Positions 1 to 64,000 of a stretch of DNA of 64,000 nucleotides are shown here, one piece after another. This stretch comes from Myxococcota bacterium (lineage in GTDB: Bacteria > Myxococcota > B64-G9). The DNA lies in the NCBI GenBank assembly GCA_022710975.1, contig JAKLGA010000020.1, forward strand, positions 62,001 to 126,000, in the 5' to 3' direction. Under the pieces are notes generated by a model, which ran no database searches, was not told the DNA's origin, and was given only the letters and a program-made list of their open reading frames with translations. The translations under genes were made by a program, and so were the position numbers. Each line of letters begins with the position of its first letter. Within the stretch, counting starts at the first letter, position 1.

Positions 1-2
1 GC

Positions 3-692
3 GAGCGCGTGCGCATGGTGCGCATGGGCCCGGCCAGCCTGGAGCTGTGCGGCGGCACCCACGCCGCGCGCACCGGGGACGTGGGCCTGTTCCAGATCGT
101 GTCCGAGGGCGGGGTGCAGGCCGGCGTGCGGCGCATCGAGGCGCTGACCGGACCGGGCGCGCTGGAGCGCGCCCAGCAGGCGGAGGAGGCGCTGCAGCGC
201 GCCGCGGCCCACCTGCGCTGCAGCCCGGCCCAGGTGGCCGAGCGCCTGGAGGCCCTGGTCGAGCGCGAGCGCAAGCTGGCCAAGGAGCTCGAGCGGCTCA
301 AGACCGAGCTGGCCACCCGGGGCGAGTCCACCTCCAGCTCCGAGCAGGGCCAGGTCCTGGAGGGCAAGCGGATCCTGGTCACCCACCGCGTCGGCGTCCC
401 CATGGCGGCGCTGCGCGAGGTCGCCGAGAAGCTGCGCGACCAGGAGCCGAAGTACGACTTCGTGATGGTGGCCTCCGAGCAGGACGGCAAGCTCATCGCG
501 GTGACCACCGCCAGCGCCGCCACCGCGGGCGCCCTGCCGGCCGGAGAGGTCCTCAAGGCCTTCTTCAAGGAGGTGGGCGGCAAGGGCGGCGGCCGGCCCG
601 ACTTCGCCCAGGGCGGCGGCGGCGATCCCGCCAAGTTCGATCCCGGCAAGACCTACGAGCTCATCCGGTCCATCCTGCAGAAGAAGAAGTGA
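3..692 (+). CDS. alaS: Alanyl-tRNA synthetase, C-terminal part (5' truncated by window edge)
   Basis: AlaS charges tRNA-Ala with alanine in the cytoplasm. Only the last ~230 residues are in the window; the reading frame is open to the left edge, so the gene starts outside. The ELCGGTH motif (about 10 residues into the visible part) carries Cys and His ligands of the editing-domain zinc site. A charged coiled-coil stretch (ERERKLAKELERLKTEL) follows, then a DHHA1/C-Ala domain with the glycine-rich segment GGGGDP near the end, all in the standard AlaS order. The stop is at 690-692, and the next gene begins with GTG five bases later, so the two are probably co-transcribed. Identification is very secure. 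Confidence 0.96.
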   Translation, partial: ERVRMVRMGPASLELCGGTHAARTGDVGLFQIVSEGGVQAGVRRIEALTGPGALERAQQAEEALQRAAAHLRCSPAQVAERLEALVERERKLAKELERLKTELATRGESTSSSEQGQVLEGKRILVTHRVGVPMAALREVAEKLRDQEPKYDFVMVASEQDGKLIAVTTASAATAGALPAGEVLKAFFKEVGGKGGGRPDFAQGGGGDPAKFDPGKTYELIRSILQKKK

Positions 693-696
693 GGCC

Positions 697-3051
697 GTGG
701 CGAGCGAGCGCGGCAGCGGGGCGGGGTGGGACCGGTCCGTGGGGCCGGCCCTGGCGGGCCTGGGCTGCCTGGCCACGGGCGGCCAGGTGCTGCTGCTGCG
801 CGAGCTGCTGGCGGTCTTCAGCGGCCACGAGCTCGCCATCGGCGTGGTGTTCGGCGCCTGGTTCACGGGCATCGCGCTGGGGGCCGCCCTGGGCGGTCGC
901 CTGGCGTCCCGCCTGGACGCCCGCGCCGCGCTGGCCGGGCTCACGGCCCTGGGCGCGGCCCTGCCCTGGGCGCTGCTCGGCCTGAGCGTGCTGGCCCGCG
1001 CCTGGCGCGGCCTGCTGGGGGTGCCGCCGGGCGAGCTGCCCGGCCTGGGCGAGCTGGGCGCGGCGGTGCTGCTGCTGGTCACCCCCTTCTCGGCCCTGGT
1101 GGGCCTGAGCTTCCCGCTCGCCTGCCGGGCCGCGGCGGCGGACCCGGGGGATGCCCGGGCCATCGGCCGGGTGTACGTGCTGGAGTCCCTGGGCGCCGTG
1201 GCCGGGGCCGTGCTGCCGGTCGGGCTGGCCGCCGCGCGCCTGCCGCCCTTCGAGGCCATGGGGCTGCTGGGTCTGCCCCTGCTCCTCGGCCTGGCGCTGG
1301 CCGGACGGCCCTGGCGTCCGCGCCCGCGGCTCTCCTGGCTGGCGCTGGGCTGCCTGATCGGGCTCACGGGCCTGGGCGCGGCGGGCGGCCTGCGCGCCTG
1401 GGACGGGTCCTCGGCGGAGCGGCGTTTCGCCGATCTGGGGACCGGCGGGAGGCTGCTCGCCAGCGCCGACACGCCCTACCAGCACCTCGACCTGGCCGAG
1501 GCCGGCGGGCAGTACGACCTGTTCGCCGACGGCAAGGTGCTGGTCTCCTTCCCCGATGCCGCGCGGGCCCGCACACGCACGCACCTGGTGCTCACCCAGC
1601 ACCCCGCCCCGCGGCGGGCCCTGTTCCTGGCCGAGGCGCCGCTGGGCCTGATCGCCCCGGCGCTGCGGCACCAGCTCGAGCGCCTCGACCTGGTCAGCCT
1701 GGACCCCGGCGTGGCCGAGCTGGTCGAGCCCTACCTGGACGAGGAGGAGCGGGCCGCGCGCCGGGACGCACGGGTGGGCCTGCACGCCACCGACGGCCGG
1801 CGCTTCCTGCAGGCCAGCTCGGAGCGCTGGGACGTGATCTTCTCCGACGCCCCGGAGCCCACCACGGCCGCGGCCAATCGCTTCTACACGCTGGAGTTCT
1901 TCGCCCTGGCCCGGGCGCGCCTCGCCCCGGGCGGCGTGCTGGCGACCCGCCTCGGCTCCCAGGTGGGGCTGCTGGACGAGGACACCGCCCAGGCCGTGCG
2001 CACGCTCGAGCGCGGCCTGGCGCACACCTTCGCGCACGTGCTGGTGCTGCCCGGGGACGAGAGCCTGCTGTTCGCCAGCGACGACGCCGGCGCGCTGCTG
2101 GGCGAGCCCGTGGCGCTGGCCGAGCGCTTCCGCGCGCGCGGGGTGGCCGACCCGGCCTTCCACCCCGGCTGGTTCAGCCAGCTCGTGCAGCGGGACGAGG
2201 TCGACGACCTCGCGCGCCAGCTCGCCCGGCGCGAGGCCCCCCACAACACGGACGCCCGCCCGGTCAGCTACCTGCAGACGCTGGTGCGCTGGAGCCGGCG
2301 CGAGGGCGATCCGGCCGCCGTGGCCCTGCGCGGGCTGGCGGGCGTGCCGGCCTGGGCCTGGGGGCTGGGCCTGGTGCTGGCGCTGCTGTTGCCGCTCGCG
2401 CTGCTCGGCCGGCCGGCTGGACCGCCCGGCCGGGGCGCGCGCGCGCTGGCGGCGGTCGCGGTGACCGCGGTCGGCGGGCTGGGCATCTCGCTCGAGCTCG
2501 GCCTGAGCTTCGCCTACCAGTCGCTGGCCGGCAGCCTGTACCAGGAGCTGGGGCTCCTGGTGGCCGCCTTCATGCTGGGGCTGGTGCTGGGGGGGCTGGC
2601 GGTGCAGCGCGCCCTCGCCCGCCGCCCCGCGGACCCGCCGGGCGCGCGCGCGCTCGGGCTCACGCTGCTCGGTGCGGCCGCCGGGGCCGGCCTGCTGCCC
2701 TGGCTGCTGGGCCCCTGGCTGGCGGCCTGGCCGCTGGCGGCCATCCAGGCCTGGGTGCTGCTGCTGTGCCTGGCCGCCGGGGCGGCCACCGGGCTGAGCT
2801 TCCCGCTGGCCAGCGCCCTGGCCATGCGGGCCGGTCAGCCGCTGGGCGCCGCGGCCGGCCGGCTGGACGCGCTCGACCACCTCGGGGCGGCGCTGGGCGC
2901 GGCGTGCACGGGGCTGGTCTGGCTGCCGGCCCTCGGCCGCGACGCGACCGGGGCGCTGCTGGCGCTGTCCATCCTGGTTGTGGCCGGCTGGTGCTTGGTG
3001 GTACACCCGGGTGAGCCGCGGCCCGGGGCCGCGGCTGGAGGCGGACGATGA
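697..3051 (+). CDS. Spermidine-synthase-like multi-spanning membrane protein
   Basis: This 784-residue protein has roughly six N-terminal hydrophobic segments (about residues 15-230), a soluble Rossmann-like spermidine-synthase-type domain (about 240-540; SLDPGVAEL, then WDVIFSDAPEPTTAAANRFY) and a second membrane block (about 550-775). This is the architecture of the fused membrane/spermidine-synthase-like family, whose members are often not proven polyamine enzymes. The substrate is unknown. The start is GTG at 697 behind a weak AGG. The stop overlaps the next start as ATGA, so translation with the downstream kinase is probably coupled. A paralogue of different topology lies at 15775. Confidence 0.8.
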   Translation: MASERGSGAGWDRSVGPALAGLGCLATGGQVLLLRELLAVFSGHELAIGVVFGAWFTGIALGAALGGRLASRLDARAALAGLTALGAALPWALLGLSVLARAWRGLLGVPPGELPGLGELGAAVLLLVTPFSALVGLSFPLACRAAAADPGDARAIGRVYVLESLGAVAGAVLPVGLAAARLPPFEAMGLLGLPLLLGLALAGRPWRPRPRLSWLALGCLIGLTGLGAAGGLRAWDGSSAERRFADLGTGGRLLASADTPYQHLDLAEAGGQYDLFADGKVLVSFPDAARARTRTHLVLTQHPAPRRALFLAEAPLGLIAPALRHQLERLDLVSLDPGVAELVEPYLDEEERAARRDARVGLHATDGRRFLQASSERWDVIFSDAPEPTTAAANRFYTLEFFALARARLAPGGVLATRLGSQVGLLDEDTAQAVRTLERGLAHTFAHVLVLPGDESLLFASDDAGALLGEPVALAERFRARGVADPAFHPGWFSQLVQRDEVDDLARQLARREAPHNTDARPVSYLQTLVRWSRREGDPAAVALRGLAGVPAWAWGLGLVLALLLPLALLGRPAGPPGRGARALAAVAVTAVGGLGISLELGLSFAYQSLAGSLYQELGLLVAAFMLGLVLGGLAVQRALARRPADPPGARALGLTLLGAAAGAGLLPWLLGPWLAAWPLAAIQAWVLLLCLAAGAATGLSFPLASALAMRAGQPLGAAAGRLDALDHLGAALGAACTGLVWLPALGRDATGALLALSILVVAGWCLVVHPGEPRPGAAAGGGR

Positions 3052-4712
3052 GCGAGACCGAGTTCAAGCTCCACGAGGAGCTCGGCCAGGGACAGACCGG
3101 CAAGGTCTTCCGGGCCACCGAGCCCGGCGGGCGGGCCGTGGCGGTCAAGCGCTTCCACACCCAGCTCTGCCGTCCCGGCCTGGCGCTGGACGAGCTGCTG
3201 CGCACGCGCCAGGCGGTGGCCGCGCTCCGCCAGCCCGGGCTCCTGGCGCCGCTGGCGAGCTGGACCGAGCCCGACGGCTCCCTGGCGCTGGCCATGGAGC
3301 TGGCGCCGGGCGGCAGCCTGGGGGAACGCCTGGAGCGCCAGGGGCCCCTGCCCATCCGCGAGGCGGTCGAGCTGCTCGCCCGCATCGGCGCCGCGCTGTC
3401 CACCGCCCACCTGGCCGGCGTGGTGCACGGCGACGTGAAGCCCACCAACGTGCTGCTCGGCGCGGACGGCGCGCCGCTGCTCTCGGACTTCGGCCACGCG
3501 GGGCTGGTGCTGCAGGACGAGCTCTCGCGCGAGCTGGCCGACGAGGACTACCTGGCCCCGGAGCTGCTGGCCGGCGGCCGGCCCGACCCGCGCTCGGACG
3601 TCTACGGGCTGGCGGCCACGCTGTACTGCATGCTGACCGGGCAGAGCCCGCGTCAGGGCGCGGCCTGGCGGGTGGCGCCCCAGCTCCGCACGGTGGTGAA
3701 CAAGGCCCTGTCCAAGGACCCTGCCGCCCGCCCGGCCAGCGTGGAGGCCTTCCTGGTCGAGCTGCAGCGCGCCGCCCGCCCGCGCAAGGGCCCCGCCCTG
3801 GCGCTGGCCCTGGCCGGACTCGGGGTCCTGGCGGGGGTGCTGGCCGCGGTGTTGCTGCTGGCGCGCTCCGAGCGGGACGAGACGATCGCGGTGGCGCCGC
3901 CTCCACCGGTCGCGGAGGCCGCCGACGCCGGCCCGCCGGAGCGAGGCCGGGAGCTGCCGTCCGGGCTGGAGCAGGGTCGCGGCCTGGCCGGCGGGGAGCG
4001 GGCCGACGGCCTGCCGGCCGGCGTCGAGCAGGGCCGCGGCCGGCCCGGCGCGCCGCTCGAGCCCGGGTCGGACACCCCGGCCGAGGCGCCCTCGGTGGCC
4101 GAGCGCGGAGGCCCGCGCACCTGCGCGGCGCTGTTCGAGGACGTGTCGGTGGAGCGCACGCTCACCAGGAACGGCTGGGCCTACGGATTCGTGAAGAACC
4201 CATGCGACTTCACGGTGGACAAGCCGCGGGTGGACCTCGCCTTCTACGACGCGGGCGGCCAGCTCGTGGAACGCGCCCACGGCTACGCGGCCCACGACCT
4301 CCTGCTGCCGGACGAGCGCTCGCCCGTCACGGTGCTGCTCAAGCCCTACCCCGAGCGCTGGGCCCGGCACGAGGCGCAGGTCACCGCCCGCGAGCCCTTC
4401 ACCGCCTACCGGCGCCGGGCCAGCCTGGAGGTGGTGGACACCCAGGCCGACCCGCAGCGCCTGGGCAGCAGCCTGGTCGTGCGCGTGCGGGTGCGCAACA
4501 CCGACACCGAGCCGGTGGAGCACGTCCGGGTCACCGCGGGGATGTTCGACGGGGCCGGCAAGCTGCGCGCCTCGCACCTGGGCTTCATCGAGCCGTCGCC
4601 GCTAGCGCCCGGCCAGCAGGGCGAGGCCAGGGTCTACCTGTTGCCGTCCCAGCAGATCGAGCCCTACCGCCTGGAGGCCTGGGCCTCCGGGGTCATCTAC
4701 ACCCAGGAGTGA
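3048..4712 (+). CDS. Membrane-anchored Ser/Thr protein kinase with extracytoplasmic C-terminal domain
   Basis: The 554-residue protein begins with a Hanks-type kinase domain (about residues 8-235). It has VAVK for ATP binding, HGDVKPTN as catalytic loop and SDFG as the metal-binding motif. The usual HRD is HGD, so this is a non-RD kinase, but the catalytic Asp, Lys and Asn are all present. One transmembrane helix follows (about 245-270), then a Pro/Gly/Glu-rich linker and a C-terminal beta-rich domain (about 355-554) with conserved-looking Cys residues, probably outside the cytoplasm. The topology suggests a receptor-like kinase; its ligand and targets are not evident. It is translationally coupled (ATGA) to the preceding membrane protein and converges on the AmrS gene. 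Confidence 0.88.
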   Translation: MSETEFKLHEELGQGQTGKVFRATEPGGRAVAVKRFHTQLCRPGLALDELLRTRQAVAALRQPGLLAPLASWTEPDGSLALAMELAPGGSLGERLERQGPLPIREAVELLARIGAALSTAHLAGVVHGDVKPTNVLLGADGAPLLSDFGHAGLVLQDELSRELADEDYLAPELLAGGRPDPRSDVYGLAATLYCMLTGQSPRQGAAWRVAPQLRTVVNKALSKDPAARPASVEAFLVELQRAARPRKGPALALALAGLGVLAGVLAAVLLLARSERDETIAVAPPPPVAEAADAGPPERGRELPSGLEQGRGLAGGERADGLPAGVEQGRGRPGAPLEPGSDTPAEAPSVAERGGPRTCAALFEDVSVERTLTRNGWAYGFVKNPCDFTVDKPRVDLAFYDAGGQLVERAHGYAAHDLLLPDERSPVTVLLKPYPERWARHEAQVTAREPFTAYRRRASLEVVDTQADPQRLGSSLVVRVRVRNTDTEPVEHVRVTAGMFDGAGKLRASHLGFIEPSPLAPGQQGEARVYLLPSQQIEPYRLEAWASGVIYTQE

Positions 4713-4722
4713 GCCGGCCCGC

Positions 4723-5850
4723 TCACAGCGCCCACACCCCGGGGATGGCGGCCTGGCAGCGCGGGCACCTGCCGTCCGCGAGGTCGTTCTTCTCGATCAG
4801 GAACCCCGCGCGCTGGATGAGCAGCTGGCCGCAGGCGTGGCAGTAGGTGTTCTCGTACTCGTCCCCGGGCACGTTGCCCACGTAGGGGTAGCGGAGGCCG
4901 GCCGCGCGCGCCAGCTCGCGGCAGCGCCTGAGCGTGCTGGGCGGGGTGGGCGGCAGGTTCTTCAGCTTGTACAGGGGGTGGAAGCGGGTGAAGTGCAGGG
5001 GCACGTCCGGCCCGAGGTTGTCCAGCACCCAGCCGCACAGCGCCTTGACCTGCTCGGGGGAGTCGTTGAGCGTGGGGATGGTGAGCTGCACCATCTCCAG
5101 CCACACGCCTGCCTGGCGCACCCGCTTCATGGTGTCCAGCACCGGCTGCAGCCGGCCCTGGCAGATGCGCTGGTAGAAGTCGTCGCTGTAGGCCTTGAAG
5201 TCCACCTTCACGGCGCCGAGGGTCAGCAGCAGCTCCCGCATGGGCGCCGCCTGGCTGTGCCCGTTCGAGATCATCACCCCGCGCAGCCCGGCCGCGCGCG
5301 CCAGGCGGGCCACCTCGCGCATGTACTCGAACTGCATCAGCGGCTCGTTGTAGGTGAAGGCGATGGTGCGCGAGCCCCGCGCGGCGGCCGCCATCACCAC
5401 GTCCTCGGGCCGCACGTAGCCGTCGGGCGCGGGCAGCTCCTCGGGGCGGGCCTGCGAGATCTGCCAGTTCTGGCAGAACTGGCAGGCGAAGTTGCAGCCG
5501 ACCGTGGCGATGGAGAACGAGGTGCTGCCGGGCAGGTAGTGGTAGAGCGGTTTCTTCTCGATCGGGTCGTTGGCCAGGGACACCAGGCGGCCGTACACCC
5601 GGGTGTGGTACACGCCGTCCACGTTCCGCCGCGTGCCGCACCAGCCGTCCTCGCCGTCCCCCACCTCGCAGGCCTTGGGGCACATCCCGCAGCGCACGCC
5701 CTTGTCGGGCAGCTTCTCGTAGTGGGCCGCCTCGCGCCAGAACCGCCGCTCCGCCGCCCCCCCGTCGCCCGCGGCCCGCGTCGAGCCCGGGCGCAGCGCG
5801 CTGCACGCGCACAGCCCGGCCCCGAGCGCCAGGAAGTCGCGCCGCCGCAT
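4723..5850 (-). CDS. amrS: AmmeMemoRadiSam-type radical SAM enzyme with Tat-like signal
   Basis: The protein has 375 residues. The radical SAM cluster motif is GCNFACQFCQNW, preceded by a CGMCPKAC segment and followed by a Cys pair near the C-terminus (CHACGQ, CPRC) that suggests a zinc ribbon. This layout matches the AmmeMemoRadiSam family enzyme, which elsewhere accompanies Memo- and AMMECR1-like proteins; neither partner is in the window. The N-terminus MRRRDFLALGAGLCAC looks like a twin-arginine signal (RRxFL), so the enzyme may be exported folded, which is odd for a radical SAM protein. The ATG at 5850 is two bases after the stop of the secreted peptidase gene, so they form one transcript. 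The substrate is unknown. Confidence 0.85.
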   Translation of the reverse strand: MRRRDFLALGAGLCACSALRPGSTRAAGDGGAAERRFWREAAHYEKLPDKGVRCGMCPKACEVGDGEDGWCGTRRNVDGVYHTRVYGRLVSLANDPIEKKPLYHYLPGSTSFSIATVGCNFACQFCQNWQISQARPEELPAPDGYVRPEDVVMAAAARGSRTIAFTYNEPLMQFEYMREVARLARAAGLRGVMISNGHSQAAPMRELLLTLGAVKVDFKAYSDDFYQRICQGRLQPVLDTMKRVRQAGVWLEMVQLTIPTLNDSPEQVKALCGWVLDNLGPDVPLHFTRFHPLYKLKNLPPTPPSTLRRCRELARAAGLRYPYVGNVPGDEYENTYCHACGQLLIQRAGFLIEKNDLADGRCPRCQAAIPGVWAL

Positions 5851-5852
5851 GG

Positions 5853-8105
5853 CTACCTCCTCCGCCGCAGGGCCAGGCCGGCCAGGGCGAGCAGCAGCAG
5901 CCCCCCTGGCGCGCCGGAAGCGCCGCAGCCGCAGCCCTCGTCGCCGCCCTCGGCGGGCGGGATGCGCTGGCACACCCCGGCGGCGCACAGGGCGTCGGCC
6001 GGGCACTCCAGGGCCGTCTGGCAGGTGAGCGTCTCGCACAGGCCGCCGCCCACCTCGGGCACGCACAGGGCCGGCGCCTGGCAGGCCGCGTCGTCCGCGC
6101 AGCTCGGCGCGCACGGCCGGGCGACGCCCTTGGTCGGGCAGGCCGTGCCGGCCGGGCACACGCCGCCCTGGGCGCAGTCCACCACCTGGCAGCGCGCGTC
6201 CTGACAGATCGCGCCCCCGGGGCAGTCGGCGTGGGACGCGCAGGCGTCCTGGCACACGCTCGTCCTGCCGGCGCCGAGCGGCGCGCACTCCTGGCCCGGC
6301 AGGCAGTCGGCCGGCCCCAGGCAGGGCACGGCGCACACGCCCTGCTCGGCCCCGGCGTCCACCCGGATGCACTGACCGCGGGCGCAGTTGATGTCCTCGA
6401 CGCAGGCGGCGCCGTCGTCGAGCTCCAGGCCGAGCGCGGCCACGCGCACCGCGCGGCCGGCGTGGACCCGGCCGAAGCCGTAGTGGTCGTCGTGCCCGAG
6501 GGCGTCGTAGGCCACGCCGCCCACCTTGTCGGCGGTCTGCTCGACGATCCAGCGGGCCTGGGCGCCGGTCAGCCCGGGGTTGGCGGAGAAGACCAGGCCC
6601 ACCACCCCGGCGGCGATCGGGCAGGCGGCCGAGGTGCCGTTGAAGTGGGAGGAGTAGTTGCCGGTCGGGTCCGGCTCGGCGAAGCCCGCGTCCGCGTCCT
6701 CGCCCCACAGGCCGGGCATGTACAGCCGCCCGTGGCGCGAGAAGCCGCTCTCGCCCAGGGTGTCGGTGGTGAAGATGCCCGCCTGGTTGTAGTCGGTGGT
6801 GCCGGTGGGCGCCACCACGCTCAGGCTGGGGCCGTAGTCGGAGTACACCACCACCCGGTCGTCGGTCCAGGTGCCGCCCACGGCCATCACCTCGGGCATG
6901 GCCTGCAGCTCGTGGGCGCCGATCTGGGTGCCCTGCACGTTGCCCATCCAGTCCGACTCCCCGTTGCCGGAGGCGAACAGCACCACCGCGCCCAGCCCGC
7001 CCCGGCCGCCCTGCACCGCGTCCCGCACCGCCTGGTAGTAGGGCTGCATGTCGATCTGGCTGGTGTAGGCCTCGTCGACGCCCCAGGAGTTGGACAGCAC
7101 CCAGGCGCCGCGCGCGGTGGCCGTGGTCAGGGCGCGGTAGCCCGTCGAGAGCTGGCTCTGGTCGGCCATGCCGTCCATCATCTTGATGGGCAGCAGGCTG
7201 CAGTCCGGGCAGATGCCGGCCAGCCCCTCGGCGTTGTCGTGCCGGGCGGCGATCACCCCGCTGCAGGCCGTGCCGTGGGCGTCCATGGCGGTCGCCAGCG
7301 GGCTGGGATCGTCCTGCTGGGTGACCGCGTTGTACCCGGTCAGCAGGTGGCCGGGCTCGAAGTCCGGGTGGGTGATCTCCACGCCCGTGTCGACCACCGC
7401 CACCACCACCTGCGGGTCGCCGAGCGTCACGTCCCAGGCCGCCTCGGCCCGGATGCCCCCGCCCGACATGCCCTGGTACCACTGCTGGCCGTACCAGGGG
7501 TCGGTGGGCAGGCGGTGGAGCTGGATCGGCACGCCGAAGTCCGGCAGGGCCCAGGCCACCTCCGCCCGCGCGGCGAGCCGCCGGGCCCCGGCCAGGGCCG
7601 CCCGCGCGTCGCGGGCCCGCAGCAGGAACGTCTGCCCCCCGTCGTCCAGGGGCTCCAGACCCTCGAACCCCCCGGCCGCGGCCAGGGACCGCGCCAGCGC
7701 CGGCCCGGGCGCGCGCAGGCGCAGGATGACCCCGCGGTCCAGGGAGAAGCGCCCGCCCGCGCCGGGCAACTCGAACAGCAGGCCGTCCCCCGCGCTCAGC
7801 CCCTGCCGGCGCAGCTCGGCGCCCACCTCGCCGGCCCGCCCCACGGCCCACGGGGCGAGCGGCAGGGACCACAGCCCGGCGCTCAGGAGACGCCACGGGG
7901 CGCGCGCGTCGAGGCCCAGCTCGGCCGCCCTGGCGCGCAGCGTGGCCTCGGCGCCAGGCTCGAGGCGCACGGCCACCGCGTCCAGGACGGGCCGCAGGCG
8001 CACCTGCTCCCCGCGCGAGTTCAGGTAGCCGAAATCCCCGGCAGCGGCGGACACCGCCAGCGTCAGGCCCGCCACCAGCCACCCGCACGAGATCGCCGCG
8101 CGCAT
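5853..8105 (-). CDS. Secreted subtilisin-like (S8) serine peptidase with MYXO-CTERM-like tail
   Basis: The 750-residue precursor begins with a signal peptide (MRAAISCGWLVAGLTLAVSAAA). An N-terminal prodomain-like region is followed by the S8 catalytic domain: Asp in VVDTGVEITHPDF, His in DAHGTACSG, oxyanion Asn in FASGNGES and Ser in FNGTSAACPIAAG, so the full triad is present. A Cys-rich stretch of short disulfide-type modules follows. The protein ends in GCGCGASGAPGG, a hydrophobic segment and RRRR, the layout of MYXO-CTERM surface-sorting tails. The ATG at 8105 is preferred over an in-frame GTG at 8117 because GGAGG lies five bases before it. It heads a two-gene operon with the AmrS-like gene. 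Confidence 0.92.
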   Translation of the reverse strand: MRAAISCGWLVAGLTLAVSAAAGDFGYLNSRGEQVRLRPVLDAVAVRLEPGAEATLRARAAELGLDARAPWRLLSAGLWSLPLAPWAVGRAGEVGAELRRQGLSAGDGLLFELPGAGGRFSLDRGVILRLRAPGPALARSLAAAGGFEGLEPLDDGGQTFLLRARDARAALAGARRLAARAEVAWALPDFGVPIQLHRLPTDPWYGQQWYQGMSGGGIRAEAAWDVTLGDPQVVVAVVDTGVEITHPDFEPGHLLTGYNAVTQQDDPSPLATAMDAHGTACSGVIAARHDNAEGLAGICPDCSLLPIKMMDGMADQSQLSTGYRALTTATARGAWVLSNSWGVDEAYTSQIDMQPYYQAVRDAVQGGRGGLGAVVLFASGNGESDWMGNVQGTQIGAHELQAMPEVMAVGGTWTDDRVVVYSDYGPSLSVVAPTGTTDYNQAGIFTTDTLGESGFSRHGRLYMPGLWGEDADAGFAEPDPTGNYSSHFNGTSAACPIAAGVVGLVFSANPGLTGAQARWIVEQTADKVGGVAYDALGHDDHYGFGRVHAGRAVRVAALGLELDDGAACVEDINCARGQCIRVDAGAEQGVCAVPCLGPADCLPGQECAPLGAGRTSVCQDACASHADCPGGAICQDARCQVVDCAQGGVCPAGTACPTKGVARPCAPSCADDAACQAPALCVPEVGGGLCETLTCQTALECPADALCAAGVCQRIPPAEGGDEGCGCGASGAPGGLLLLALAGLALRRRR

Positions 8106-8143
8106 GCTCGCCTCCACGGCCCCGGCACCCGGAGCCTCGGTCG

Positions 8144-8172
8144 ATACTAGCCTCCCCTCCCCCGAGCGACAA
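8144..8172 (-). promoter_or_regulatory. Sigma-70-type promoter for the S8 peptidase operon
   Basis: On the minus strand, TTGTCG (8172-8167) and TAGTAT (8149-8144) are separated by exactly 17 bases. The start codon at 8105 lies 38 bases beyond the -10, leaving room for a short leader with GGAGG. It is back to back with a plus-strand promoter at 8194-8222. Confidence 0.6.
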
Positions 8173-8193
8173 GCCGCGCTGCGCGGGCCGGCC

Positions 8194-8222
8194 TTGAGCG
8201 TCGGGTCCTGATCGAGTAATGT
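8194..8222 (+). promoter_or_regulatory. Candidate sigma-70-type promoter for the acyltransferase gene
   Basis: TTGAGC (8194-8199) and TAATGT (8217-8222) have a 17-base spacer. The coding start at 8258 follows a strong AGGAAGGAG ribosome site. The -10 match is modest, but spacing and position fit. Confidence 0.45.
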
Positions 8223-8257
8223 TCCACACCTCCCGCAGACGTCAGGAAGGAGCCCGC

Positions 8258-9166
8258 ATGCCCAAGCCGCCGCTCAAAGATCCTCCCGGCCTCAAGCGCC
8301 GGCTGAAGGCCCTGTCCAAGGCCATCCCGGCCGCGAGCGCGCTGAGCTCGAGCCTGCTGCTCATCAACACCGCCCAGCTGGCCAGCCTGGCGGTGAGGCC
8401 GCTGTCGCGCCGGGCCTTCCGCGCCTTCAACCGCCAGGCCGCCGACTCCTGGTGGGGCTGGTGCGTGGAGCTGGCTGAGCGGCTGCACGGCACCCACCTG
8501 GTGCTGAGCGGCGATCCCATCCCCGAGGGCGAGAGCGCCCTGGTGGTGATCAACCACCAGCAGATGGCCGACATCACCTTCATGATGCAGTTCGCCCGCA
8601 GCAAGGGCCGCCTGGGCGACATGCGCTGGTTCGTCAAGGACGTGCTCAAGTGGGTCCCGGGCGTGGGCTGGGGCCTGTGGATGATGGGCGCCTTCATGGT
8701 CAAGCGCGACTGGAACGCGGACCGGGCGTCCATCGAACGCACCTTCGCGGGCATCCGCCGCGACAAGGTGCCGGTGTGGGTGCTCCTGTTCGTCGAGGGC
8801 CACCGCATCCGCCCCGATCGGATCGAGGAGAGCCAGGCCTTCGCCCGCGAGCGCGGCCTGCCGGTGCTCGAGCACGTGCTGGTCCCGCGCACCAAGGGCT
8901 TCACCGCCACGGTGCAGGGGCTGCGCGAGCACGTAGACGCGGTCTACGACATCACCATCGGCTACGAGCAGGGCGTGCCCAGCCTGTGGCAGTACATCCA
9001 GGGCTTCGCCACCGAGGCCAACCTGCACACGCGGCGCTACCCCATCGCCGAGCTGCCCGAGGGCGAGGACGAGCTCGCCGCCTGGTTGATGGAGCGTTTC
9101 CGGGAGAAGGATCGCCTGCTGGCGGGCTTCTACGAGACGGGCGCGTTCCCGGTCGGACAGGTCTGA
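8258..9166 (+). CDS. PlsC-like 1-acylglycerol-3-phosphate acyltransferase family protein
   Basis: The 302-residue protein has an N-terminal hydrophobic stretch (about residues 22-45). Its acyltransferase core carries the HX4D-type catalytic motif NHQQMAD (about 97-103) and FVEGHRIRP in place of the usual FPEGTR phosphate-binding motif. A third block, LVPRTKGF, fits the LPLAT branch that contains longer AGPAT/LCLAT-like enzymes. The expected role is acyl transfer from acyl-CoA or acyl-ACP to a lysophospholipid at the inner membrane; exact substrates cannot be read from sequence. ATG 8258 is chosen over ATG 8219 because it has AGGAAGGAG just upstream. The stop codon lies inside a perfect inverted repeat. 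Confidence 0.85.
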   Translation: MPKPPLKDPPGLKRRLKALSKAIPAASALSSSLLLINTAQLASLAVRPLSRRAFRAFNRQAADSWWGWCVELAERLHGTHLVLSGDPIPEGESALVVINHQQMADITFMMQFARSKGRLGDMRWFVKDVLKWVPGVGWGLWMMGAFMVKRDWNADRASIERTFAGIRRDKVPVWVLLFVEGHRIRPDRIEESQAFARERGLPVLEHVLVPRTKGFTATVQGLREHVDAVYDITIGYEQGVPSLWQYIQGFATEANLHTRRYPIAELPEGEDELAAWLMERFREKDRLLAGFYETGAFPVGQV

Positions 9167-9185
9167 CCTGTCCGACGTGTCGGAC
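9152..9185. terminator. Bidirectional hairpin between convergent genes, overlapping a stop codon
   Basis: Two 12-base arms, GTCGGACAGGTC (9152-9163) and its exact complement (9165-9176), are separated by one base; the TGA at 9164-9166 sits at the centre. A second, overlapping inverted repeat uses GTCCGAC (9170-9176) and GTCGGAC (9179-9185), so the two stems are mutually exclusive. There is no T tract. It lies between the convergent acyltransferase and MOSC genes, which fits a shared terminator. Confidence 0.55.
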
Positions 9186-9190
9186 GCCGA

Positions 9191-9625
9191 TCAGACCGCC
9201 ACCACCTCGTCGCCCGGGCGCAGCTCGCCCGCGCGCACCACCCGGGCGAACAGCCCCTCCGTCGGCATGATGCAGCGGCCCACCTGGCGGTAGATGGCGC
9301 AGGGGGCGTGGCACTCCTTGCCGCGCCGGGTGAGCTCGAGCTCCGCCGTGGCCCCCACCCGCAGCCGCGCGCCGATCGCCAGCCCGGCCAGGTCGAGGCC
9401 CTGCACCACCAGGTTCTCGCCGAAGGCGCCGGAGGCCAGGGCCACGCCCTCCGCGCGCATGCCGTCGATGCTGGCCTCGTCCAGCAGGCTGACCTGGCGG
9501 TCGCCACCCTGGGCGTGCGCGTCGCCCTCGAGCCCCAGCCCGACCACGGCCCGCGCCGCGGCCACCGCCTGCTTCTGCTCGCCCTTGCGGGCGCTCAGGC
9601 ACACCGCCACCAGCCGACCGCTCAT
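9191..9625 (-). CDS. MOSC domain protein
   Basis: The 144-residue protein is a single MOSC domain. It opens with GRLVAVCLS, has [21 protein letters not shown] in the typical early position, then [11 protein letters not shown] and [12 protein letters not shown] with the conserved Cys (CHAPC). It ends [17 protein letters not shown] domains are beta-barrel sulfur-carrier domains associated with molybdenum cofactor use, and standalone versions commonly sit beside moa genes as here. Its start overlaps the stop of moaC by four bases (ATGA), so it is the last gene of the operon. Exact function is unproven for small MOSC proteins. Confidence 0.9.
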
Positions 9626-10101
9626 CGCGTCCCCTTCCGCAGGTACCGCCCGCTGCGACCGCCGCTCTTCTCCAGCAGGCGCACGTCCTCGACGGTCATG
9701 CCGCGGTCGACCGCCTTGCACATGTCGTACACCGTGAGCGCGGCCAGGGACGCGGCCACCAGGGCCTCCATCTCGACCCCCGTGCGGCCGGTGCAGCGCA
9801 CCTCGGCCCGCACGTGCACGGCGGCCTGCTCGAGCGCGAGCTCCACCGACACCTGATCGAGCAGCAGCGGGTGGCACAGCGGGATCAGCTCGTGCGTGCG
9901 CTTGGCGGCCTGGATGCCGGCCAGCCGCGCGACCGCCAGCACGTCGCCCTTGGGCACGCCTCCCTCGGCGATGAGCCGGATCACCTCGGGCCGGGTGCGG
10001 ACCCGCGCCTCGGCCACCGCCCGCCGGGCGCTGACCGCCTTCGCGCCCACGTCCACCATGCGTGCCCGACCGCTCCGGTCCAGGTGGGTCAGCTTCGCCA
10101 T
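9622..10101 (-). CDS. moaC: Cyclic pyranopterin monophosphate synthase
   Basis: MoaC acts after MoaA and forms cyclic pyranopterin monophosphate, the first stable molybdenum cofactor intermediate. The 159-residue product has the normal family length and landmarks: [17 protein letters not shown] near the N-terminus, [27 protein letters not shown], the substrate region [11 protein letters not shown], and [11 protein letters not shown] with the active-site Lys/Asp region. It follows moaA by three bases and overlaps the MOSC gene. Very secure. Confidence 0.97.
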
Positions 10102-10104
10102 GCC

Positions 10105-11058
10105 CTAGCCCCCGATGCGCGACATCTGCCGCCCAGGCCACAGGGCCTCGGGCGGGCACTTGGACTCGAGCACCCTGCGGATGCGGCGCGTCAGCTCGTC
10201 CGCCTGCCCGGCGCGCAGCGGTCCGGCCAGCTCGAGCCCGTCCTCGCTCCGCAGGCAGGGCAGGAGCTGTCCGCGGCAGGTCAGGCGCAGCCGGTCGCAG
10301 GAGCCACAGAAGGGCTCGCTCACCGAGGGGATGAAGCCCACCACGCGCTCCGCCCCGTCCACCCGATAGGCGCGCCGCCGGGCGGTGCCACTCTCCTGCG
10401 GCAGCCAGCCGAGGTCCTCGAAGGCGGCCGCCAGGGTGCCCGCGGACTCCTCGACCGACAGGAACTCCGTCCGCTGCAGGCCGGCCGCCACGCTGATGGG
10501 CATCAGCTCCAGGAACCGGGCCTCGGCCCCCAGCCGGACGGCCAGCCGCACGATGGCGGGCAGCATGCCGCCCTGCGCGTGCAGGGAGCGCAGCAGCACT
10601 GTGTTCAGCTTCAGCCGCGCGAAGCCGGCCGCGGCCGCGACCTCCAGCCCCTCGAGCACCCGCCCTAGCCCGCCGCCACGGGTGAGGCGCCGGTAGGCCT
10701 CCGGGTCGAGGGTATCCAGGCTCACGTTCACCCGCGACAGGCCGGCCGCGCGCAGCGGCGCGGCCATGCGCGCCAGGTGGCCGCCGTTGGTGGTCAGGGC
10801 CAGCTCGGCCCGGGGCACGGCGGAGTGCAGGCGCCCGACGATCTCCAGGAGGTCGGGCCGCAGCAACGGCTCGCCGCCCGTCAGGCGAAGCTTGCGCACC
10901 GGCACCACCCGGTCGAGGGCCTCGACCAGGCCCACCAGCTCGCCGACCGCGAGCTCCGGGGAGGGGTCCTCCAGGCTGCGGTCGCGCTCCGGGCGGCAGT
11001 ACAGGCAGCGCAGATCGCAGCCGTCGTGGACAGAGAGCCTGAGGTACACCGAGCGCAT
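10105..11058 (-). CDS. moaA: GTP 3',8-cyclase
   Basis: MoaA is the radical SAM enzyme that cyclises GTP in the first step of molybdenum cofactor synthesis. The 317-residue protein has the N-terminal cluster motif CDLRCLYC, the SAM-binding TGGEPLLR, and the second cluster region CGSCDRLRLTCRGQLLPC that binds GTP. It ends in Gly-Gly, the conserved tail needed for MoaA activity in the family. The ATG at 11058 has GGAGA upstream (GGAGACGAAGC). It lies 21 bases downstream of the HEAT-like gene and just ahead of moaC, so it is probably expressed with the whole 15.7-9.2 kb operon. Confidence 0.97.
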   Translation of the reverse strand: MRSVYLRLSVHDGCDLRCLYCRPERDRSLEDPSPELAVGELVGLVEALDRVVPVRKLRLTGGEPLLRPDLLEIVGRLHSAVPRAELALTTNGGHLARMAAPLRAAGLSRVNVSLDTLDPEAYRRLTRGGGLGRVLEGLEVAAAAGFARLKLNTVLLRSLHAQGGMLPAIVRLAVRLGAEARFLELMPISVAAGLQRTEFLSVEESAGTLAAAFEDLGWLPQESGTARRRAYRVDGAERVVGFIPSVSEPFCGSCDRLRLTCRGQLLPCLRSEDGLELAGPLRAGQADELTRRIRRVLESKCPPEALWPGRQMSRIGG

Positions 11059-11079
11059 GCTTCGTCTCCGCCGGTTGTT

Positions 11080-12693
11080 CTACTCGAAATGCCCCTCGGA
11101 GGGAAGGGCCCTGGCGCCGGACGGATCGGCGTCCGACCCGTCCTGCAGCCACACCTGGGCGGTGGGCGCGGGCGGGCGCCCGGCGGGCTCGCGCAGCAGG
11201 GCCTCCAGGCCCTGCCGCAGGACGGGATCGCGCTCGCGCTCGAGCGCGGCCAGGACCGGCTCGCGGGGCGGCGCCGCCAGCCGGGCCAGCAGGTGCGCCG
11301 CCAGGAAACGGGTCGCTGGGCAGGTGGCGGACAGCGCCGCCGGCGCCAGGCGCCGCACCTCGGCCTCGGCCTCGGCCTCCATCGGCGCGGCCTGCAGGAG
11401 CAGCAGCGCCACCGGGCCCGCGGGTTCGCGGGCCGCGGCGGAGAGCACCTCGGGCGCCGATCTCCGGGCGCAGGCCCGGGCCAGGAGCACCGCCTGGGCC
11501 CGCACGGCGGGCTCCGGGTGGGACAGATCCTCGCGGAAGGCGTGCAGGCTCTGCGGCTCGCCCCGCAGACAGCCGAGCTGCTGGGCGCGGGCGCGCAGCA
11601 GCGGCTCAGGGGCGCGGCTGAGGGAGCGCAGCGCCCCCCCGGCCTCGCCGCGCCAGCGCTCCAGGGCGCCCGCCAGCAGGCGGCCGCGCACCGCGGCCGA
11701 GGGGTGGGCGGCCAGCGCCTCGAGCACCTCCGGCTCGGGCTGCCGGTAGAGCGCCAGCGCGGACTCGAGCAGGCGCAGCGCGGCCAGGGCGGCACGTTCG
11801 TCGGCCGGGGCCGCGAGCGGCCGGGCTGGCTCCGCCTGCGCGGCCGGTGTGGCGCGCTCCGCCCCGGCGCCCGGCGCCCCGGGCGGCTGCAGGCTGGCGA
11901 GCAGGCTGCGCTCGATGGCGCGCCGGGAGCGCCAGCTTCGCCGGCGGGCCAGCTCCTCGGCCGCGGCCGCTCGCAGCTCGAGCCGGGGTGCGCGCAGGAG
12001 CTCCTCCAGGCAGACCTCGGGGCGCACGGGCTTCGGCGCGGGGCGGCCCCTGGGCGGCTTCGCGGACGGGGCCTCCGCCAGGCAGGCCGCCACCCGCGGG
12101 TCGACGGGCCCGGCCTCCGCGGCGGGCTCGGCCTCCCCGCCCCCGCCCAGCCGCACCACGAGACGCCGCCCGCCCAGGGAGCACACGCTCACGGGGCCTC
12201 CGGGGCTGTCGCGGAAGGCGCCGGGCAGCGGGGCGGGCTGCGGTCGGGCCGCGCGGGCCGCCGCGGCCAGCCCGAAGGAGAAGCGCGCAGGCTCGCCGGG
12301 CGCGAGCCGCAGCCAGCCCTCGATCAGGGCCGGGCGCCCGTCGCGCCCGCCGACGAAGCGCGTCCCGAGCACCCGTAGGGTGCAGCGCCCCAGCAGGCCG
12401 GCCCCGCCGCCCCCGACCAGCTCCAGGCGCTCGGCCCCGCCGCCCGGGTGGAGCGCCAGGCGGAACTCGAGCCGCGCGGGCGGCGGCAGGTCCACCTCGA
12501 GCGCCCGCCGCACGCACGCGCTCAGGTGGCTGCGCAGATCGGCGCGGGTCACGAGCTCCTCCAGCGCGCAGCCGTCGAGATCGGAGGGCTCGCCGGCCTC
12601 GCCCAGCAGCGCCGGGCAGGACTCGCCCGCGGCCGCCGCACCGCCGAGCGCTGGGCCGCACAGGACGGCCAGGGCCAGCAGCCCCGATCTCAT
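11080..12693 (-). CDS. Secreted HEAT-repeat-like protein of unknown function
   Basis: The 537-residue protein starts with a signal peptide (MRSGLLALAVLCGPALGGAAAAGESC). The first half contains a beta-rich region with a few Cys. The second half (about residues 240-520) is a run of Ala/Leu/Arg-rich helical pairs such as RLELRAAAAEELARRRSWRSRRAIE and HPSAAVRGRLLAGALERW, which resembles HEAT or Armadillo-type repeats. I do not recognise the family. The start at 12693 overlaps the preceding vWA-type gene's stop by four bases, so it is translationally coupled and likely works with that membrane protein; an in-frame start at 12753 would lie deep inside the neighbour. Confidence 0.6.
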   Translation of the reverse strand: MRSGLLALAVLCGPALGGAAAAGESCPALLGEAGEPSDLDGCALEELVTRADLRSHLSACVRRALEVDLPPPARLEFRLALHPGGGAERLELVGGGGAGLLGRCTLRVLGTRFVGGRDGRPALIEGWLRLAPGEPARFSFGLAAAARAARPQPAPLPGAFRDSPGGPVSVCSLGGRRLVVRLGGGGEAEPAAEAGPVDPRVAACLAEAPSAKPPRGRPAPKPVRPEVCLEELLRAPRLELRAAAAEELARRRSWRSRRAIERSLLASLQPPGAPGAGAERATPAAQAEPARPLAAPADERAALAALRLLESALALYRQPEPEVLEALAAHPSAAVRGRLLAGALERWRGEAGGALRSLSRAPEPLLRARAQQLGCLRGEPQSLHAFREDLSHPEPAVRAQAVLLARACARRSAPEVLSAAAREPAGPVALLLLQAAPMEAEAEAEVRRLAPAALSATCPATRFLAAHLLARLAAPPREPVLAALERERDPVLRQGLEALLREPAGRPPAPTAQVWLQDGSDADPSGARALPSEGHFE

Positions 12694-14951
12694 GGGAACC
12701 CCCAACGCCGCCGCAGCCACCACTCGGCTGCCAGCAGCAGGACGAGCCCGCACACCAGCCAGGCGCGCCCGAGCAGCGGGCGGGTGACGCTGGCCTCCAC
12801 CCGGTGGCGCAGGCGCGGGTCCAGCGGCGCCAGCGAGAGGCCGTCCTCGGGCAGCCGGCCGGCCCGGCCGCCCGTGGCCTCCGCCAGCCTGGCCAGCAGC
12901 TCGGGCCGAGGCAGCGGCTGGCGCGCCTCGCGCCCGGCGCCCTCGACCACGAAGGACTCCTCCGCCAGCGCCACGGGCGCGCCCCCGTCCTCGATCACCA
13001 GCCGGGCCTGGTAGGCGCCCGGGGCCAGGCGTTCCAGCAGCACGCTGGCCCGGCCGGCCTCGTCCAGGACCAGCGCGCGGCGCTCGAGCGGCTGGCCCGT
13101 GGTGGCGTCCTGGAGCTCCAGGCGGGCCTGGCCGGCGGTGCCCGGGTGGCGTAGCTCCAGGCGCACCGGCTCGTCCGGGCTGTAGCGGCTGCGCTCGGCG
13201 CGCAGCTCGGCGGCCTCCAGATCCGGATCGCGGATCAACCAGCGCAACAGGTTGTTCATCAGCCGGTGGTAGGCCCGCGGGCTGCCGCCCAGCCCGGCCT
13301 GCCAGAAGTTCCAGCGCCAGACGCCGTCGGTCAGCAGGGCCGCCGAGCGCCCCCGCCCGACCTCGCGGATGGCCAGCACCGGAGCGGCCAGCCCGCCCTC
13401 GCCGGCGAAAGGGTGCACCAGCAGGCTGCGCGCGCCGGGCTGCAGGGCGCGCGCCCGGTTGTAGGAGCCGAGCGGCGGCAGGGCCGCCCAGGTCGCCGCG
13501 GCGCCCGCCTCGCCGGCCCCGAGCTGGAGCACCGGGTGCCCGCTGGCCGCCGGCGCGGGCAACGGGTGGAACTCCTCGACCACCAGGTCGTCACCCGCCG
13601 ACAGCTTCACCGGCAGCACCTCCTCCAGGTCGGTGCCGCCGTACCGGCCGCTGCCGAAGCTCAGATCCCCTCCCAGCATGAGGAAGCCGCCGCCCTCCTC
13701 CACGTAGCGCCTCAGGTGGGACAGGAAGAAGCTCACCTGGTAGGGGCCGTGGTTGAAGTTCTGGAAGATGACGGCGTCGAAGGTGCCCAGCTCCGTCCCG
13801 AACAGCTCGCCCACCGGGAAGGGGATCAGGCTGAGCTCGTCCTGGCTCACGCCCGGGCTGTCGGAGGTGGTGCGCAGGATGAAGAAGGAGACCAGATCCA
13901 CGTTCGGGTCGCGGCGCAGCAGCTGGCGCAGGAAGCGCTCGTCCCACGAGGGCCGGCCCACCAGGTGCAGCACGCGGATCTTGTCGCGCACCACCCGCAC
14001 GGTGAAGGCACGGCTGTTGTTGTCCAGCACCCGCTCCCCCGGTTGCGCCGGCACGCTCACCCGGTAGACGGCCTTGCCCACCTGGTCGGGCACGAACTTG
14101 AGGGCCACCCGCGCCGATCGGCCGGGCTCCAGCTCGACCGGCCGGCTGGCCAGCAGGCGTCCGCCCTGCTCCAGCACCACCGGCACCTGGGTGCGCGCCA
14201 GGCCCGCGGCCTCGAGGGTCACCTCCAGCTCGACCGCGTTGCGCACGAAGGCCAGCTCGTCGTAGCGCACGTCCGCGATGGCCAGATCCCGCAGCGCGCC
14301 CTCCGGGCAGGCGCAGAAGGTGCTCACCGGCGCGGGGAAGCGCCCGAGCAGCTCCTCCACGCCCGGCGGCCAGGGGCCCCCGGCCTGGACCTCCGCCAGG
14401 CGCTCGGTGTCGCCGCCGTCCGAGAGCAGGATCACCCCGGCCAGCTCGGGCGGCTCGTCCCCGTCCTCCGGCCCGGCGGGCGGCCCCGCCAGCCCCTCGA
14501 GCGCTGCCAGCAGATCCGTGCGCGGGCCGTCCGCGCGCCGTCCCAGCGCGTCCAGCGACTCCGGGCGCAGGCGCGAGTCGAAGCTGTACGTCTCCAGGGC
14601 ATACGCCGGCGCGAGCGCCGCCAGCGCTCCGCGCTGCGCCTCCAGGAATCCGCGCACCAGCTCGGCCCGGCTGCGCTCGCCCGCGGGCAGCGCCATGCTG
14701 GCCGAGGCGTCCACCAGCAGCGCCACGCGCCGGGGCTGGGAGCGGAGCAGCCGCTCCTGGAGGGCCGGCTCGAGCCACAGGGCGCCGAGCAGCGCCAGGC
14801 CCACGGCCCGCAGCGCCCACAGGCCGACGCGCCGCCGCCCCCCCCCACGCAGCCCCCGCCAGGCGAGCGCCAGGGCGACCGCCAGCACCAGCGCGCCGAG
14901 CAGGAGCCGCCAGGCCGCGGCGCCCTCGAAGACCAGCACGGTGTCGGTCAC
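12690..14951 (-). CDS. BatA-like membrane protein with vWA and glutamine-amidotransferase-like domains
   Basis: The 753-residue protein has two N-terminal membrane helices (about residues 10-30 and 43-62), then a von Willebrand A-type domain whose metal site is DASASM (the DxSxS motif). A beta-sandwich region follows, then a class I glutamine-amidotransferase-like fold around FDAVIFQNFNHGPYQ and GGGFLMLGGDLSFGSGRY, without an obvious catalytic Cys. A last hydrophobic pair (LLGRAWLVCGLVLLLAAEWWL) closes it. Such proteins accompany MoxR ATPase/DUF58/DUF4159 clusters. Here only the DUF4159-like partner is adjacent. The start is GTG 14951, one base after the preceding stop. Confidence 0.75.
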   Translation of the reverse strand: MTDTVLVFEGAAAWRLLLGALVLAVALALAWRGLRGGGRRRVGLWALRAVGLALLGALWLEPALQERLLRSQPRRVALLVDASASMALPAGERSRAELVRGFLEAQRGALAALAPAYALETYSFDSRLRPESLDALGRRADGPRTDLLAALEGLAGPPAGPEDGDEPPELAGVILLSDGGDTERLAEVQAGGPWPPGVEELLGRFPAPVSTFCACPEGALRDLAIADVRYDELAFVRNAVELEVTLEAAGLARTQVPVVLEQGGRLLASRPVELEPGRSARVALKFVPDQVGKAVYRVSVPAQPGERVLDNNSRAFTVRVVRDKIRVLHLVGRPSWDERFLRQLLRRDPNVDLVSFFILRTTSDSPGVSQDELSLIPFPVGELFGTELGTFDAVIFQNFNHGPYQVSFFLSHLRRYVEEGGGFLMLGGDLSFGSGRYGGTDLEEVLPVKLSAGDDLVVEEFHPLPAPAASGHPVLQLGAGEAGAAATWAALPPLGSYNRARALQPGARSLLVHPFAGEGGLAAPVLAIREVGRGRSAALLTDGVWRWNFWQAGLGGSPRAYHRLMNNLLRWLIRDPDLEAAELRAERSRYSPDEPVRLELRHPGTAGQARLELQDATTGQPLERRALVLDEAGRASVLLERLAPGAYQARLVIEDGGAPVALAEESFVVEGAGREARQPLPRPELLARLAEATGGRAGRLPEDGLSLAPLDPRLRHRVEASVTRPLLGRAWLVCGLVLLLAAEWWLRRRWGFP

Positions 14952-14952
14952 C

Positions 14953-15693
14953 CTACTGCCTCCGCCGCTTGAGGATGAAGGGCAGGTGCACCCGGTCGTT
15001 CTTGTAGTCCAGGCACAGGGCGTAGAAGACCACGTTGATCGCCAGCCGCAGCGCCTGCTCGCGCTGCTCCTCGCCGCCCGGCTCCACCGCGCGCTCCCAG
15101 CTCCCGAACAGGTCCCGGCCCAGGGCGCCCAGCAGGTCGCCGGCGGTGTAGACCACCGCCAGGTGGGTGCCCGCGGTCAACCCCAGCAGCTCGCCCCCCG
15201 CGATCCGCCCGACCGGGCGCTCCACCAGGAAGAAGGTCTTGTACAGCACGTGATCGCGCGCCAGCGGCTCGAGGGGCCGGTCGGGTAGCAGGGCCGCCAG
15301 CTCGGCGCGCACGCTGAGGTCGAAGGGCCCGCCGGGCGCGGCGGAGGGGTCGTCCACCCACAGCAGGCCGCCCAGCTGCAGGAAGCGCCGCAGGTTGGCC
15401 CGGGCCGGCTCGGCGAGCGGCGCCACGGGCCCCTCGCAGGCCCACAGCACGAGCGGCGTGCGGTAGAGCTCCGGCGAGGCCGCGTCCACCAGCGTGCTGT
15501 CGAGGGCGAGCTGCAGGCTGGTGCGCTTGGTGAGCTCCCAGGAGAGCTGCCGGAGCCCGCGCTCGCGGCCCTCGTAGGGCTGGGCGCACGGCAGCCGCCC
15601 GACGACCACCTGCTGATCGGGCGGCAGGGGCCCGGCCGCGGCCGGCACGGCCGGGAGCAGCACCAGGGCCAGGGGGAGGAGGGCGCGGCGCAT
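14953..15693 (-). CDS. DUF4159-like exported protein
   Basis: The 246-residue product has a signal peptide (MRRALLPLALVLLPAVPAAAGP), then a domain with LRQLSWELTKRTSLQL, LVLWACEGPVAPL and the segment LRRFLQLGGLLWVDD, followed by AGGELLGLTAGTHLAVVYTAGDLLGAL. This pattern is typical of DUF4159 proteins found with vWA/BatA-type membrane proteins. ATG 15693 is chosen because a -10-like TAGCAT lies ten bases before it, but ATG 15705 is also possible; neither has a clear ribosome site. It is the first gene of a minus-strand operon running to the MOSC gene. Confidence 0.7.
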   Translation of the reverse strand: MRRALLPLALVLLPAVPAAAGPLPPDQQVVVGRLPCAQPYEGRERGLRQLSWELTKRTSLQLALDSTLVDAASPELYRTPLVLWACEGPVAPLAEPARANLRRFLQLGGLLWVDDPSAAPGGPFDLSVRAELAALLPDRPLEPLARDHVLYKTFFLVERPVGRIAGGELLGLTAGTHLAVVYTAGDLLGALGRDLFGSWERAVEPGGEEQREQALRLAINVVFYALCLDYKNDRVHLPFILKRRRQ

Positions 15694-15700
15694 GGCGGCT

Positions 15701-15771
15701 GGCATGCTACTACGCCCACGCGGGCGAGGAAAGAAACCCCTGGTCCCGCGGCGCGGTTCGGGTAGCATGCC
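15701..15771. promoter_or_regulatory. Divergent promoter region with perfect 10-bp inverted repeat
   Basis: GGCATGCTAC (15701-15710) and GTAGCATGCC (15762-15771) are exact inverted copies 51 bases apart. Each arm holds TAGCAT oriented towards its own gene: 15708-15703 towards the DUF4159-like gene and 15763-15768 towards the membrane protein at 15775. If these are -10 elements, transcription starts at or within a few bases of both start codons, so both messages would be nearly leaderless; this agrees with the lack of ribosome sites. No good -35 is visible. Alternatively the arms may bind a regulator. Confidence 0.5.
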
Positions 15772-15774
15772 GGC

Positions 15775-18435
15775 ATGGCGCGCCCCCTGGTGTACCTCCT
15801 GTTCCTCGTGTCGGGCATCGCCGGGCTCGTGTACCAGGTGATCTGGGTGCGGGTGTTCGGCAACGTGTTCGGCAACACGGTGCACTCGGCCGCGGTGGTC
15901 ACGGCCGTCTTCATGGCCGGCCTGGGGCTGGGCTCCTGGCTGGCGGGCCGCCTGGCCGATCGGGCCTGGCGGCGCGCGCGCGCCACCCCGCTGCTGCTGT
16001 ACGCCCTCTCGGAGCTGGCCATCGGGGCCCTCGGCCTGGGCCTGGCCTGGCTGCTGCCGGAGCTCGACGCCCTGTCCGCGGCCGTGTCCACCTACTCCCT
16101 CGGGCCGGACGGCTGGCACGAGCTGAGCACCGGCTCGCTGGCGCTGCGCTACGTCCTGGGGGCGCTGCTGCTGGCCCCCTCGACCCTGCTGATGGGCGGC
16201 ACGCTCAGCCTGCTGGTGCGCGCGGTGGTGGGCGCCGACCTGGAGGCGGCGCCCGCGCGCATCGGCCTGCTGTACGGGCTGAACACCCTGGGCGCGGCCG
16301 TGGGCGCGCTGGCGACCGACTTCAGCCTGGTGCCGTCGCTGGGCCTGCTGGGCAGCCAGCTCCTGGCCGCGGGGCTGAACGCCGCGGCCGGCCTGGGGGC
16401 CCTGGCCGTGTGGCGCGCGCACCGCCGGCAGGCGCCCGCGCCGGCCCCCGCTCCCGCGGACGCGCCGGAGGCGTCCGCGCCCCGGACGGACGGCGCCCGG
16501 CGCCCGCTGGGCGCCGCGTCTGCCGCGCTGCTGCTGACCGGCTTCGCCGCCATGGGGCTGGAGATCGTCTGGTTCCGCTTCCTGGGCTACGTGCTGGGCG
16601 GATACCGCGCGGTGTTCTCCCTGGTGCTGGCGGTGCTGCTGCTGGGACTGTTCCTGGGCGCCCTCGCGGGCGGCTGGCTCGCCCGGCGCCTGCGCCGGCC
16701 GGAGGTGCTGTTCGCGGGCGCCCAGGCGCTGCTGGTGCTGAGCGCGCTGGGGGCCCTGATGACCTTCGACGGCGGGGCGCTGCGGGCGCAGGCAGACGCC
16801 CTGCGGGAGGGCTACCGCGCGGCCGGCCCATCCCTGCGGGCGCTCTACGAGCTGTGGGTCAACGCGACGCCCATGCTGTGGCTGGTGGCCCTGCCCGCGG
16901 TCTGCATGGGGCTCGCCTACCCGGTGGCCAACGCGCTGGTCCAGCGGACCGAGGCCGCCGTGGGCGGGCGGGCCGGGCTGCTCTACCTGGCCAACACCAG
17001 CGGCAACGTGCTGGGCTCCCTGGGGGCGGGCTTCCTGCTGCTGCCCTGGCTGGGGGTCCAGGCCTGCACGGGCCTGTTCGCCCTGGCCGCCCTGGCCGGG
17101 GCGGGCTGCCTGCTGCTCCACCCGGACGGGCGGGCGCCCCGGGCCCGCCGGGCGATCCTGCTGGCGCTCGGCGCCGGGCTGGCCGGGGTGGCGGCCTTCG
17201 GCGCGCTGCCGCGGAACCTGCTCGTGCGCGAGAGCTTCGCGGGCGACCTGCCCGAGGTGGAGCACCGGGTGCTGGCGCTGCGGGAGGGGGTGAACGAGAC
17301 GCTCATGGTGGTCGAGGTGCCCGGCTTCGCCCGGGCCCTGTTCACCAACGGCCACAACATGTCCGGCACCCGGCCCTCCAGCCTGCGCTACATGCGCGCC
17401 TTCGCCCACCTGCCGCTGCTCATGCAGGCCCACCCGCGCCGGGCGCTGGTGATCTGTTTCGGGGTGGGCAACACGCTGTACGCCGCCTCGCTGCACGCGC
17501 GCCTCGAGCGCCTCGAGGTGGTGGACCTGTCCCGGGACGTGCTGGAGCACGCCGGCTACTTCGCGGCCACGAACCACGACGTGCTCGACGACCCGCGCGT
17601 CCAGGTGTTCGTCAACGACGGCCGCCACCACCTGCGCATGCAGCCCGAGGGCCGGTACGACCTCGTCACCCTGGAGCCGCCCCCGATCGGTTTCGCGGGC
17701 GTGTCGTCGCTCTACACCCGCGAGTTCTACGCGCTGGTCCGCAGCCGGCTGGCGCCCGGCGGGGCGCTGACCCAGTGGCTGCCCGGGCTGCAGGTGGCCG
17801 AGGCCGGGGAGCTCGCCCTGGTGCGCGCCTTCCTGGACGTATTCCCCGACGCGGTGCTGCTGAACGGCTTCGGCACCCACATGATCTTGCTGGGCCGCCG
17901 GGACGCGCCCCCCGGGCTGCCGCTCGACACCGTGCTCGCCAACCTGGCGGCCGAGCCCGCCGTGCGCGCCTCGCTGGAGGAGGTGGCCCTGGCGCGCCCG
18001 ACCGAGCTGGTGGGCGCCTTCGCCGCCTCGGCCGGGACGCTGGCCGCGGCCACCCGCGGGGTGGCGCCGGTGAGCGACGATCGCCCGGTGCTCGAGTACT
18101 CGGTGCGCTCGGTGCTGCGCCACACGCGCCAGCCCGCCGCGCTGTTCGATCCGGCCGGCGCGCGGGCCTGGTGCCCGGCGTGCTTCGGCGCGGACGCCGC
18201 CGGCCTGGACGACCTGCCGGGCTACCTGCGGGTCATGGCGGCCTACTACCAGAGCGCCGCCTTCCTGGGCGCGGACAGCCCGGAGGGAGAGGACTTCGGC
18301 CTGCCGGCGCCCGACCCGGAGGAGGCCAGGGCCATCGCCGCCTCGCTGTATCTACAGACGCTCCTCTCCCCGGGCCTCGATCTGGGCGGGAACAGCGTTG
18401 ACGCGCCGGGCCAGGACGTGGTCCACTCCCCCTGA
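15775..18435 (+). CDS. Fused membrane/spermidine-synthase-like protein
   Basis: The 886-residue protein carries about twelve hydrophobic segments (residues ~5-470) in two blocks, the first beginning LVYLLFLVSGIAGLVYQVIWVR, a signature of the fused MFS/spermidine synthase family. The C-terminal soluble domain (about 480-760) has RALVICFGVGNTLYAASLH as glycine-rich AdoMet-type site and YDLVTLEPPPIGFAGVSSLYTREFYAL, as in spermidine synthase folds. Enzymatic activity is unproven for this family. There is no ribosome site before ATG 15775. The thiolase gene begins 24 bases after its stop. Confidence 0.8.
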   Translation: MARPLVYLLFLVSGIAGLVYQVIWVRVFGNVFGNTVHSAAVVTAVFMAGLGLGSWLAGRLADRAWRRARATPLLLYALSELAIGALGLGLAWLLPELDALSAAVSTYSLGPDGWHELSTGSLALRYVLGALLLAPSTLLMGGTLSLLVRAVVGADLEAAPARIGLLYGLNTLGAAVGALATDFSLVPSLGLLGSQLLAAGLNAAAGLGALAVWRAHRRQAPAPAPAPADAPEASAPRTDGARRPLGAASAALLLTGFAAMGLEIVWFRFLGYVLGGYRAVFSLVLAVLLLGLFLGALAGGWLARRLRRPEVLFAGAQALLVLSALGALMTFDGGALRAQADALREGYRAAGPSLRALYELWVNATPMLWLVALPAVCMGLAYPVANALVQRTEAAVGGRAGLLYLANTSGNVLGSLGAGFLLLPWLGVQACTGLFALAALAGAGCLLLHPDGRAPRARRAILLALGAGLAGVAAFGALPRNLLVRESFAGDLPEVEHRVLALREGVNETLMVVEVPGFARALFTNGHNMSGTRPSSLRYMRAFAHLPLLMQAHPRRALVICFGVGNTLYAASLHARLERLEVVDLSRDVLEHAGYFAATNHDVLDDPRVQVFVNDGRHHLRMQPEGRYDLVTLEPPPIGFAGVSSLYTREFYALVRSRLAPGGALTQWLPGLQVAEAGELALVRAFLDVFPDAVLLNGFGTHMILLGRRDAPPGLPLDTVLANLAAEPAVRASLEEVALARPTELVGAFAASAGTLAAATRGVAPVSDDRPVLEYSVRSVLRHTRQPAALFDPAGARAWCPACFGADAAGLDDLPGYLRVMAAYYQSAAFLGADSPEGEDFGLPAPDPEEARAIAASLYLQTLLSPGLDLGGNSVDAPGQDVVHSP

Positions 18436-18459
18436 AACCGACCCCCACGAGGAGGAGCC

Positions 18460-19641
18460 ATGCGCGAGGTGTACATCCTGGAGGGCTGCCGCACGGCCAT
18501 CGGCAATTTCGGCGGCATGTACATGAACCTGCGGGCGCTGGATCTCGGCGTGACCGTGGCCAAGGAGGCGCTCCGGCGCGCGCAGGTCCCGGGCGAGGCC
18601 CTCGACGACGTGCTGGTGGGCTGCTGCATGATGGTGTCCGACGAGATCAACATCGGGCGCTGCATCTCGCTCAAGGCCGGGGTGCCCTTCCAGGTGCCGG
18701 CCGCCACCATCCAGCGCCAGTGCAGCTCCAGCATGCAGGCCCTGGTGTTCGCCGCCCAGCAGATCCAGACCGGCGAGTCCGATCTCGTCCTGGTGGGCGG
18801 GGTCGAGAGCATGACCCACACCCCCTACGTGCTGAAGGGCGCCCGCTTCGGCTACCGCCTGCAGCACGGCGAGCTGACCGACGCGCTGTGGGAGGGGCTG
18901 ACCGATCCCGTCCACAAGATCATCATGGGGCTGACCGCCGAGAACCTGGCGGCCAAGCACGGCATCTCGCGCGCGGCCCAGGACGAGCTGGCCCTCACCA
19001 GCCACCAGCGGGCCGCGGCCGCCATCCAGTCGGGCCGCTTCAAGGAGGAGATCGTCCCGGTCGAGGTGCCGGGCAAGCGGGGCAAGACGACGGTGATCGA
19101 CACCGACGAGCACGTGCGCCTGGATCTGACCCTCGAGGAGCTGGCGGGCCTCAGGCCGGCCTTCAAGAAGGACGGCGGCACGGTCACCGCGGGCAACTCC
19201 TCGGGCCTGAACGACGGTGCGGCCGCGGTGGTGGTGGCCTCGGGCGAGAAGGTGCGCGAGCTGAACCTGAAGCCCATGGGCCGCCTGGTGGCCCACGCCG
19301 CCGCGGGGGTCGAGCCGGAGCTGATGGGCTACGGACCCGTGCCGGCCACGCAGAAGGCGCTCAAGCGCGCCGGCTGGAAGCTCTCGGACGTCGAGCTCAT
19401 CGAGTGCAACGAGGCCTTCGCCGCGCAGTACCTGTCCTGCGAGAAGCTGCTGGGGCTCGACCGCGCCATCACCAACGTGAACGGCTCCGGCATCGCGCTG
19501 GGCCACCCGGTCGGCTGCACCGGCGTGCGCCTGGTCATCAGCCTGCTGCACGAGCTGCGCCGCCGCTCGCTGAAGCGCGGCCTGGCCACACTGTGCGTCG
19601 GCGGGGGCATGGGCAAGTCGGTGCTGGTGGAGCGGGTCTAG
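18460..19641 (+). CDS. Acetyl-CoA C-acyltransferase (thiolase)
   Basis: Thiolases condense two acyl-CoA units or cleave 3-ketoacyl-CoA. The 393-residue product has the usual length and all active-site blocks: the nucleophilic Cys in [11 protein letters not shown] (about residue 88), [17 protein letters not shown] with the catalytic His, and CVGGGMGKS with the second Cys near the C-terminus. A strong GAGGAGGAG ribosome site precedes ATG 18460. Sequence alone does not say whether it works in biosynthesis (acetoacetyl-CoA) or beta-oxidation. It could supply electrons to the ETF-linked EMO-like proteins at 35.9 and 43.2 kb if catabolic; that is inference. Confidence 0.95.
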
Positions 19642-19648
19642 GGGCGGC

Positions 19649-20197
19649 TCAGCTCTTCTTGAACCAGGTGTCCTCGAGCTCGGCGGGCCGGAGCGAGGCT
19701 CCGCCGCTGCCGAGCTCCGGGCTGACCACCACCTTGGGCAGCTCGGTCGTCTTGCGCTCGGTCAGCGGCACGGCCCGCGCCTCCTCGCCCGGGGCCGCGG
19801 GCTCGGTGGTGATGGCGGTCCGCGCGGCCGCGGGCGGCTGGACCGCCGCGGGGGCCGGCCCCGCGGCAGAGGCAGGCACGGGCTCCAGGGCCGGCTGGGA
19901 GGCCAGGTAGGCCAGGACGGCGTGCCGGGCCAGGGTGCGCGGGTCGATGTTGACGCGCCGCGACATCTGCTCCAGCCGCTCGGCGTCCTCGGGCATCAGG
20001 CGCACCTGGACCGGCCGCGCGGCGGCCAGCGCCCAGCCCAGGTACTCGAGCGCCGAGCCCAGGCCCGACACGCGGAAGTCCAGCCCGGCCAGGGCGCGCT
20101 GGATGCGCGCGGACAGGTCCTCCCGCCGCAGCCACTCGCCCTCGTACAGCACCCTCTCCGCCTCGAGATCGACCTCGTACCGGACGCCGGCGGTCAT
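19649..20197 (-). CDS. Hypothetical protein with disordered Ala/Pro-rich C-terminus
   Basis: I do not recognise this 182-residue protein. The N-terminal ~115 residues look folded, with strands (YEVDLEAERVLYEGEWL) then helices (LSARIQRALAGLDF; DAERLEQMSRRVNIDPRTLARHAVLAYLAS). The last ~65 residues are Ala/Pro/Glu-rich and probably disordered, ending DTWFKKS. It has no signal peptide or membrane segment. ATG 20197 is chosen over 20272 because GGAGGGAG sits just before it. It converges on the thiolase gene with seven bases between stops. Confidence 0.6.
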   Translation of the reverse strand: MTAGVRYEVDLEAERVLYEGEWLRREDLSARIQRALAGLDFRVSGLGSALEYLGWALAAARPVQVRLMPEDAERLEQMSRRVNIDPRTLARHAVLAYLASQPALEPVPASAAGPAPAAVQPPAAARTAITTEPAAPGEEARAVPLTERKTTELPKVVVSPELGSGGASLRPAELEDTWFKKS

Positions 20198-20242
20198 GCT
20201 CCCTCCCTCCGGGTGGGGACGCCCCGGGTGCGCGCCCACCGC

Positions 20243-20272
20243 ATGGTAACCCTCCGGCCCCGCGCAGGACAA
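20243..20272 (-). promoter_or_regulatory. Sigma-70-type promoter for the hypothetical gene at 20197
   Basis: On the minus strand, TTGTCC (20272-20267) and TACCAT (20248-20243) are 18 bases apart, 45 bases upstream of the start codon. Confidence 0.5.
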
Positions 20273-20294
20273 GGGCGCAGAGGGCGGAGGCGCC

Positions 20295-20323
20295 TTGCGC
20301 GGCCGCCGTGGTTTGGCTAGGAT
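20295..20323 (+). promoter_or_regulatory. Sigma-70-type promoter for the lipoprotein gene at 20366
   Basis: TTGCGC (20295-20300), a 17-base spacer and TAGGAT (20318-20323) lie 42 bases upstream of ATG 20366. The predicted transcript start falls near 20330, before the AGAGGAG ribosome site at 20350. Confidence 0.55.
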
Positions 20324-20365
20324 GCCCTCAGGAGCGCAATGTCAACCCCGAGAGGAGTGCCTGCC

Positions 20366-21790
20366 ATGCTCAGGCTGAAAGTGCTCGCGCCCGTGTCCGT
20401 CCTGCTGCTGTCCGGGCTGCTCGCGACCGCCTGCGGCGGCGGCACGAAGCTCACCCTGGCGCTGCCGGACGGCGACGTGGTCACCAAGGGCGGCAGCATC
20501 CGGATCGAGGCCACCGTGGACGACTACCAGGACGTGCCCGACGGCTCCAGCGTGGTCTTCCGCACCAACCTGGGCTCGTTCGCCCAGTACTCCGGCGACG
20601 TCACCTCGCCGCTCCAGGAGCTCGAGGCGCTGACCACGGGCTCCAAGGCGATCGCCACGCTCTACAGCTTCCCGGGCGAAGCGGGGGCGGCCACGGTGAC
20701 CGCCTCTTACGAGACCGAGAACGGCACCAAGTCCGCCTCGGCCGCGGTGACCATCGAGGGCGGCACCGTGCCCAACGGGCGCAACTTCACCCCGGCCTGC
20801 GACACGAACAACGTGGCCGCGCTGATCGACACCCAGGACGGCCGCTCCGAGCGCAACAACATGAAGATCCGCTGCGAGCTGCGGGCCAGCGACATCAACG
20901 GCGACGCCATCCCCAAGGCCAGCATCGAGTGGCTGGTGGAGGAGGGCTGCCGGATCGAGCGCTACGAGGAGGAGGGCAACCTCGACTTGGTGGTGGCCGT
21001 GACCCCGGACTGCACCCCCAGGGACGTGGAGCCCATGACCGACGAGCCCAGCCAGATGGTCAGCTCGGTCATCCACAACCCGCGCGACGGCCTGCTGACC
21101 ATCGTGTTCTTCACCCAGGGCGAGGAGGGCTACGTCGACTCCAACAGCAACAAGCAGTACGACGCGGGCGAGAACTTCGCCGGCTACGATCTGCCCGAGC
21201 CCTTCGTCGACCTGGACGACAACCGCCAGCGCGGGGACGGCATCGATGGCTCCCCGGTGGAGCCCTTCAAGGACGCCAACGGGAACGGGGTCTTTGACCG
21301 CGCCGACGGCCGCTGGAACGCGGACACCATGATCTGGGCCTCCACCCGCGTCATGTTCACCGGCGATCCGGACCCGGACGAGACCACCTTCAGCCCCAAC
21401 AACCTGGCCATCAACAACTGCGACTTCGAGAACTACACCCTCACCCTGGTGGACAAGAACCTGAACCCGATGGCCGTGCACGGGGCCGAGAGCGGCATCG
21501 CCTTCGAGGACTGCGGGGCGCTGGCGATCGCCGCGGACTCGATCCCCATGGACGCCAACATGGGCATCGCCTTCCTGCCGGACGGCTCGGTCGAGACCGC
21601 GTCCTTCACCCAGGGGCGCGCCTACCAGATCCGCATGGACGACGGGAACTGCGAGGATCCGGACGAGACCCCGCCCGAGAACTGCTTCTTCAGCGCGACC
21701 GTGACCGTGACCCCGGCCTTCGGCTTCGGCGAGTACTCCCCCGCGGTGTTCACCTTCACCCTGCCCATGGTCCAGGGCACGGTCAACTAG
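20366..21790 (+). CDS. Lipoprotein with Ig-like domain and EF-hand-like Asp loops
   Basis: The 474-residue precursor starts with a lipoprotein signal (lipobox LLATAC, Cys about residue 23). Residues ~30-125 look like a bacterial Ig/invasin-type beta domain (VTKGGSIRIEATVDD ... ATVTASYETENGTKSASAAVTIEGG). Further on, Asp/Asn-rich loops such as VDSNSNKQYDAGE, VDLDDNRQRGDG and DANGNGVFDRADG resemble calcium-binding EF-hand-type loops. No enzyme motif is visible; it is probably an outer-membrane or surface protein of unknown role. ATG 20366 is preferred to ATG 20339 because it has AGAGGAG upstream and gives a clean signal peptide. Confidence 0.7.
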   Translation: MLRLKVLAPVSVLLLSGLLATACGGGTKLTLALPDGDVVTKGGSIRIEATVDDYQDVPDGSSVVFRTNLGSFAQYSGDVTSPLQELEALTTGSKAIATLYSFPGEAGAATVTASYETENGTKSASAAVTIEGGTVPNGRNFTPACDTNNVAALIDTQDGRSERNNMKIRCELRASDINGDAIPKASIEWLVEEGCRIERYEEEGNLDLVVAVTPDCTPRDVEPMTDEPSQMVSSVIHNPRDGLLTIVFFTQGEEGYVDSNSNKQYDAGENFAGYDLPEPFVDLDDNRQRGDGIDGSPVEPFKDANGNGVFDRADGRWNADTMIWASTRVMFTGDPDPDETTFSPNNLAINNCDFENYTLTLVDKNLNPMAVHGAESGIAFEDCGALAIAADSIPMDANMGIAFLPDGSVETASFTQGRAYQIRMDDGNCEDPDETPPENCFFSATVTVTPAFGFGEYSPAVFTFTLPMVQGTVN

Positions 21791-21793
21791 CGC

Positions 21794-23341
21794 TCAGGGC
21801 GCCAGCAGCTCGAGCCGATCGGACAGGCCGAGCTCGCCGTCCGCGGACACCGCCAGGCCGCCGGCCAGGAGCAGCGCCCCGTCCGGGGTGGGCGCGCCCG
21901 CCAGGCCCACCGGGCCGCCGCCCAGGAGATCCGCGGCCAGCTCGCACACGCCCTCGGCGCTGCACAGCTCGATCTCGCGCGCCCCGGCCAGGGAGTAGTT
22001 CAGCCCGCCGGCCACCACCAGGGCGGGCTGCCCGTCCCGGGGGCTGGCCCAGGCGGTCAGGTGGTGGGCCCGCGGCACCGCCAGCGCCCTGGCCTCGGCC
22101 AGGTAGCCGCCGTTCCCGGGCGAGGCCACCCACAGCTCGTTGCGCGGCCGCGCGCCCGGCGTGGGCCGCATGCCGCCGCTCACCAGGAAGCCGCCGTCCG
22201 GGGCCGCGTCCAGGCCGTGTCCCACCAGGGTGAGCTCGGGCTGCGGGTCGAGGAAGGGCACCGGCTCCACGCTCATCGAGCCGAAGGCCACCCGCTCGGC
22301 GTCCTCGTCCCCGCCCAGGTTGCCGCCCACCACCAGGGTGTAGTCCACCGCCCCGTCCTGCAGGCTGGCCGCGCGCGCGCCGGCCCGCGGGCTCAGCAGC
22401 CGCCCGGCGAACAGGTACCAGGCGCCGTCCGGGCCGCCGGTGATGAGATCGGAGCTGCGCAGCTCCTGGGTGCGCCCCCCCAGCACCACCATGCGATCGA
22501 GGTTCTGCACGGCCGCGGCCGTGTCCGCGCGCGCCAGCGGGGCGAAGGAGCCCACGCTCTCGACGGTCCCCGAGACCGGGTCGTAGCGCTCGACCAGCCC
22601 GGTGCGGCCGGCCTCGGAGGCCCGCAGCACCGGGCGCAGCGAGCCGGACAGATCCAGGCTGGCCTCGGAGGTGCCGCCCAGCAGCCAGACCGAGCCGTCG
22701 GAGAGCTGGAGCGCCTGGTGCAGGCCGCGGCACGCCCCGAGCGGCAGCACGCGCACCACCCTGGCGCTCGAGGGATCGTACACCAGCCCGTCGCAGGCCG
22801 CGCCCAGGCGCACCCGCCCGGGCGCCTCCTCGGTGAGCTGATCGAACCCACCCGCCAGGAGCACCCGCCCATCCGGCAGCGGCGTGGCCGTGGCGAAGGC
22901 GCGCCCGCCAGGCAGCGCGCCCCGGGCCGGGTTGAGCCGCCAGCCGCGCCGCAGCACGTACACGTCCGCGTCGATGGCCTCGCCCTCGATCACCTCGAGC
23001 CCGTCGGTCAACCCGAACCAGGTGGCCTGGCCCGCGCAACCCTCGGCGCCCCAGCCCGAGACCTCGAGCCGCAGCCCCGCCCCGGGCGCCACGTCCAGCG
23101 CGGCCCCGAGCTGGTGATCCGCCGCGTCCAGGCAGCCGCTGGTGCCCACCCGGACGCCCTGGCGGTAGGCCTCGAGCTGGAGCGAGCGCACCTCCACGGG
23201 CAGGCCGTCCGGCTCTCCCAGCGCCTGGGTGGTCGCGGCGAAGCGCACCTCGAGCCCCTGGCGCCCGAGGTCAGCCTCGCCACAGCCCGCGAGCGGGAGC
23301 CCCAGGAACAGCCAAGCGGCGATACGTGCATGCGTCTGCAT
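21794..23341 (-). CDS. Kelch-like repeat lipoprotein
   Basis: The 515-residue precursor has a lipoprotein signal with lipobox LPLAGC. The first ~150 residues are a beta-rich domain with two Cys. From about residue 155 there are kelch-type repeats marked by GG pairs after hydrophobic strands (DGRVLLAGGFDQ, DGSVWLLGGTSE, LDRMVVLGGRTQ, PALVVAGGLNYS, DGALLLAGGLAV), suggesting a beta-propeller. It is likely attached to the outer membrane; function unknown. It follows the PEGA gene by 15 bases, so they probably share a transcript, and it converges on the 20366 gene with three bases between stops. Confidence 0.75.
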   Translation of the reverse strand: MQTHARIAAWLFLGLPLAGCGEADLGRQGLEVRFAATTQALGEPDGLPVEVRSLQLEAYRQGVRVGTSGCLDAADHQLGAALDVAPGAGLRLEVSGWGAEGCAGQATWFGLTDGLEVIEGEAIDADVYVLRRGWRLNPARGALPGGRAFATATPLPDGRVLLAGGFDQLTEEAPGRVRLGAACDGLVYDPSSARVVRVLPLGACRGLHQALQLSDGSVWLLGGTSEASLDLSGSLRPVLRASEAGRTGLVERYDPVSGTVESVGSFAPLARADTAAAVQNLDRMVVLGGRTQELRSSDLITGGPDGAWYLFAGRLLSPRAGARAASLQDGAVDYTLVVGGNLGGDEDAERVAFGSMSVEPVPFLDPQPELTLVGHGLDAAPDGGFLVSGGMRPTPGARPRNELWVASPGNGGYLAEARALAVPRAHHLTAWASPRDGQPALVVAGGLNYSLAGAREIELCSAEGVCELAADLLGGGPVGLAGAPTPDGALLLAGGLAVSADGELGLSDRLELLAP

Positions 23342-23356
23342 GGTGCCCGACCCCGT

Positions 23357-24592
23357 TCAGAAAGAGACGTTCACCCGGCCGAGGCCGTCGGGGATGCCCC
23401 CGCCGCCCTCGTCCTGGGTCAGGCCGACCGCCAGGCCGGTCACCGCGCCCGCCACCACCACGGCGCCGAGGGCGGTCCAGAACCACCACTTCTCGTAGAT
23501 GGGCTCCGCGACCCCGCCCTCGCCCGGATCCTCCACCGGCGGGGGGAGGGCGCCCTCCACCCCGACCGGCGCGGGGCCCTCCGGAGCGGGTTTCCGCACC
23601 AGGCTGTCGGGCGCAGGCTTCGGCCTCCCCACGGGCTCGGGCCTCGCGGCCACCCGGGGCGGCTCCTCCAGCGGTGGTTTCACCGCGGGCGGCTCCTCCA
23701 GCGGCGGCTTCGGCAGGGGCGGCTCCTCCAGGGTGGGGACACCCGGCTTGGCGGCCACGGGCCCCAGCGGGACCACGGGGATGCCTCCATCGCCCTCGGG
23801 CGGCGGCCCGTCGTCGTCCCGCAGCTTCTCGCCGCCCACGCCGGCCCCGTCCGGCGCGGCCGCGACCACGGGCCCTGCCCCGGCGGAGCGGAGCTCCACC
23901 TTCAGGACCACCTTGGCCTGCCCCGGCTGCACCGTGAAGGCCTTGCGCACCTCTCCCAGCCCGGCGCTGGAGACCCGCAGCTCGTGGGGCCCGGCCTCGA
24001 GCTCCCGGGTGAGGACCAGGGGGGTGGATCCGATCCGCCGGCCGTCGAGCACCACCTCGGCCCCCTCCACGTCGGCCGACAGCTTGAGCTGGGTCTTCAC
24101 CAGCGCGCCCACCAGCTCGGTCCAGCCCTTCACCAGCGCGGCGCCGAGCGATCTGGGATCGGGCGGGCAGCGCAGGCGCCGCTCCCCCAGGGCCTTGCCC
24201 GCCTTGGCGTCCACCAGCGCGGTGAACACCAGGGAGCGGCCCGGCAGCTTCTGCACCTGGGAGAAGAACACGCGATCCGCGCGCCCCGCGCGGGCGAGCG
24301 CGAGCAGGCAGCCCTCGCTCGTGTCCTCGCACCCGGCGGTCTTGCGCAGCGCCGCGAGCTCCGCGCCCGTCAACGGCAGCACCTCCAGACCGAGGTGACG
24401 CGCGGCCAGCGCACGGAGCTGCTTGCCCAGGGCCGCCCGGACCGGCGGCGCCAGGAACGCGCTGTCGGGATCCGGGACCAGCACCCGGAGCCGGACGGCG
24501 CCCTCCGCCACCTCCTGGGAGAGCGCGGGAGCCGCCTGGAGCGCCATCCCGAGGGCGGCTGACAGGACGAGCGCGGCGCGCAGCAGGTGCAT
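23357..24592 (-). CDS. PEGA-domain protein with C-terminal membrane helix
   Basis: The 411-residue protein begins with a signal peptide (MHLLRAALVLSAALGMALQAAPALS). Residues ~28-155 form an unknown domain with a Cys pair (CEDTSEGC). A PEGA domain follows (about 160-230: GAEVVLDGRRIGSTPLVLTRELEAGPHEL), then a long Pro-rich disordered stretch with repeated PPLEEPP units, and a single transmembrane segment (FWTALGAVVVAGAVTGLAVGL). The layout fits an envelope-spanning surface-associated protein. ATG 24592 is supported by GAGGAGGGG just upstream. It lies first in an operon with the kelch-like lipoprotein. Confidence 0.75.
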   Translation of the reverse strand: MHLLRAALVLSAALGMALQAAPALSQEVAEGAVRLRVLVPDPDSAFLAPPVRAALGKQLRALAARHLGLEVLPLTGAELAALRKTAGCEDTSEGCLLALARAGRADRVFFSQVQKLPGRSLVFTALVDAKAGKALGERRLRCPPDPRSLGAALVKGWTELVGALVKTQLKLSADVEGAEVVLDGRRIGSTPLVLTRELEAGPHELRVSSAGLGEVRKAFTVQPGQAKVVLKVELRSAGAGPVVAAAPDGAGVGGEKLRDDDGPPPEGDGGIPVVPLGPVAAKPGVPTLEEPPLPKPPLEEPPAVKPPLEEPPRVAARPEPVGRPKPAPDSLVRKPAPEGPAPVGVEGALPPPVEDPGEGGVAEPIYEKWWFWTALGAVVVAGAVTGLAVGLTQDEGGGGIPDGLGRVNVSF

Positions 24593-24639
24593 ACGACCCC
24601 TCCTCTCCGGGAGCGATGCGGGGATCCTCATCGTGAACG

Positions 24640-24669
24640 AGCGTAGCCCCGCGCGGAAGGCCATGTCAA
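24640..24669 (-). promoter_or_regulatory. Sigma-70-type promoter for the PEGA/kelch operon
   Basis: On the minus strand a consensus -35 TTGACA (24669-24664) is followed after 18 bases by TACGCT (24645-24640), 47 bases before the start codon. It is back to back with the GAF-gene promoter. Confidence 0.55.
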
Positions 24670-24696
24670 CGCCGCGGCCTGATTCGGGAAGTCGGC

Positions 24697-24725
24697 TTGA
24701 CACCCCGCGGGTCGCCCCCTACCAT
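24697..24725 (+). promoter_or_regulatory. Sigma-70-type promoter for the GAF-domain gene
   Basis: A consensus TTGACA (24697-24702), an exact 17-base spacer and TACCAT (24720-24725) lie 32 bases upstream of ATG 24758. This is one of the best promoter matches in the window. Confidence 0.65.
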
Positions 24726-24757
24726 GGCTCCAGGATCCCCTCCACCGGGAGACGCCC

Positions 24758-25912
24758 ATGCCCAAGTTCGAGCTGTTCATCCCCAAGTCCGAGAAGCTCC
24801 CCATGGACATGCGCTTGCGCCTGGAGGCCGAGACCTGGATCGACGCGCTGCGGGCTGGCCTGGCCAAGGTCGGCATCGGCGGCATGCAGACCGAGAGCAT
24901 CCTGTGCGACATCAAGGAGGACAACAGCATCCACGTGACCGACACCCGCTCCGGCCGGGTCTTCCGTATCCTGGAGCTCCCGCCGGACGGCCAGGCCCCC
25001 GCCGCGGGTGCTCAACCCGCGCCCCAGGCTGCGCCCCAGCCCGCGCCCCAGGCTGCGCCCCGGCCCGCGCCCCAGGCTGCGCCCCGGCCTGCGCCCCAGG
25101 CTGCGCCCCGGCCCGCGCCCCAGCCCGCGCCGGAGCCCGTGGCGCCCGCGCGCTTCACCAGCCAGGCCACCATCCCGCAGATGTCGGCGGTCAAGCGGCC
25201 CGACGAGGTGCGCGCCAAGGCCGAGGCCCAGGCGCCCGGGCTCGGGCTCGCGCCGGCGGCCCCGGCCGAGCCCCCGAAGGCCGAGCCCCCGAAGGCAGCG
25301 GCCCCGAAGCCCGCGGTCAAGAAGGCCGCGGCCCCGAAACCGGCCCCACCTCCGCCCGCGCAGGTCACCACGCCCTCCACCTCCCAGGTGATCGGCCGCG
25401 CCGTCGTGCTCACCTCCGAGGCCACGGCGGACATGCTCGAGGAGGTGTTCGCCATCACCGGCGCCCTCGACTCCACGGAGGACAAGCGGCGGGCCGTCTA
25501 CCGCATGCTGGACCTGGCCATGGAGAAGGTCGGCACGGACGCGGGCACGGTGTTCGCGGCCGACATCAACAAGAGCGAACTCGAGTTCGCCGCGGTGCGC
25601 GGGCCCAAGGCCAAGGAGCTGACCCGCTTCCGGGTCCAGATGGGACAGGGCATCGTGGGGTTCTGCTGCCAGGAGAACCTGGGGCTGGCGGTCAGCGACG
25701 CCGCCCTCGATCCCCGCTTCCACCGCGAGATCAGCGAGCGCATCGGCTACCCCACCCGCTCCATCCTGTGCGTGCCGCTGCGGATCGAGGAGCGCGTGGT
25801 GGGCGCGCTGGAGCTGATCAACAAGCGCGGCACCGACCAGTTCTCCGAGCGGGACCTGGGGCTGGCCAACTTCATCGCCCAGCACCTGGCCCGTTTCATG
25901 GAGCCCACGTGA
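24758..25912 (+). CDS. GAF-domain signalling protein with Ala/Pro repeat linker
   Basis: The 384-residue protein has a small N-terminal domain (about residues 1-72, with DALRAGLAKVGIGG), a disordered Ala/Pro linker containing an 8-residue repeat, a Lys/Ala/Pro stretch and a C-terminal GAF domain (about 220-382: DAGTVFAADINKSELEFAAVRG, GQGIVGFCCQENLGLAV, TRSILCVPL, VVGALELINKRG, FSERDLGLANFIAQHLA). GAF domains bind small ligands or cofactors; no output domain is attached, so it may act through partners. The ATG follows GGGAGACGCCC. It is coupled to the next gene by a GTGA overlap. Confidence 0.8.
   Translation: MPKFELFIPKSEKLPMDMRLRLEAETWIDALRAGLAKVGIGGMQTESILCDIKEDNSIHVTDTRSGRVFRILELPPDGQAPAAGAQPAPQAAPQPAPQAAPRPAPQAAPRPAPQAAPRPAPQPAPEPVAPARFTSQATIPQMSAVKRPDEVRAKAEAQAPGLGLAPAAPAEPPKAEPPKAAAPKPAVKKAAAPKPAPPPPAQVTTPSTSQVIGRAVVLTSEATADMLEEVFAITGALDSTEDKRRAVYRMLDLAMEKVGTDAGTVFAADINKSELEFAAVRGPKAKELTRFRVQMGQGIVGFCCQENLGLAVSDAALDPRFHREISERIGYPTRSILCVPLRIEERVVGALELINKRGTDQFSERDLGLANFIAQHLARFMEPT
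25016..25135 (+). repeat. In-frame 24-bp tandem repeat (5 copies) in the GAF-protein linker
   Basis: Five near-identical 24-base units encode PAPQAAPR-type octapeptides. Copies 2-4 differ by a single base, so the array is recent or homogenised. Copy number may vary between strains. Confidence 0.8.
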
Positions 25913-26586
25913 GGCGCGCGCTGGCACTGGCCACCGCCCTCGGCGCGCTCTGGCTCGGGGACCCGGCCCTGGCCGAGACCTACCGGTGGACCGACAAGGA
26001 CGGGACGGTCCACTTCACCGACGACCCCAACGACCTGCCCGAGCCCATGCGCACCCGCGTGCTGCAGCAGCTCGAGGCCGAGCGCCAGAAGGCCCGCAAG
26101 CCGGGCGGCGCGCCGGGCGCGGCCCCCGGCCGCTACGACCCCCTGCCCCCCGGGGCCCGCGACGAGCGCCTGCCGCCGGATCCGGGCGCACCCCCGGCCG
26201 TGGCCTCCCCGGTCCCGCCCCCCCCGCCCCAGGCCGCGGCCGCGAAGGCCGCAGCCGAGGCCGCCGCCGAGGCCGGGGCCGAGGGCGGAGCCGGAGACGC
26301 CCCCGAGGCGGTCCAGGGCGAGCGCCACTGGCGGGACAAGCTGGCCGCGGCCAGGAAGCGCGTCACCGACCTGGAGAAGGAGTGCGCCGACCTCGAGCAG
26401 CGCCAGCAGACCTCGCGCACCCAGTACCTGATGTTCGGCCAGGGCGCGGCCCAGGCCGACGCGGCCGAGGCGCTCGATCTCCAGCAGAAGTGCAAGACCG
26501 ATCTGGACGCCGCCCGCCGGTATCTGGAGTCCGGCCTGGCCGAGGAGGCCCGCAAGGCGGGCGCCTCGCCTGGCTGGGTCCGCTAG
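25909..26586 (+). CDS. DUF4124-like exported protein with C-terminal coiled coil
   Basis: The 225-residue protein begins at GTG 25909, overlapping the upstream stop (GTGA). A signal peptide (RRALALATALGALWLGDPALA) is followed directly by the DUF4124 signature ETYRWTDKDGTVHFTDDPNDLP. A Pro/Ala-rich linker leads to a Lys/Glu-rich coiled coil (about 150-195: DKLAAARKRVTDLEKECADLEQRQQ). DUF4124 proteins are common small periplasmic proteins of unknown role. The stop overlaps by four bases the stop of the convergent cytochrome gene. Confidence 0.75.
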   Translation: MRRALALATALGALWLGDPALAETYRWTDKDGTVHFTDDPNDLPEPMRTRVLQQLEAERQKARKPGGAPGAAPGRYDPLPPGARDERLPPDPGAPPAVASPVPPPPPQAAAAKAAAEAAAEAGAEGGAGDAPEAVQGERHWRDKLAAARKRVTDLEKECADLEQRQQTSRTQYLMFGQGAAQADAAEALDLQQKCKTDLDAARRYLESGLAEEARKAGASPGWVR

Positions 26587-27569
26587 AAGGTGTCGTCAGC
26601 CCAGGAGCGGTCCCGCTCCTCCAGCTCGAAGCAGTTCGCCGCCTCGACGGCCACCGCGTACGTCCGGGTGACCTCCTTGTCGAAGTGCAGGGCGACCTTG
26701 TCCTTGGCCTTGTCCTTGGGGTTCACGGTGCTGAAGGCGGGCTTCTCGCCCCGCTGGCCCATGCCCACGTACTTCTCCAGCCGCTTGTTGTACTCGCCGG
26801 CCAGGGCGGGGTCGGTCAGCGTGGTGACCATCTTGGTGATGGTGTAGTTGCGATCGAGCGCCAGGCCCACCGGCACCTTGCCGCCGCGCGGCCCGGCCAG
26901 CTCCAGGAACAGCACGTAGCCCAGCTTGCTCTCCTTCTTCAGCAGCGCCAGGCGGCGCGGGTCCTGGGGCACCAGCTCGGGGCTGACGCGGTGCTTGTCC
27001 TCGCGGAACAGGGTGAAGACCGTGTGCGGCAAGCCCTGCTTGGGGTCCAGCTTGCCCACGTGCTCCTGGAGGCGCTCCCGCTGCCCCTTCTGGAAGTCCT
27101 CGTTGCCCAGCGTGCCGATGGCGTAGGTCTTGACCACGTACTGGTCCAGGCGCGGGAAGAAGAAGCTGAGCGGCAGGTGCAGCGAGCGCAGGTAGGCCAC
27201 CACGTCCCAGGTCTCCAGGTCGTCGAGCGCCGCGGAGAAGCCGGGCATGGCCTTGGAGCAGCCGCGGTTCGCGCAGCCCGCCCGGATGACGTCCATCAGC
27301 ATGCGGTCGTCGCGGGCGTTCATCAGCGAGCCGTCGCGGTGATCGGCCGGCGGGGTGCGCAGCGTGACCTTGGCCGGGCCCGCGCCCGAGCCGTCGAAGC
27401 CGTGACACACGGCGCAGTTCATGCGGTACAACCGGGTTCCGTTGGCCACGTCGCCCACCAGCGGCGCGCGGCCCACGGGCTCCTCCTCCTGGGCCACGGC
27501 CAGCCCGAGGGCGAACAGCGCGCAGGACGCGGTGAGGAGCGTGAGGCAGCGGGGGATGTGCAGGCGCAT
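26583..27569 (-). CDS. Periplasmic c-type cytochrome
   Basis: The 328-residue precursor has a signal peptide (about residues 1-26) and one class I cytochrome c domain with the haem motif CAVCH (about 52-56) and a downstream Met candidate in KAMPGFSAAL. There is a further Cys pair nearby (CANRGC). The C-terminal ~180 residues, ending in a Lys-rich DKAKDKVALHF segment, match no family I recognise. It probably carries electrons in the periplasm. It is transcribed with the second haem protein upstream (13-base gap). Confidence 0.85.
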   Translation of the reverse strand: MRLHIPRCLTLLTASCALFALGLAVAQEEEPVGRAPLVGDVANGTRLYRMNCAVCHGFDGSGAGPAKVTLRTPPADHRDGSLMNARDDRMLMDVIRAGCANRGCSKAMPGFSAALDDLETWDVVAYLRSLHLPLSFFFPRLDQYVVKTYAIGTLGNEDFQKGQRERLQEHVGKLDPKQGLPHTVFTLFREDKHRVSPELVPQDPRRLALLKKESKLGYVLFLELAGPRGGKVPVGLALDRNYTITKMVTTLTDPALAGEYNKRLEKYVGMGQRGEKPAFSTVNPKDKAKDKVALHFDKEVTRTYAVAVEAANCFELEERDRSWADDTF

Positions 27570-27582
27570 GGGGTCCTCCTCC

Positions 27583-28572
27583 TCAGGGCAGGCCGCCGGG
27601 GAACTCCGCCAGGCTGCCGATCACGTTCCAGCGGTACACCAGGTGGCACTGGTTGCACTGGTTGGCGGCGATGCGCTGGAAGGCCTGGACCGGATCCTTG
27701 GCCCCCGCCAACGCGCCCAGCGCCTCGGCCGTCTCCTGCAGCAGACGGTCGAAGTCCGCCTCGGGCGGCCGCAGCCCGGCCGCGGCGAGCGCGGTCGTCT
27801 TGAGCGGCCCAGCCAGCGCCTTGGCCCGGGCCAGGTCCGCCACCCGCCCGCCGAAAAGCGCCACCTGCAGCTCCACCCAGCCCTCGCCCAGCCGCTCCAT
27901 CACGCCCGCGAGCGGCGTGCCGGGCTTGCTGGGGGCGACCTCGGCCGGAGCCTCGGCCGGAGCGGCGGCCCGGCCACCGGGCACGGCCGGCCCCTTCATC
28001 CCGCCGGGCATGGCCGGCATGCGACCGCCCCCGCCCGCGTCCTCGGAGGGCGCGGCCTCGTCGTCCCCGCCCGGGATGGGCCACAGGCCCGCGCTCAGCC
28101 GGAAGGTGCCGGACAGCTTGCGCCCGTTGTGCTCGCCGCGCAGCACCACCCGGTAGGTGTCCTGCCGCACAGGGGTGGTGTGGAATCCGTAGGTGCCCGC
28201 GTCCTGCAGCGGGTGGACCTCGTAGACCATGGTGTAGCCGGCCCCGTCGGCGTCGGTCACCTCGGCCACCAGGCTGGCGTCCTTGAGGGGCACCTGCTCG
28301 CCGTGGATGGGATCCGGGACCGGTGGGAGCTCGAACAGCTCCAGGCCCACCGACACCGCCCGGCCCGGATCGGGCACGCCCGGCACGAGCGTCAGCTTGA
28401 ACAGGTAGGCCGTGCCCTTGCCCCGGCTCTTGACCTGCAGGGCGCGCACCGCGGGCTTCTCGGGCGCCGCCTCGGCCTTGACCCCCTCCACCGCCGGGGC
28501 GGGAGCCGGATCCGCGGCCAGGGCCAGGACCGGGGCGACGAGCACCAGGAGCGCGAGGGCCATCGGGCGCAT
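27583..28572 (-). CDS. Exported protein with single CxxCH haem site
   Basis: The 329-residue precursor has a signal peptide (MRPMALALLVLVAPVLALA). Residues ~25-165 look like an Ig-like beta domain (FKLTLVPGVPDPGRAVSVGLELFEL ... GTFRL). A Gly/Pro/Met-rich linker follows, then a helical C-terminal domain ending with the haem motif CNQCH (about residue 308), the place where cytochrome c'-type four-helix bundles carry their haem. It is likely a periplasmic haem protein partnered with the cytochrome at 26583. ATG 28572 has GGAGGTCCC upstream. Confidence 0.75.
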   Translation of the reverse strand: MRPMALALLVLVAPVLALAADPAPAPAVEGVKAEAAPEKPAVRALQVKSRGKGTAYLFKLTLVPGVPDPGRAVSVGLELFELPPVPDPIHGEQVPLKDASLVAEVTDADGAGYTMVYEVHPLQDAGTYGFHTTPVRQDTYRVVLRGEHNGRKLSGTFRLSAGLWPIPGGDDEAAPSEDAGGGGRMPAMPGGMKGPAVPGGRAAAPAEAPAEVAPSKPGTPLAGVMERLGEGWVELQVALFGGRVADLARAKALAGPLKTTALAAAGLRPPEADFDRLLQETAEALGALAGAKDPVQAFQRIAANQCNQCHLVYRWNVIGSLAEFPGGLP

Positions 28573-28600
28573 GGGACCTCCCGTGGTTGGAGTCGGACGC

Positions 28601-28629
28601 ATGGTACCCAAACGCCCGGACGGTGTAAA
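28601..28629 (-). promoter_or_regulatory. Sigma-70-type promoter for the haem-protein operon
   Basis: On the minus strand, TTTACA (28629-28624) and TACCAT (28606-28601) have an exact 17-base spacer. The start codon at 28572 lies 28 bases beyond the -10. Confidence 0.6.
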
Positions 28630-28648
28630 GCCGCCCCGTCGGGCCGTT

Positions 28649-29880
28649 TCACTCGTAGCGCAGCGACTCGATCGGGTCCAGGTGGGCCGCGCGCCAGGCA
28701 GGGTACACGCCAAAGACGAGCCCGGCCGCCGTCGAGGTGGCCAGCGCCACGATCACCGCCCAGGCGGGCGCGGCGGCCGGCAGGCCGAACAGCTCCCGGG
28801 CCAGGAAGGCCACCCCGTACCCGAGCCCCAGGCCGAGCAGCCCCCCGAAGGCGGACAGCAGCACCGCCTCGGCGGTGAACTGCCACAGGATGTGGCGGCG
28901 CTTGGCGCCCAGCGCCCGGCGCACGCCGATCTCGCGGGTGCGCTCGGTGACGGACACCAGCATGATGTTCATGATGCCGATGCCGCCCACCAGCAGCGAG
29001 ATGAGCGCGATGCAGATGGCGGCGTAGGCGATGGCGTCGGTGATCTCCGAGATGGTGCTGATCACCGACTCGTTGGAGAAAACGTCGAAGTCGTCCTCCT
29101 TCCCGGGCCGGATGTTGCGGACCTGGCGCATGACCTGCAGCGCCTGCTCCTTGCAGGAGTCGAACATGGCCGTGGTGAGCGCCTGGACGGTGACGTTGAC
29201 CGAGCGGTTCACCCCCCAGATGCGCACGAACACGGTGATGGGGATGAGCACGAAGTCGTCGCGGCTGCCCATGCCGAAGAAGCTGCCCTTGGAGGCGAAC
29301 ACGCCCACCACCTGGAAGCGGCGCCCGGCGATGGTCATGGGCTGGCCCACCGCGCCGCCGCGGGGGAACAGGGTCGCGGCCACGTCCGCCCCCAGCACGA
29401 TGCTCTCGCGGGCGTGCAGCACGTCGAGCTCGCTCAGGTTGCGCCCCTCGGCCACCTCGTAGCCGTTGTTGGTGGCGAACTCGGTCGTTCCGCCCGCGGC
29501 GACCACGCGCGGCGCGGTGTCGGCCCAGGCCGAGCGCGCCACCCCGCCGAAGTTCCACAGCTCCGCGCCCACGAAGCGCGCCAGCGAGGTGCGATCGCGG
29601 ACCGCGGCGGCCTGCTGCAGGCTGATGTCCTTGCGCTGCCAGTACTTCTGCATGCCGTGGGGCCCGCCCAGGCGCATGGCCGGCCACTTCTGGATCTGGA
29701 AGGTGTTGCTGCCCAGCCCGGAGAACTGCTCGTTCACGTAGGCCTCGAACCCGGTGGTCATGCCCAGCATGGCCACCACCGCGCCCACGCCGATGATCAC
29801 GCCGAGCGCGGTCAGGCTCGAGCGCAGCTTGTTCGCCCGGAGCGCCTCCAGGGCGCCGCGCAGGAGATCGACGAGCCGCA

Positions 29881-29881
<1 letters not shown>
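28649..29881 (-). CDS. FtsX/MacB-type ABC transporter permease
   Basis: The 410-residue protein has an N-terminal helix (NKLRSSLTALGVIIGVGAVVAMLG), a large periplasmic MacB-PCD-type domain (about residues 45-270) and three C-terminal helices with the family signature MNIMLVSVTERTREIGVRRALGA. It should be a membrane subunit of a mechanotransmission-type exporter such as MacB, driving efflux of drugs, lipids or peptides. It has no nucleotide-binding domain. The start ATG overlaps the preceding permease stop by one base (TGATG). It is the last gene of a five-gene operon. Confidence 0.92.
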
Positions 29882-31170
<1,289 letters not shown>

Positions 31171-31174
31171 CGGC

Positions 31175-32686
31175 TCAGCCCTTCTTCCCGTGCCCGCCCC
31201 GGCCCCCGCCGCCCTTGCCGGGCATGGGCCGGCCGCCCTCCCCGCCCTTGCCCTGGCGCGGGTCGAGGTCGCCCGCGCCAGGCCTGGGCTTCTGCACCAG
31301 CGAGCCCTCCTGGAGGTCCTTGGCCAGCGCGCGGTAGGGTCCGGACACCACCTCGGTCCCGGCCTCGATCCCCTCGAGGATCTCGATGCGCGTGTCCGAG
31401 GAGAGCCCGGTCTTCACCCGCAGGGCGTGGGCCGCGCCGTCCTCGAGGGTGAACACCACCTCGACCGGCTCCTCGCGCTTGAAGCCGCCGAGCGTGGGCG
31501 CCCCGCCCTCCTTGGCCTTGGCCTCGCCCTCGCCCTCCTTGGCCTCGCCCTCGCCGGCCTTGGCCTCGCCTCCGCCGGCCTTGGCCTCGCCCTCGCCGGC
31601 CTTGGCCTCGCCCTCGCCGGCCTTGGCCTCGCCCCCGCCCTCCTTGGCCGCGCCCCCACCCTCCTTGGCCTCGCCCTCGTCCCCGCCGCCCTCCGGTCCA
31701 CCGGCCTCGAGCTCGGAGGGACGCCGCAGGCACACGCTCTGGATGGGCACGGTCAGGGCCTGGTCCTTGTGGTCGGTCCGCATGCGCACCGTGGCCGACA
31801 TCTGCGGCCGCACCTTGAGCGTGGTCTCCAGCACCTGGATCACCACCCGGAAGGTGGTCACCTCGGCCTCGGTGCCCGGGTTCTTGGTGATGCCGGCGCT
31901 GCCGACCTCCTTGACCCGGCCCGGGATGGGCTTGCCGGCGAAGGCGTCGGCCTCGATCTCGGCCTCGTCGCCCTCGCTGATCAGCACCACCTCGCGCTCG
32001 CCGACCTCCACCTCGACCTCCATGCTGCTGAGGTCGGAGACGGTCATGATGATGTCCTCGCGGAAGTCGCCGCCCGAGGCGCGCTCGCCGGCCTCCTTGT
32101 TGAGCAGCACCACGGTGCCGTTCAGCGGGGAGGTGATGGTGCACTTCTTGAGATCCTTGCGGGCCTTGTCCAGGGTGGCCTGGGCCTGCAGGAGCTGGCC
32201 GCGCGCGGAGTCCACCTGGGCCTGGCCGATGGTGAGCTCGGCCTGGGCCTTCTCCAGCGCCGACTTGGAGGTGAGGTCCTTGGCGTACAGCCCGCGCACG
32301 CGCTCCTCCTCGCCGCGGATGCGCACCAGGGAGGCCTCGGCCAGGGCGACCTGGGCCTGGGCGGTCTTGGCCGCCGCCTCGACCTCCTGCACCCGGGCCG
32401 CGTAGATCTCGGGCTCGATCTGCACCAGGAGCTGGCCGGCCGTGACCTGATCCCCCTCCTTGACCGTGAGCTGGCGGATGTAGCCGCCCACGTCCGCGGC
32501 CACCTGGACCTCCTTCTCGGGGCGGATCTTGCCCGAGGCGGTGACCACCTGGGTGATCGGCTCCACGCGCGCGACCTCGGTCTGCACCTCGATGCGCACC
32601 GGATCCTTCGGACCCAGGTTGACGACCACCGCCACGGCCACGCCCACCAGGATCAGCAGGACCACCAGGATGCGGAAGATCTTCAT
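31175..32686 (-). CDS. Periplasmic adaptor (HlyD/MacA family) with Glu-Ala-Lys repeat insert
   Basis: The 503-residue protein has an N-terminal membrane anchor (FRILVVLLILVGVAVAVVVNLG), a lipoyl-type half motif (KIRPEKEVQVAADVGGYIRQLTVKEGDQVTAGQLLVQIEP), a coiled-coil hairpin (about residues 85-165), the second lipoyl half (CTITSPLNGTVVLLNKEAGE) and beta-barrel domains. About 55 residues of GEAKAGE-type heptads interrupt the region after residue ~330; the family normally lacks them. It should join the permeases to the TolC-like channel. Its start overlaps the TolC-like gene's stop by four bases. Confidence 0.9.
   Translation of the reverse strand: MKIFRILVVLLILVGVAVAVVVNLGPKDPVRIEVQTEVARVEPITQVVTASGKIRPEKEVQVAADVGGYIRQLTVKEGDQVTAGQLLVQIEPEIYAARVQEVEAAAKTAQAQVALAEASLVRIRGEEERVRGLYAKDLTSKSALEKAQAELTIGQAQVDSARGQLLQAQATLDKARKDLKKCTITSPLNGTVVLLNKEAGERASGGDFREDIIMTVSDLSSMEVEVEVGEREVVLISEGDEAEIEADAFAGKPIPGRVKEVGSAGITKNPGTEAEVTTFRVVIQVLETTLKVRPQMSATVRMRTDHKDQALTVPIQSVCLRRPSELEAGGPEGGGDEGEAKEGGGAAKEGGGEAKAGEGEAKAGEGEAKAGGGEAKAGEGEAKEGEGEAKAKEGGAPTLGGFKREEPVEVVFTLEDGAAHALRVKTGLSSDTRIEILEGIEAGTEVVSGPYRALAKDLQEGSLVQKPRPGAGDLDPRQGKGGEGGRPMPGKGGGGRGGHGKKG
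31508..31678 (-). repeat. 21-bp in-frame repeat array inside the adaptor gene
   Basis: About eight 21-base units encode GEAKAGE/GEAKEGG heptapeptides. The charged, proline-free composition predicts a flexible or helical linker. Array boundaries are approximate. Confidence 0.7.
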
Positions 32687-33987
32687 CGCTCGCCCTCGCG
32701 CAGGTAGGTCGCCAGGAGATCGCCCCGGGCGTGGTGGAAGCGGGCCCGGGCCAGGTGCAGGTCGAACTCGGTCTGCACCTGGCTCAGGCGGGCGCGGGTG
32801 ACCGCCAGCTGGGAGTCGCGCACCTCGAGGGCGGTGCCCTCGCCCAGCTTGTAGCGTTCCTCCGCGAGCTGCAACGAGTCCTCGGCCGCCCGGGCGTTCT
32901 CGGTCTCGATGGCGTGCACCGCCCGCAGGGCCTCCAGGCTGGTCAGGGCCTGGGCCGCCTCGGCGCCGAGCTGCTGCTCGAGCACCCTTCGATCGGCCCG
33001 CACCTGCTCGGTGCGCACCTCGGCCGACTCGATGGCGGTCTGGGTGGCGAAGCCCTCGAACAGCGGTACCGTCATGCTGATCCCCAGGCTCAGGTTGTAG
33101 ATCTCGTCGAACCGCGAGTAGACCTTGTAGAACTCCGGGTCCTGCCGGGAGTAGGACAGGCTGCCGGTGAGCTTCGGCCAGTGGCCGGCCGTCGCGAGAT
33201 CCACGTCGAGCGCGGCCGCCTCCTCGAGCAGGCGGCTCTCACGCAGGCGGGGGTGCTCCTCGCCGGGCGCGGCGGCGGCGCCTTCCTCGGCCAGGGTCGA
33301 GCTGTCGAAGGCCGCCACCTCCATGGCGTCCCCCGCGGGCCGCCCGAGGGCCACGGCCAGGCGCACCCGGGCCGCGCGCACCGCCGCGCGCTGACGCTCG
33401 AGGGCGATGCGGTCCTCGCCCACGGCCACCTGGGCCTTGGACACGTCCACGCGCGAGGCGTCGCCCAGCCGCCGGCGCTCCGTGGCCAGCTCGAGCTGCC
33501 CCAGGCTGAGCTGCAGGGCGTCCCCCAGCACGGCCTCGGTGCGCAGCGCCTTCTGCAGCTCGAGGAAGGCCAGCACCACCTCCGCGGCCACGTCCGCCCG
33601 GCTGGACTCCACCTGCGTCTCGGCCCGCCGCAGCTCGACCTCCGCCCGGCGCGGCTCGAGGTAGTAGCGGCCGCCGTCCCACAGGGTCTGGTTGAGGTAC
33701 AGCCCCATGGAGTGCGAGTCATCGCTGCCCCCCGGCATGCGCTGGCTGGTCGAGCCCACCTGGTACTCGCGCTCGCCCGACCAGGTGTAGCCCTCCCCGA
33801 CCTGGGCCGAGAGGCGGGGCAGGTAGCCGGCCCGGGCGCCCTTGACCGCGGTGCGGGCCTGCTCCACGCCCAGGCCGGCGGCGGCCAACTCCGGGTGACG
33901 CTCGAGCGCCTCCCGCAGGCAGCCCGCCAGGTCGAGCGCGGGCCCAGCCTGGGTGATCCACACGACGAAGACGAGCGAGGTCAGCAT
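32683..33987 (-). CDS. TolC-family outer membrane channel protein
   Basis: The 434-residue precursor has a signal-like N-terminus (MLTSLVFVVWITQAGPAL) and two TolC-type halves: an early LREALERHPELAAAGLGVEQARTAVKGARAGYLPRL block, an NQTLWDGG-type segment and long helical stretches, then the second half around LGISMTVPLFEGF and RYKLGEGTALEVRDSQ. The expected role is a trimeric outer-membrane exit duct for the exporter. ATG 33987 has GGAGG upstream (GGAGGCTTCGGG); a longer in-frame extension overlaps the upstream gene and is rejected. Confidence 0.92.
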   Translation of the reverse strand: MLTSLVFVVWITQAGPALDLAGCLREALERHPELAAAGLGVEQARTAVKGARAGYLPRLSAQVGEGYTWSGEREYQVGSTSQRMPGGSDDSHSMGLYLNQTLWDGGRYYLEPRRAEVELRRAETQVESSRADVAAEVVLAFLELQKALRTEAVLGDALQLSLGQLELATERRRLGDASRVDVSKAQVAVGEDRIALERQRAAVRAARVRLAVALGRPAGDAMEVAAFDSSTLAEEGAAAAPGEEHPRLRESRLLEEAAALDVDLATAGHWPKLTGSLSYSRQDPEFYKVYSRFDEIYNLSLGISMTVPLFEGFATQTAIESAEVRTEQVRADRRVLEQQLGAEAAQALTSLEALRAVHAIETENARAAEDSLQLAEERYKLGEGTALEVRDSQLAVTRARLSQVQTEFDLHLARARFHHARGDLLATYLREGER

Positions 33988-34003
33988 CCCGAAGCCTCCG
34001 CGC

Positions 34004-34738
34004 TCAAGGCCCCAGCCGCCCCAGGGCCAGGGCGGACAGCAGCCAGAAGGCCAGCCCGACCAGGGCGCTGCGCACCCGCCCGCGCCCCAGGGCCCGGCAG
34101 GCCAGGCCCGCCAGCAGGCCGGTCCAGATCCAGAAGGGATCGAGCAGGCCGTGCACCGGCAGCCCCAGCGCCGCGCCCAGATCCGAGCGGAACAGCTCGC
34201 GGGTGGCCGCCGGATCCACGCTCGGGTAGGACCACACCACCGGCAGGGCCGCGAGCTGCCGCACCGCCAGCGGCAGCCCCAGGTGGGCCACCAGGCGCAG
34301 CGAGCGCCAGTAGCCCTGCCCGGGCCGCCAGGCCCCGGCGAACAGCCAGAACAGGAAGGTGACCAGCAGCAGCCCGACCAGGGCGCCGAGGGCCAGGGCG
34401 GCGTAGCCGACGATGCGCCGGAGGTTGAGCTGCAGGCGGGCGTTCTCGGCGATCTTCTCCTCCCCCAGCTCGGCCCCGCCTCCGCCGCCCTCACCCGGCG
34501 GCCCGGCCGGCTGGGCCGCGACCTGGCGCTCCATGGCCGCGGTGTCGATGCGGGCGTGCACGCTGGCGTGGGCGGCCCACAGGCAACCCACCAGGCAGAA
34601 GACCATCAGCAGGCAGCGCGGCAGCTCGGCCTGGGCCAGGCGCTTGAAACCCCTGGAGGGCGCGACCAGCACCAGGGCCAGGGTGGACAGCTGCTGCAAG
34701 GGCGCCTCCGTCCGGCGCGGGCCCCCCCGGACCAGCAC
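34004..34738 (-). CDS. YIP1-like integral membrane protein
   Basis: The 244-residue protein has about five hydrophobic segments (ELPRCLLMVFCLVGCLW, IVGYAALALGALVGLLLVTFLFWLF, LVAHLGLPLAVRQLAALPVVW, FWIWTGLLAGLACRALG, LVGLAFWLLSALALG). The N-terminal SRGFKRLAQAELPR before the first helix resembles Yip1-domain proteins. Function in bacteria is unknown. It is first in the exporter operon, 16 bases upstream of the TolC-like gene, so it may assist export or assembly. The start is given as GTG 34738, 15 bases after a good -10; no clear ribosome site, so a later start is possible. Confidence 0.65.
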   Translation of the reverse strand: MLVRGGPRRTEAPLQQLSTLALVLVAPSRGFKRLAQAELPRCLLMVFCLVGCLWAAHASVHARIDTAAMERQVAAQPAGPPGEGGGGGAELGEEKIAENARLQLNLRRIVGYAALALGALVGLLLVTFLFWLFAGAWRPGQGYWRSLRLVAHLGLPLAVRQLAALPVVWSYPSVDPAATRELFRSDLGAALGLPVHGLLDPFWIWTGLLAGLACRALGRGRVRSALVGLAFWLLSALALGRLGP

Positions 34739-34753
34739 TCGACGCCGGGGTCC

Positions 34754-34782
34754 TTGATACCCCGAGCGGCCCGGGCCTGCAA
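34754..34782 (-). promoter_or_regulatory. Sigma-70-type promoter for the exporter operon
   Basis: On the minus strand, TTGCAG (34782-34777) and TATCAA (34759-34754) are separated by exactly 17 bases. The predicted start of transcription is near 34747, just before GTG 34738. Confidence 0.6.
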
Positions 34783-34789
34783 GCGATTT

Positions 34790-34804
34790 TCCAGTTGAAC
34801 TGGA
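34790..34804. promoter_or_regulatory. Perfect 15-bp palindrome, candidate operator between divergent promoters
   Basis: TCCAGTTGAACTGGA is a perfect 7+1+7 palindrome. It covers the -35 box (34795-34800) of the plus-strand promoter and ends eight bases from the -35 of the minus-strand promoter, the position expected of a repressor site controlling both transcripts. Confidence 0.5.
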
Positions 34805-34822
34805 TTCCTGTTCTGCTATGAT
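34795..34822 (+). promoter_or_regulatory. Sigma-70-type promoter for the FHA-GGDEF gene
   Basis: TTGAAC (34795-34800), a 16-base spacer and TATGAT (34817-34822) give a strong match. The start codon is at 34873, leaving a leader of about 44 bases. Confidence 0.65.
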
Positions 34823-34872
34823 GCCCCGGCGAAGGGAACGCCCGAACCCAGGCAGGACACCAGGTCTCCTCG

Positions 34873-35832
34873 ATGAGCGCGAGCGACAAGGACGGCAAGG
34901 AAATCATGACGCCCGCGGACGAGTGGGAGGAGGGCGACTCCGACCGCACCGTCATCCAGGGCATCAAGGATCTCACCGGGAGCCTGAACAGCCGGCAAGC
35001 TTCGCTGATCGTCATCTCCGGCGCCTCGGCCGGCAAGATGTTCAAGGTCGCCTCGGAGGCCCTGACCATCGGCCGCGGCAAGGACTGCGAGATCATGCTG
35101 GCCGAGGAGGGCATCTCCCGCAACCACTGCCGGATCGAGCCCGACGGCCACGGCAACGTGGCCATCGTCGACCTCAACAGCACCAACGGCACCTTCTTCA
35201 ACGGCAACCGCATCACCCGGCACCTGCTGCGGGACGGCGACAAGGTCCAGGTCGGCTCGACCACCATCCTCAAGTTCAGCTTCCAGGACTCCCTGGAGGA
35301 GTCCTTCATCCAGAACCAGTACGAGCAGGCCACCCGGGACGGCCTGACCGGCGTGCTGAACAAGCGCACGTTCCTGGAGAAGTTCGCCGCCGAGTTCGCT
35401 TACGCCATCCGCCACAACGAGGCCACCAGCCTCATCCTGTTCGACATCGACCACTTCAAGAAGGTCAACGACACCTACGGGCACCAGGCCGGCGACATGG
35501 TCCTCAAGCACCTGGCCGAGGTCGTCGAGCACAGCCTGAGGGAAGAGGACGTGCTGGCGCGCTATGGCGGCGAGGAGTTCGCCATCATCCTGCGCAACCA
35601 GAACGAGCAGCGGGCCTTCGTGGCCGCCGAGCGGGTACGCCGGGCCGTGGAGAAGGGCGAGTTCGTGTGGGAGGGTCAGCGCATCCCGGTGACCATCTCG
35701 CTGGGCATCGCCACCCTGGTGGAGGCGCGCTTCCAGGATCCGGCCGACATGCTGCGCGAGGCGGACGAGTTCCTGTACGAATCGAAGCGGGGCGGTCGCA
35801 ACCGAACCACGAGCGTGCTGCGGCGGGCGTGA
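34873..35832 (+). CDS. FHA-GGDEF diguanylate cyclase
   Basis: This 319-residue cytoplasmic protein makes the second messenger c-di-GMP. An N-terminal FHA domain (about residues 40-125; LTIGRGKDCEI, ISRNHCRIE, STNGTFFNG) should read phosphothreonine. The C-terminal GGDEF domain (about 150-312) has RDGLTGVLNKRTF, DIDHFKKVND and the active-site YGGEEF. An RxxD inhibitory site (REED) lies exactly five residues before GGEEF, so product feedback is expected. FHA control suggests a link to Ser/Thr kinases, which is inference. It has its own promoter, opposite the exporter operon. Confidence 0.94.
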   Translation: MSASDKDGKEIMTPADEWEEGDSDRTVIQGIKDLTGSLNSRQASLIVISGASAGKMFKVASEALTIGRGKDCEIMLAEEGISRNHCRIEPDGHGNVAIVDLNSTNGTFFNGNRITRHLLRDGDKVQVGSTTILKFSFQDSLEESFIQNQYEQATRDGLTGVLNKRTFLEKFAAEFAYAIRHNEATSLILFDIDHFKKVNDTYGHQAGDMVLKHLAEVVEHSLREEDVLARYGGEEFAIILRNQNEQRAFVAAERVRRAVEKGEFVWEGQRIPVTISLGIATLVEARFQDPADMLREADEFLYESKRGGRNRTTSVLRRA

Positions 35833-35914
35833 GCCTGTCGGCCGTGGCCTCCGAGCCGGGGCCCGGGCCCGGGCGTGGCCCGCCACAGGGGCGGGTCGGG
35901 GCACGAGGAGAACC

Positions 35915-37999
35915 ATGAACTGGATGCTGATGACGGGCCTTCTGGTGGTCGCGCTGGGCGCCTTCGGCTGGTCCATGTTCCGCCGGCTGGTGCCGCTGCT
36001 CGCCATGCAGCCCGACAGGCGCTGGGATCGCCTGGGCAGGCGCACGGCCAACGTGGTGGTCACCGCCCTGTTCCAGAAGCGGTTCGTGCAGCGCTGGGAG
36101 TTCGTGCACGGCCTGGCCCACATCCTGATCTTCTGGGGCTTCCTGGCGGTGTCCCTCAACACCGTGCACCTGGTGGGCCGCGGCTTCGTGGAGGGCTGGG
36201 CGCTGCCCGGCTTGCACGGCACCTGGCTGGGCCTGGCCTACGCCGCGATCAAGGACCTGTTCGTGGCGCTGGTCATGCTGGGCACGCTGATCGCCCTCTT
36301 CCGCCGGGTGGTGTTCAGGCCCGAGCGCCTGACCCTGTCCTGGGAGGCCAACCTGATCCTGCTGTGGATCTTCAGCATGATGCTGCTGGACGTGGTCTAC
36401 GGCGGGGCGCTGTTCGTCATGCAGCCCGACCACCCCGAGGTGAAGGCGAGCTTCATGGGCGTGCTCGGGCGGGACCTCCTGCTCGCGCTCGGCCTAGGCG
36501 CCGGGGACACCGCCACCCGCGTGCTGAAGGACGTGGGCATGTGGGGCCACGTGATCCTGGTGCTCGGCTTCCTCAACTACCTGCCCTACGGCAAGCACTT
36601 CCACGTGGTCACCTCGCTGTTCAACGTGTTCTTCGGCGACCTCAAGCACCGCGGCGAGCTCGCCAAGCAGGATCTGGAGAAGGAGGACGCCATCTACGGC
36701 GTCAGCCAGCTCGAGGACTTCCCCTGGAAGCGCGCGCTGGACATGTACACCTGCACCGAGTGCGGCCGCTGCCAGGCCAACTGCCCGGCCCACCTGACCA
36801 CCAAGCCGCTGTCGCCCAAGCGGCTGATCATGGACGAGCGCAACCACCTGAAGGCCAAGACGGCGCTGATGATGCGGGTGGCCCGGCTCAGGCGCCAGGG
36901 GGCGAAGGACAAGGCGCAGGAGGCCAGCGCGGGCTGGGAGGGCAAGCCGCTGGTGGGCGGGGTGATCGAGGACGAGGTGCTGTGGAGCTGCACCAGCTGC
37001 GGCCACTGCGTGGAGAACTGCCCGGTGTGCATCGAGCACATCGATCACATCGTGGATCAACGCCGCTACCTGGTACAGGTCGAGAGCCGCTTCCCCAAGG
37101 AGCTGACCACGGTCTTCAAGGGCTGGGAGAACATGTCCAACCCGTGGGGCCTGGCCTCCAACTCGCGCGGCGACTGGATGGCGGAGCTGGGGGTGAAGAC
37201 CCCGTCCGAGCAGCCCGAGTTCGAGTACCTGTTCTACGTGGGCTGCGCCGGGTCCTTCGACGACCGCAACAAGAAGATCACCCGCGCGGTGGTGAAGCTG
37301 CTGCAGAAGGCCGGGGTCAGCTTCGTGTGCCTGGGCAACGACGAGACGTGCTGCGGCGAGACCGCGCGCCGCATCGGCAACGAGTACCTGGCCCAGACCA
37401 TGATGGCCGCCAACGTGGAGCTGTGGAACAGCCTGGGGGTCAAGAAGATCCTGACCGCCTGCCCGCACTGCTTCAACACGACCAAGAACGAGTACGCCCA
37501 GTTCGGCGGCCGCTTCGAGGTGGTGCACCACACCGAGCTGCTCCTGCGCCTGGTGGCCGAGGGCAAGCTCAGGCCCGAGGTGGGTTTCGCCCGGCCGGGG
37601 CCGCTGGTGTACCACGACTCCTGCTACCTGGGGCGCTACAACAAGCTGTACGACGTCCCGCGCGAGGTGGCCCGGGCGCTGCCGGGGGTGACCCTGGTGG
37701 AGGCCGAGCGCCGGCGGCAGCTCGGCTTCTGCTGCGGCGCGGGTGGCGGGCGCATGTGGATGGAGGAGGCCCCCCAGCAGCGCGTGAACCTGAAGCGCGC
37801 CGAGCAGCTGCTGGAGACCGGCGCCAAGACCTTCGCCACGGCCTGCCCGTACTGCCTGATCATGCTCGACGACGCCATCAAGCAGAAGGGCATGGAGGAG
37901 GACGTCAAGGTCCTCGACCTGGCCGAGCTGCTGGAGCGCTCGCTGAAGAAGGACGGGGCGGACGCCCCGCCGCCCGCCCCGCCGGCCGCCGGGGCCTGA
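35915..37999 (+). CDS. EMO-like membrane FeS oxidoreductase (DUF224/CCG family), paralogue 1
   Basis: The 694-residue protein has five to six N-terminal helices (to about residue 235) with His residues suited to haem b (HGLAHIL, KHFHVVTS). Two 4Fe-4S motifs follow (CTECGRCQANCP and CTSCGHCVENCP), then two CCG domains (GC..., CCGETARRIG, CPHCFNTTKNEY; then SCYLGRYN, CCGAGGGRMWM, CPYCLIML). This order matches the family of membrane electron-transferring-flavoprotein:menaquinone oxidoreductases (EMO, FadF-like). It probably passes electrons from reduced ETF to quinone. No etfAB genes are nearby. A Pro/Ala tail ends the protein. A paralogue lies at 43173. Confidence 0.85.
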   Translation: MNWMLMTGLLVVALGAFGWSMFRRLVPLLAMQPDRRWDRLGRRTANVVVTALFQKRFVQRWEFVHGLAHILIFWGFLAVSLNTVHLVGRGFVEGWALPGLHGTWLGLAYAAIKDLFVALVMLGTLIALFRRVVFRPERLTLSWEANLILLWIFSMMLLDVVYGGALFVMQPDHPEVKASFMGVLGRDLLLALGLGAGDTATRVLKDVGMWGHVILVLGFLNYLPYGKHFHVVTSLFNVFFGDLKHRGELAKQDLEKEDAIYGVSQLEDFPWKRALDMYTCTECGRCQANCPAHLTTKPLSPKRLIMDERNHLKAKTALMMRVARLRRQGAKDKAQEASAGWEGKPLVGGVIEDEVLWSCTSCGHCVENCPVCIEHIDHIVDQRRYLVQVESRFPKELTTVFKGWENMSNPWGLASNSRGDWMAELGVKTPSEQPEFEYLFYVGCAGSFDDRNKKITRAVVKLLQKAGVSFVCLGNDETCCGETARRIGNEYLAQTMMAANVELWNSLGVKKILTACPHCFNTTKNEYAQFGGRFEVVHHTELLLRLVAEGKLRPEVGFARPGPLVYHDSCYLGRYNKLYDVPREVARALPGVTLVEAERRRQLGFCCGAGGGRMWMEEAPQQRVNLKRAEQLLETGAKTFATACPYCLIMLDDAIKQKGMEEDVKVLDLAELLERSLKKDGADAPPPAPPAAGA

Positions 38000-38014
38000 G
38001 CGGCTGGAGGCGCC

Positions 38015-38680
38015 ATGGCGCTGTTCCTCGACTCGGTCGACCTGGAGCAGATCCAGCTGGCCATGCAGCTCGGCATCTTCGCCGGGGTGACGACCAACCC
38101 CAAGCTGCTCGCGGGCCTGGGCTCCGGCGAGCGCCTCGACCGGCTGGGAGAGATCGCCCGGCGCATCCCGGGCAGCCTCTACCTGCAGGTGACCCCGCGC
38201 AGCGAGGCCGAGCTGGAGCGCCAGGCGCTGACGCTCCGGGAGGTGGCCCCGGGCCGCGCGGTGATCAAGGTGCCCATGGGCGCGGACGGCCTGCGGGCCG
38301 TGGGGCGGCTACGCGAGCACGGGCTGCCGGTCTGCCTGACCGCGCTCTTCACCGTGCCGCAGGTTTTCGCCGCCGGCTGCGCCCGCGCCCACGCGGCCGC
38401 GGTCTACGTCGGGCGCATCACCCGCGCGGGCGGCGACGGCGTGGCGGTGGCGCGGGAGGGCGCCGCCGCGCTCCGGGCGGCCGGCCTGTCCACGCGCCTG
38501 CTGGCCGCCTCCATCCCGGACGCGGACACGCTCCAGCGCCTGCTCGCCATCCCCGACATCGACCTGACCATCGGCTCCGCCTTGCTGCCCGCGCTGTACG
38601 ACCACCCGGGCACGAGCGCCGCCATCGCCGAGTTCGAGGCGGCCGCGGCCAGCCGCAGGCCCAGCCAGCCCCCGACGTGA
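38015..38680 (+). CDS. Small transaldolase / fructose-6-phosphate aldolase-like protein
   Basis: The 221-residue product has the length of the short TalA-like/FSA branch. It begins MALFLDSVDLEQI with the first-strand Asp, has GVTTNPKLLA in the usual place, the Schiff-base Lys in AVIKVPMGADGL, CLTALFTVPQV, and ends with a barrel strand near DLTIGSALLPAL. It should catalyse aldol transfer or cleavage of sugar phosphates; the choice between transaldolase and F6P aldolase cannot be settled by eye. It begins 15 bases after the EMO-like gene stop. Confidence 0.88.
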   Translation: MALFLDSVDLEQIQLAMQLGIFAGVTTNPKLLAGLGSGERLDRLGEIARRIPGSLYLQVTPRSEAELERQALTLREVAPGRAVIKVPMGADGLRAVGRLREHGLPVCLTALFTVPQVFAAGCARAHAAAVYVGRITRAGGDGVAVAREGAAALRAAGLSTRLLAASIPDADTLQRLLAIPDIDLTIGSALLPALYDHPGTSAAIAEFEAAAASRRPSQPPT

Positions 38681-38704
38681 CACGCACCAGTTCCCCGGGG
38701 GTAA

Positions 38705-38760
38705 TCGGGTCAGAATCTGACCCGAATGGGCATCCTATTTGGGTCAGAAATTGACCCAAA
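38705..38760. terminator. Two tandem perfect palindromes between convergent genes
   Basis: Palindrome 1 (38705-38725) has 10-base arms TCGGGTCAGA/TCTGACCCGA around a single A. Palindrome 2 (38738-38760) has 9-base arms TTTGGGTCA/TGACCCAAA around five bases. Both share the core GGGTCAGAA and sit between the transaldolase and the sigma-54 activator genes, whose stops face each other. A bidirectional terminator is likeliest; a REP- or MITE-like element is the alternative because the core repeats. Confidence 0.5.
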
Positions 38761-38780
38761 AAGAGGCGCCGCGCCGGGCC

Positions 38781-40199
<1,419 letters not shown>

Positions 40200-40224
40200 C
40201 TCGACTCCCTCGCGTCCGCGCCGC

Positions 40225-42201
<1,977 letters not shown>

Positions 42202-42374
42202 GATCGCACCTCAGGTGGGTGTATATCAACCAGATACATATTCCATCAAAAAGAAGCAAGAAAGAAATCGAGAGGCGTTCGCTCCCCGAATTCTCGTTTT
42301 TCAGCTATACATATATACGCTTCTTATACACTTTGGTTTTGGATTCTATTCGTCCTTAAATATATCTAACATGT

Positions 42375-42399
42375 TGTTTATTATTGCTTCCTGTAAACA
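42375..42399. promoter_or_regulatory. Dyad TGTTTA-N13-TAAACA, candidate activator-binding site
   Basis: A perfect 6-base inverted repeat (42375-42380 and 42394-42399) is centred about 158 bases upstream of the predicted sigma-54 transcription start. Enhancer sites for NtrC-type activators commonly lie 80-200 bases upstream and often have TGT...ACA ends. Binding by the neighbouring activator is inference. Confidence 0.4.
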
Positions 42400-42518
42400 C
42401 GGGTCTCTCCGGGGATGTATAAAATCGATCTCGAAACTCACCCCACCTCGGGCGCGCGAACGTCGGCGCAAGAGCCAACTCATTGTTATGAATCATCTTT
42501 TCTGAACGCCCGCGAGGC

Positions 42519-42534
42519 TGGCACGCCAGTTGCT
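42519..42534 (+). promoter_or_regulatory. Consensus sigma-54 (RpoN) promoter
   Basis: TGGCACG-CCAG-TTGCT matches the sigma-54 consensus TGGCACG-N4-TTGCW at every defined base, with GG at -24 and GC at -12 in the required spacing. Predicted transcription start is near 42545, giving a leader of about 66 bases before ATG 42611. It points at the recombinase-like gene and lies divergent to the kinase/activator operon. Confidence 0.88.
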
Positions 42535-42610
42535 CTAGCGAAGGACAGCGACGATGCAACGAACCGATGGGCGGAACACGGGCCCACGCTGGAAAGAAGG
42601 AGAGGAAGTC

Positions 42611-43084
42611 ATGAAGAAGGCCATCGCGTACGTGAGCGACGTCATCCTCGGGCGCACCGGCGAGGTCATCTCCCGTCAGAGCCAGCGTGAGGCGCTCCAG
42701 AAGCACGCCGCCGAGAACGGGATCGAGATCGTGGCCTGGTTCGAGGACGAGATCTACTCCGAGAACGTGCTGACCCGGCCCGGCGTGCAGGCCATGCTGG
42801 CCGATCCCAGGGGCTGCGACCTGGTCCTGGTCGAGCGCGTGTGGAGCCTGACCCGCAACCTCAAGACCCTCGAGCAGGTGGTCGAGATCCTGTCCGGCCG
42901 CGGCCTGCGGCTGGAGGCCAGCGCCACCCTGTGGGACTGTGCCTCCCAGCACTGCCGTCGGCTCGCCAAGGGCGGCGCGAAGCAGCCGGTCAAGGCCCCG
43001 GTGGTGGTGGCCGAGACCGCGCGCGCGCGCATGGACCGGCCCGCCAAGCTGAACTTCCTGCACCTGGTCCGGAAGCACGCCTGA
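42611..43084 (+). CDS. Degenerate serine-recombinase-like protein (catalytic residues lost)
   Basis: The 157-residue protein aligns without gaps over its first ~28 residues to the N-terminal motif of serine recombinases (Y-x-R-V-S ... Q-x-x-A-L), then to the rest of the catalytic fold (WFEDEIYSE, RPGVQAML, CDLVLVERVWSLTRNLKTLEQVVEIL, GLRLEA). Where active enzymes have Arg and the nucleophile Ser, it has Ser9 and Val11; in the DRLSR-type motif, Asp-Arg is Trp78-Ser79. The equivalents of the conserved RPG Arg (Arg56) and last Arg (Arg82) remain. There is no DNA-binding HTH; the tail has a Cys pair (CASQHC) and basic residues. It cannot be a normal recombinase. ATG 42611 has GGAGAGGAAG upstream. 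Confidence 0.82.
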   Translation: MKKAIAYVSDVILGRTGEVISRQSQREALQKHAAENGIEIVAWFEDEIYSENVLTRPGVQAMLADPRGCDLVLVERVWSLTRNLKTLEQVVEILSGRGLRLEASATLWDCASQHCRRLAKGGAKQPVKAPVVVAETARARMDRPAKLNFLHLVRKHA

Positions 43085-43108
43085 GCCCTGACCCCTCGCC
43101 CTCCCTCA

Positions 43109-43153
43109 GCCCGCGGAGCGCGTCCGCGGGCCAGGCCCGGAGCCCCCTGGCCC
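43109..43153 (+). terminator. Hairpins after the recombinase-like gene
   Basis: A 9-base inverted repeat (GCCCGCGGA 43109-43117, complement 43123-43131) with a 5-base loop begins 25 bases after the stop. A second stem (GGGCCAGG 43128-43135 with CCTGGCCC 43146-43153) overlaps it. There is no T tract, but the pair would insulate the sigma-54 transcript from the EMO-like gene at 43173. Confidence 0.5.
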
Positions 43154-43172
43154 GGGACCGGAAAGGGACGTC

Positions 43173-45308
43173 ATGGATCCTTCTCTCGCCACCCGCCAGC
43201 TCATGTGGAACATCTCGCCGGCCTGGCTGATGTACGCCCTGTTCGGGCTCAGCCTGGCCGTGTTCGGTTTCGGCCTGTGGCGCCGGGTGTCCGTCTGGCG
43301 GCGCGGCAAGGCCGCCGGCGAACGCCTCTCGGATCTGGGCAAGCGTTTCTGGCTGCTGGTCAAGGAGATCGTGCTCCAGCGCAGGGTCCGGCGCGAGGGC
43401 TTCCCGGGCTGGTTCCACAGCTTCGTGTTCTACTCCTTCGCGGTGCTGGTGCTCGTCACCGCCGTGGTGGCGCTGGACTACGACTTCGGAACCACCTTCT
43501 TCCGCGGCTGGATCTACCTGCTGCTCAGCGGCGCGGCCGAGCTGGCCGGGGCGCTGGTGCTGGTGGGTGTGGGCATGGCGGCCTGGCGTCGCTACCTCAG
43601 GAAACCCAAGACCCTCGAGCACGGGGTCATGGACGGGCTGTCGCTCCTGCTGATCGGGCTGATCGTGTTGACCGGCTTCGTGGCCGAGGGGCTACGCATC
43701 GTCCGCACCGGCGAGGAGTTCCCCTACTTCTCGCTCCTGGGCTGGGGCCTGAGCTTCCTGTTCACCGGCCTGTCGGATCAGGCTGCCCGGGGCCTGCACG
43801 CCGGGCTGTGGTGGACGCACCTGGGGCTGGCCTTCGGCTGGATCGCCTCCCTGCCCTTCACCAAGTTCTTCCACATCCTGGCGCTCCCGGCCAACGTGTT
43901 CTTCTCCAAGCTGGAGGCCCGCGGCAAGCTCCGCCGGCAGGACATCGAGGCGCTCATGTCGGCCGAGGACTTCGACGAGTCGAAGTTCAACGTCGGCACG
44001 GCCACCACCGCGGAGTTCTCCTGGAAGCAGCGCCTGGACCTCGACGCCTGCATCGCCTGCGGCCGCTGCGAGGACGTCTGCCCGGCGACCCTGGCCGGCC
44101 AGCCCTTCGGCCCCCGCCAGCTCATCTCCAAGCTCAAGGCCGCCACGCAGAAGGGCGACACGGCCGCCAGGCGCGGCCCGGCGAGCGGCCAGGCGCCCGC
44201 CGAGGGCGAGGCCCCGGCCGCCGAGGCGCCGCCCGCGGGAGCGGCGATCGTGGGCGAGGCGCTGGACGAGGACTTCATCTGGTACTGCCGCACCTGCACC
44301 GCCTGCATGGAGGTCTGCCCGGCCATGATCGAGCACGTCGACACGCTCATCGACGTGCGGCGAAACGAGGTGGTCATGCAGGGGCGCCTGCCGGCCGAGG
44401 CCGCCCGCGCGCTCAAGATGCTCGAGCGCCTGGGCAACCCGTTCGGCCCGCAGAGCGACCGCATCGCCTGGGTCAAGTCCATGGGCATCCGCGACGTGCG
44501 CCCGGGCGAGAAGTGCGACGTGATCTACTGGATCGGCTGCTGCACCACGTTCGATCCGACCAAGCAGCGCATCGCCCAGGATCTGTGCCGCCTGCTGCAG
44601 CGCTGCGGCATCGAGTTCGGGGTGATCGGCCAGGACGAGAGCTGCTGCGGCGACCCGGCGCGCGTGCTCGGCCAGGAGGCGCTCTTCCAGGAGATCGCCA
44701 AGAAGCAGATCGCCGAGCTCAAGAAGCGCGAGTTCCAGGTGCTGCTGGTCTCCTGTCCGCACTGCTACAACACCCTGAAGAACGAGTACAGCCAGTTCGG
44801 AGCGGACTTCAACGTGGTGCACCACTCCGAGTTCCTGCACGAGATGCTGTGGAGCGGGACGCTGCAGCCTGTGCAGGGCGAGCAGGAGAAGACCGTCTAC
44901 CACGACCCCTGCTACCTGGGCCGCTACCAGCGCATCTTCGACGCGCCCCGCCAGGTGCTGAAGGCCGTACCCGGCATGAACCTGGTGGAGATGAAGCAGA
45001 GCCGGGACGTGAGCCTGTGCTGCGGCGGCGGTGGCGGGCACTACTGGATGGATCTCAAGAAGGGCGAGCGCATCAACAACCTGCGGGTCAAGCAGGCCGA
45101 GGAGGCGGGCGCCGCCCGCATCGTGACCTCCTGCTCCTACTGCATGCAGATGCTCAACGACTCGGTCAAGGCCATGGACCTCGACGAGAAGATCGAGGTG
45201 ATCGACCTGGCCAGCCTGGTGCTCAAGAGCCTGGGCCCCTCGCCCGCGGACGCCAGGCCGGCGCCGAAGCCGGCCGCGGAGCCCGCCGCGCCCGAGCCCT
45301 CCGCCTGA
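43173..45308 (+). CDS. EMO-like membrane FeS oxidoreductase (DUF224/CCG family), paralogue 2
   Basis: The 711-residue protein has an N-terminal helix, then a NarI-like haem b membrane domain to about residue 240 with candidate ligands in GWFHSFVFYSF, WTHLGLAFG and TKFFHIL. 4Fe-4S motifs CIACGRCEDVCP and CRTCTACMEVCP are separated by an Ala/Pro-rich insert, followed by two CCG domains (GCCTTFD, CCGDPARVLG, CPHCYNTLKNEY; DPCYLGRYQ, CCGGGGGHYWM, CSYCMQML). As with the 35915 paralogue, ETF-to-menaquinone electron transfer is the likely role. It differs by the extra N-terminal helix and insert. No etfAB is adjacent. Confidence 0.85.
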   Translation: MDPSLATRQLMWNISPAWLMYALFGLSLAVFGFGLWRRVSVWRRGKAAGERLSDLGKRFWLLVKEIVLQRRVRREGFPGWFHSFVFYSFAVLVLVTAVVALDYDFGTTFFRGWIYLLLSGAAELAGALVLVGVGMAAWRRYLRKPKTLEHGVMDGLSLLLIGLIVLTGFVAEGLRIVRTGEEFPYFSLLGWGLSFLFTGLSDQAARGLHAGLWWTHLGLAFGWIASLPFTKFFHILALPANVFFSKLEARGKLRRQDIEALMSAEDFDESKFNVGTATTAEFSWKQRLDLDACIACGRCEDVCPATLAGQPFGPRQLISKLKAATQKGDTAARRGPASGQAPAEGEAPAAEAPPAGAAIVGEALDEDFIWYCRTCTACMEVCPAMIEHVDTLIDVRRNEVVMQGRLPAEAARALKMLERLGNPFGPQSDRIAWVKSMGIRDVRPGEKCDVIYWIGCCTTFDPTKQRIAQDLCRLLQRCGIEFGVIGQDESCCGDPARVLGQEALFQEIAKKQIAELKKREFQVLLVSCPHCYNTLKNEYSQFGADFNVVHHSEFLHEMLWSGTLQPVQGEQEKTVYHDPCYLGRYQRIFDAPRQVLKAVPGMNLVEMKQSRDVSLCCGGGGGHYWMDLKKGERINNLRVKQAEEAGAARIVTSCSYCMQMLNDSVKAMDLDEKIEVIDLASLVLKSLGPSPADARPAPKPAAEPAAPEPSA

Positions 45309-45321
45309 GCGCTCCGCGCCC

Positions 45322-46269
45322 TCAGCGCTGCGCGTCCTGCGACCACAGCAGGCCCGCCACCCGGCCGATCAGCCGGTCGAGCGGGACCGGGCCGAAGTTG
45401 CGGCTGTCGCGCGAGTTGTAGCGCGCGTCCCCGAGCACGTAGACGCTGCCCTCCGGCACCAGGACCGGATCCAGCTCGAAGCGCCCCTCGTCGGTCTCGG
45501 TGCCCGCCCCGTGCGGGCTGACCAGGATGGCGTAGCGGAGCCCCGGGCGCGCCTCCTCGACCACCTCGACCGGTCGGCGCCCCCGCAGCACCGCCTCCGG
45601 CAGCGGCCGCCTCAGGGCCTCGGGCGCGAGCGGCCGGTGGGAGATCTCCAGGCCGGACACGCTCAGCCTGCCGCCCCGCACCTGGACCTGTTGCCCGGCC
45701 ACCGCCACCACGCGCTTGACCCAGGGGTCAGGCTGGGAGTGGTAGGGGACCTCGAACACGATGAGCTCCCCAGGCTGCGGCGCACGCGCCTCGGGCCCGA
45801 TCTTCGCCACGAACACCAGATCCCCGGGCAGGAGGGTGGGCAGCATGGAGCTGGAGGGCACCAGGAACACCTCGAGCACGTGGGCCCGGACCAGGAAGGC
45901 CTCCACGCCCAGGCCGACCAGGCCGGTGACCACGAACAGGAAGTAGGTGATGAAGCGGTTGAAGGCGCGCAGGCGGTAGGCCGCGCGGGCCTGGCGTCCG
46001 GCCACGCGCACGGCCAGCGCGGCCTGCAGCAGCCAGTAGCAGCCCGCCAGGACCATCCCGTACTGGAGGGCGAGCTGGGCCTCGCCCGGGAAGCACACCA
46101 CCTCCAGCGGGAGTGAAAGCGCGGCCAGCCAGCCCAGCACGGCGAACAGCGCCGCCAGGCCCAGCCGCCCGAGGTACATGTGCCCGAGCCCGGGGCACAC
46201 CAGCGCCAGCAGGCCGGCGAGCCATGGCTTTCGAGGGCTGGAGGCAGGCAGGCCCATGGCCGCGGACAT
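45322..46269 (-). CDS. lepB: Signal peptidase I with extra N-terminal membrane domain
   Basis: The 315-residue protein removes signal peptides from exported proteins. The C-terminal ~190 residues hold the leader peptidase core: Ser in VPSSSMLPTLLPGD, Lys in [11 protein letters not shown] and the GDARYNSRDSRNFGPV box. About 110 residues precede it with several helices, starting LAGLLALVCPGLGHMYLGRLG, a PGLGxxYLG motif seen in small TM2/DUF5683-like membrane domains; this part is additional to ordinary SPase I anchors. The start ATG 46269 lies four bases after the topoisomerase stop with only a weak ribosome site. Confidence 0.9.
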   Translation of the reverse strand: MSAAMGLPASSPRKPWLAGLLALVCPGLGHMYLGRLGLAALFAVLGWLAALSLPLEVVCFPGEAQLALQYGMVLAGCYWLLQAALAVRVAGRQARAAYRLRAFNRFITYFLFVVTGLVGLGVEAFLVRAHVLEVFLVPSSSMLPTLLPGDLVFVAKIGPEARAPQPGELIVFEVPYHSQPDPWVKRVVAVAGQQVQVRGGRLSVSGLEISHRPLAPEALRRPLPEAVLRGRRPVEVVEEARPGLRYAILVSPHGAGTETDEGRFELDPVLVPEGSVYVLGDARYNSRDSRNFGPVPLDRLIGRVAGLLWSQDAQR

Positions 46270-46273
46270 CCGC

Positions 46274-47368
46274 TCAGGGCAGGAAGCGCTCGGGGTGCTT
46301 GAGCTTCTCGGGCAGGTACGTGTCGATCACGTAGTTCAGCCCCCACTTGGCCAGGGCCTGCTGCTCGGCGCGCACCCCCATGCCCAGGAGCTTGTCGAAG
46401 GCCTTCTGCCAGGCCTTGAAGTGCAGGATGAACGGGTCGTTCTTCATGGCGTCGGAGGCGCGCTTGATGTCCACGTCCTTCAGCGGGTGCGTGGGCAGTT
46501 TGTAGTCCTCGATGTCATCCGGGGTGATGCCCAGGTAGGTGGCCTGGGGAACGCAGAAGTACTCGTTGATGTGGGCCGCGTTGCCCGAGCCGACCTTGAG
46601 CGTGCGGTAGATGTTGCCGATGCCGTAAGGATCGCAGTCCACGAACACGTACACCGGGATCTTCTTCTCGTCGGCCAGGCGGCGCACGAAGCGCCGGCAG
46701 GCGCGGGTGGGCACGCCGCCCATGGAGATCAGGATGCACTGGGCCACCTTCCAGTAGGCGTGCTTGACCAGGCGCTGGAACATGCCGGCCGTCTCGATGG
46801 CCAGGATGAACCTGGCGTCAGTCTCGAACTCCAGGTGCTCGACCGAGATGGGGATGGAGTAGGCCCCGGAGCCGAACCTGGTGCAGTCGATGCGCAGCGC
46901 CTTGCCGGTCTCGCGGTCCTTGTCGATCACCGTGAGCTTGCCGGCCACCTCCCCGCCCTTCTCCTCGGGGATGAAGCCGAGCTGCTCCCGGTTGACCATG
47001 AACAGGGCCTCGATGTCATCGATCACCGTGTCGCTCTCGGGCTGGTCGTCGAAACGGGCCTGGCCCCAGTTCTTGCTGACGTAGTAGGCCTCTCGCTTGG
47101 TGGCGATGTCGTCCCCGTCCACCAGCTCCTTGGACAGCGACAGCATGCGCAGCGTCTGGGCGAAGGTCTTGACCGTGCCGACCGTGAGGGTGCGTTCCTT
47201 CTTCTTGCCCTTCAGCTCGAAGTAGCCCGGGTTCGGGCGATAGCGCACGTTCTGCAGCGAGCGCAGGGGGAACTTCATCGAGGGTTTCCGCCCCTGGATG
47301 ATGCGCGCGTGGATCTCGCGCGCCTCCTCCAGGATGCGGCCGGCCATGTCGCGAGGCTTCTTGGCCAT
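46274..47368 (-). CDS. top6A: DNA topoisomerase VI subunit A
   Basis: Subunit A (Spo11-like) makes the DNA double-strand cleavage of the ATP-dependent type IIB topoisomerase. The 364-residue product has the normal length, the catalytic Tyr in TKREAYYVSKN (about residues 95-105), and the metal-binding Toprim segments around ILAIETAGMF and VFVDCDPYGIGNI. It is complete and lies 14 bases downstream of subunit B. ATG 47368 has GGGAGA upstream. Topo VI is usual in archaea and plants but found only in scattered bacteria, so an ancient transfer is likely. Confidence 0.95.
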   Translation of the reverse strand: MAKKPRDMAGRILEEAREIHARIIQGRKPSMKFPLRSLQNVRYRPNPGYFELKGKKKERTLTVGTVKTFAQTLRMLSLSKELVDGDDIATKREAYYVSKNWGQARFDDQPESDTVIDDIEALFMVNREQLGFIPEEKGGEVAGKLTVIDKDRETGKALRIDCTRFGSGAYSIPISVEHLEFETDARFILAIETAGMFQRLVKHAYWKVAQCILISMGGVPTRACRRFVRRLADEKKIPVYVFVDCDPYGIGNIYRTLKVGSGNAAHINEYFCVPQATYLGITPDDIEDYKLPTHPLKDVDIKRASDAMKNDPFILHFKAWQKAFDKLLGMGVRAEQQALAKWGLNYVIDTYLPEKLKHPERFLP

Positions 47369-47382
47369 GCGCCGTCTCCCGC

Positions 47383-49257
47383 TCAGACCGCCGCGCGGCT
47401 GCGCCGCAGGGTGTCGGTCAGGGTGTCCACCACGTCCCTCTCCTGGCGCTCGGAGAGCTTGAGCAGCTCCTTGAGCGCGAGGCCGATGTGCGGGATGTAG
47501 GTCTCGATGTAGGAGCGCTTGCGCCCCTCCTCGGCCTCCCGCCGCCGCGCCGACAGGTGCTGGCTCAACCGCCGGCCGCAGATCTGCAGCCCCAGCTTGA
47601 TCTCGTGCACGATCTCCGGGTAGCGGGCCACGGCCTCCTTGCTCTCGGAGGTGAACGGCACCCACACGGAGGCCAGGTGCACCAGGATGACCAGCGGGCC
47701 GGAGGGCAGCGCGCCGCGGGACTGCTGCACGCGGTAGTGGCGCCAGTCGGTCTCCATGACCGCGCGGGTGATGGCGCAGTCCGACTGCTGGTACTGCAGC
47801 GGTACGCGGTTGGCGAAGCGGATGAGGTTGCACAACTCCTCGCTGGGGAGCTGCCCGCCCCAGGCCAGGCCCACCTCCACCTGGAAGGGGTTGCCGCGGT
47901 AGACCGCCGGATCGCGGGTCACCGAGGTGAAGAAGTCGGCCTGCACGCCCTGCTCCATGCCCTTGCGGATGAGCTCCTCGCCGATGGGCACGACGCACGA
48001 GGTGGGCGGGTTCATGACCTTGACCTGGCCCATGGCCCGGTGCAGGGCCTCGAGCTGCTCGGTCTTGAGGCTGCGCGGGCGCGTGCTGGGGGCCAGCCCG
48101 GCCGCCTCGCAGATCATCAGCGCCACGCGCTCGCTCACCCGGGAGAAGTCGCGCATCAGCGCGCCGCGCAGATCCCGACCGCGGGTGTCCTTGAGCATGG
48201 TCATCAGCACGCCCAGCTCGACCCCCTGCGGGTGCGGCTTGATCTCGGTGGCCTCGCGGGGCAGCTCGGTGGTCAGCCGCTCGAACGCGCGCTCCTCGCC
48301 CTTGGGGTTACGGTAGGTGATCCGCATGTGCGGGTTGGCGATGGCGGTCTGCTCGACGTACTGGTCCACCGAGCGGCGTCCACCGCGGTAGACCGCGTCG
48401 AGCTCCAGCTCCACGCTGGTGCCGTGCTCCCGCTCCCAGTCGCAGACCGCCTCGGTCCACTCGGGGTTGTTCTTGCGGGTGTCGATCTTGACCTCGAAGC
48501 GGTGGGCCGGGCGGCCGGCGCCGGTGCGCGAGATGATCACCGCGGGCTTGCCGGTGGTGAGCTGGCCGTACATGGCCGCGGCCGAGATGCCGATGCCCTG
48601 CTGGCCGCGGGACTGCTTCAGCCGGTGGAACTTCGAGCCGTACAGGAGCTTCCCGAACACCTTGGGGATCTGGCCCCGCACGATGCCCGGGCCGTTGTCC
48701 ACCACCCTCACCCGGAAGCGCGTCTCGCCGAGCTGCTCGATGCCGACCTCGATCTCGGGCAGGATCTTGGCCTCCTCGCAGGCGTCCAGCGAGTTGTCCA
48801 CCGCCTCCTTGACCGCGGTGAGCAAGGCCTTGGCGGGGTTGTCGAAGCCGAGCAGGTGCCTGTTCTTGGTGAAGAACTCGCTGACCGAGATCTCGCGCTG
48901 GCGGGCGGCCATCGACTCGGCCACGCTCTTCACCCGCTTGCCGCGCTTGCCGCGGGCCGCGGGCTCGGCGTCCGCGGGTTCGGAGCCCACGTCAGCGGCC
49001 GGGGTGCGCACCTGCTCCTGCTGCACCATGGGCAGGGGGCTCTGCAGCTCCTCGAGGGCCGGCGCCTCCCCGCTGGCGGCCGGCCCGCGCGCCCGCCGGG
49101 GTTTCTTCCGGGCGCCGCCGCCCTTGCCCGCCGGGGCCTCGCCGCCGAACAGGCCGAGCTGCGGGGGTTTTCCCTTGCCGCCCGGGGCCTTCGCCCCCCC
49201 GACCCGACCGCCCGCCTTGCCTCCCCCCTTGCCCTTGCCGCTCTGCCTCGCGCCCAT
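47383..49257 (-). CDS. top6B: DNA topoisomerase VI subunit B
   Basis: Subunit B provides the GHKL ATPase and transducer of Topo VI. The 624-residue protein has an unusual ~105-residue N-terminal extension rich in Lys, Gly and Pro (GKGKGGGKAGGRVGG, ARKKPRRARG), then the ATPase: EAVDNSLDACEE, VVDNGPGI, and GSKFHRLKQSRGQQGIGISA as the ATP lid. The transducer domain and C-terminal helices follow. The extension is absent from typical archaeal proteins and could bind DNA or be disordered. It is the first gene of the operon with top6A and lepB and has its own good promoter. Confidence 0.95.
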   Translation of the reverse strand: MGARQSGKGKGGGKAGGRVGGAKAPGGKGKPPQLGLFGGEAPAGKGGGARKKPRRARGPAASGEAPALEELQSPLPMVQQEQVRTPAADVGSEPADAEPAARGKRGKRVKSVAESMAARQREISVSEFFTKNRHLLGFDNPAKALLTAVKEAVDNSLDACEEAKILPEIEVGIEQLGETRFRVRVVDNGPGIVRGQIPKVFGKLLYGSKFHRLKQSRGQQGIGISAAAMYGQLTTGKPAVIISRTGAGRPAHRFEVKIDTRKNNPEWTEAVCDWEREHGTSVELELDAVYRGGRRSVDQYVEQTAIANPHMRITYRNPKGEERAFERLTTELPREATEIKPHPQGVELGVLMTMLKDTRGRDLRGALMRDFSRVSERVALMICEAAGLAPSTRPRSLKTEQLEALHRAMGQVKVMNPPTSCVVPIGEELIRKGMEQGVQADFFTSVTRDPAVYRGNPFQVEVGLAWGGQLPSEELCNLIRFANRVPLQYQQSDCAITRAVMETDWRHYRVQQSRGALPSGPLVILVHLASVWVPFTSESKEAVARYPEIVHEIKLGLQICGRRLSQHLSARRREAEEGRKRSYIETYIPHIGLALKELLKLSERQERDVVDTLTDTLRRSRAAV

Positions 49258-49325
49258 GGCCGCTCGCCTTCCCGCGGAAGACCCAGACCACCGGGGCGAT
49301 GCGCCCAGGGGCCGGTCGGCTGGGG

Positions 49326-49354
49326 AGTTTAGGAGCCCACCCCGCGGGTGTCAA
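49326..49354 (-). promoter_or_regulatory. Sigma-70-type promoter for the Topo VI/lepB operon
   Basis: On the minus strand, consensus TTGACA (49354-49349), exactly 17 bases, then TAAACT (49331-49326). The predicted transcript starts near 49319, about 62 bases before ATG 49257. Confidence 0.68.
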
Positions 49355-49415
49355 TGACGGCGAGGTCGCATTGTCCCTTGCTGGAAGCCTCGCGCGATGG
49401 TACCCACAGGTGCGC

Positions 49416-50330
49416 ATGCCAGCCTTCTTTCAGACCGGCGAGTTCTACTCCGCGGCCTGCGCCCTGACCTGGGCCGTGGCGGTGATCCTGTTCCGCAAGA
49501 GCGGCGAGCACATACCGCCGGTGGCGCTGAACCTGTGGAAGGGGACGCTCGGCCTGCTCCTGTTCGTGCTGAGCATGCTGCTCCTGGGCAGGCCCTTCTC
49601 CCCGCCCGAGGCCAGCCTGTCCGACTGGCTGCTGCTGCTCGGGTCGGGCGCGCTGGGCATCGGGATCGCGGACAGCCTGTTCTTCTCCGCGCTCAACTGC
49701 CTGGGCGCCGGCCGGCTGGCCATCGTCGATTGCCTGTACAGCCCGCTGGTGCTGGTGTGCTCCATGGTCTACCTGGCCGAGCCGATCGGCTCCTGGCTGC
49801 TGCCGGGCATGGCGCTGATGGTGATGGCCATCCTGGTCGGCACCCTGCAGCGGGACAGGACCGGCGCATCCGAGCGCGTGACCCGCGACACCCGCGGCGC
49901 GCTGCGCATGGGGGTGCTCCTGGGCGTGCTGTCCCAGGTGTTCATGGCGATCGGCATCGTGGCGGTGAAGCCCGTGCTCAACCACAGCGAGATCTGGTGG
50001 GCCACCACCGTGCGCCTGGCCGGCGGCGTGGCCTTCCTGGCCGTGCAGGGCCTGCTGCCCGCGAACCGCGCCGCGGTGCGGGCCTGCTTCCGCCCCAGCC
50101 GGGTGTGGCGAGTGAGCGTCCCGGCCGCGCTGGTGGGCACCTACCTGTCGTTGCTCCTGTGGCTGCTCGGCATGAAGCACACCACCACCACCACCGCCAG
50201 CGTGCTCAACCAGCTCTCCACCATCTTCGTGATCATCCTGGCCACGCTGTTCCTGAGGGAGAAACTCACCTGGCGCAAGGCGGTGGCCGTGGTGCTGGGC
50301 TTCGGGGGCGGGATCCTGGCGGCGTGCTGA
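49416..50330 (+). CDS. DMT/EamA-family membrane transporter
   Basis: The 304-residue protein has ten hydrophobic segments in two EamA repeats. The first begins GEFYSAACALTWAVAVILFRKSGEH; the second ends TASVLNQLSTIFVIILATLFLREKLTWRKAVAVVLGFGGGIL, a typical EamA C-terminus. These proteins usually export metabolites; the substrate cannot be inferred here. ATG 49416 has only a weak AGG upstream, and GTG 49410 is an alternative. A TTGCTG-N17-TACCCA element ends ten bases before the ATG. It converges on the next gene with no base between the stops. Confidence 0.82.
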   Translation: MPAFFQTGEFYSAACALTWAVAVILFRKSGEHIPPVALNLWKGTLGLLLFVLSMLLLGRPFSPPEASLSDWLLLLGSGALGIGIADSLFFSALNCLGAGRLAIVDCLYSPLVLVCSMVYLAEPIGSWLLPGMALMVMAILVGTLQRDRTGASERVTRDTRGALRMGVLLGVLSQVFMAIGIVAVKPVLNHSEIWWATTVRLAGGVAFLAVQGLLPANRAAVRACFRPSRVWRVSVPAALVGTYLSLLLWLLGMKHTTTTTASVLNQLSTIFVIILATLFLREKLTWRKAVAVVLGFGGGILAAC

Positions 50331-52115
50331 TCAGCGCGGCCCGAGGAGCTTCAGCAGCTCGGCGGCCGGGTCGGACCCGGGCGTGCCCGGGGCGGGCGCA
50401 GGCGGAGGCGACGGGGCGGGCTCGGCCGCCCGCGGCCTGGCGCGGCCGGCCACGGAGGGCGCGGCCTGCTTGCCGGCCTTCAGGCACGCCCGATCCGCCA
50501 GCCTGCGCAGATCGTCGTAGGACATGCGCGCGACCCCCGAGGCCATGCGCCCCACCCCGGCCAGGATGTCCACGCCGTCCAGGATGCCGTCCACGTAGGC
50601 GCGCGTCTCGTCGATCATCAGCGGGAAGCTCAGGCTGGCGTAGGGCCGCCGGCGATCGGCCGCCTTCATGAGGTTGCCCGTGCCGGCGTTGTAGGCCCCC
50701 AGCCCCAGGGCGTCGATCAACCGCGCCAGCCTGCCGCGGTAGACCGCCTCACCGATGCTCACCTCGGTGAGGTCGCGCACGGTCAGCTCCGCCCAGCGCC
50801 CGAGCAGCTCGCCCGGGTCGGGCAACAGGAGCCCTCCCAGCGGCAGCTCCAGCGGCGCCGCGGGCGGCGGCCAGACCTCCGCCAGGCGGGCGCCGGCGTC
50901 CAGCTGGGCGCGCTCCATGGTGTCCTGCTCGAGGGAGAACATCTCCAGCGTCAGCAGATCGAGCAGGGCTGCATCGGGCTGGCTCTGCCCCTCGCCGAAG
51001 CGGCGGGCGATCCCGTCGCGCACCCGACGGAAGTAGAGGCAGGAGGCCTTGATGGCCTCGCGCGGGTCGGCCACGATGCGCGCCTTGAGCTCCTCCCAGC
51101 TCCCGACCTGCGGCAGCAGCTCGGCGCTGCCGCGGATGCTGGCGCGGAACAGCCACACGTCCTTCACGGCGATGTCCAGGAACTGGGCCACCGAGTAGGC
51201 TCCGGCCAGCGACACCCGGTGGTGCACGAACTCCGACTCCTGGATGAAGAGCCGGGTCATCAAGCGGTGGTCCAGGCCGGTGGTGGCGGCCGCCTGCCGG
51301 ATGGTGTCCATGTAGCGCAGCCCGCGCAGCAGGCCGTCCAGGGTGCGGTGGGTCTCGTACGGCTCCTCGCTGTTGCGCAGCACCTGGAGCCGCAGGTTGC
51401 GCAGCATGGCCAGGTAGCGCTCCAGCACCCGCCCGGTGGCCGGTGGGAGCTCGGCCACCTCCAGGCGGATGGGCGACAGGAAGCCCAGCCGCTCGTCCCG
51501 CTCGGCGTACAGCCGCTTGACCTCGGTGTCCCGGAAGCGCCACAGCAGCAGGCGCAAGCGCCAGGGCGGCAGGTCCCGGCGCCGCTCGAAGCTGCGCGCC
51601 TGGTCGCAGATGTCGGCCAGATCCTCCTGACCGAGCAGCTCGAGATCCTCGGCGAAGGCCACCCCACGGCGCTGGAGCAGGCTCTCCAGCCAGCCGCGCA
51701 GGATGGGCTCCAGCCTGGCCAGCGGCAGGGCCGCCGCGCGCTCCGCCTGGGCTGGCCCCTCCCCCGCGCGACCGGCCAGGTTCTCCAGGAAGAGCGCCCG
51801 CACCTGGGCTTCCATGCGCAGCAGCTCCGGATCGCTGCCGAGGAGCTTGGCGTAGTTGGTCCGCCACACCTGCAGGACCCCGGCCAGCTCCGCCGCGGCG
51901 CGGTCGTCCTCGAGCAGCAGGGCCAGCCCGCGGGCGTCCTCGAGCTCGCGCAGGTTGGTCTCCACCTGGCGGGCGACGTGCTCCAGGGGGGCGTGGGCCG
52001 GCGGCGAGACCTGGAAGCCCTCCGACGGCGCCGCGCCGGCCGGCCCCCCACCTGCCAGCCAGGCGCAGGCCAGCAAGACGAAAGGCCAGCGGTTGCGGGT
52101 CGTTGACTGTTGCAT
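50331..52115 (-). CDS. Lytic transglycosylase-like exported protein
   Basis: The 594-residue precursor has a signal peptide (WPFVLLACAWLAGGGPAGAAP), a long helical N-terminal half (about residues 35-255) and an SLT-like domain: the catalytic Glu candidate in LFIQESEFVHHRVS, then GAYSVAQF in place of GAxGLMQ. About 170 residues separate this from the closing LGAYNAGTGNLMKAA motif, much more than in ordinary SLT domains. A Pro/Ala-rich tail ends it. Cleavage of peptidoglycan strands in the periplasm is expected if the domain is active. It has its own promoter facing away from the PDZ-like gene. Confidence 0.72.
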   Translation of the reverse strand: MQQSTTRNRWPFVLLACAWLAGGGPAGAAPSEGFQVSPPAHAPLEHVARQVETNLRELEDARGLALLLEDDRAAAELAGVLQVWRTNYAKLLGSDPELLRMEAQVRALFLENLAGRAGEGPAQAERAAALPLARLEPILRGWLESLLQRRGVAFAEDLELLGQEDLADICDQARSFERRRDLPPWRLRLLLWRFRDTEVKRLYAERDERLGFLSPIRLEVAELPPATGRVLERYLAMLRNLRLQVLRNSEEPYETHRTLDGLLRGLRYMDTIRQAAATTGLDHRLMTRLFIQESEFVHHRVSLAGAYSVAQFLDIAVKDVWLFRASIRGSAELLPQVGSWEELKARIVADPREAIKASCLYFRRVRDGIARRFGEGQSQPDAALLDLLTLEMFSLEQDTMERAQLDAGARLAEVWPPPAAPLELPLGGLLLPDPGELLGRWAELTVRDLTEVSIGEAVYRGRLARLIDALGLGAYNAGTGNLMKAADRRRPYASLSFPLMIDETRAYVDGILDGVDILAGVGRMASGVARMSYDDLRRLADRACLKAGKQAAPSVAGRARPRAAEPAPSPPPAPAPGTPGSDPAAELLKLLGPR

Positions 52116-52131
52116 GCTCCAGCGCTACCAT
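52103..52131 (+). promoter_or_regulatory. Sigma-70-type promoter for the PDZ-like lipoprotein gene
   Basis: TTGACT (52103-52108), exactly 17 bases, TACCAT (52126-52131). The -35 lies inside the start of the divergent transglycosylase-like gene, and the leader would be about 118 bases long. Confidence 0.58.
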
Positions 52132-52178
52132 GCGCGGCTGCGGGTGGTCTGGAAGGCAGCCGGCGGGAACGCAGGGAT

Positions 52179-52207
52179 ATCCTAGACCCTCCGCCGGGCT
52201 GACTCAA
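52179..52207 (-). promoter_or_regulatory. Sigma-70-type promoter for the transglycosylase-like gene
   Basis: On the minus strand, TTGAGT (52207-52202), exactly 17 bases, TAGGAT (52184-52179), 63 bases upstream of ATG 52115. The two divergent transcripts would overlap by several tens of bases because each promoter lies beyond the other. Confidence 0.55.
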
Positions 52208-52255
52208 GAACCTGGCCCGGCCGGCCCGCGCAGCCCGACCGGGCGGAGGTGACGC

Positions 52256-53437
52256 ATGAACACACAGCGACTCACCGCCTGCTGCCTGGCGGTCCTGGCA
52301 GCGGCCCTGGGCTGCGCCACCCCTCCCCCTCCGAAGCCAGCCCAGCACCGCTTCTACAAGCACCCCGACGTGCGCGCCTGCCTGGATCTCGAGCAGCAGC
52401 GCAAACCCAGCGAGGCCCAGTCCTGCTGGGCAGGCCTCGTGCGCCGCCTCGACGGCGAGCCCGGGTTCCGCACGTCCGCCGAGCTGACCGAGGCCGACGT
52501 GGAGCGCATCCAGCGCAAGGCCGGCCTGGCCGGCGAGAGCGTGCGCGCGCTCAGGCGCGAGCTGGACGCCTGCCTCGACCTGCCCGCGGGCGACCGCAGC
52601 GCGCGCCGGGCCTGTTACGAGGCCTACCTGGCCAAGCACACGCAGGAGCTCACCCGCACGGAGCGCTACGAGATCGAGCAGGCCATCGCCGGGCTGGCGC
52701 AGAACGCGGCGCTGGCGCGCGGCGAGGTGGAGGCCACCCTGGAGCACGCCGGCCGCCTGCTGGGCGGGCGGCTGGGCCCCGAGGACGAGGGCGTGCGCCT
52801 CGAGTCCCTCGACCCGGGCGGCGTGCTGACCGGGGCGGGCCTCCCGGCCCAGGGGCTGATCGTCGAGCTGGACGGCATGCTGGCCACCGAGCTGGACGCG
52901 GCCGAGCGCATCGCCAGGCTGGAGGCCTGCGAGGAGCGACCCGTCCAGGTGCTGGTGCGGCACGGAGATCTGCAGCAGGTCGCCTTCCTGCGGGCCGAGC
53001 TGCGCTGCGGTCCGCAGGGCGCAGGCCGGCGCCTGGCCGAGGCGCACGTGCCGGTGCGCACCTGCACCCAGGCCTCCTCGCCCGAGCTGCGCCTGGGGGT
53101 GAACTGGTGTTTCAACGGCCGCGACGGCCTGCTGGAGGTCGCGGACGTGTGCGCCGGCTCGCCGGCCGACCTGGCCGAGCTGCACCCTGGCCAGCAGCTG
53201 GCGCGGGTGAACGGCCTGCGCCTGCTCGGCCAGGGGCCTGACAAGCTGCTCGAGCTGCTGGCCACCTTCCCCGCGTACAGCCTGGCCTTCGAGGATCGCG
53301 CCGGGACGCTGCAGTCGCCGCGGCCCGTCGCCGGTCCGGAGTTCCCCGAGGACAAGCGCCAGCGCTGCTGGCAGGCCATCCAGAAGCGGCTCCAGGAGCC
53401 CGAGTCAGAGGACACCTCCACCGAAAGCGGCCCATGA
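52256..53437 (+). CDS. Lipoprotein with PDZ-like modules
   Basis: The 393-residue precursor has a lipoprotein signal (lipobox AALGC). A helical Cys-containing region (about residues 35-155) follows. Two PDZ-like segments are suggested by VRLESLDPGGVLTGAGLPAQGLIVELDGM (about 180-210) and VCAGSPADLAELHPGQQLARVNGLRL (about 300-325), the usual ligand-groove strand layout. No protease domain is present. It may hold a partner at the outer membrane. ATG 52256 follows GGAGGTGACGC. Its stop overlaps the next gene's start (ATGA), so the two products are probably made together. Confidence 0.68.
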   Translation: MNTQRLTACCLAVLAAALGCATPPPPKPAQHRFYKHPDVRACLDLEQQRKPSEAQSCWAGLVRRLDGEPGFRTSAELTEADVERIQRKAGLAGESVRALRRELDACLDLPAGDRSARRACYEAYLAKHTQELTRTERYEIEQAIAGLAQNAALARGEVEATLEHAGRLLGGRLGPEDEGVRLESLDPGGVLTGAGLPAQGLIVELDGMLATELDAAERIARLEACEERPVQVLVRHGDLQQVAFLRAELRCGPQGAGRRLAEAHVPVRTCTQASSPELRLGVNWCFNGRDGLLEVADVCAGSPADLAELHPGQQLARVNGLRLLGQGPDKLLELLATFPAYSLAFEDRAGTLQSPRPVAGPEFPEDKRQRCWQAIQKRLQEPESEDTSTESGP

Positions 53438-54636
53438 TCCAGATCACCAGCTACCTGCACCACGACGAGCTGTGCGACCTCATCCGGCGCTGGATGAACT
53501 GCCAGGTCCTGCCGAGCGACGGAGCGCGCATCACGCACCTGGTGCACTTCAACAACATCTTCGTCCAGCGCACCCTCGATCAGTTCTCGCGCTGGATGTT
53601 CACCAACCTGCACGGCCGCGAGCCCACGCCGCTGAAGGTGAGCACGAAGGCGGAGCTCAAGGACGCCATCGTGGTGAACACGCCCTACACCAACGCGCGC
53701 ATCGAGCAGCTCGTCCAGGAGTACCACACCAGCCCGGAGCGCTACTTCCGCGAGACGCCCTTCCAGGGCACGCTGTTCTTCGTGCCCACCAACGGCGGCC
53801 GCCGATACGTGGGCGCCAACCGCATCAAGCGCGTCCGCCGGCTGGCGGAGAAGACCGCCAGGCGCATCATCGACCGCATCTTCGAGGCCATCAAGCACCA
53901 GGCCGAGGAGCTGGCCGACGACCGCGCCCGGCGCCTGGGCATCCCGCGCGCCAGCCTGCTGACCGGCCCCGAGGACATGCTGGCCGAGTTCCTGCAGGCC
54001 GAGCGGCGCATCCTGGAGACTCTCAAGAGCGGCCGCCCGATCCAGGACGGGCGGGTCATGGTGATCGATGACGTGGCAGGGGCGAAGGTGCTGCTGGAGG
54101 AGGGCGAGCAGTCGCGGGTGCGCGAGCTGCTCGGCCGGGCGAGTGACTGCCAGGTGGTGGACGTCGAGCCCCACAGCGGGCGCTACAACGCCACCAACAT
54201 CATCGTGCGGCACAGCCCGGACAAGGACCGCATCCTGAGCCAACCGCTCAGCCCGGCCATGCTGCGGCTCATGCACGCCCGCGGGGTGAACGCCCAGACC
54301 GCCCAGCAGGAGTTCGCCGACTTCGTCCGCAGCGGCGAGGAGGCGGTGCACATCGAGATCATCGTGGCCACCTACCAGGAGATGATGGAGAGCGAGATCG
54401 GCCGCTGTATGCACGAGGACCGCATCATCGAGCAACGCCTGCGCCAGGAGTACCGCGGCCACCTGGCCAAGAACATCGAGTACCTGATGGAGTACCTGTT
54501 CACCTTCGCCTCCTCGACCCACGTCGAGCTGCGGGAGCTGCCCATCAAGCTGTGGCACCGCTACCTGCCGGACTACTACGACGAGGTGGTCAAGGCCCTG
54601 TTCGACATCCCCCCGGTCCACCTGCCCGACGCCTGA
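53434..54636 (+). CDS. Conserved-looking protein of unknown function
   Basis: I do not recognise this 400-residue soluble protein. It has no signal peptide or membrane helix. A segment around residues 205-255 (VMVIDDVAGAKVLLEEGEQ, then DVEPHSGRYNATNIIVRHS) loosely resembles the order of motifs in RelA/SpoT-type nucleotidyltransferases (Asp-x-x-Gly-x-Arg/Lys, then Gly-Tyr), preceded by a basic helix (ANRIKRVRRLAEKTARR). That likeness is weak and key residues differ, so no activity is claimed. A His-rich start (TSYLHHDEL) is also notable. It is translationally coupled to the lipoprotein gene upstream. Confidence 0.6.
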   Translation: MIQITSYLHHDELCDLIRRWMNCQVLPSDGARITHLVHFNNIFVQRTLDQFSRWMFTNLHGREPTPLKVSTKAELKDAIVVNTPYTNARIEQLVQEYHTSPERYFRETPFQGTLFFVPTNGGRRYVGANRIKRVRRLAEKTARRIIDRIFEAIKHQAEELADDRARRLGIPRASLLTGPEDMLAEFLQAERRILETLKSGRPIQDGRVMVIDDVAGAKVLLEEGEQSRVRELLGRASDCQVVDVEPHSGRYNATNIIVRHSPDKDRILSQPLSPAMLRLMHARGVNAQTAQQEFADFVRSGEEAVHIEIIVATYQEMMESEIGRCMHEDRIIEQRLRQEYRGHLAKNIEYLMEYLFTFASSTHVELRELPIKLWHRYLPDYYDEVVKALFDIPPVHLPDA

Positions 54637-54691
54637 ACCGGCCTGCCCGGCCGGCGCTGCCGCGACGTGTCAGCGGCCGCCAGGGCGGCCC

Positions 54692-54720
54692 TTGCCCGCC
54701 TGGCCCGAGTCCGATAGATT
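54692..54720 (+). promoter_or_regulatory. Sigma-70-type promoter for the radical SAM gene
   Basis: TTGCCC (54692-54697), exactly 17 bases, TAGATT (54715-54720). The predicted start is near 54727, immediately before the GGAGG of ATG 54738. Confidence 0.55.
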
Positions 54721-54737
54721 CTCGGGCGGAGGTGCCC

Positions 54738-56147
54738 ATGGACGCGCACGCCGAGGGCGAGCTGGGGTTGTGGGGGCAGGTGGCGAGCCATGGCGTGTTC
54801 TACGCCTCGGAGGTCCTGGCGCGCCTGCCCGAGCGCGTCCTGCTCGGCCTGGCCGAGCCGCCCATGCGCAAGGGCATGCCCTGGCAGGAGGGCGTCGACT
54901 TCTTGCTGCGCGTGGTGAGGCTGCTGCACCGCCACTGGACCTCGTTCCACCCCAACGTGCGCCGCAGGATGGTGGAGAACCTGTTCGGCCACGCCTTCCT
55001 GCGCGGTGACGAGAAACGCCGCTGGGCCTGCGAGCACCTGGGCGACTTCCCCACCGTCATGGTGGTCAGCCCCACCATGGACTGCAACCTGCGCTGCAAG
55101 GGCTGCTACAGCTTCAACTACGAGCGCGAGGACGCCATCTCCACCCAGCGGCTCGACCGCCTGTACACCGAGGCCGAGGCGCTCGGCATCCACATGATCG
55201 TTCTGAGCGGCGGGGAGCCCTTCCTGCGCGAGGACACCCTCGACCTGTTCGCCTCCCACCCACGCCAGATCTTCATGACCTACACCAACGGCACGCTGCT
55301 GGCCGATCGCCGCCTGGCCTGGCGGCTGGCGGAGCTCGGCAACGTCATCCCCTGCGTCAGCGTGGAGGGCTTCGAGCCGGAGACCGACGCGCGCCGCGGC
55401 AAGGGCACCTACCGGAAGCTCACCCGGGCCATGCGCGACATGCGCGAGGCCGGGCTGCTGTTCGGCTTCTCTGCCACCCCGATGCGCTCGAACAACGAGC
55501 TGCTGCTGACGGACCAGTTCGTCGAGCACTACACCCAGCTCGGCTGCAGGGTGGGCTGGTACTTCTCCTACATGCCGGTGGGCCGCGAGCCCGACCTCAG
55601 CCTGATGCCCACGCCGGCCCAGCGCCTGGCCCGCTACCACCGCATCCGCGCCATCCGGGAGAAGTACGACATCCTGGCGGCCGACTTCTGGTGTGACGGC
55701 ATGCTGACCGGGGGCTGCCTGTCGGGCGGCCGCACCTACTTCCACGTCAACGCCCAGGGCGGCGTGGAGCCGTGCGTGTTCCACCAGTTCTCGACCGACA
55801 GCATCCTGGACAAGAGCCTGGCCGAGTGCCTGGCGGGCGCCTACCTCCGGGACGTGCGCAGGCGCCTGCGCGAGGTGGAGAACCCGCTGCGGCCCTGTCC
55901 GGTCATCGACAACCCGCACCTCCTGCGCGAGCTGGTGGCCAAGCACCACCCGCGCCCCTCCCAGGTCGGCGGCGAGGCCACCCTGAGCGGCGCCCTGGCC
56001 GCGGGCCTGGACGCCTACGCGGACGAGGTCCGCGAGCTGTTCGATCCGCTCTTCGCCGAGCACAGCCAGGACTACCCCTGGCCGCTCGAGCCGCTCGGCT
56101 CCTGGTCCCAGAAGCAGCAGAGCCGCGAGGGCAAGCGGCGGGCGTGA
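54738..56147 (+). CDS. Radical SAM enzyme with SPASM-like C-terminal Cys region
   Basis: The 469-residue protein has an N-terminal helical region (about residues 1-110), then the radical SAM domain: cluster motif CNLRCKGCYSF (about 117-127), SGGEPFLRED and TYTNGTLL. The C-terminal part has further Cys (WCDGMLTGGCLSGG, VEPCVFHQF, LRPCPVID), as in SPASM-type enzymes that modify peptides or activate partners. No precursor peptide gene is seen beside it. The ATG follows GGAGG. An in-frame extension to 54552 overlaps the preceding gene and is rejected. The methyltransferase gene converges on it. Confidence 0.85.
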   Translation: MDAHAEGELGLWGQVASHGVFYASEVLARLPERVLLGLAEPPMRKGMPWQEGVDFLLRVVRLLHRHWTSFHPNVRRRMVENLFGHAFLRGDEKRRWACEHLGDFPTVMVVSPTMDCNLRCKGCYSFNYEREDAISTQRLDRLYTEAEALGIHMIVLSGGEPFLREDTLDLFASHPRQIFMTYTNGTLLADRRLAWRLAELGNVIPCVSVEGFEPETDARRGKGTYRKLTRAMRDMREAGLLFGFSATPMRSNNELLLTDQFVEHYTQLGCRVGWYFSYMPVGREPDLSLMPTPAQRLARYHRIRAIREKYDILAADFWCDGMLTGGCLSGGRTYFHVNAQGGVEPCVFHQFSTDSILDKSLAECLAGAYLRDVRRRLREVENPLRPCPVIDNPHLLRELVAKHHPRPSQVGGEATLSGALAAGLDAYADEVRELFDPLFAEHSQDYPWPLEPLGSWSQKQQSREGKRRA

Positions 56148-56182
56148 GCCCCCCTCCCCGATCCGCGCCTGGCCCCGCGCCC

Positions 56183-56950
56183 TCAGCCCGCCAGCGCCAG
56201 CGCCGGCTGGGCCGTGGCGCGCACGCGCAGCAGCAGGTGGCAGTCCCGCCCGCCGGGCCGCGCTCCGGGCAGCGACTCCCAGAAGGTGGTGGTCAGGCGC
56301 GGGGCCAGCTCGGACGGTAGCTGACCGAGCGCGTCCAGCGCGGCTCCGGGCAACAGGGCCGCGGCGAAGAACTCGTCCTCGAGCTCCAGCCCGAGCGCGT
56401 CCAGGCGGGCCAGCAGAGCCCCGCGGGTGACTCCGGGCGAGCCGCGCCTGGCGAGCGCGCTGGCGAGCCTGGCGCGGACGTACAGTCGGCCGCCCGGGCC
56501 GAGCCCGTCCACCACCCGCTCCAGCAGCCGGGTGAGCTCGCCGGCGGAGAAGGCCTGCAGGGGGCGTCCCAGGCACACCAGCCTGGCACCCTGGTAGCGG
56601 GTGAACTGCTCGAGACCCAGGCGCAGGAAGACCGCGCGGCCGCCCGCGCGCGCCTGCCAGGCCGCCCTGCGGGCCTCCACCACCAGGCGGGGGTCGGGCT
56701 CCACGCCCACCACGTGCTCGGCCAGCGCCAGGTAGCGCAGCGCCCACACCCCCCGTCCACAGCCCAGCTCCACCAGCCGGGGGATGGACGCCGGGCCGAG
56801 CCAGCGGCGCAGGCGCGCCACGATCAGCCCCCGCAGCAGCCCCCGCAGGACCGCGCGCGCCTGCAGCGCCCCACCCTCCCCGGCCGCAGACGGTCCCCGG
56901 GCCAGGCTGGCCAGCGCGGGCAGGACGTCGAGGGGCTGGAGCTCGTGCAC
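56183..56950 (-). CDS. SAM-dependent methyltransferase
   Basis: The 255-residue product has a Rossmann methyltransferase core: motif I LVELGCGRGVWALRYLA (about residues 58-74), the acidic end of strand two VVGVEPDPRLVVEA, and a post-core GLGPGGRLYVRAR strand. The substrate is unknown. The start is GTG 56950, seven bases after GGAGG; the open frame extends to 57256 but the extra part looks non-coding. It converges on the radical SAM gene, with 35 bases between stops, so joint function is only suggested by proximity. Confidence 0.75.
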   Translation of the reverse strand: MHELQPLDVLPALASLARGPSAAGEGGALQARAVLRGLLRGLIVARLRRWLGPASIPRLVELGCGRGVWALRYLALAEHVVGVEPDPRLVVEARRAAWQARAGGRAVFLRLGLEQFTRYQGARLVCLGRPLQAFSAGELTRLLERVVDGLGPGGRLYVRARLASALARRGSPGVTRGALLARLDALGLELEDEFFAAALLPGAALDALGQLPSELAPRLTTTFWESLPGARPGGRDCHLLLRVRATAQPALALAG

Positions 56951-57230
56951 GACCGCACCTCCGGGGCAGAGGGCCCGACCGGGTCGTTCAGACGATCCTG
57001 CAAGCCGTGTACCAGCCGGGCGCAGGCTGCCTCCCGGGGCCTGCAGACAGCGGAATCCAGTAAAAGCACAGGCGGGCAGCAATTCGCGGGGTGAGGTGGT
57101 AGGCGCACGCCGCGGCACGCGCGCCACACCCGCGCCTCCCCCAGGTCGAGGTCGTCCCGCGGAAGGACTCTCTCGGGAGCGGGCGAGGACCGATGTCGGT
57201 GGCCGTGAGAGTAGGGGACGGAGCGCGAGG
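56951..57230. other. Intergenic region with no recognised feature
   Basis: This 280-base gap separates the methyltransferase start from the end of the giant lipoprotein gene, both on the minus strand. Apart from the GGAGG belonging to the methyltransferase start, I see no convincing promoter, hairpin or small gene. Confidence 0.5.
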
Positions 57231-60200
57231 CTACTTGCAGAGCGGATCCTCACCATCGCAGTCCGAGTCGACGCCGTCCTCGCACTCGTCGTAGGCGCCC
57301 GGGTTGGTGTAGGGATCCGAGTCGTCGCAGTCGTCCCCGCCGCACCAGTCGGCCTCGTAGCCGTCGTAGTCGTCGTCCGCGCAACCGCAGACCGCGTCCT
57401 CGCCGTCGCAGTCCTGGTCGATGCCGTCGTCGCACTCGTCGTAGGCGCCCGGGTTCACGCCCGGATCCGCGTCGTCGCAGTCGAAGCCGCCGCACCAGTC
57501 GGCCTCGTAGCCGTCGTAGTCGTCGTCCGCGCAGCCGCAGGCCAGGTCCTCGCCGTCGCAGTCCTGGTCGATGCCGTCGTCGCACTCCTCGGTCGCGCCC
57601 GGGTTCACGTAGGGGTCGTAGTCGTCGCAGTCGTCCCCGCCGCAGGCCGCGTCCAGGTACCCGTCGTAGTCCTCGTCCGCGCAGTCGCAGGGCAGGTCCT
57701 CGCCGTCGCAATCCTGGTCGATGCCGTCGTCGCACTCCTCGGTCGCGCCCGGGTTCACGTAGGGGTCCGCGTCGTCGCAGTCGTCACCGCCGCAGGCCGC
57801 GTCCAGGTACCCGTCGTAGTCGGCGTCCTCGCAGTCGCAGGGCAGGTCCTCGCCGTCGCAGTCCTGGTCGACGCCGTCGTCGCAGACCTCGTTCATCGCC
57901 GGGTTGATCTCGGGATCGGTGTCGTCGCAGTCCGAGCCCTCGCAGGCCACATCGTAGAAGCCGTCCTCGTCCAGGTCCCAGCAGTCGCAGGACAGGTCCG
58001 AGCCGTTGCAGTCCTGGTCGATGCCGTCGTCGCACAGCTCCTCGGCGCCCGGGTTGACCGTGCCGTCCGTGTCGTCGCAGTCGTCCCCGCCACAGGCCGC
58101 GTCGAGGTAGAAGTCCCCGTCCGCGTCCTCGCAGTCGCAGGGCACGTCCGCGCCGTCGCAGTCCTGGTCGATGTCGTCGCCGCAGACCTCGTTCATCGCC
58201 GGGTTGACCTCGGGATCCGCGTCGTCGCAGTCCGAGCCCTCGCAGGCCACGTCGTAGAAGCCGTCCTCGTCCAGGTCCCAGCAGTCGCAGGACAGATCCG
58301 AGCCGTTGCAGTCCTGGTCGATGCCGTCGTCGCACAGCTCCTCGGCGCCCGGATTGGTCAGGCCGTCGGTGTCGTCGCAGTCATCCCCACCGCAGGTCGC
58401 GTCCAGGTACCCGTCCCCGTCCGCGTCCTCGCAGCCGCACTCCAGATCCAGGCCGTCGCAGTCCTGGTCGACGCCGTCGTCGCAGACCTCGTTCATCGCC
58501 GGGTTGATCTCGGGATCGGTGTCGTCGCAGTCCGAGCCCTCGCAGGCCACGTCGTAGAAGCCGTCCTCGTCGAGATCCCAGCAGTCACAGGTGAGATCCT
58601 CACCGTCGCAGTCCTGGTCGATGCCGTCGTCGCACAGCTCCTCGGCGCCCGGGTTGGTCAGGCCGTCGGCGTCGTCGCAGTCGTCCCCGCCGCACCAGTC
58701 GGCCTGGAACCCGTCGCCGTCCTCGTCCCAGCAGTCGCAGGTGATGTCCTCGCCGTCGCAGTCCTGGTCGACGCCGTCGCCGCACTCCTCGAAGGCGCCG
58801 GGGTAGGTCATGTAGTCCGTGTCGTCGCAGTCGTCCCCGCCGCAGGCCGCGTCCAGGTAGCCGTCCCCGTCGAGGTCCTCGCAGCCGCCGCAGCTCAGGT
58901 CCTCGCCGTCGCAGTCCTGGTCGATGCCGTCGTCGCACAGCTCGTCCGCGCCGGGGTAGACCTCGGGGTCGTAGTCGTCGCAGTCCGCGCCGCCGCAGAA
59001 GTAGTCGGAGTAACCGTCGAAGTCCGCGTCCTCGCAGTCGCAGGGCTGATCCCAGCCGTTGCAGTCCTGGTCCAGGCCGTCGTCGCAGATCTCGATGGCC
59101 GCCGGGTTCACCTGCGGATCGCTGTCGTCGCAGTCGTCCCCGCCGCAGACCTCGTCCTGGTAGCCGTCGGCGTCCGCGTCCTCGCAGTCGCAGGGCAGGT
59201 CCTCGCCGTCGCAGTCCTGGTCGACGCCGTCGTCGCACTCCTCGCTGGCGTCCGGGCTGATGCTCGCGTCCGCGTCGTCGCAGTCCGAGCCGCCGCAGGC
59301 CTGGTCGAGCCAGCCGTCGCCGTCCACGTCCGGGCAGTCGCACGGCAGATCCACGCCGTCGCAATCCTGATCGATGCCGTCGTCGCAGATCTCCGCGCCC
59401 CCGGGGTTGGCGCCCGGTTCGCCGTCGTCGCAGTCTTCCCCGCCGCACCAGTCGGCCTGGAAGCCATCGCCGTCCTCGTCCGGGCAGTCGCAGGCGAGAT
59501 CCTCGCCGTCGCAGTCCTGGTCGATGCCGTCGTCGCACTCCTCGGCCGCGTCCGGGTTGACGCCCGCGTCCGTGTCGTCGCAGTCCTCGCCGCCGCAGGC
59601 CACGTCCTCGGCGCCGTCCCCGTCCGCGTCCACGCAGGCGCAGCTCAGATCCACGCCGTCGCAGTCCTGGTCGACGCCGTCGTCGCACTCCTCTTCCGCG
59701 CCAGGGTAGGCCGACGGGTCGGCGTCGTCGCAGTCCTCGCCGCCGCAGGTGGCGTCGCGGAAGCCGTCGCCGTCCTCGTCCGTGCAGTCGCAGGACAGGT
59801 CCGCGCCGCTGCAGTCCTGATCGACGCCGTCCCCGCAGTCCTCCACCCCCTCCGGATTGATGTCGGGGTCCTGGTCGTCGCAGTCGTCCCCGCCGCAGGT
59901 GTCGTCGCGGAAGCCGTCGCCGTCCGCGTCCGCGCACTCGCAGGGCAGGTCCGCGCCGTCGCAGTCCTGATCCACGCCGTCGCCGCAGATCTCCTCGGCC
60001 CCCGGGTAGACCTCCCAGTCGAGGTCGTCGCAGTCGTCCCCGCCGCAGGCCGTGTCCTGGTACCCGTCCCAGTCCAGGTCCTCGCAGTCGCAGGGCAGGT
60101 CCACCCCGTTGCAGTCCTGATCCACGCCGTCCCCGCACAGCTCCTGCCCCTCGGGGCTCACCGAGGCGTCGCGGTCGTTGCAGTCGTCGCCGCCGCAGGC

Positions 60201-62195
60201 CGCGTCCTGGTAGCCGTCGTGGTCCGCGTCGTCGCAGTCGCAGGGCAGGTCCACCCCGTTGCAGTCCTGGTCGATGCGGTCCCCGCACACCTCCTGGGCG
60301 TCCGGATTCACCGTGGCGTCCGCGTCGTTGCAGTCGTCGCCGCCGCAGGCCAGGGCGTGCGCGCCGTCGCTGTCCGCGTCCGCGCAGTCACAGGGCAGGT
60401 CCGCGCCGTCGCAGTCCTGGTCCACGCCGTCCCCGCACACCTCGAGGGCGTCCGGGTTCACCCGCGGGTTCGCGTCGTCGCAGTCGGTGCCGCCGCAGGC
60501 CTCGTCCTCGGCGCCGTCGCGATCCGCGTCCGCGCAAGCGCAGGGCAGATCCGCCCCGTTGCAGTCCTGGTCGATGGCGTCGCCGCACACCTCCTGGGCG
60601 CCCGGGTGGACCAGCGCGCTGTCGTCGTCGCAGTCCGTGCCGCCGCAGGCCTCGTCGCGCGCGCCGTCGCTGTCAGCGTCCGCGCAGCCGCAGGCCTGAT
60701 CCGCGCCGTTGCAGTCCTGGTCGATGCCGTCGCCGCACACTTCCTGAGCGCCAGGGTGAACCGCGCCGTCGCTGTCGTCGCAGTCGGTGCCGCCGCAAGC
60801 CTCGGCCCGGGCGCCGTCGTTGTCCCGGTCCACGCAGTCGCAGGGCAGATCCGCGCCGTTGCAGTCCTGGTCCACGCCGTCGCCGCAGGTCTCCCGCGCG
60901 CCCGGGTAAACCGTGGCGTCCGCGTCGTTGCAGTCCTCGCCGCCGCAGGCCGGCGCCTCGGCGCCGTCGCTGTCCGCGTCCGCGCACGTGCAGGGCAGAT
61001 CGCCGCCGTTGCAGTCCTGGTCGATCCGATCGCCGCACACCTCCTGCGCGCCCGGGTGCACGGTGGCGTCCGCATCGTCGCAGTCCGGGCCGCCGCAGGC
61101 CCCGTCCGGCGCGCCGTCGCGATCCTCGTCCGGGCAGGAGCAGGCCAGATCCGCGCCGCTGCAGTCCTGGTCGATGCCGTCGCCGCAGGTCTCGCGCGCG
61201 CCCGGGTGCACGGTGGCGTCCGCGTCGTTGCAGTCGTCGCCGCCGCAGGCCCCGTCCGGCGCGCCGTCGTCGTCCTCGTCCGCGCAGCCGCAGGTGAGAT
61301 CCGCGCCCGAGCAGTCCTGGTCGATGCCATCCCCGCAGGTCTCCGGGGCGTCCGGGTAGACGCCGGCGTTCGTGTCGTCGCAGTCGGTGCCGCCCAGGCA
61401 GCGCTCCGGGGCGCGCCCGTCTCCGTCGGCGTCCAGCTCGGTGGGCCCGGCGGTGCAGCGCCCGCGCAGGCAGGTGTCGGCGTTGGAGCAGTCGCTGGCG
61501 TCCAGGCAGGCCGTGCCGTCCCGGGCGGGAGCGAAATCGCAGACACCCGTCTGGCAGGTGTCGGCGGTGCACGCGTCGCCGTCGTCGCAGCCGCTGTCAT
61601 CCGCGCAGCTCGCGGGCACGCAGCGGCCGTCCCGGCAGGTCAGCGCGGCGTCCGCGCAGGTCACCCCGACGCACAGCCCGTCGGTGCAGGTGTCGAAGGA
61701 GCAGACCTCCCCGTGGGCGCAGGCCTGGTTCGGGCAGTCCTCCGGGAAGCAGTGGCCCTGGGCGCAGATCTGGTTGGCCGGGCACTCCACGCCCACGCAG
61801 TCGGCCGGCACGCAGCCCGCGCCGGAGCACACCTCCCAGTCACCCTCGCAGCGCTGTCCCGGGCAGTCGATGGGCATGCAGTGTCCGTCCGCGCAGCGCT
61901 GGTTGGCCGGGCAGGGCACGTTCACGCAGTCGCTGGTGGTGCACACCTCGTCGACGCACACCTCGCCCTCGGGGCAGTTGCGCGAGGCGCAGGTGCCCGT
62001 GTAGCAGCGCCCCAGGACGCACACCTCGCCGGCGTCGCAGGTCACCCCGGCGCACTCCGGGGTCACGCACACCCCGTCCTGGCAGTAGTACCCGTCCGGG
62101 CACAGGCCCGGCGGGCAGCTGTTGGAGCCGCCGCTGTCGCAGCCGGCCAGGAGCAGGAATCCAGCGACCACCCAGAGCGCGCGCAGGCGTGTCAT
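57231..62195 (-). CDS. Giant MopE-type Cys/Asp-rich repeat lipoprotein
   Basis: The 1654-residue precursor has a lipoprotein signal ([12 protein letters not shown]). Residues ~20-250 are short Cys-rich modules of the form CxxxxCPxxxxCxxGxC. From about 254 to 1653 the protein is 28 repeats of a 50-residue unit, each with D-x-D-x-D-G, CGGxDCDD, P(G/D)AxExC and DGxDQDC(D/N)G motifs. This is the putative metal-binding repeat named after the copper-binding surface protein MopE. With about six Cys and over a dozen Asp/Glu per unit it could bind many calcium or copper ions on the cell surface. ATG 62195 has GGAGGTGAACC upstream. Confidence 0.9.
57237..61436 (-). repeat. 28 tandem 150-bp coding repeats
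   Basis: The repeats keep an almost perfect 150-base period for 4.2 kb; the only length change I see is one extra Gly codon at the end of unit 17. Units near the start of the protein favour GADLPC endings with CGDG, while later units favour GEDLPC with CDDG, so two subfamilies expanded separately. Confidence 0.9.
57840..58740 (-). repeat. Higher-order 300-bp duplication (three copies) inside the repeat array
   Basis: Units 19-24 form three near-identical pairs. The odd member lacks the standard CGG (it reads ACEGSDCDD) and has PAMNEVC. Matching DNA text recurs at exactly 300-base intervals (for example the stretch ending at 57900, 58200 and 58500). This is the most recent duplication in the gene. 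Confidence 0.8.
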
Positions 62196-62221
62196 CGGTT
62201 CACCTCCAGGGGACAAGAGAA

Positions 62222-62250
62222 AGATAGCCGTCCGCGGGGGACGCGTCCAG
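62222..62250 (-). promoter_or_regulatory. Candidate promoter for the giant lipoprotein gene
   Basis: On the minus strand, TGGACG (62250-62245), exactly 17 bases, TATCTT (62227-62222), 26 bases before ATG 62195. The -35 is a moderate match. Confidence 0.5.
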
Positions 62251-62291
62251 GGGGGCAGGCGGCTCCGGCCTTGACTTCGAGGGGCGCTTTC

Positions 62292-63959
62292 TCAGGCCGC
62301 GGCGGGCGGAGGCTCCTCGGGCTGGCCGAGCACCCGGCGGCCGTAGGCCGCCTTCTCCGCGGCGACCCGGGCCGCGTCCCAGCCCAGCCGCCGCGCGACC
62401 ACCGTGGCCACGCGCTCGAGCGCCGGCTCGCCGATGTGCTCGGCCGTGCCGATGGCGGTCCGCCGGAGCAGCACGTCGCACAGCCCCACGGCCAGCTCCT
62501 GGTCCACGGCGAAGGCCACCTGCGCCAGGATGTCCGGGTGGCCTGCGCGCACCCGCTCGGCCAGGCCCGGCTCGGCCTTCAGCAGCTCGACGAGCCCGCG
62601 GTGGCGGAGGCCGTAGGTGCGCACCAGATTCCCGGCCACGTCCGCGGGCAGCAGCCCCTCGAGCGCCCGGGTGGACTCGGCCAGGTAGTCGACGAACCGG
62701 CCGGCGGGCGCGCCCGGCAGGCGGCGGCGGGTGGTGAGGCAGGCCACCGCGGGCCGATCCAGGTGCAGCAGCACCCGGTCCACGATGCGCTCCGCCAGGT
62801 GCCGCGAGGTGGTGTACTTCCCCCCCAGCGCGGACAGTAGCCCGCGCCTGCCGCGGCGGTGGTGGTCGATGATCTCGTAGCGCCGCGAGGCCTGGTAGAC
62901 CTGGGTGTCGGCCTCGACCAGCGGGCGCACCCCGGCGTAGCGGAAGGTGATGTCCGCGGGGCCGAGCTCCGCCTGGGGCAGCGCCTCGCGCACCTCGGCC
63001 AGCAGGTCGCCCACGTCGGCCTCGGTGACCGAGAGCTCGTCGACCTGTCCGCGGAAGACCGCGTCGGTGGTGCCGATCAGGCTGCGCCCGCGCCAGGGGA
63101 TGATGAAGAAGTGCCGCCCGGCGGCCGTGCGCAGCACCAGCGCGTGGCGCCTGGCGAGCGGGCGGGCGGTGACCAGGTGGATGCCCTTGGAGCGGGTGAG
63201 CGCCACGTCCTCGCCGGTGCCGCACAGCCGGTCCACCTGGTCGGCCCAGGGCCCGGCCACGTTGACCAGCATGCGGGCCTCAACCGCCAGGCGGCGCCCG
63301 CCCAGGCGGTCCTCGATCTCTGCGGGCCCCAGCCCGCCCTCCCGGCTGGCGATGGCCGTGACCTGCGCGTGGTTGACCACCACCGCGCCGAGGGCGGCGG
63401 CCCCCAGCACGAACTCGACGCACAGGCGCTCCGGCTCGCACAGGCAGTCGTGGTAGAGCGCGCCGCCGGTCAGGCCCTCGGCCCGCACCAGCGGCTCGGC
63501 CGCCAGCACCTCGGCGGGCGTGAGCGTGCGGTGGCCGGGCAGCAGGTGCTCCGCGTCCTGCCCGCGGTTGCGGTCGAAGCCCAACAGGTCGTAGGCCAGC
63601 ATGCCGGCGCGGATGAGCCAGCGCGTGTTGCCGCGCGGGTAGGTCGGGATCAGGAAGGGCAGCGGCCAGACGTGGTGCGGGGCGATGCCGGCCAGCACCC
63701 GCCGCTCGCGCAGGCTCTCGCGCACGAGCCCCACCTCGCCGTTCTTCAGGTAGCGCAGGCCGCCGTGGATCAGCTTGCTGGTGGCCGAGGAGGTGGCCGA
63801 GGCGAAGTCGCCCTTGTCCACCAGGGCCACCTTGAGCCCGCGCAGGCTCGCGTCCCAGGCCACGCAGGCGCCGGTGATGCCGCCGCCGACCACCAGCAGG
63901 TCGAAGCGTTGGCCCGCGAGCCGGGCGAGCGCCTCCTCTCGGTGCAGGGCTGGCGGCAT
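62292..63959 (-). CDS. glpD: Glycerol-3-phosphate dehydrogenase (FAD, quinone-linked)
   Basis: GlpD oxidises glycerol-3-phosphate to dihydroxyacetone phosphate at the membrane and feeds electrons to quinone. The 555-residue product has the family length. It has the FAD dinucleotide motif DLLVVGGGITGACVAWDASLRG (about residues 20-41), the second landmark TSSATSKLIHGGLRYL, a substrate-domain FFIIPWRGRSLIGTTD, and GGKYTTSRHLAERIVD near the end of the DAO domain, followed by the DAO_C helical domain. The ATG at 63959 is 41 bases from the window end, so its promoter is not visible. No glpK or glpF is in the window. Confidence 0.95.
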   Translation of the reverse strand: MPPALHREEALARLAGQRFDLLVVGGGITGACVAWDASLRGLKVALVDKGDFASATSSATSKLIHGGLRYLKNGEVGLVRESLRERRVLAGIAPHHVWPLPFLIPTYPRGNTRWLIRAGMLAYDLLGFDRNRGQDAEHLLPGHRTLTPAEVLAAEPLVRAEGLTGGALYHDCLCEPERLCVEFVLGAAALGAVVVNHAQVTAIASREGGLGPAEIEDRLGGRRLAVEARMLVNVAGPWADQVDRLCGTGEDVALTRSKGIHLVTARPLARRHALVLRTAAGRHFFIIPWRGRSLIGTTDAVFRGQVDELSVTEADVGDLLAEVREALPQAELGPADITFRYAGVRPLVEADTQVYQASRRYEIIDHHRRGRRGLLSALGGKYTTSRHLAERIVDRVLLHLDRPAVACLTTRRRLPGAPAGRFVDYLAESTRALEGLLPADVAGNLVRTYGLRHRGLVELLKAEPGLAERVRAGHPDILAQVAFAVDQELAVGLCDVLLRRTAIGTAEHIGEPALERVATVVARRLGWDAARVAAEKAAYGRRVLGQPEEPPPAAA

Positions 63960-64000
63960 GGGCGCCCCGCTCCCCTCAACGCGCCTGGCGCCCGGCCAGC

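Follow-up and report, generated by a model that had tools for sequence, protein, structure and literature searches.

The window, that is, the whole 64,000-nucleotide stretch of DNA analysed here, encodes a protein of 1654 residues which, with a probability of roughly 0.6, we consider to be a calcium-dependent, disulfide-stapled lipoprotein rod. Behind a lipobox and a series of small cysteine-rich modules, the chain consists of 28 units of the Pfam family PF11617 (Cu-binding_MopE), whose length is constrained, whose cysteines covary and which contain few ligands of the copper type.

Anatomy of the gene and the protein

The open reading frame was originally predicted as a 1654-residue protein and both its ends were confirmed (Table 1). 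From a putative lipobox, with its Cys at residue 19, the product would be of the lipoprotein type and lipidated. A location at the surface may be proposed, although a lipobox tells neither which membrane holds the chain nor from which side. In enterics, Asp at position +2 after the lipid-bearing Cys is a signal for retention in the inner membrane, a rule which is uncertain for this group of bacteria; if it applies, the Asp found at +2 of the array protein fits poorly with a surface rod.

Table 1. Features of the array gene and of its neighbours, in window coordinates.
Feature	Position	Strand	Remarks
Array protein gene	57231..62195	-	complete, 1654 aa, lipoprotein-type PF11617 array protein; ATG 62195, stop 57231-57233
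Ribosome-binding site GGAGGTGA	62200..62207	-	5-12 bases upstream of ATG; from sequence
Signal peptide, lipobox LLAG-C, residues 1-19	62139..62195	-	read from sequence
Ten 4-Cys modules, residues 27-247	61455..62117	-	first eight with a 21-22 residue period
28 PF11617 units, residues 251-1651	57243..61445	-	period 50 aa / 150 bp
Sole indel (spacing 51), CxC to CGGC between C2 and C4, border of units 17/18	58884..58889	-	
C-terminal LCK and stop	57231..57242	-	Cys is the predicted partner of the last unit's C37; from sequence and Cys analysis
FAD-dependent glycerol-3-phosphate dehydrogenase type (glpD), upstream gene	62292..63959	-	Pfam DAO and DAO_C
Class I methyltransferase, downstream gene, start uncertain	56183..56956	-	Pfam Methyltransf_25
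Radical SAM/SPASM protein	54738..56147	+	third gene of the segment absent in G007 and G008

The N-terminal 4-Cys region is itself a near-exact tandem, with its first eight modules mostly 21 residues apart, and it contains one extra Cys at residue 219, which could be the partner of the odd C17 of the first PF11617 unit. The chain ends in ...DPLCK, for which NCBIfam gave no match to the MYXO-CTERM signal (TIGR03901), and domains other than PF11617 were detected neither in Pfam-A (E<=1) nor in NCBIfam. The N-terminal modules had been likened to those of the subtilase starting at 5853, a resemblance that is weak, the match being at E=0.016; the Cys-rich modules of the subtilase sit at its C-terminal end, ahead of a MYXO-CTERM signal. 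This subtilase (S8, 5853-8117) matches the signal with 23.6 bits for a cut-off of 20, which suggests that a myxobacteria-type sorting system exists in the source genome. Opposite the array, an antisense open reading frame (56784-62840, + strand, 2018 aa) was rejected as a gene, because this antisense frame, followed across the array gene, was free of stops in all 300 synonymous shuffles and therefore follows from codon usage.

Repeat units, cysteines and fold

Pfam-A matched PF11617 to the protein with E=5e-199 (644 bits versus a cut-off of 27) in 28 stretches, the number of units that had been foreseen. The DC[DN]D anchors of these units are spaced by 50 residues in 26 of the 27 intervals and by 51 in one, after removal from the count of a chance extra anchor match at residue 653, and TRF gave a period of 150 bp with 27.8 copies. 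The predicted exact period with a single one-codon exception was thereby recovered, and so was the predicted composition of about six cysteines and over a dozen acidic residues: a unit contains six Cys, except for unit 1 with four, and on average 17.6 acidic residues, the 1404 residues of the array comprising 494 acidic versus 22 basic ones, His being counted among the latter.

The pairing of these cysteines was approached through their covariation in a unit alignment (A2, in which each position is numbered one below the unit column given in this text). C4 covaries with C17 (phi 0.66) and C37 with C2 of the next unit (phi 0.60), values which are supportive but not proof, since the rows of A2 are related and were selected in favour of Cys-rich units and so overstate the independent evidence. 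C22 and C45 are present in all rows, and in a wider set the presence of C37 goes with that of the following linker Cys (0.73) more closely than with that of its own upstream Cys (0.42). We thus predict three disulfides per module: C4-C17, C22-C45 and a bond that joins C37 to the next unit's C2. The array fits this last register, because C2 is missing from unit 1 and one additional Cys stands at the end of the chain; moreover, the 208 Cys that follow the lipid Cys are even in number and can all be paired. The sole indel falls at a module border, between the C2 that would close one module and the C4 that would open the next.

For a single unit, AlphaFold predicted an ordered fold with a pLDDT of 94.4 and a pTM of 0.74, while for three units the values were 89 and 0.41, so that the module appears ordered and the angle between modules is not fixed by the model. 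Of the original prediction that the units stack as identical folded modules, the folded state is thus supported by the models, the stacking is not borne out by the low pTM, and the identity does not hold, neighbouring units being alike at 67% of their residues. The predicted units have next to no helix or strand, as one would expect where metal and disulfides hold the fold together; AlphaFold itself places no metal in its models. With Foldseek, neither model had a significant match: the single-unit model retrieved AOAH entries alone, weakly (E about 8), and the best match of the three-unit model (E 0.11) was 5wtl, an OmpA which we take to be the one of the report on disulfide-dependent calcium binding considered below. 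Compared with PDB sequences, the unit profile matched MopE* (E=3.7e-12) and AOAH (E=4.8e-4), the sole matches below E=0.01. The AOAH crystals presumably contain calcium in the region matched by the unit.

PF11617 proteins in the source genome and in the phylum

Among the 150 matches listed, at least 56 open frames of the source genome (7.13 Mb, 29 contigs) contain PF11617 matches. The family was found in 99 of the 117 sampled genomes of the phylum, with at least about 60 matches, of a maximum of 62 scored per genome, in each of the eight sampled genomes of the taxonomic family. In the paralogues L031, L032, L033, L035 and L043 the units are succeeded by a C-terminus resembling MYXO-CTERM by eye, TIGR03901 matching L035 alone, just below the cut-off, and in those with a recognised domain the units come after LTD, C25 peptidase or trypsin domains. 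This position, between an enzyme or another ectodomain and a C-terminus resembling a membrane anchor, points to the use of the units as stalks, of which the array gene is a headless, N-terminally anchored version. The literature searched contained no study of PF11617 arrays.

Several other arrays have an architecture of their own. In L060 (1184-6532) a higher-order repeat is formed by blocks of seven 48-aa units parted twice by exactly 339 residues, and in L073 (5407-8280, 76/72) and L054 (3289-12126, 57/65) alternating spacings produce periods of two units or longer. Arrays like the deltaproteobacterial ones also occur in the MAG records L081, L112 (titled Bifidobacterium breve), L099 and L122 (titled Klebsiella pneumoniae); such records with enteric or gut titles are probably mislabelled or contaminated bins.

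Nature of the metal and proposed structure

The potential ligands of the array are 494 Asp or Glu, 6 His and 4 Met, a content of the hard-acid type. DxDxDG recurs as a calcium motif (PMC3123361), AOAH carries a calcium-binding annotation (PMC12898756), and a bacterial OmpA with TSP3 repeats is reported to show disulfide-dependent calcium binding, according to the title of a reference in PMC12045341. In MopE, calcium guards the protein against proteolysis, and the high-affinity Cu(I) site is made of His132, His203 and kynurenine 130 (PMC3423442); the unit corresponds to residues 4-47 of MopE*, so that these site residues fall outside it. In the MopE* crystal, the 46 residues containing the single unit cannot be seen (PMC3423442). 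Taken together, the ligand content, the position of the MopE site, the DxDxDG motifs and the relationship with AOAH make calcium the preferred metal: composition and homology favour units that bind calcium, and the name "Cu-binding" of the family probably points to the wrong metal.

In the structure that we propose, the protein would be a lipoprotein made nearly entirely of stalk, in which the lipid anchor is followed by ten small 4-Cys modules and then by 28 PF11617 modules, with no head domain at the end. Each PF11617 module, of 50 residues, would fold irregularly and be kept together by three disulfides and by calcium ions, for which the DxDxDG, DCxDxD...E and DGxDxDCxGxD segments would supply the ligands; the metal, the number of ions, the rod shape, the exposure at the surface and the biological role all belong to interpretation. 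By neutralising and stiffening a very acidic chain, calcium would turn the array into a long rod that reaches into the periplasm from the membrane, or stands out from the cell surface, and that may be a calcium-dependent filament or spacer with a structural or adhesive role.

A less probable reading, which nevertheless deserves consideration, uses the same metal and makes mechanics secondary: the array would be a calcium reservoir or buffer near the membrane. The acidity of the chain (494 of 1404 residues), its repeated DxDxDG-type motifs and the missing head domain would all suit a buffer, but a buffer could be disordered and needs neither disulfides nor a strictly fixed unit length, whereas the single unit is predicted to be ordered and the units of the paralogues occupy the position of a stalk.

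The calcium-stiffened rod may also be placed in a wider frame, to which we would give slightly less than even odds. The whole PF11617 unit would be a misnamed calcium module containing as many as three disulfides, and the array gene would encode a headless filament of 28 such modules, a lipoprotein belonging to a so far undescribed class of bacterial surface rods, which elsewhere in the genome serves as a stalk for proteases and other ectodomains. Most sampled genomes of the phylum contain PF11617, often tens of times per genome, and its function rests on the name of one copper protein; should calcium be confirmed, a very common repeat would need a corrected annotation. The 28 fixed-length variants of one module also constitute a clean test object, in which metal sites, disulfide pattern and mechanics are directly measurable.

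The family name, taken from MopE, would make of the array a protein for storing or scavenging copper or another soft metal. Some support for this comes from MopE* lacking its first 24 residues, which loses its binding to a Cu(II) column (PMC3423442), so that a micromolar affinity for Cu(II) may reside in the unit-bearing N-terminus, with His26 as a candidate ligand (PMC3423442). At the column aligned with His26 (column 30), just 4 of the 28 array units have His, the Cu(I) site of MopE lies outside the unit as described above, and the array offers no more than 6 His and 4 Met, its cysteines being pairable as disulfides. Copper is therefore improbable as the metal of the array.

Constraint on the length of the units

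Chance is not an issue for the array. An exact period could also result merely from recent copying or homogenisation of the units, their length being under no selection. Some recent copies do exist (units 20/22/24 and 25/26), and the identity between units declines slowly as the distance between them grows. Against this, the mean DNA identity between units is just 74-79%, and codon identity exceeds that of a within-column shuffle by more than 3 SD (z>3) in only one of 378 unit pairs. The nucleotide tree of the 28 units has a total length of 6.07 substitutions per site, or about 910 events over 150 sites, versus one in-frame codon indel in the whole array, which implies that unit length is constrained and agrees with the strong selection against indels that had been predicted. 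Judged from their divergence, the units seem mostly old; codon usage is extreme (GC3 0.96), which makes synonymous divergence a blunt clock.

Across Deltaproteobacteria/Myxococcota there are similar arrays whose fixed periods differ, and those of other genomes likewise keep their own period (42, 46, 47, 48, 50, 52 or 66 aa, or alternating 57/65 or 72/76). The fixed period is thus a general habit of PF11617 arrays, each with its own value, in which the array gene is not peculiar, and recent copying as its sole cause is hardly credible. Least plausible of all is a unit number created by collapse or expansion during assembly: a tandem repeat of 4.2 kb invites such an artefact, but the longest exact repeat within the array is 99 bp (one other alone reaches 60 bp), so that even short reads can place the units, and the reading frame is open throughout.

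Genomic neighbourhood

The array gene, the methyltransferase gene and the radical SAM gene together occupy the interval 54637-62291 of the window. The glpD gene on one side was found in 12 of 12 relatives tested; the methyltransferase has few homologues among relatives. In two genomes of the family, G007 and G008 (loci L137 and L143), glpD and the gene corresponding to 53434-54636 stand tail to tail, nearly touching, and the three-gene segment is absent, while in G002 and G005 other sequence lies between the same two genes. The array gene is thus accessory at the glpD site. A part of the radical SAM protein in modifying the array was also considered and no sign of a link emerged, its closest homologues, in G001 (C277) and G006 (C309), being on contigs without a match to the array protein among the matches listed.

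Comparison with known systems

MopE of Methylococcus capsulatus (2vov) has one unit, at MopE* residues 4-47, and is stabilised by calcium (PMC3423442), but its copper-site domain (His132, Trp/Kyn130, His203) is missing from the array protein and 2vov was matched over residues 4-46 alone. In AOAH (5w7a, 5w78, 5w7d), the segment DCNDSDKTVYPG...DSNCNG matches positions 15-46 of the unit profile (E=4.8e-4); in contrast to the array, this is a single partial unit within an enzyme, with no repeat. Thrombospondin type 3 repeats, present in bacterial OmpA and TraB, share with the array the DxDxDG loops and, on the reading proposed here, disulfides and an irregular calcium-dependent structure, whereas unit length and Cys pattern differ and the array protein has no TSP_3 (PF02412) match in Pfam.

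In the TraA protein of myxobacteria, Cys-rich modules of about 20 residues have been proposed as a stalk for surface presentation (PMC6372800, PMC12045341), and by description they are like the Cys-rich modules of about 20 residues of the array protein. TraA has a recognition head and MYXO-CTERM, whereas the array protein is headless and bears a putative lipobox at its N-terminus. Finally, the array protein has in common with other PF11617 proteins of Deltaproteobacteria/Myxococcota a widespread unit and arrays each with its own fixed period. It differs from them by two extra Cys pairs in its 50-aa unit, by having no other recognised domain family and by its length, which no other exact-period array in the inspected PF11617-array frames attains. 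Within a common repeat family it is a member of unusual length and regularity, extreme yet ordinary in kind.
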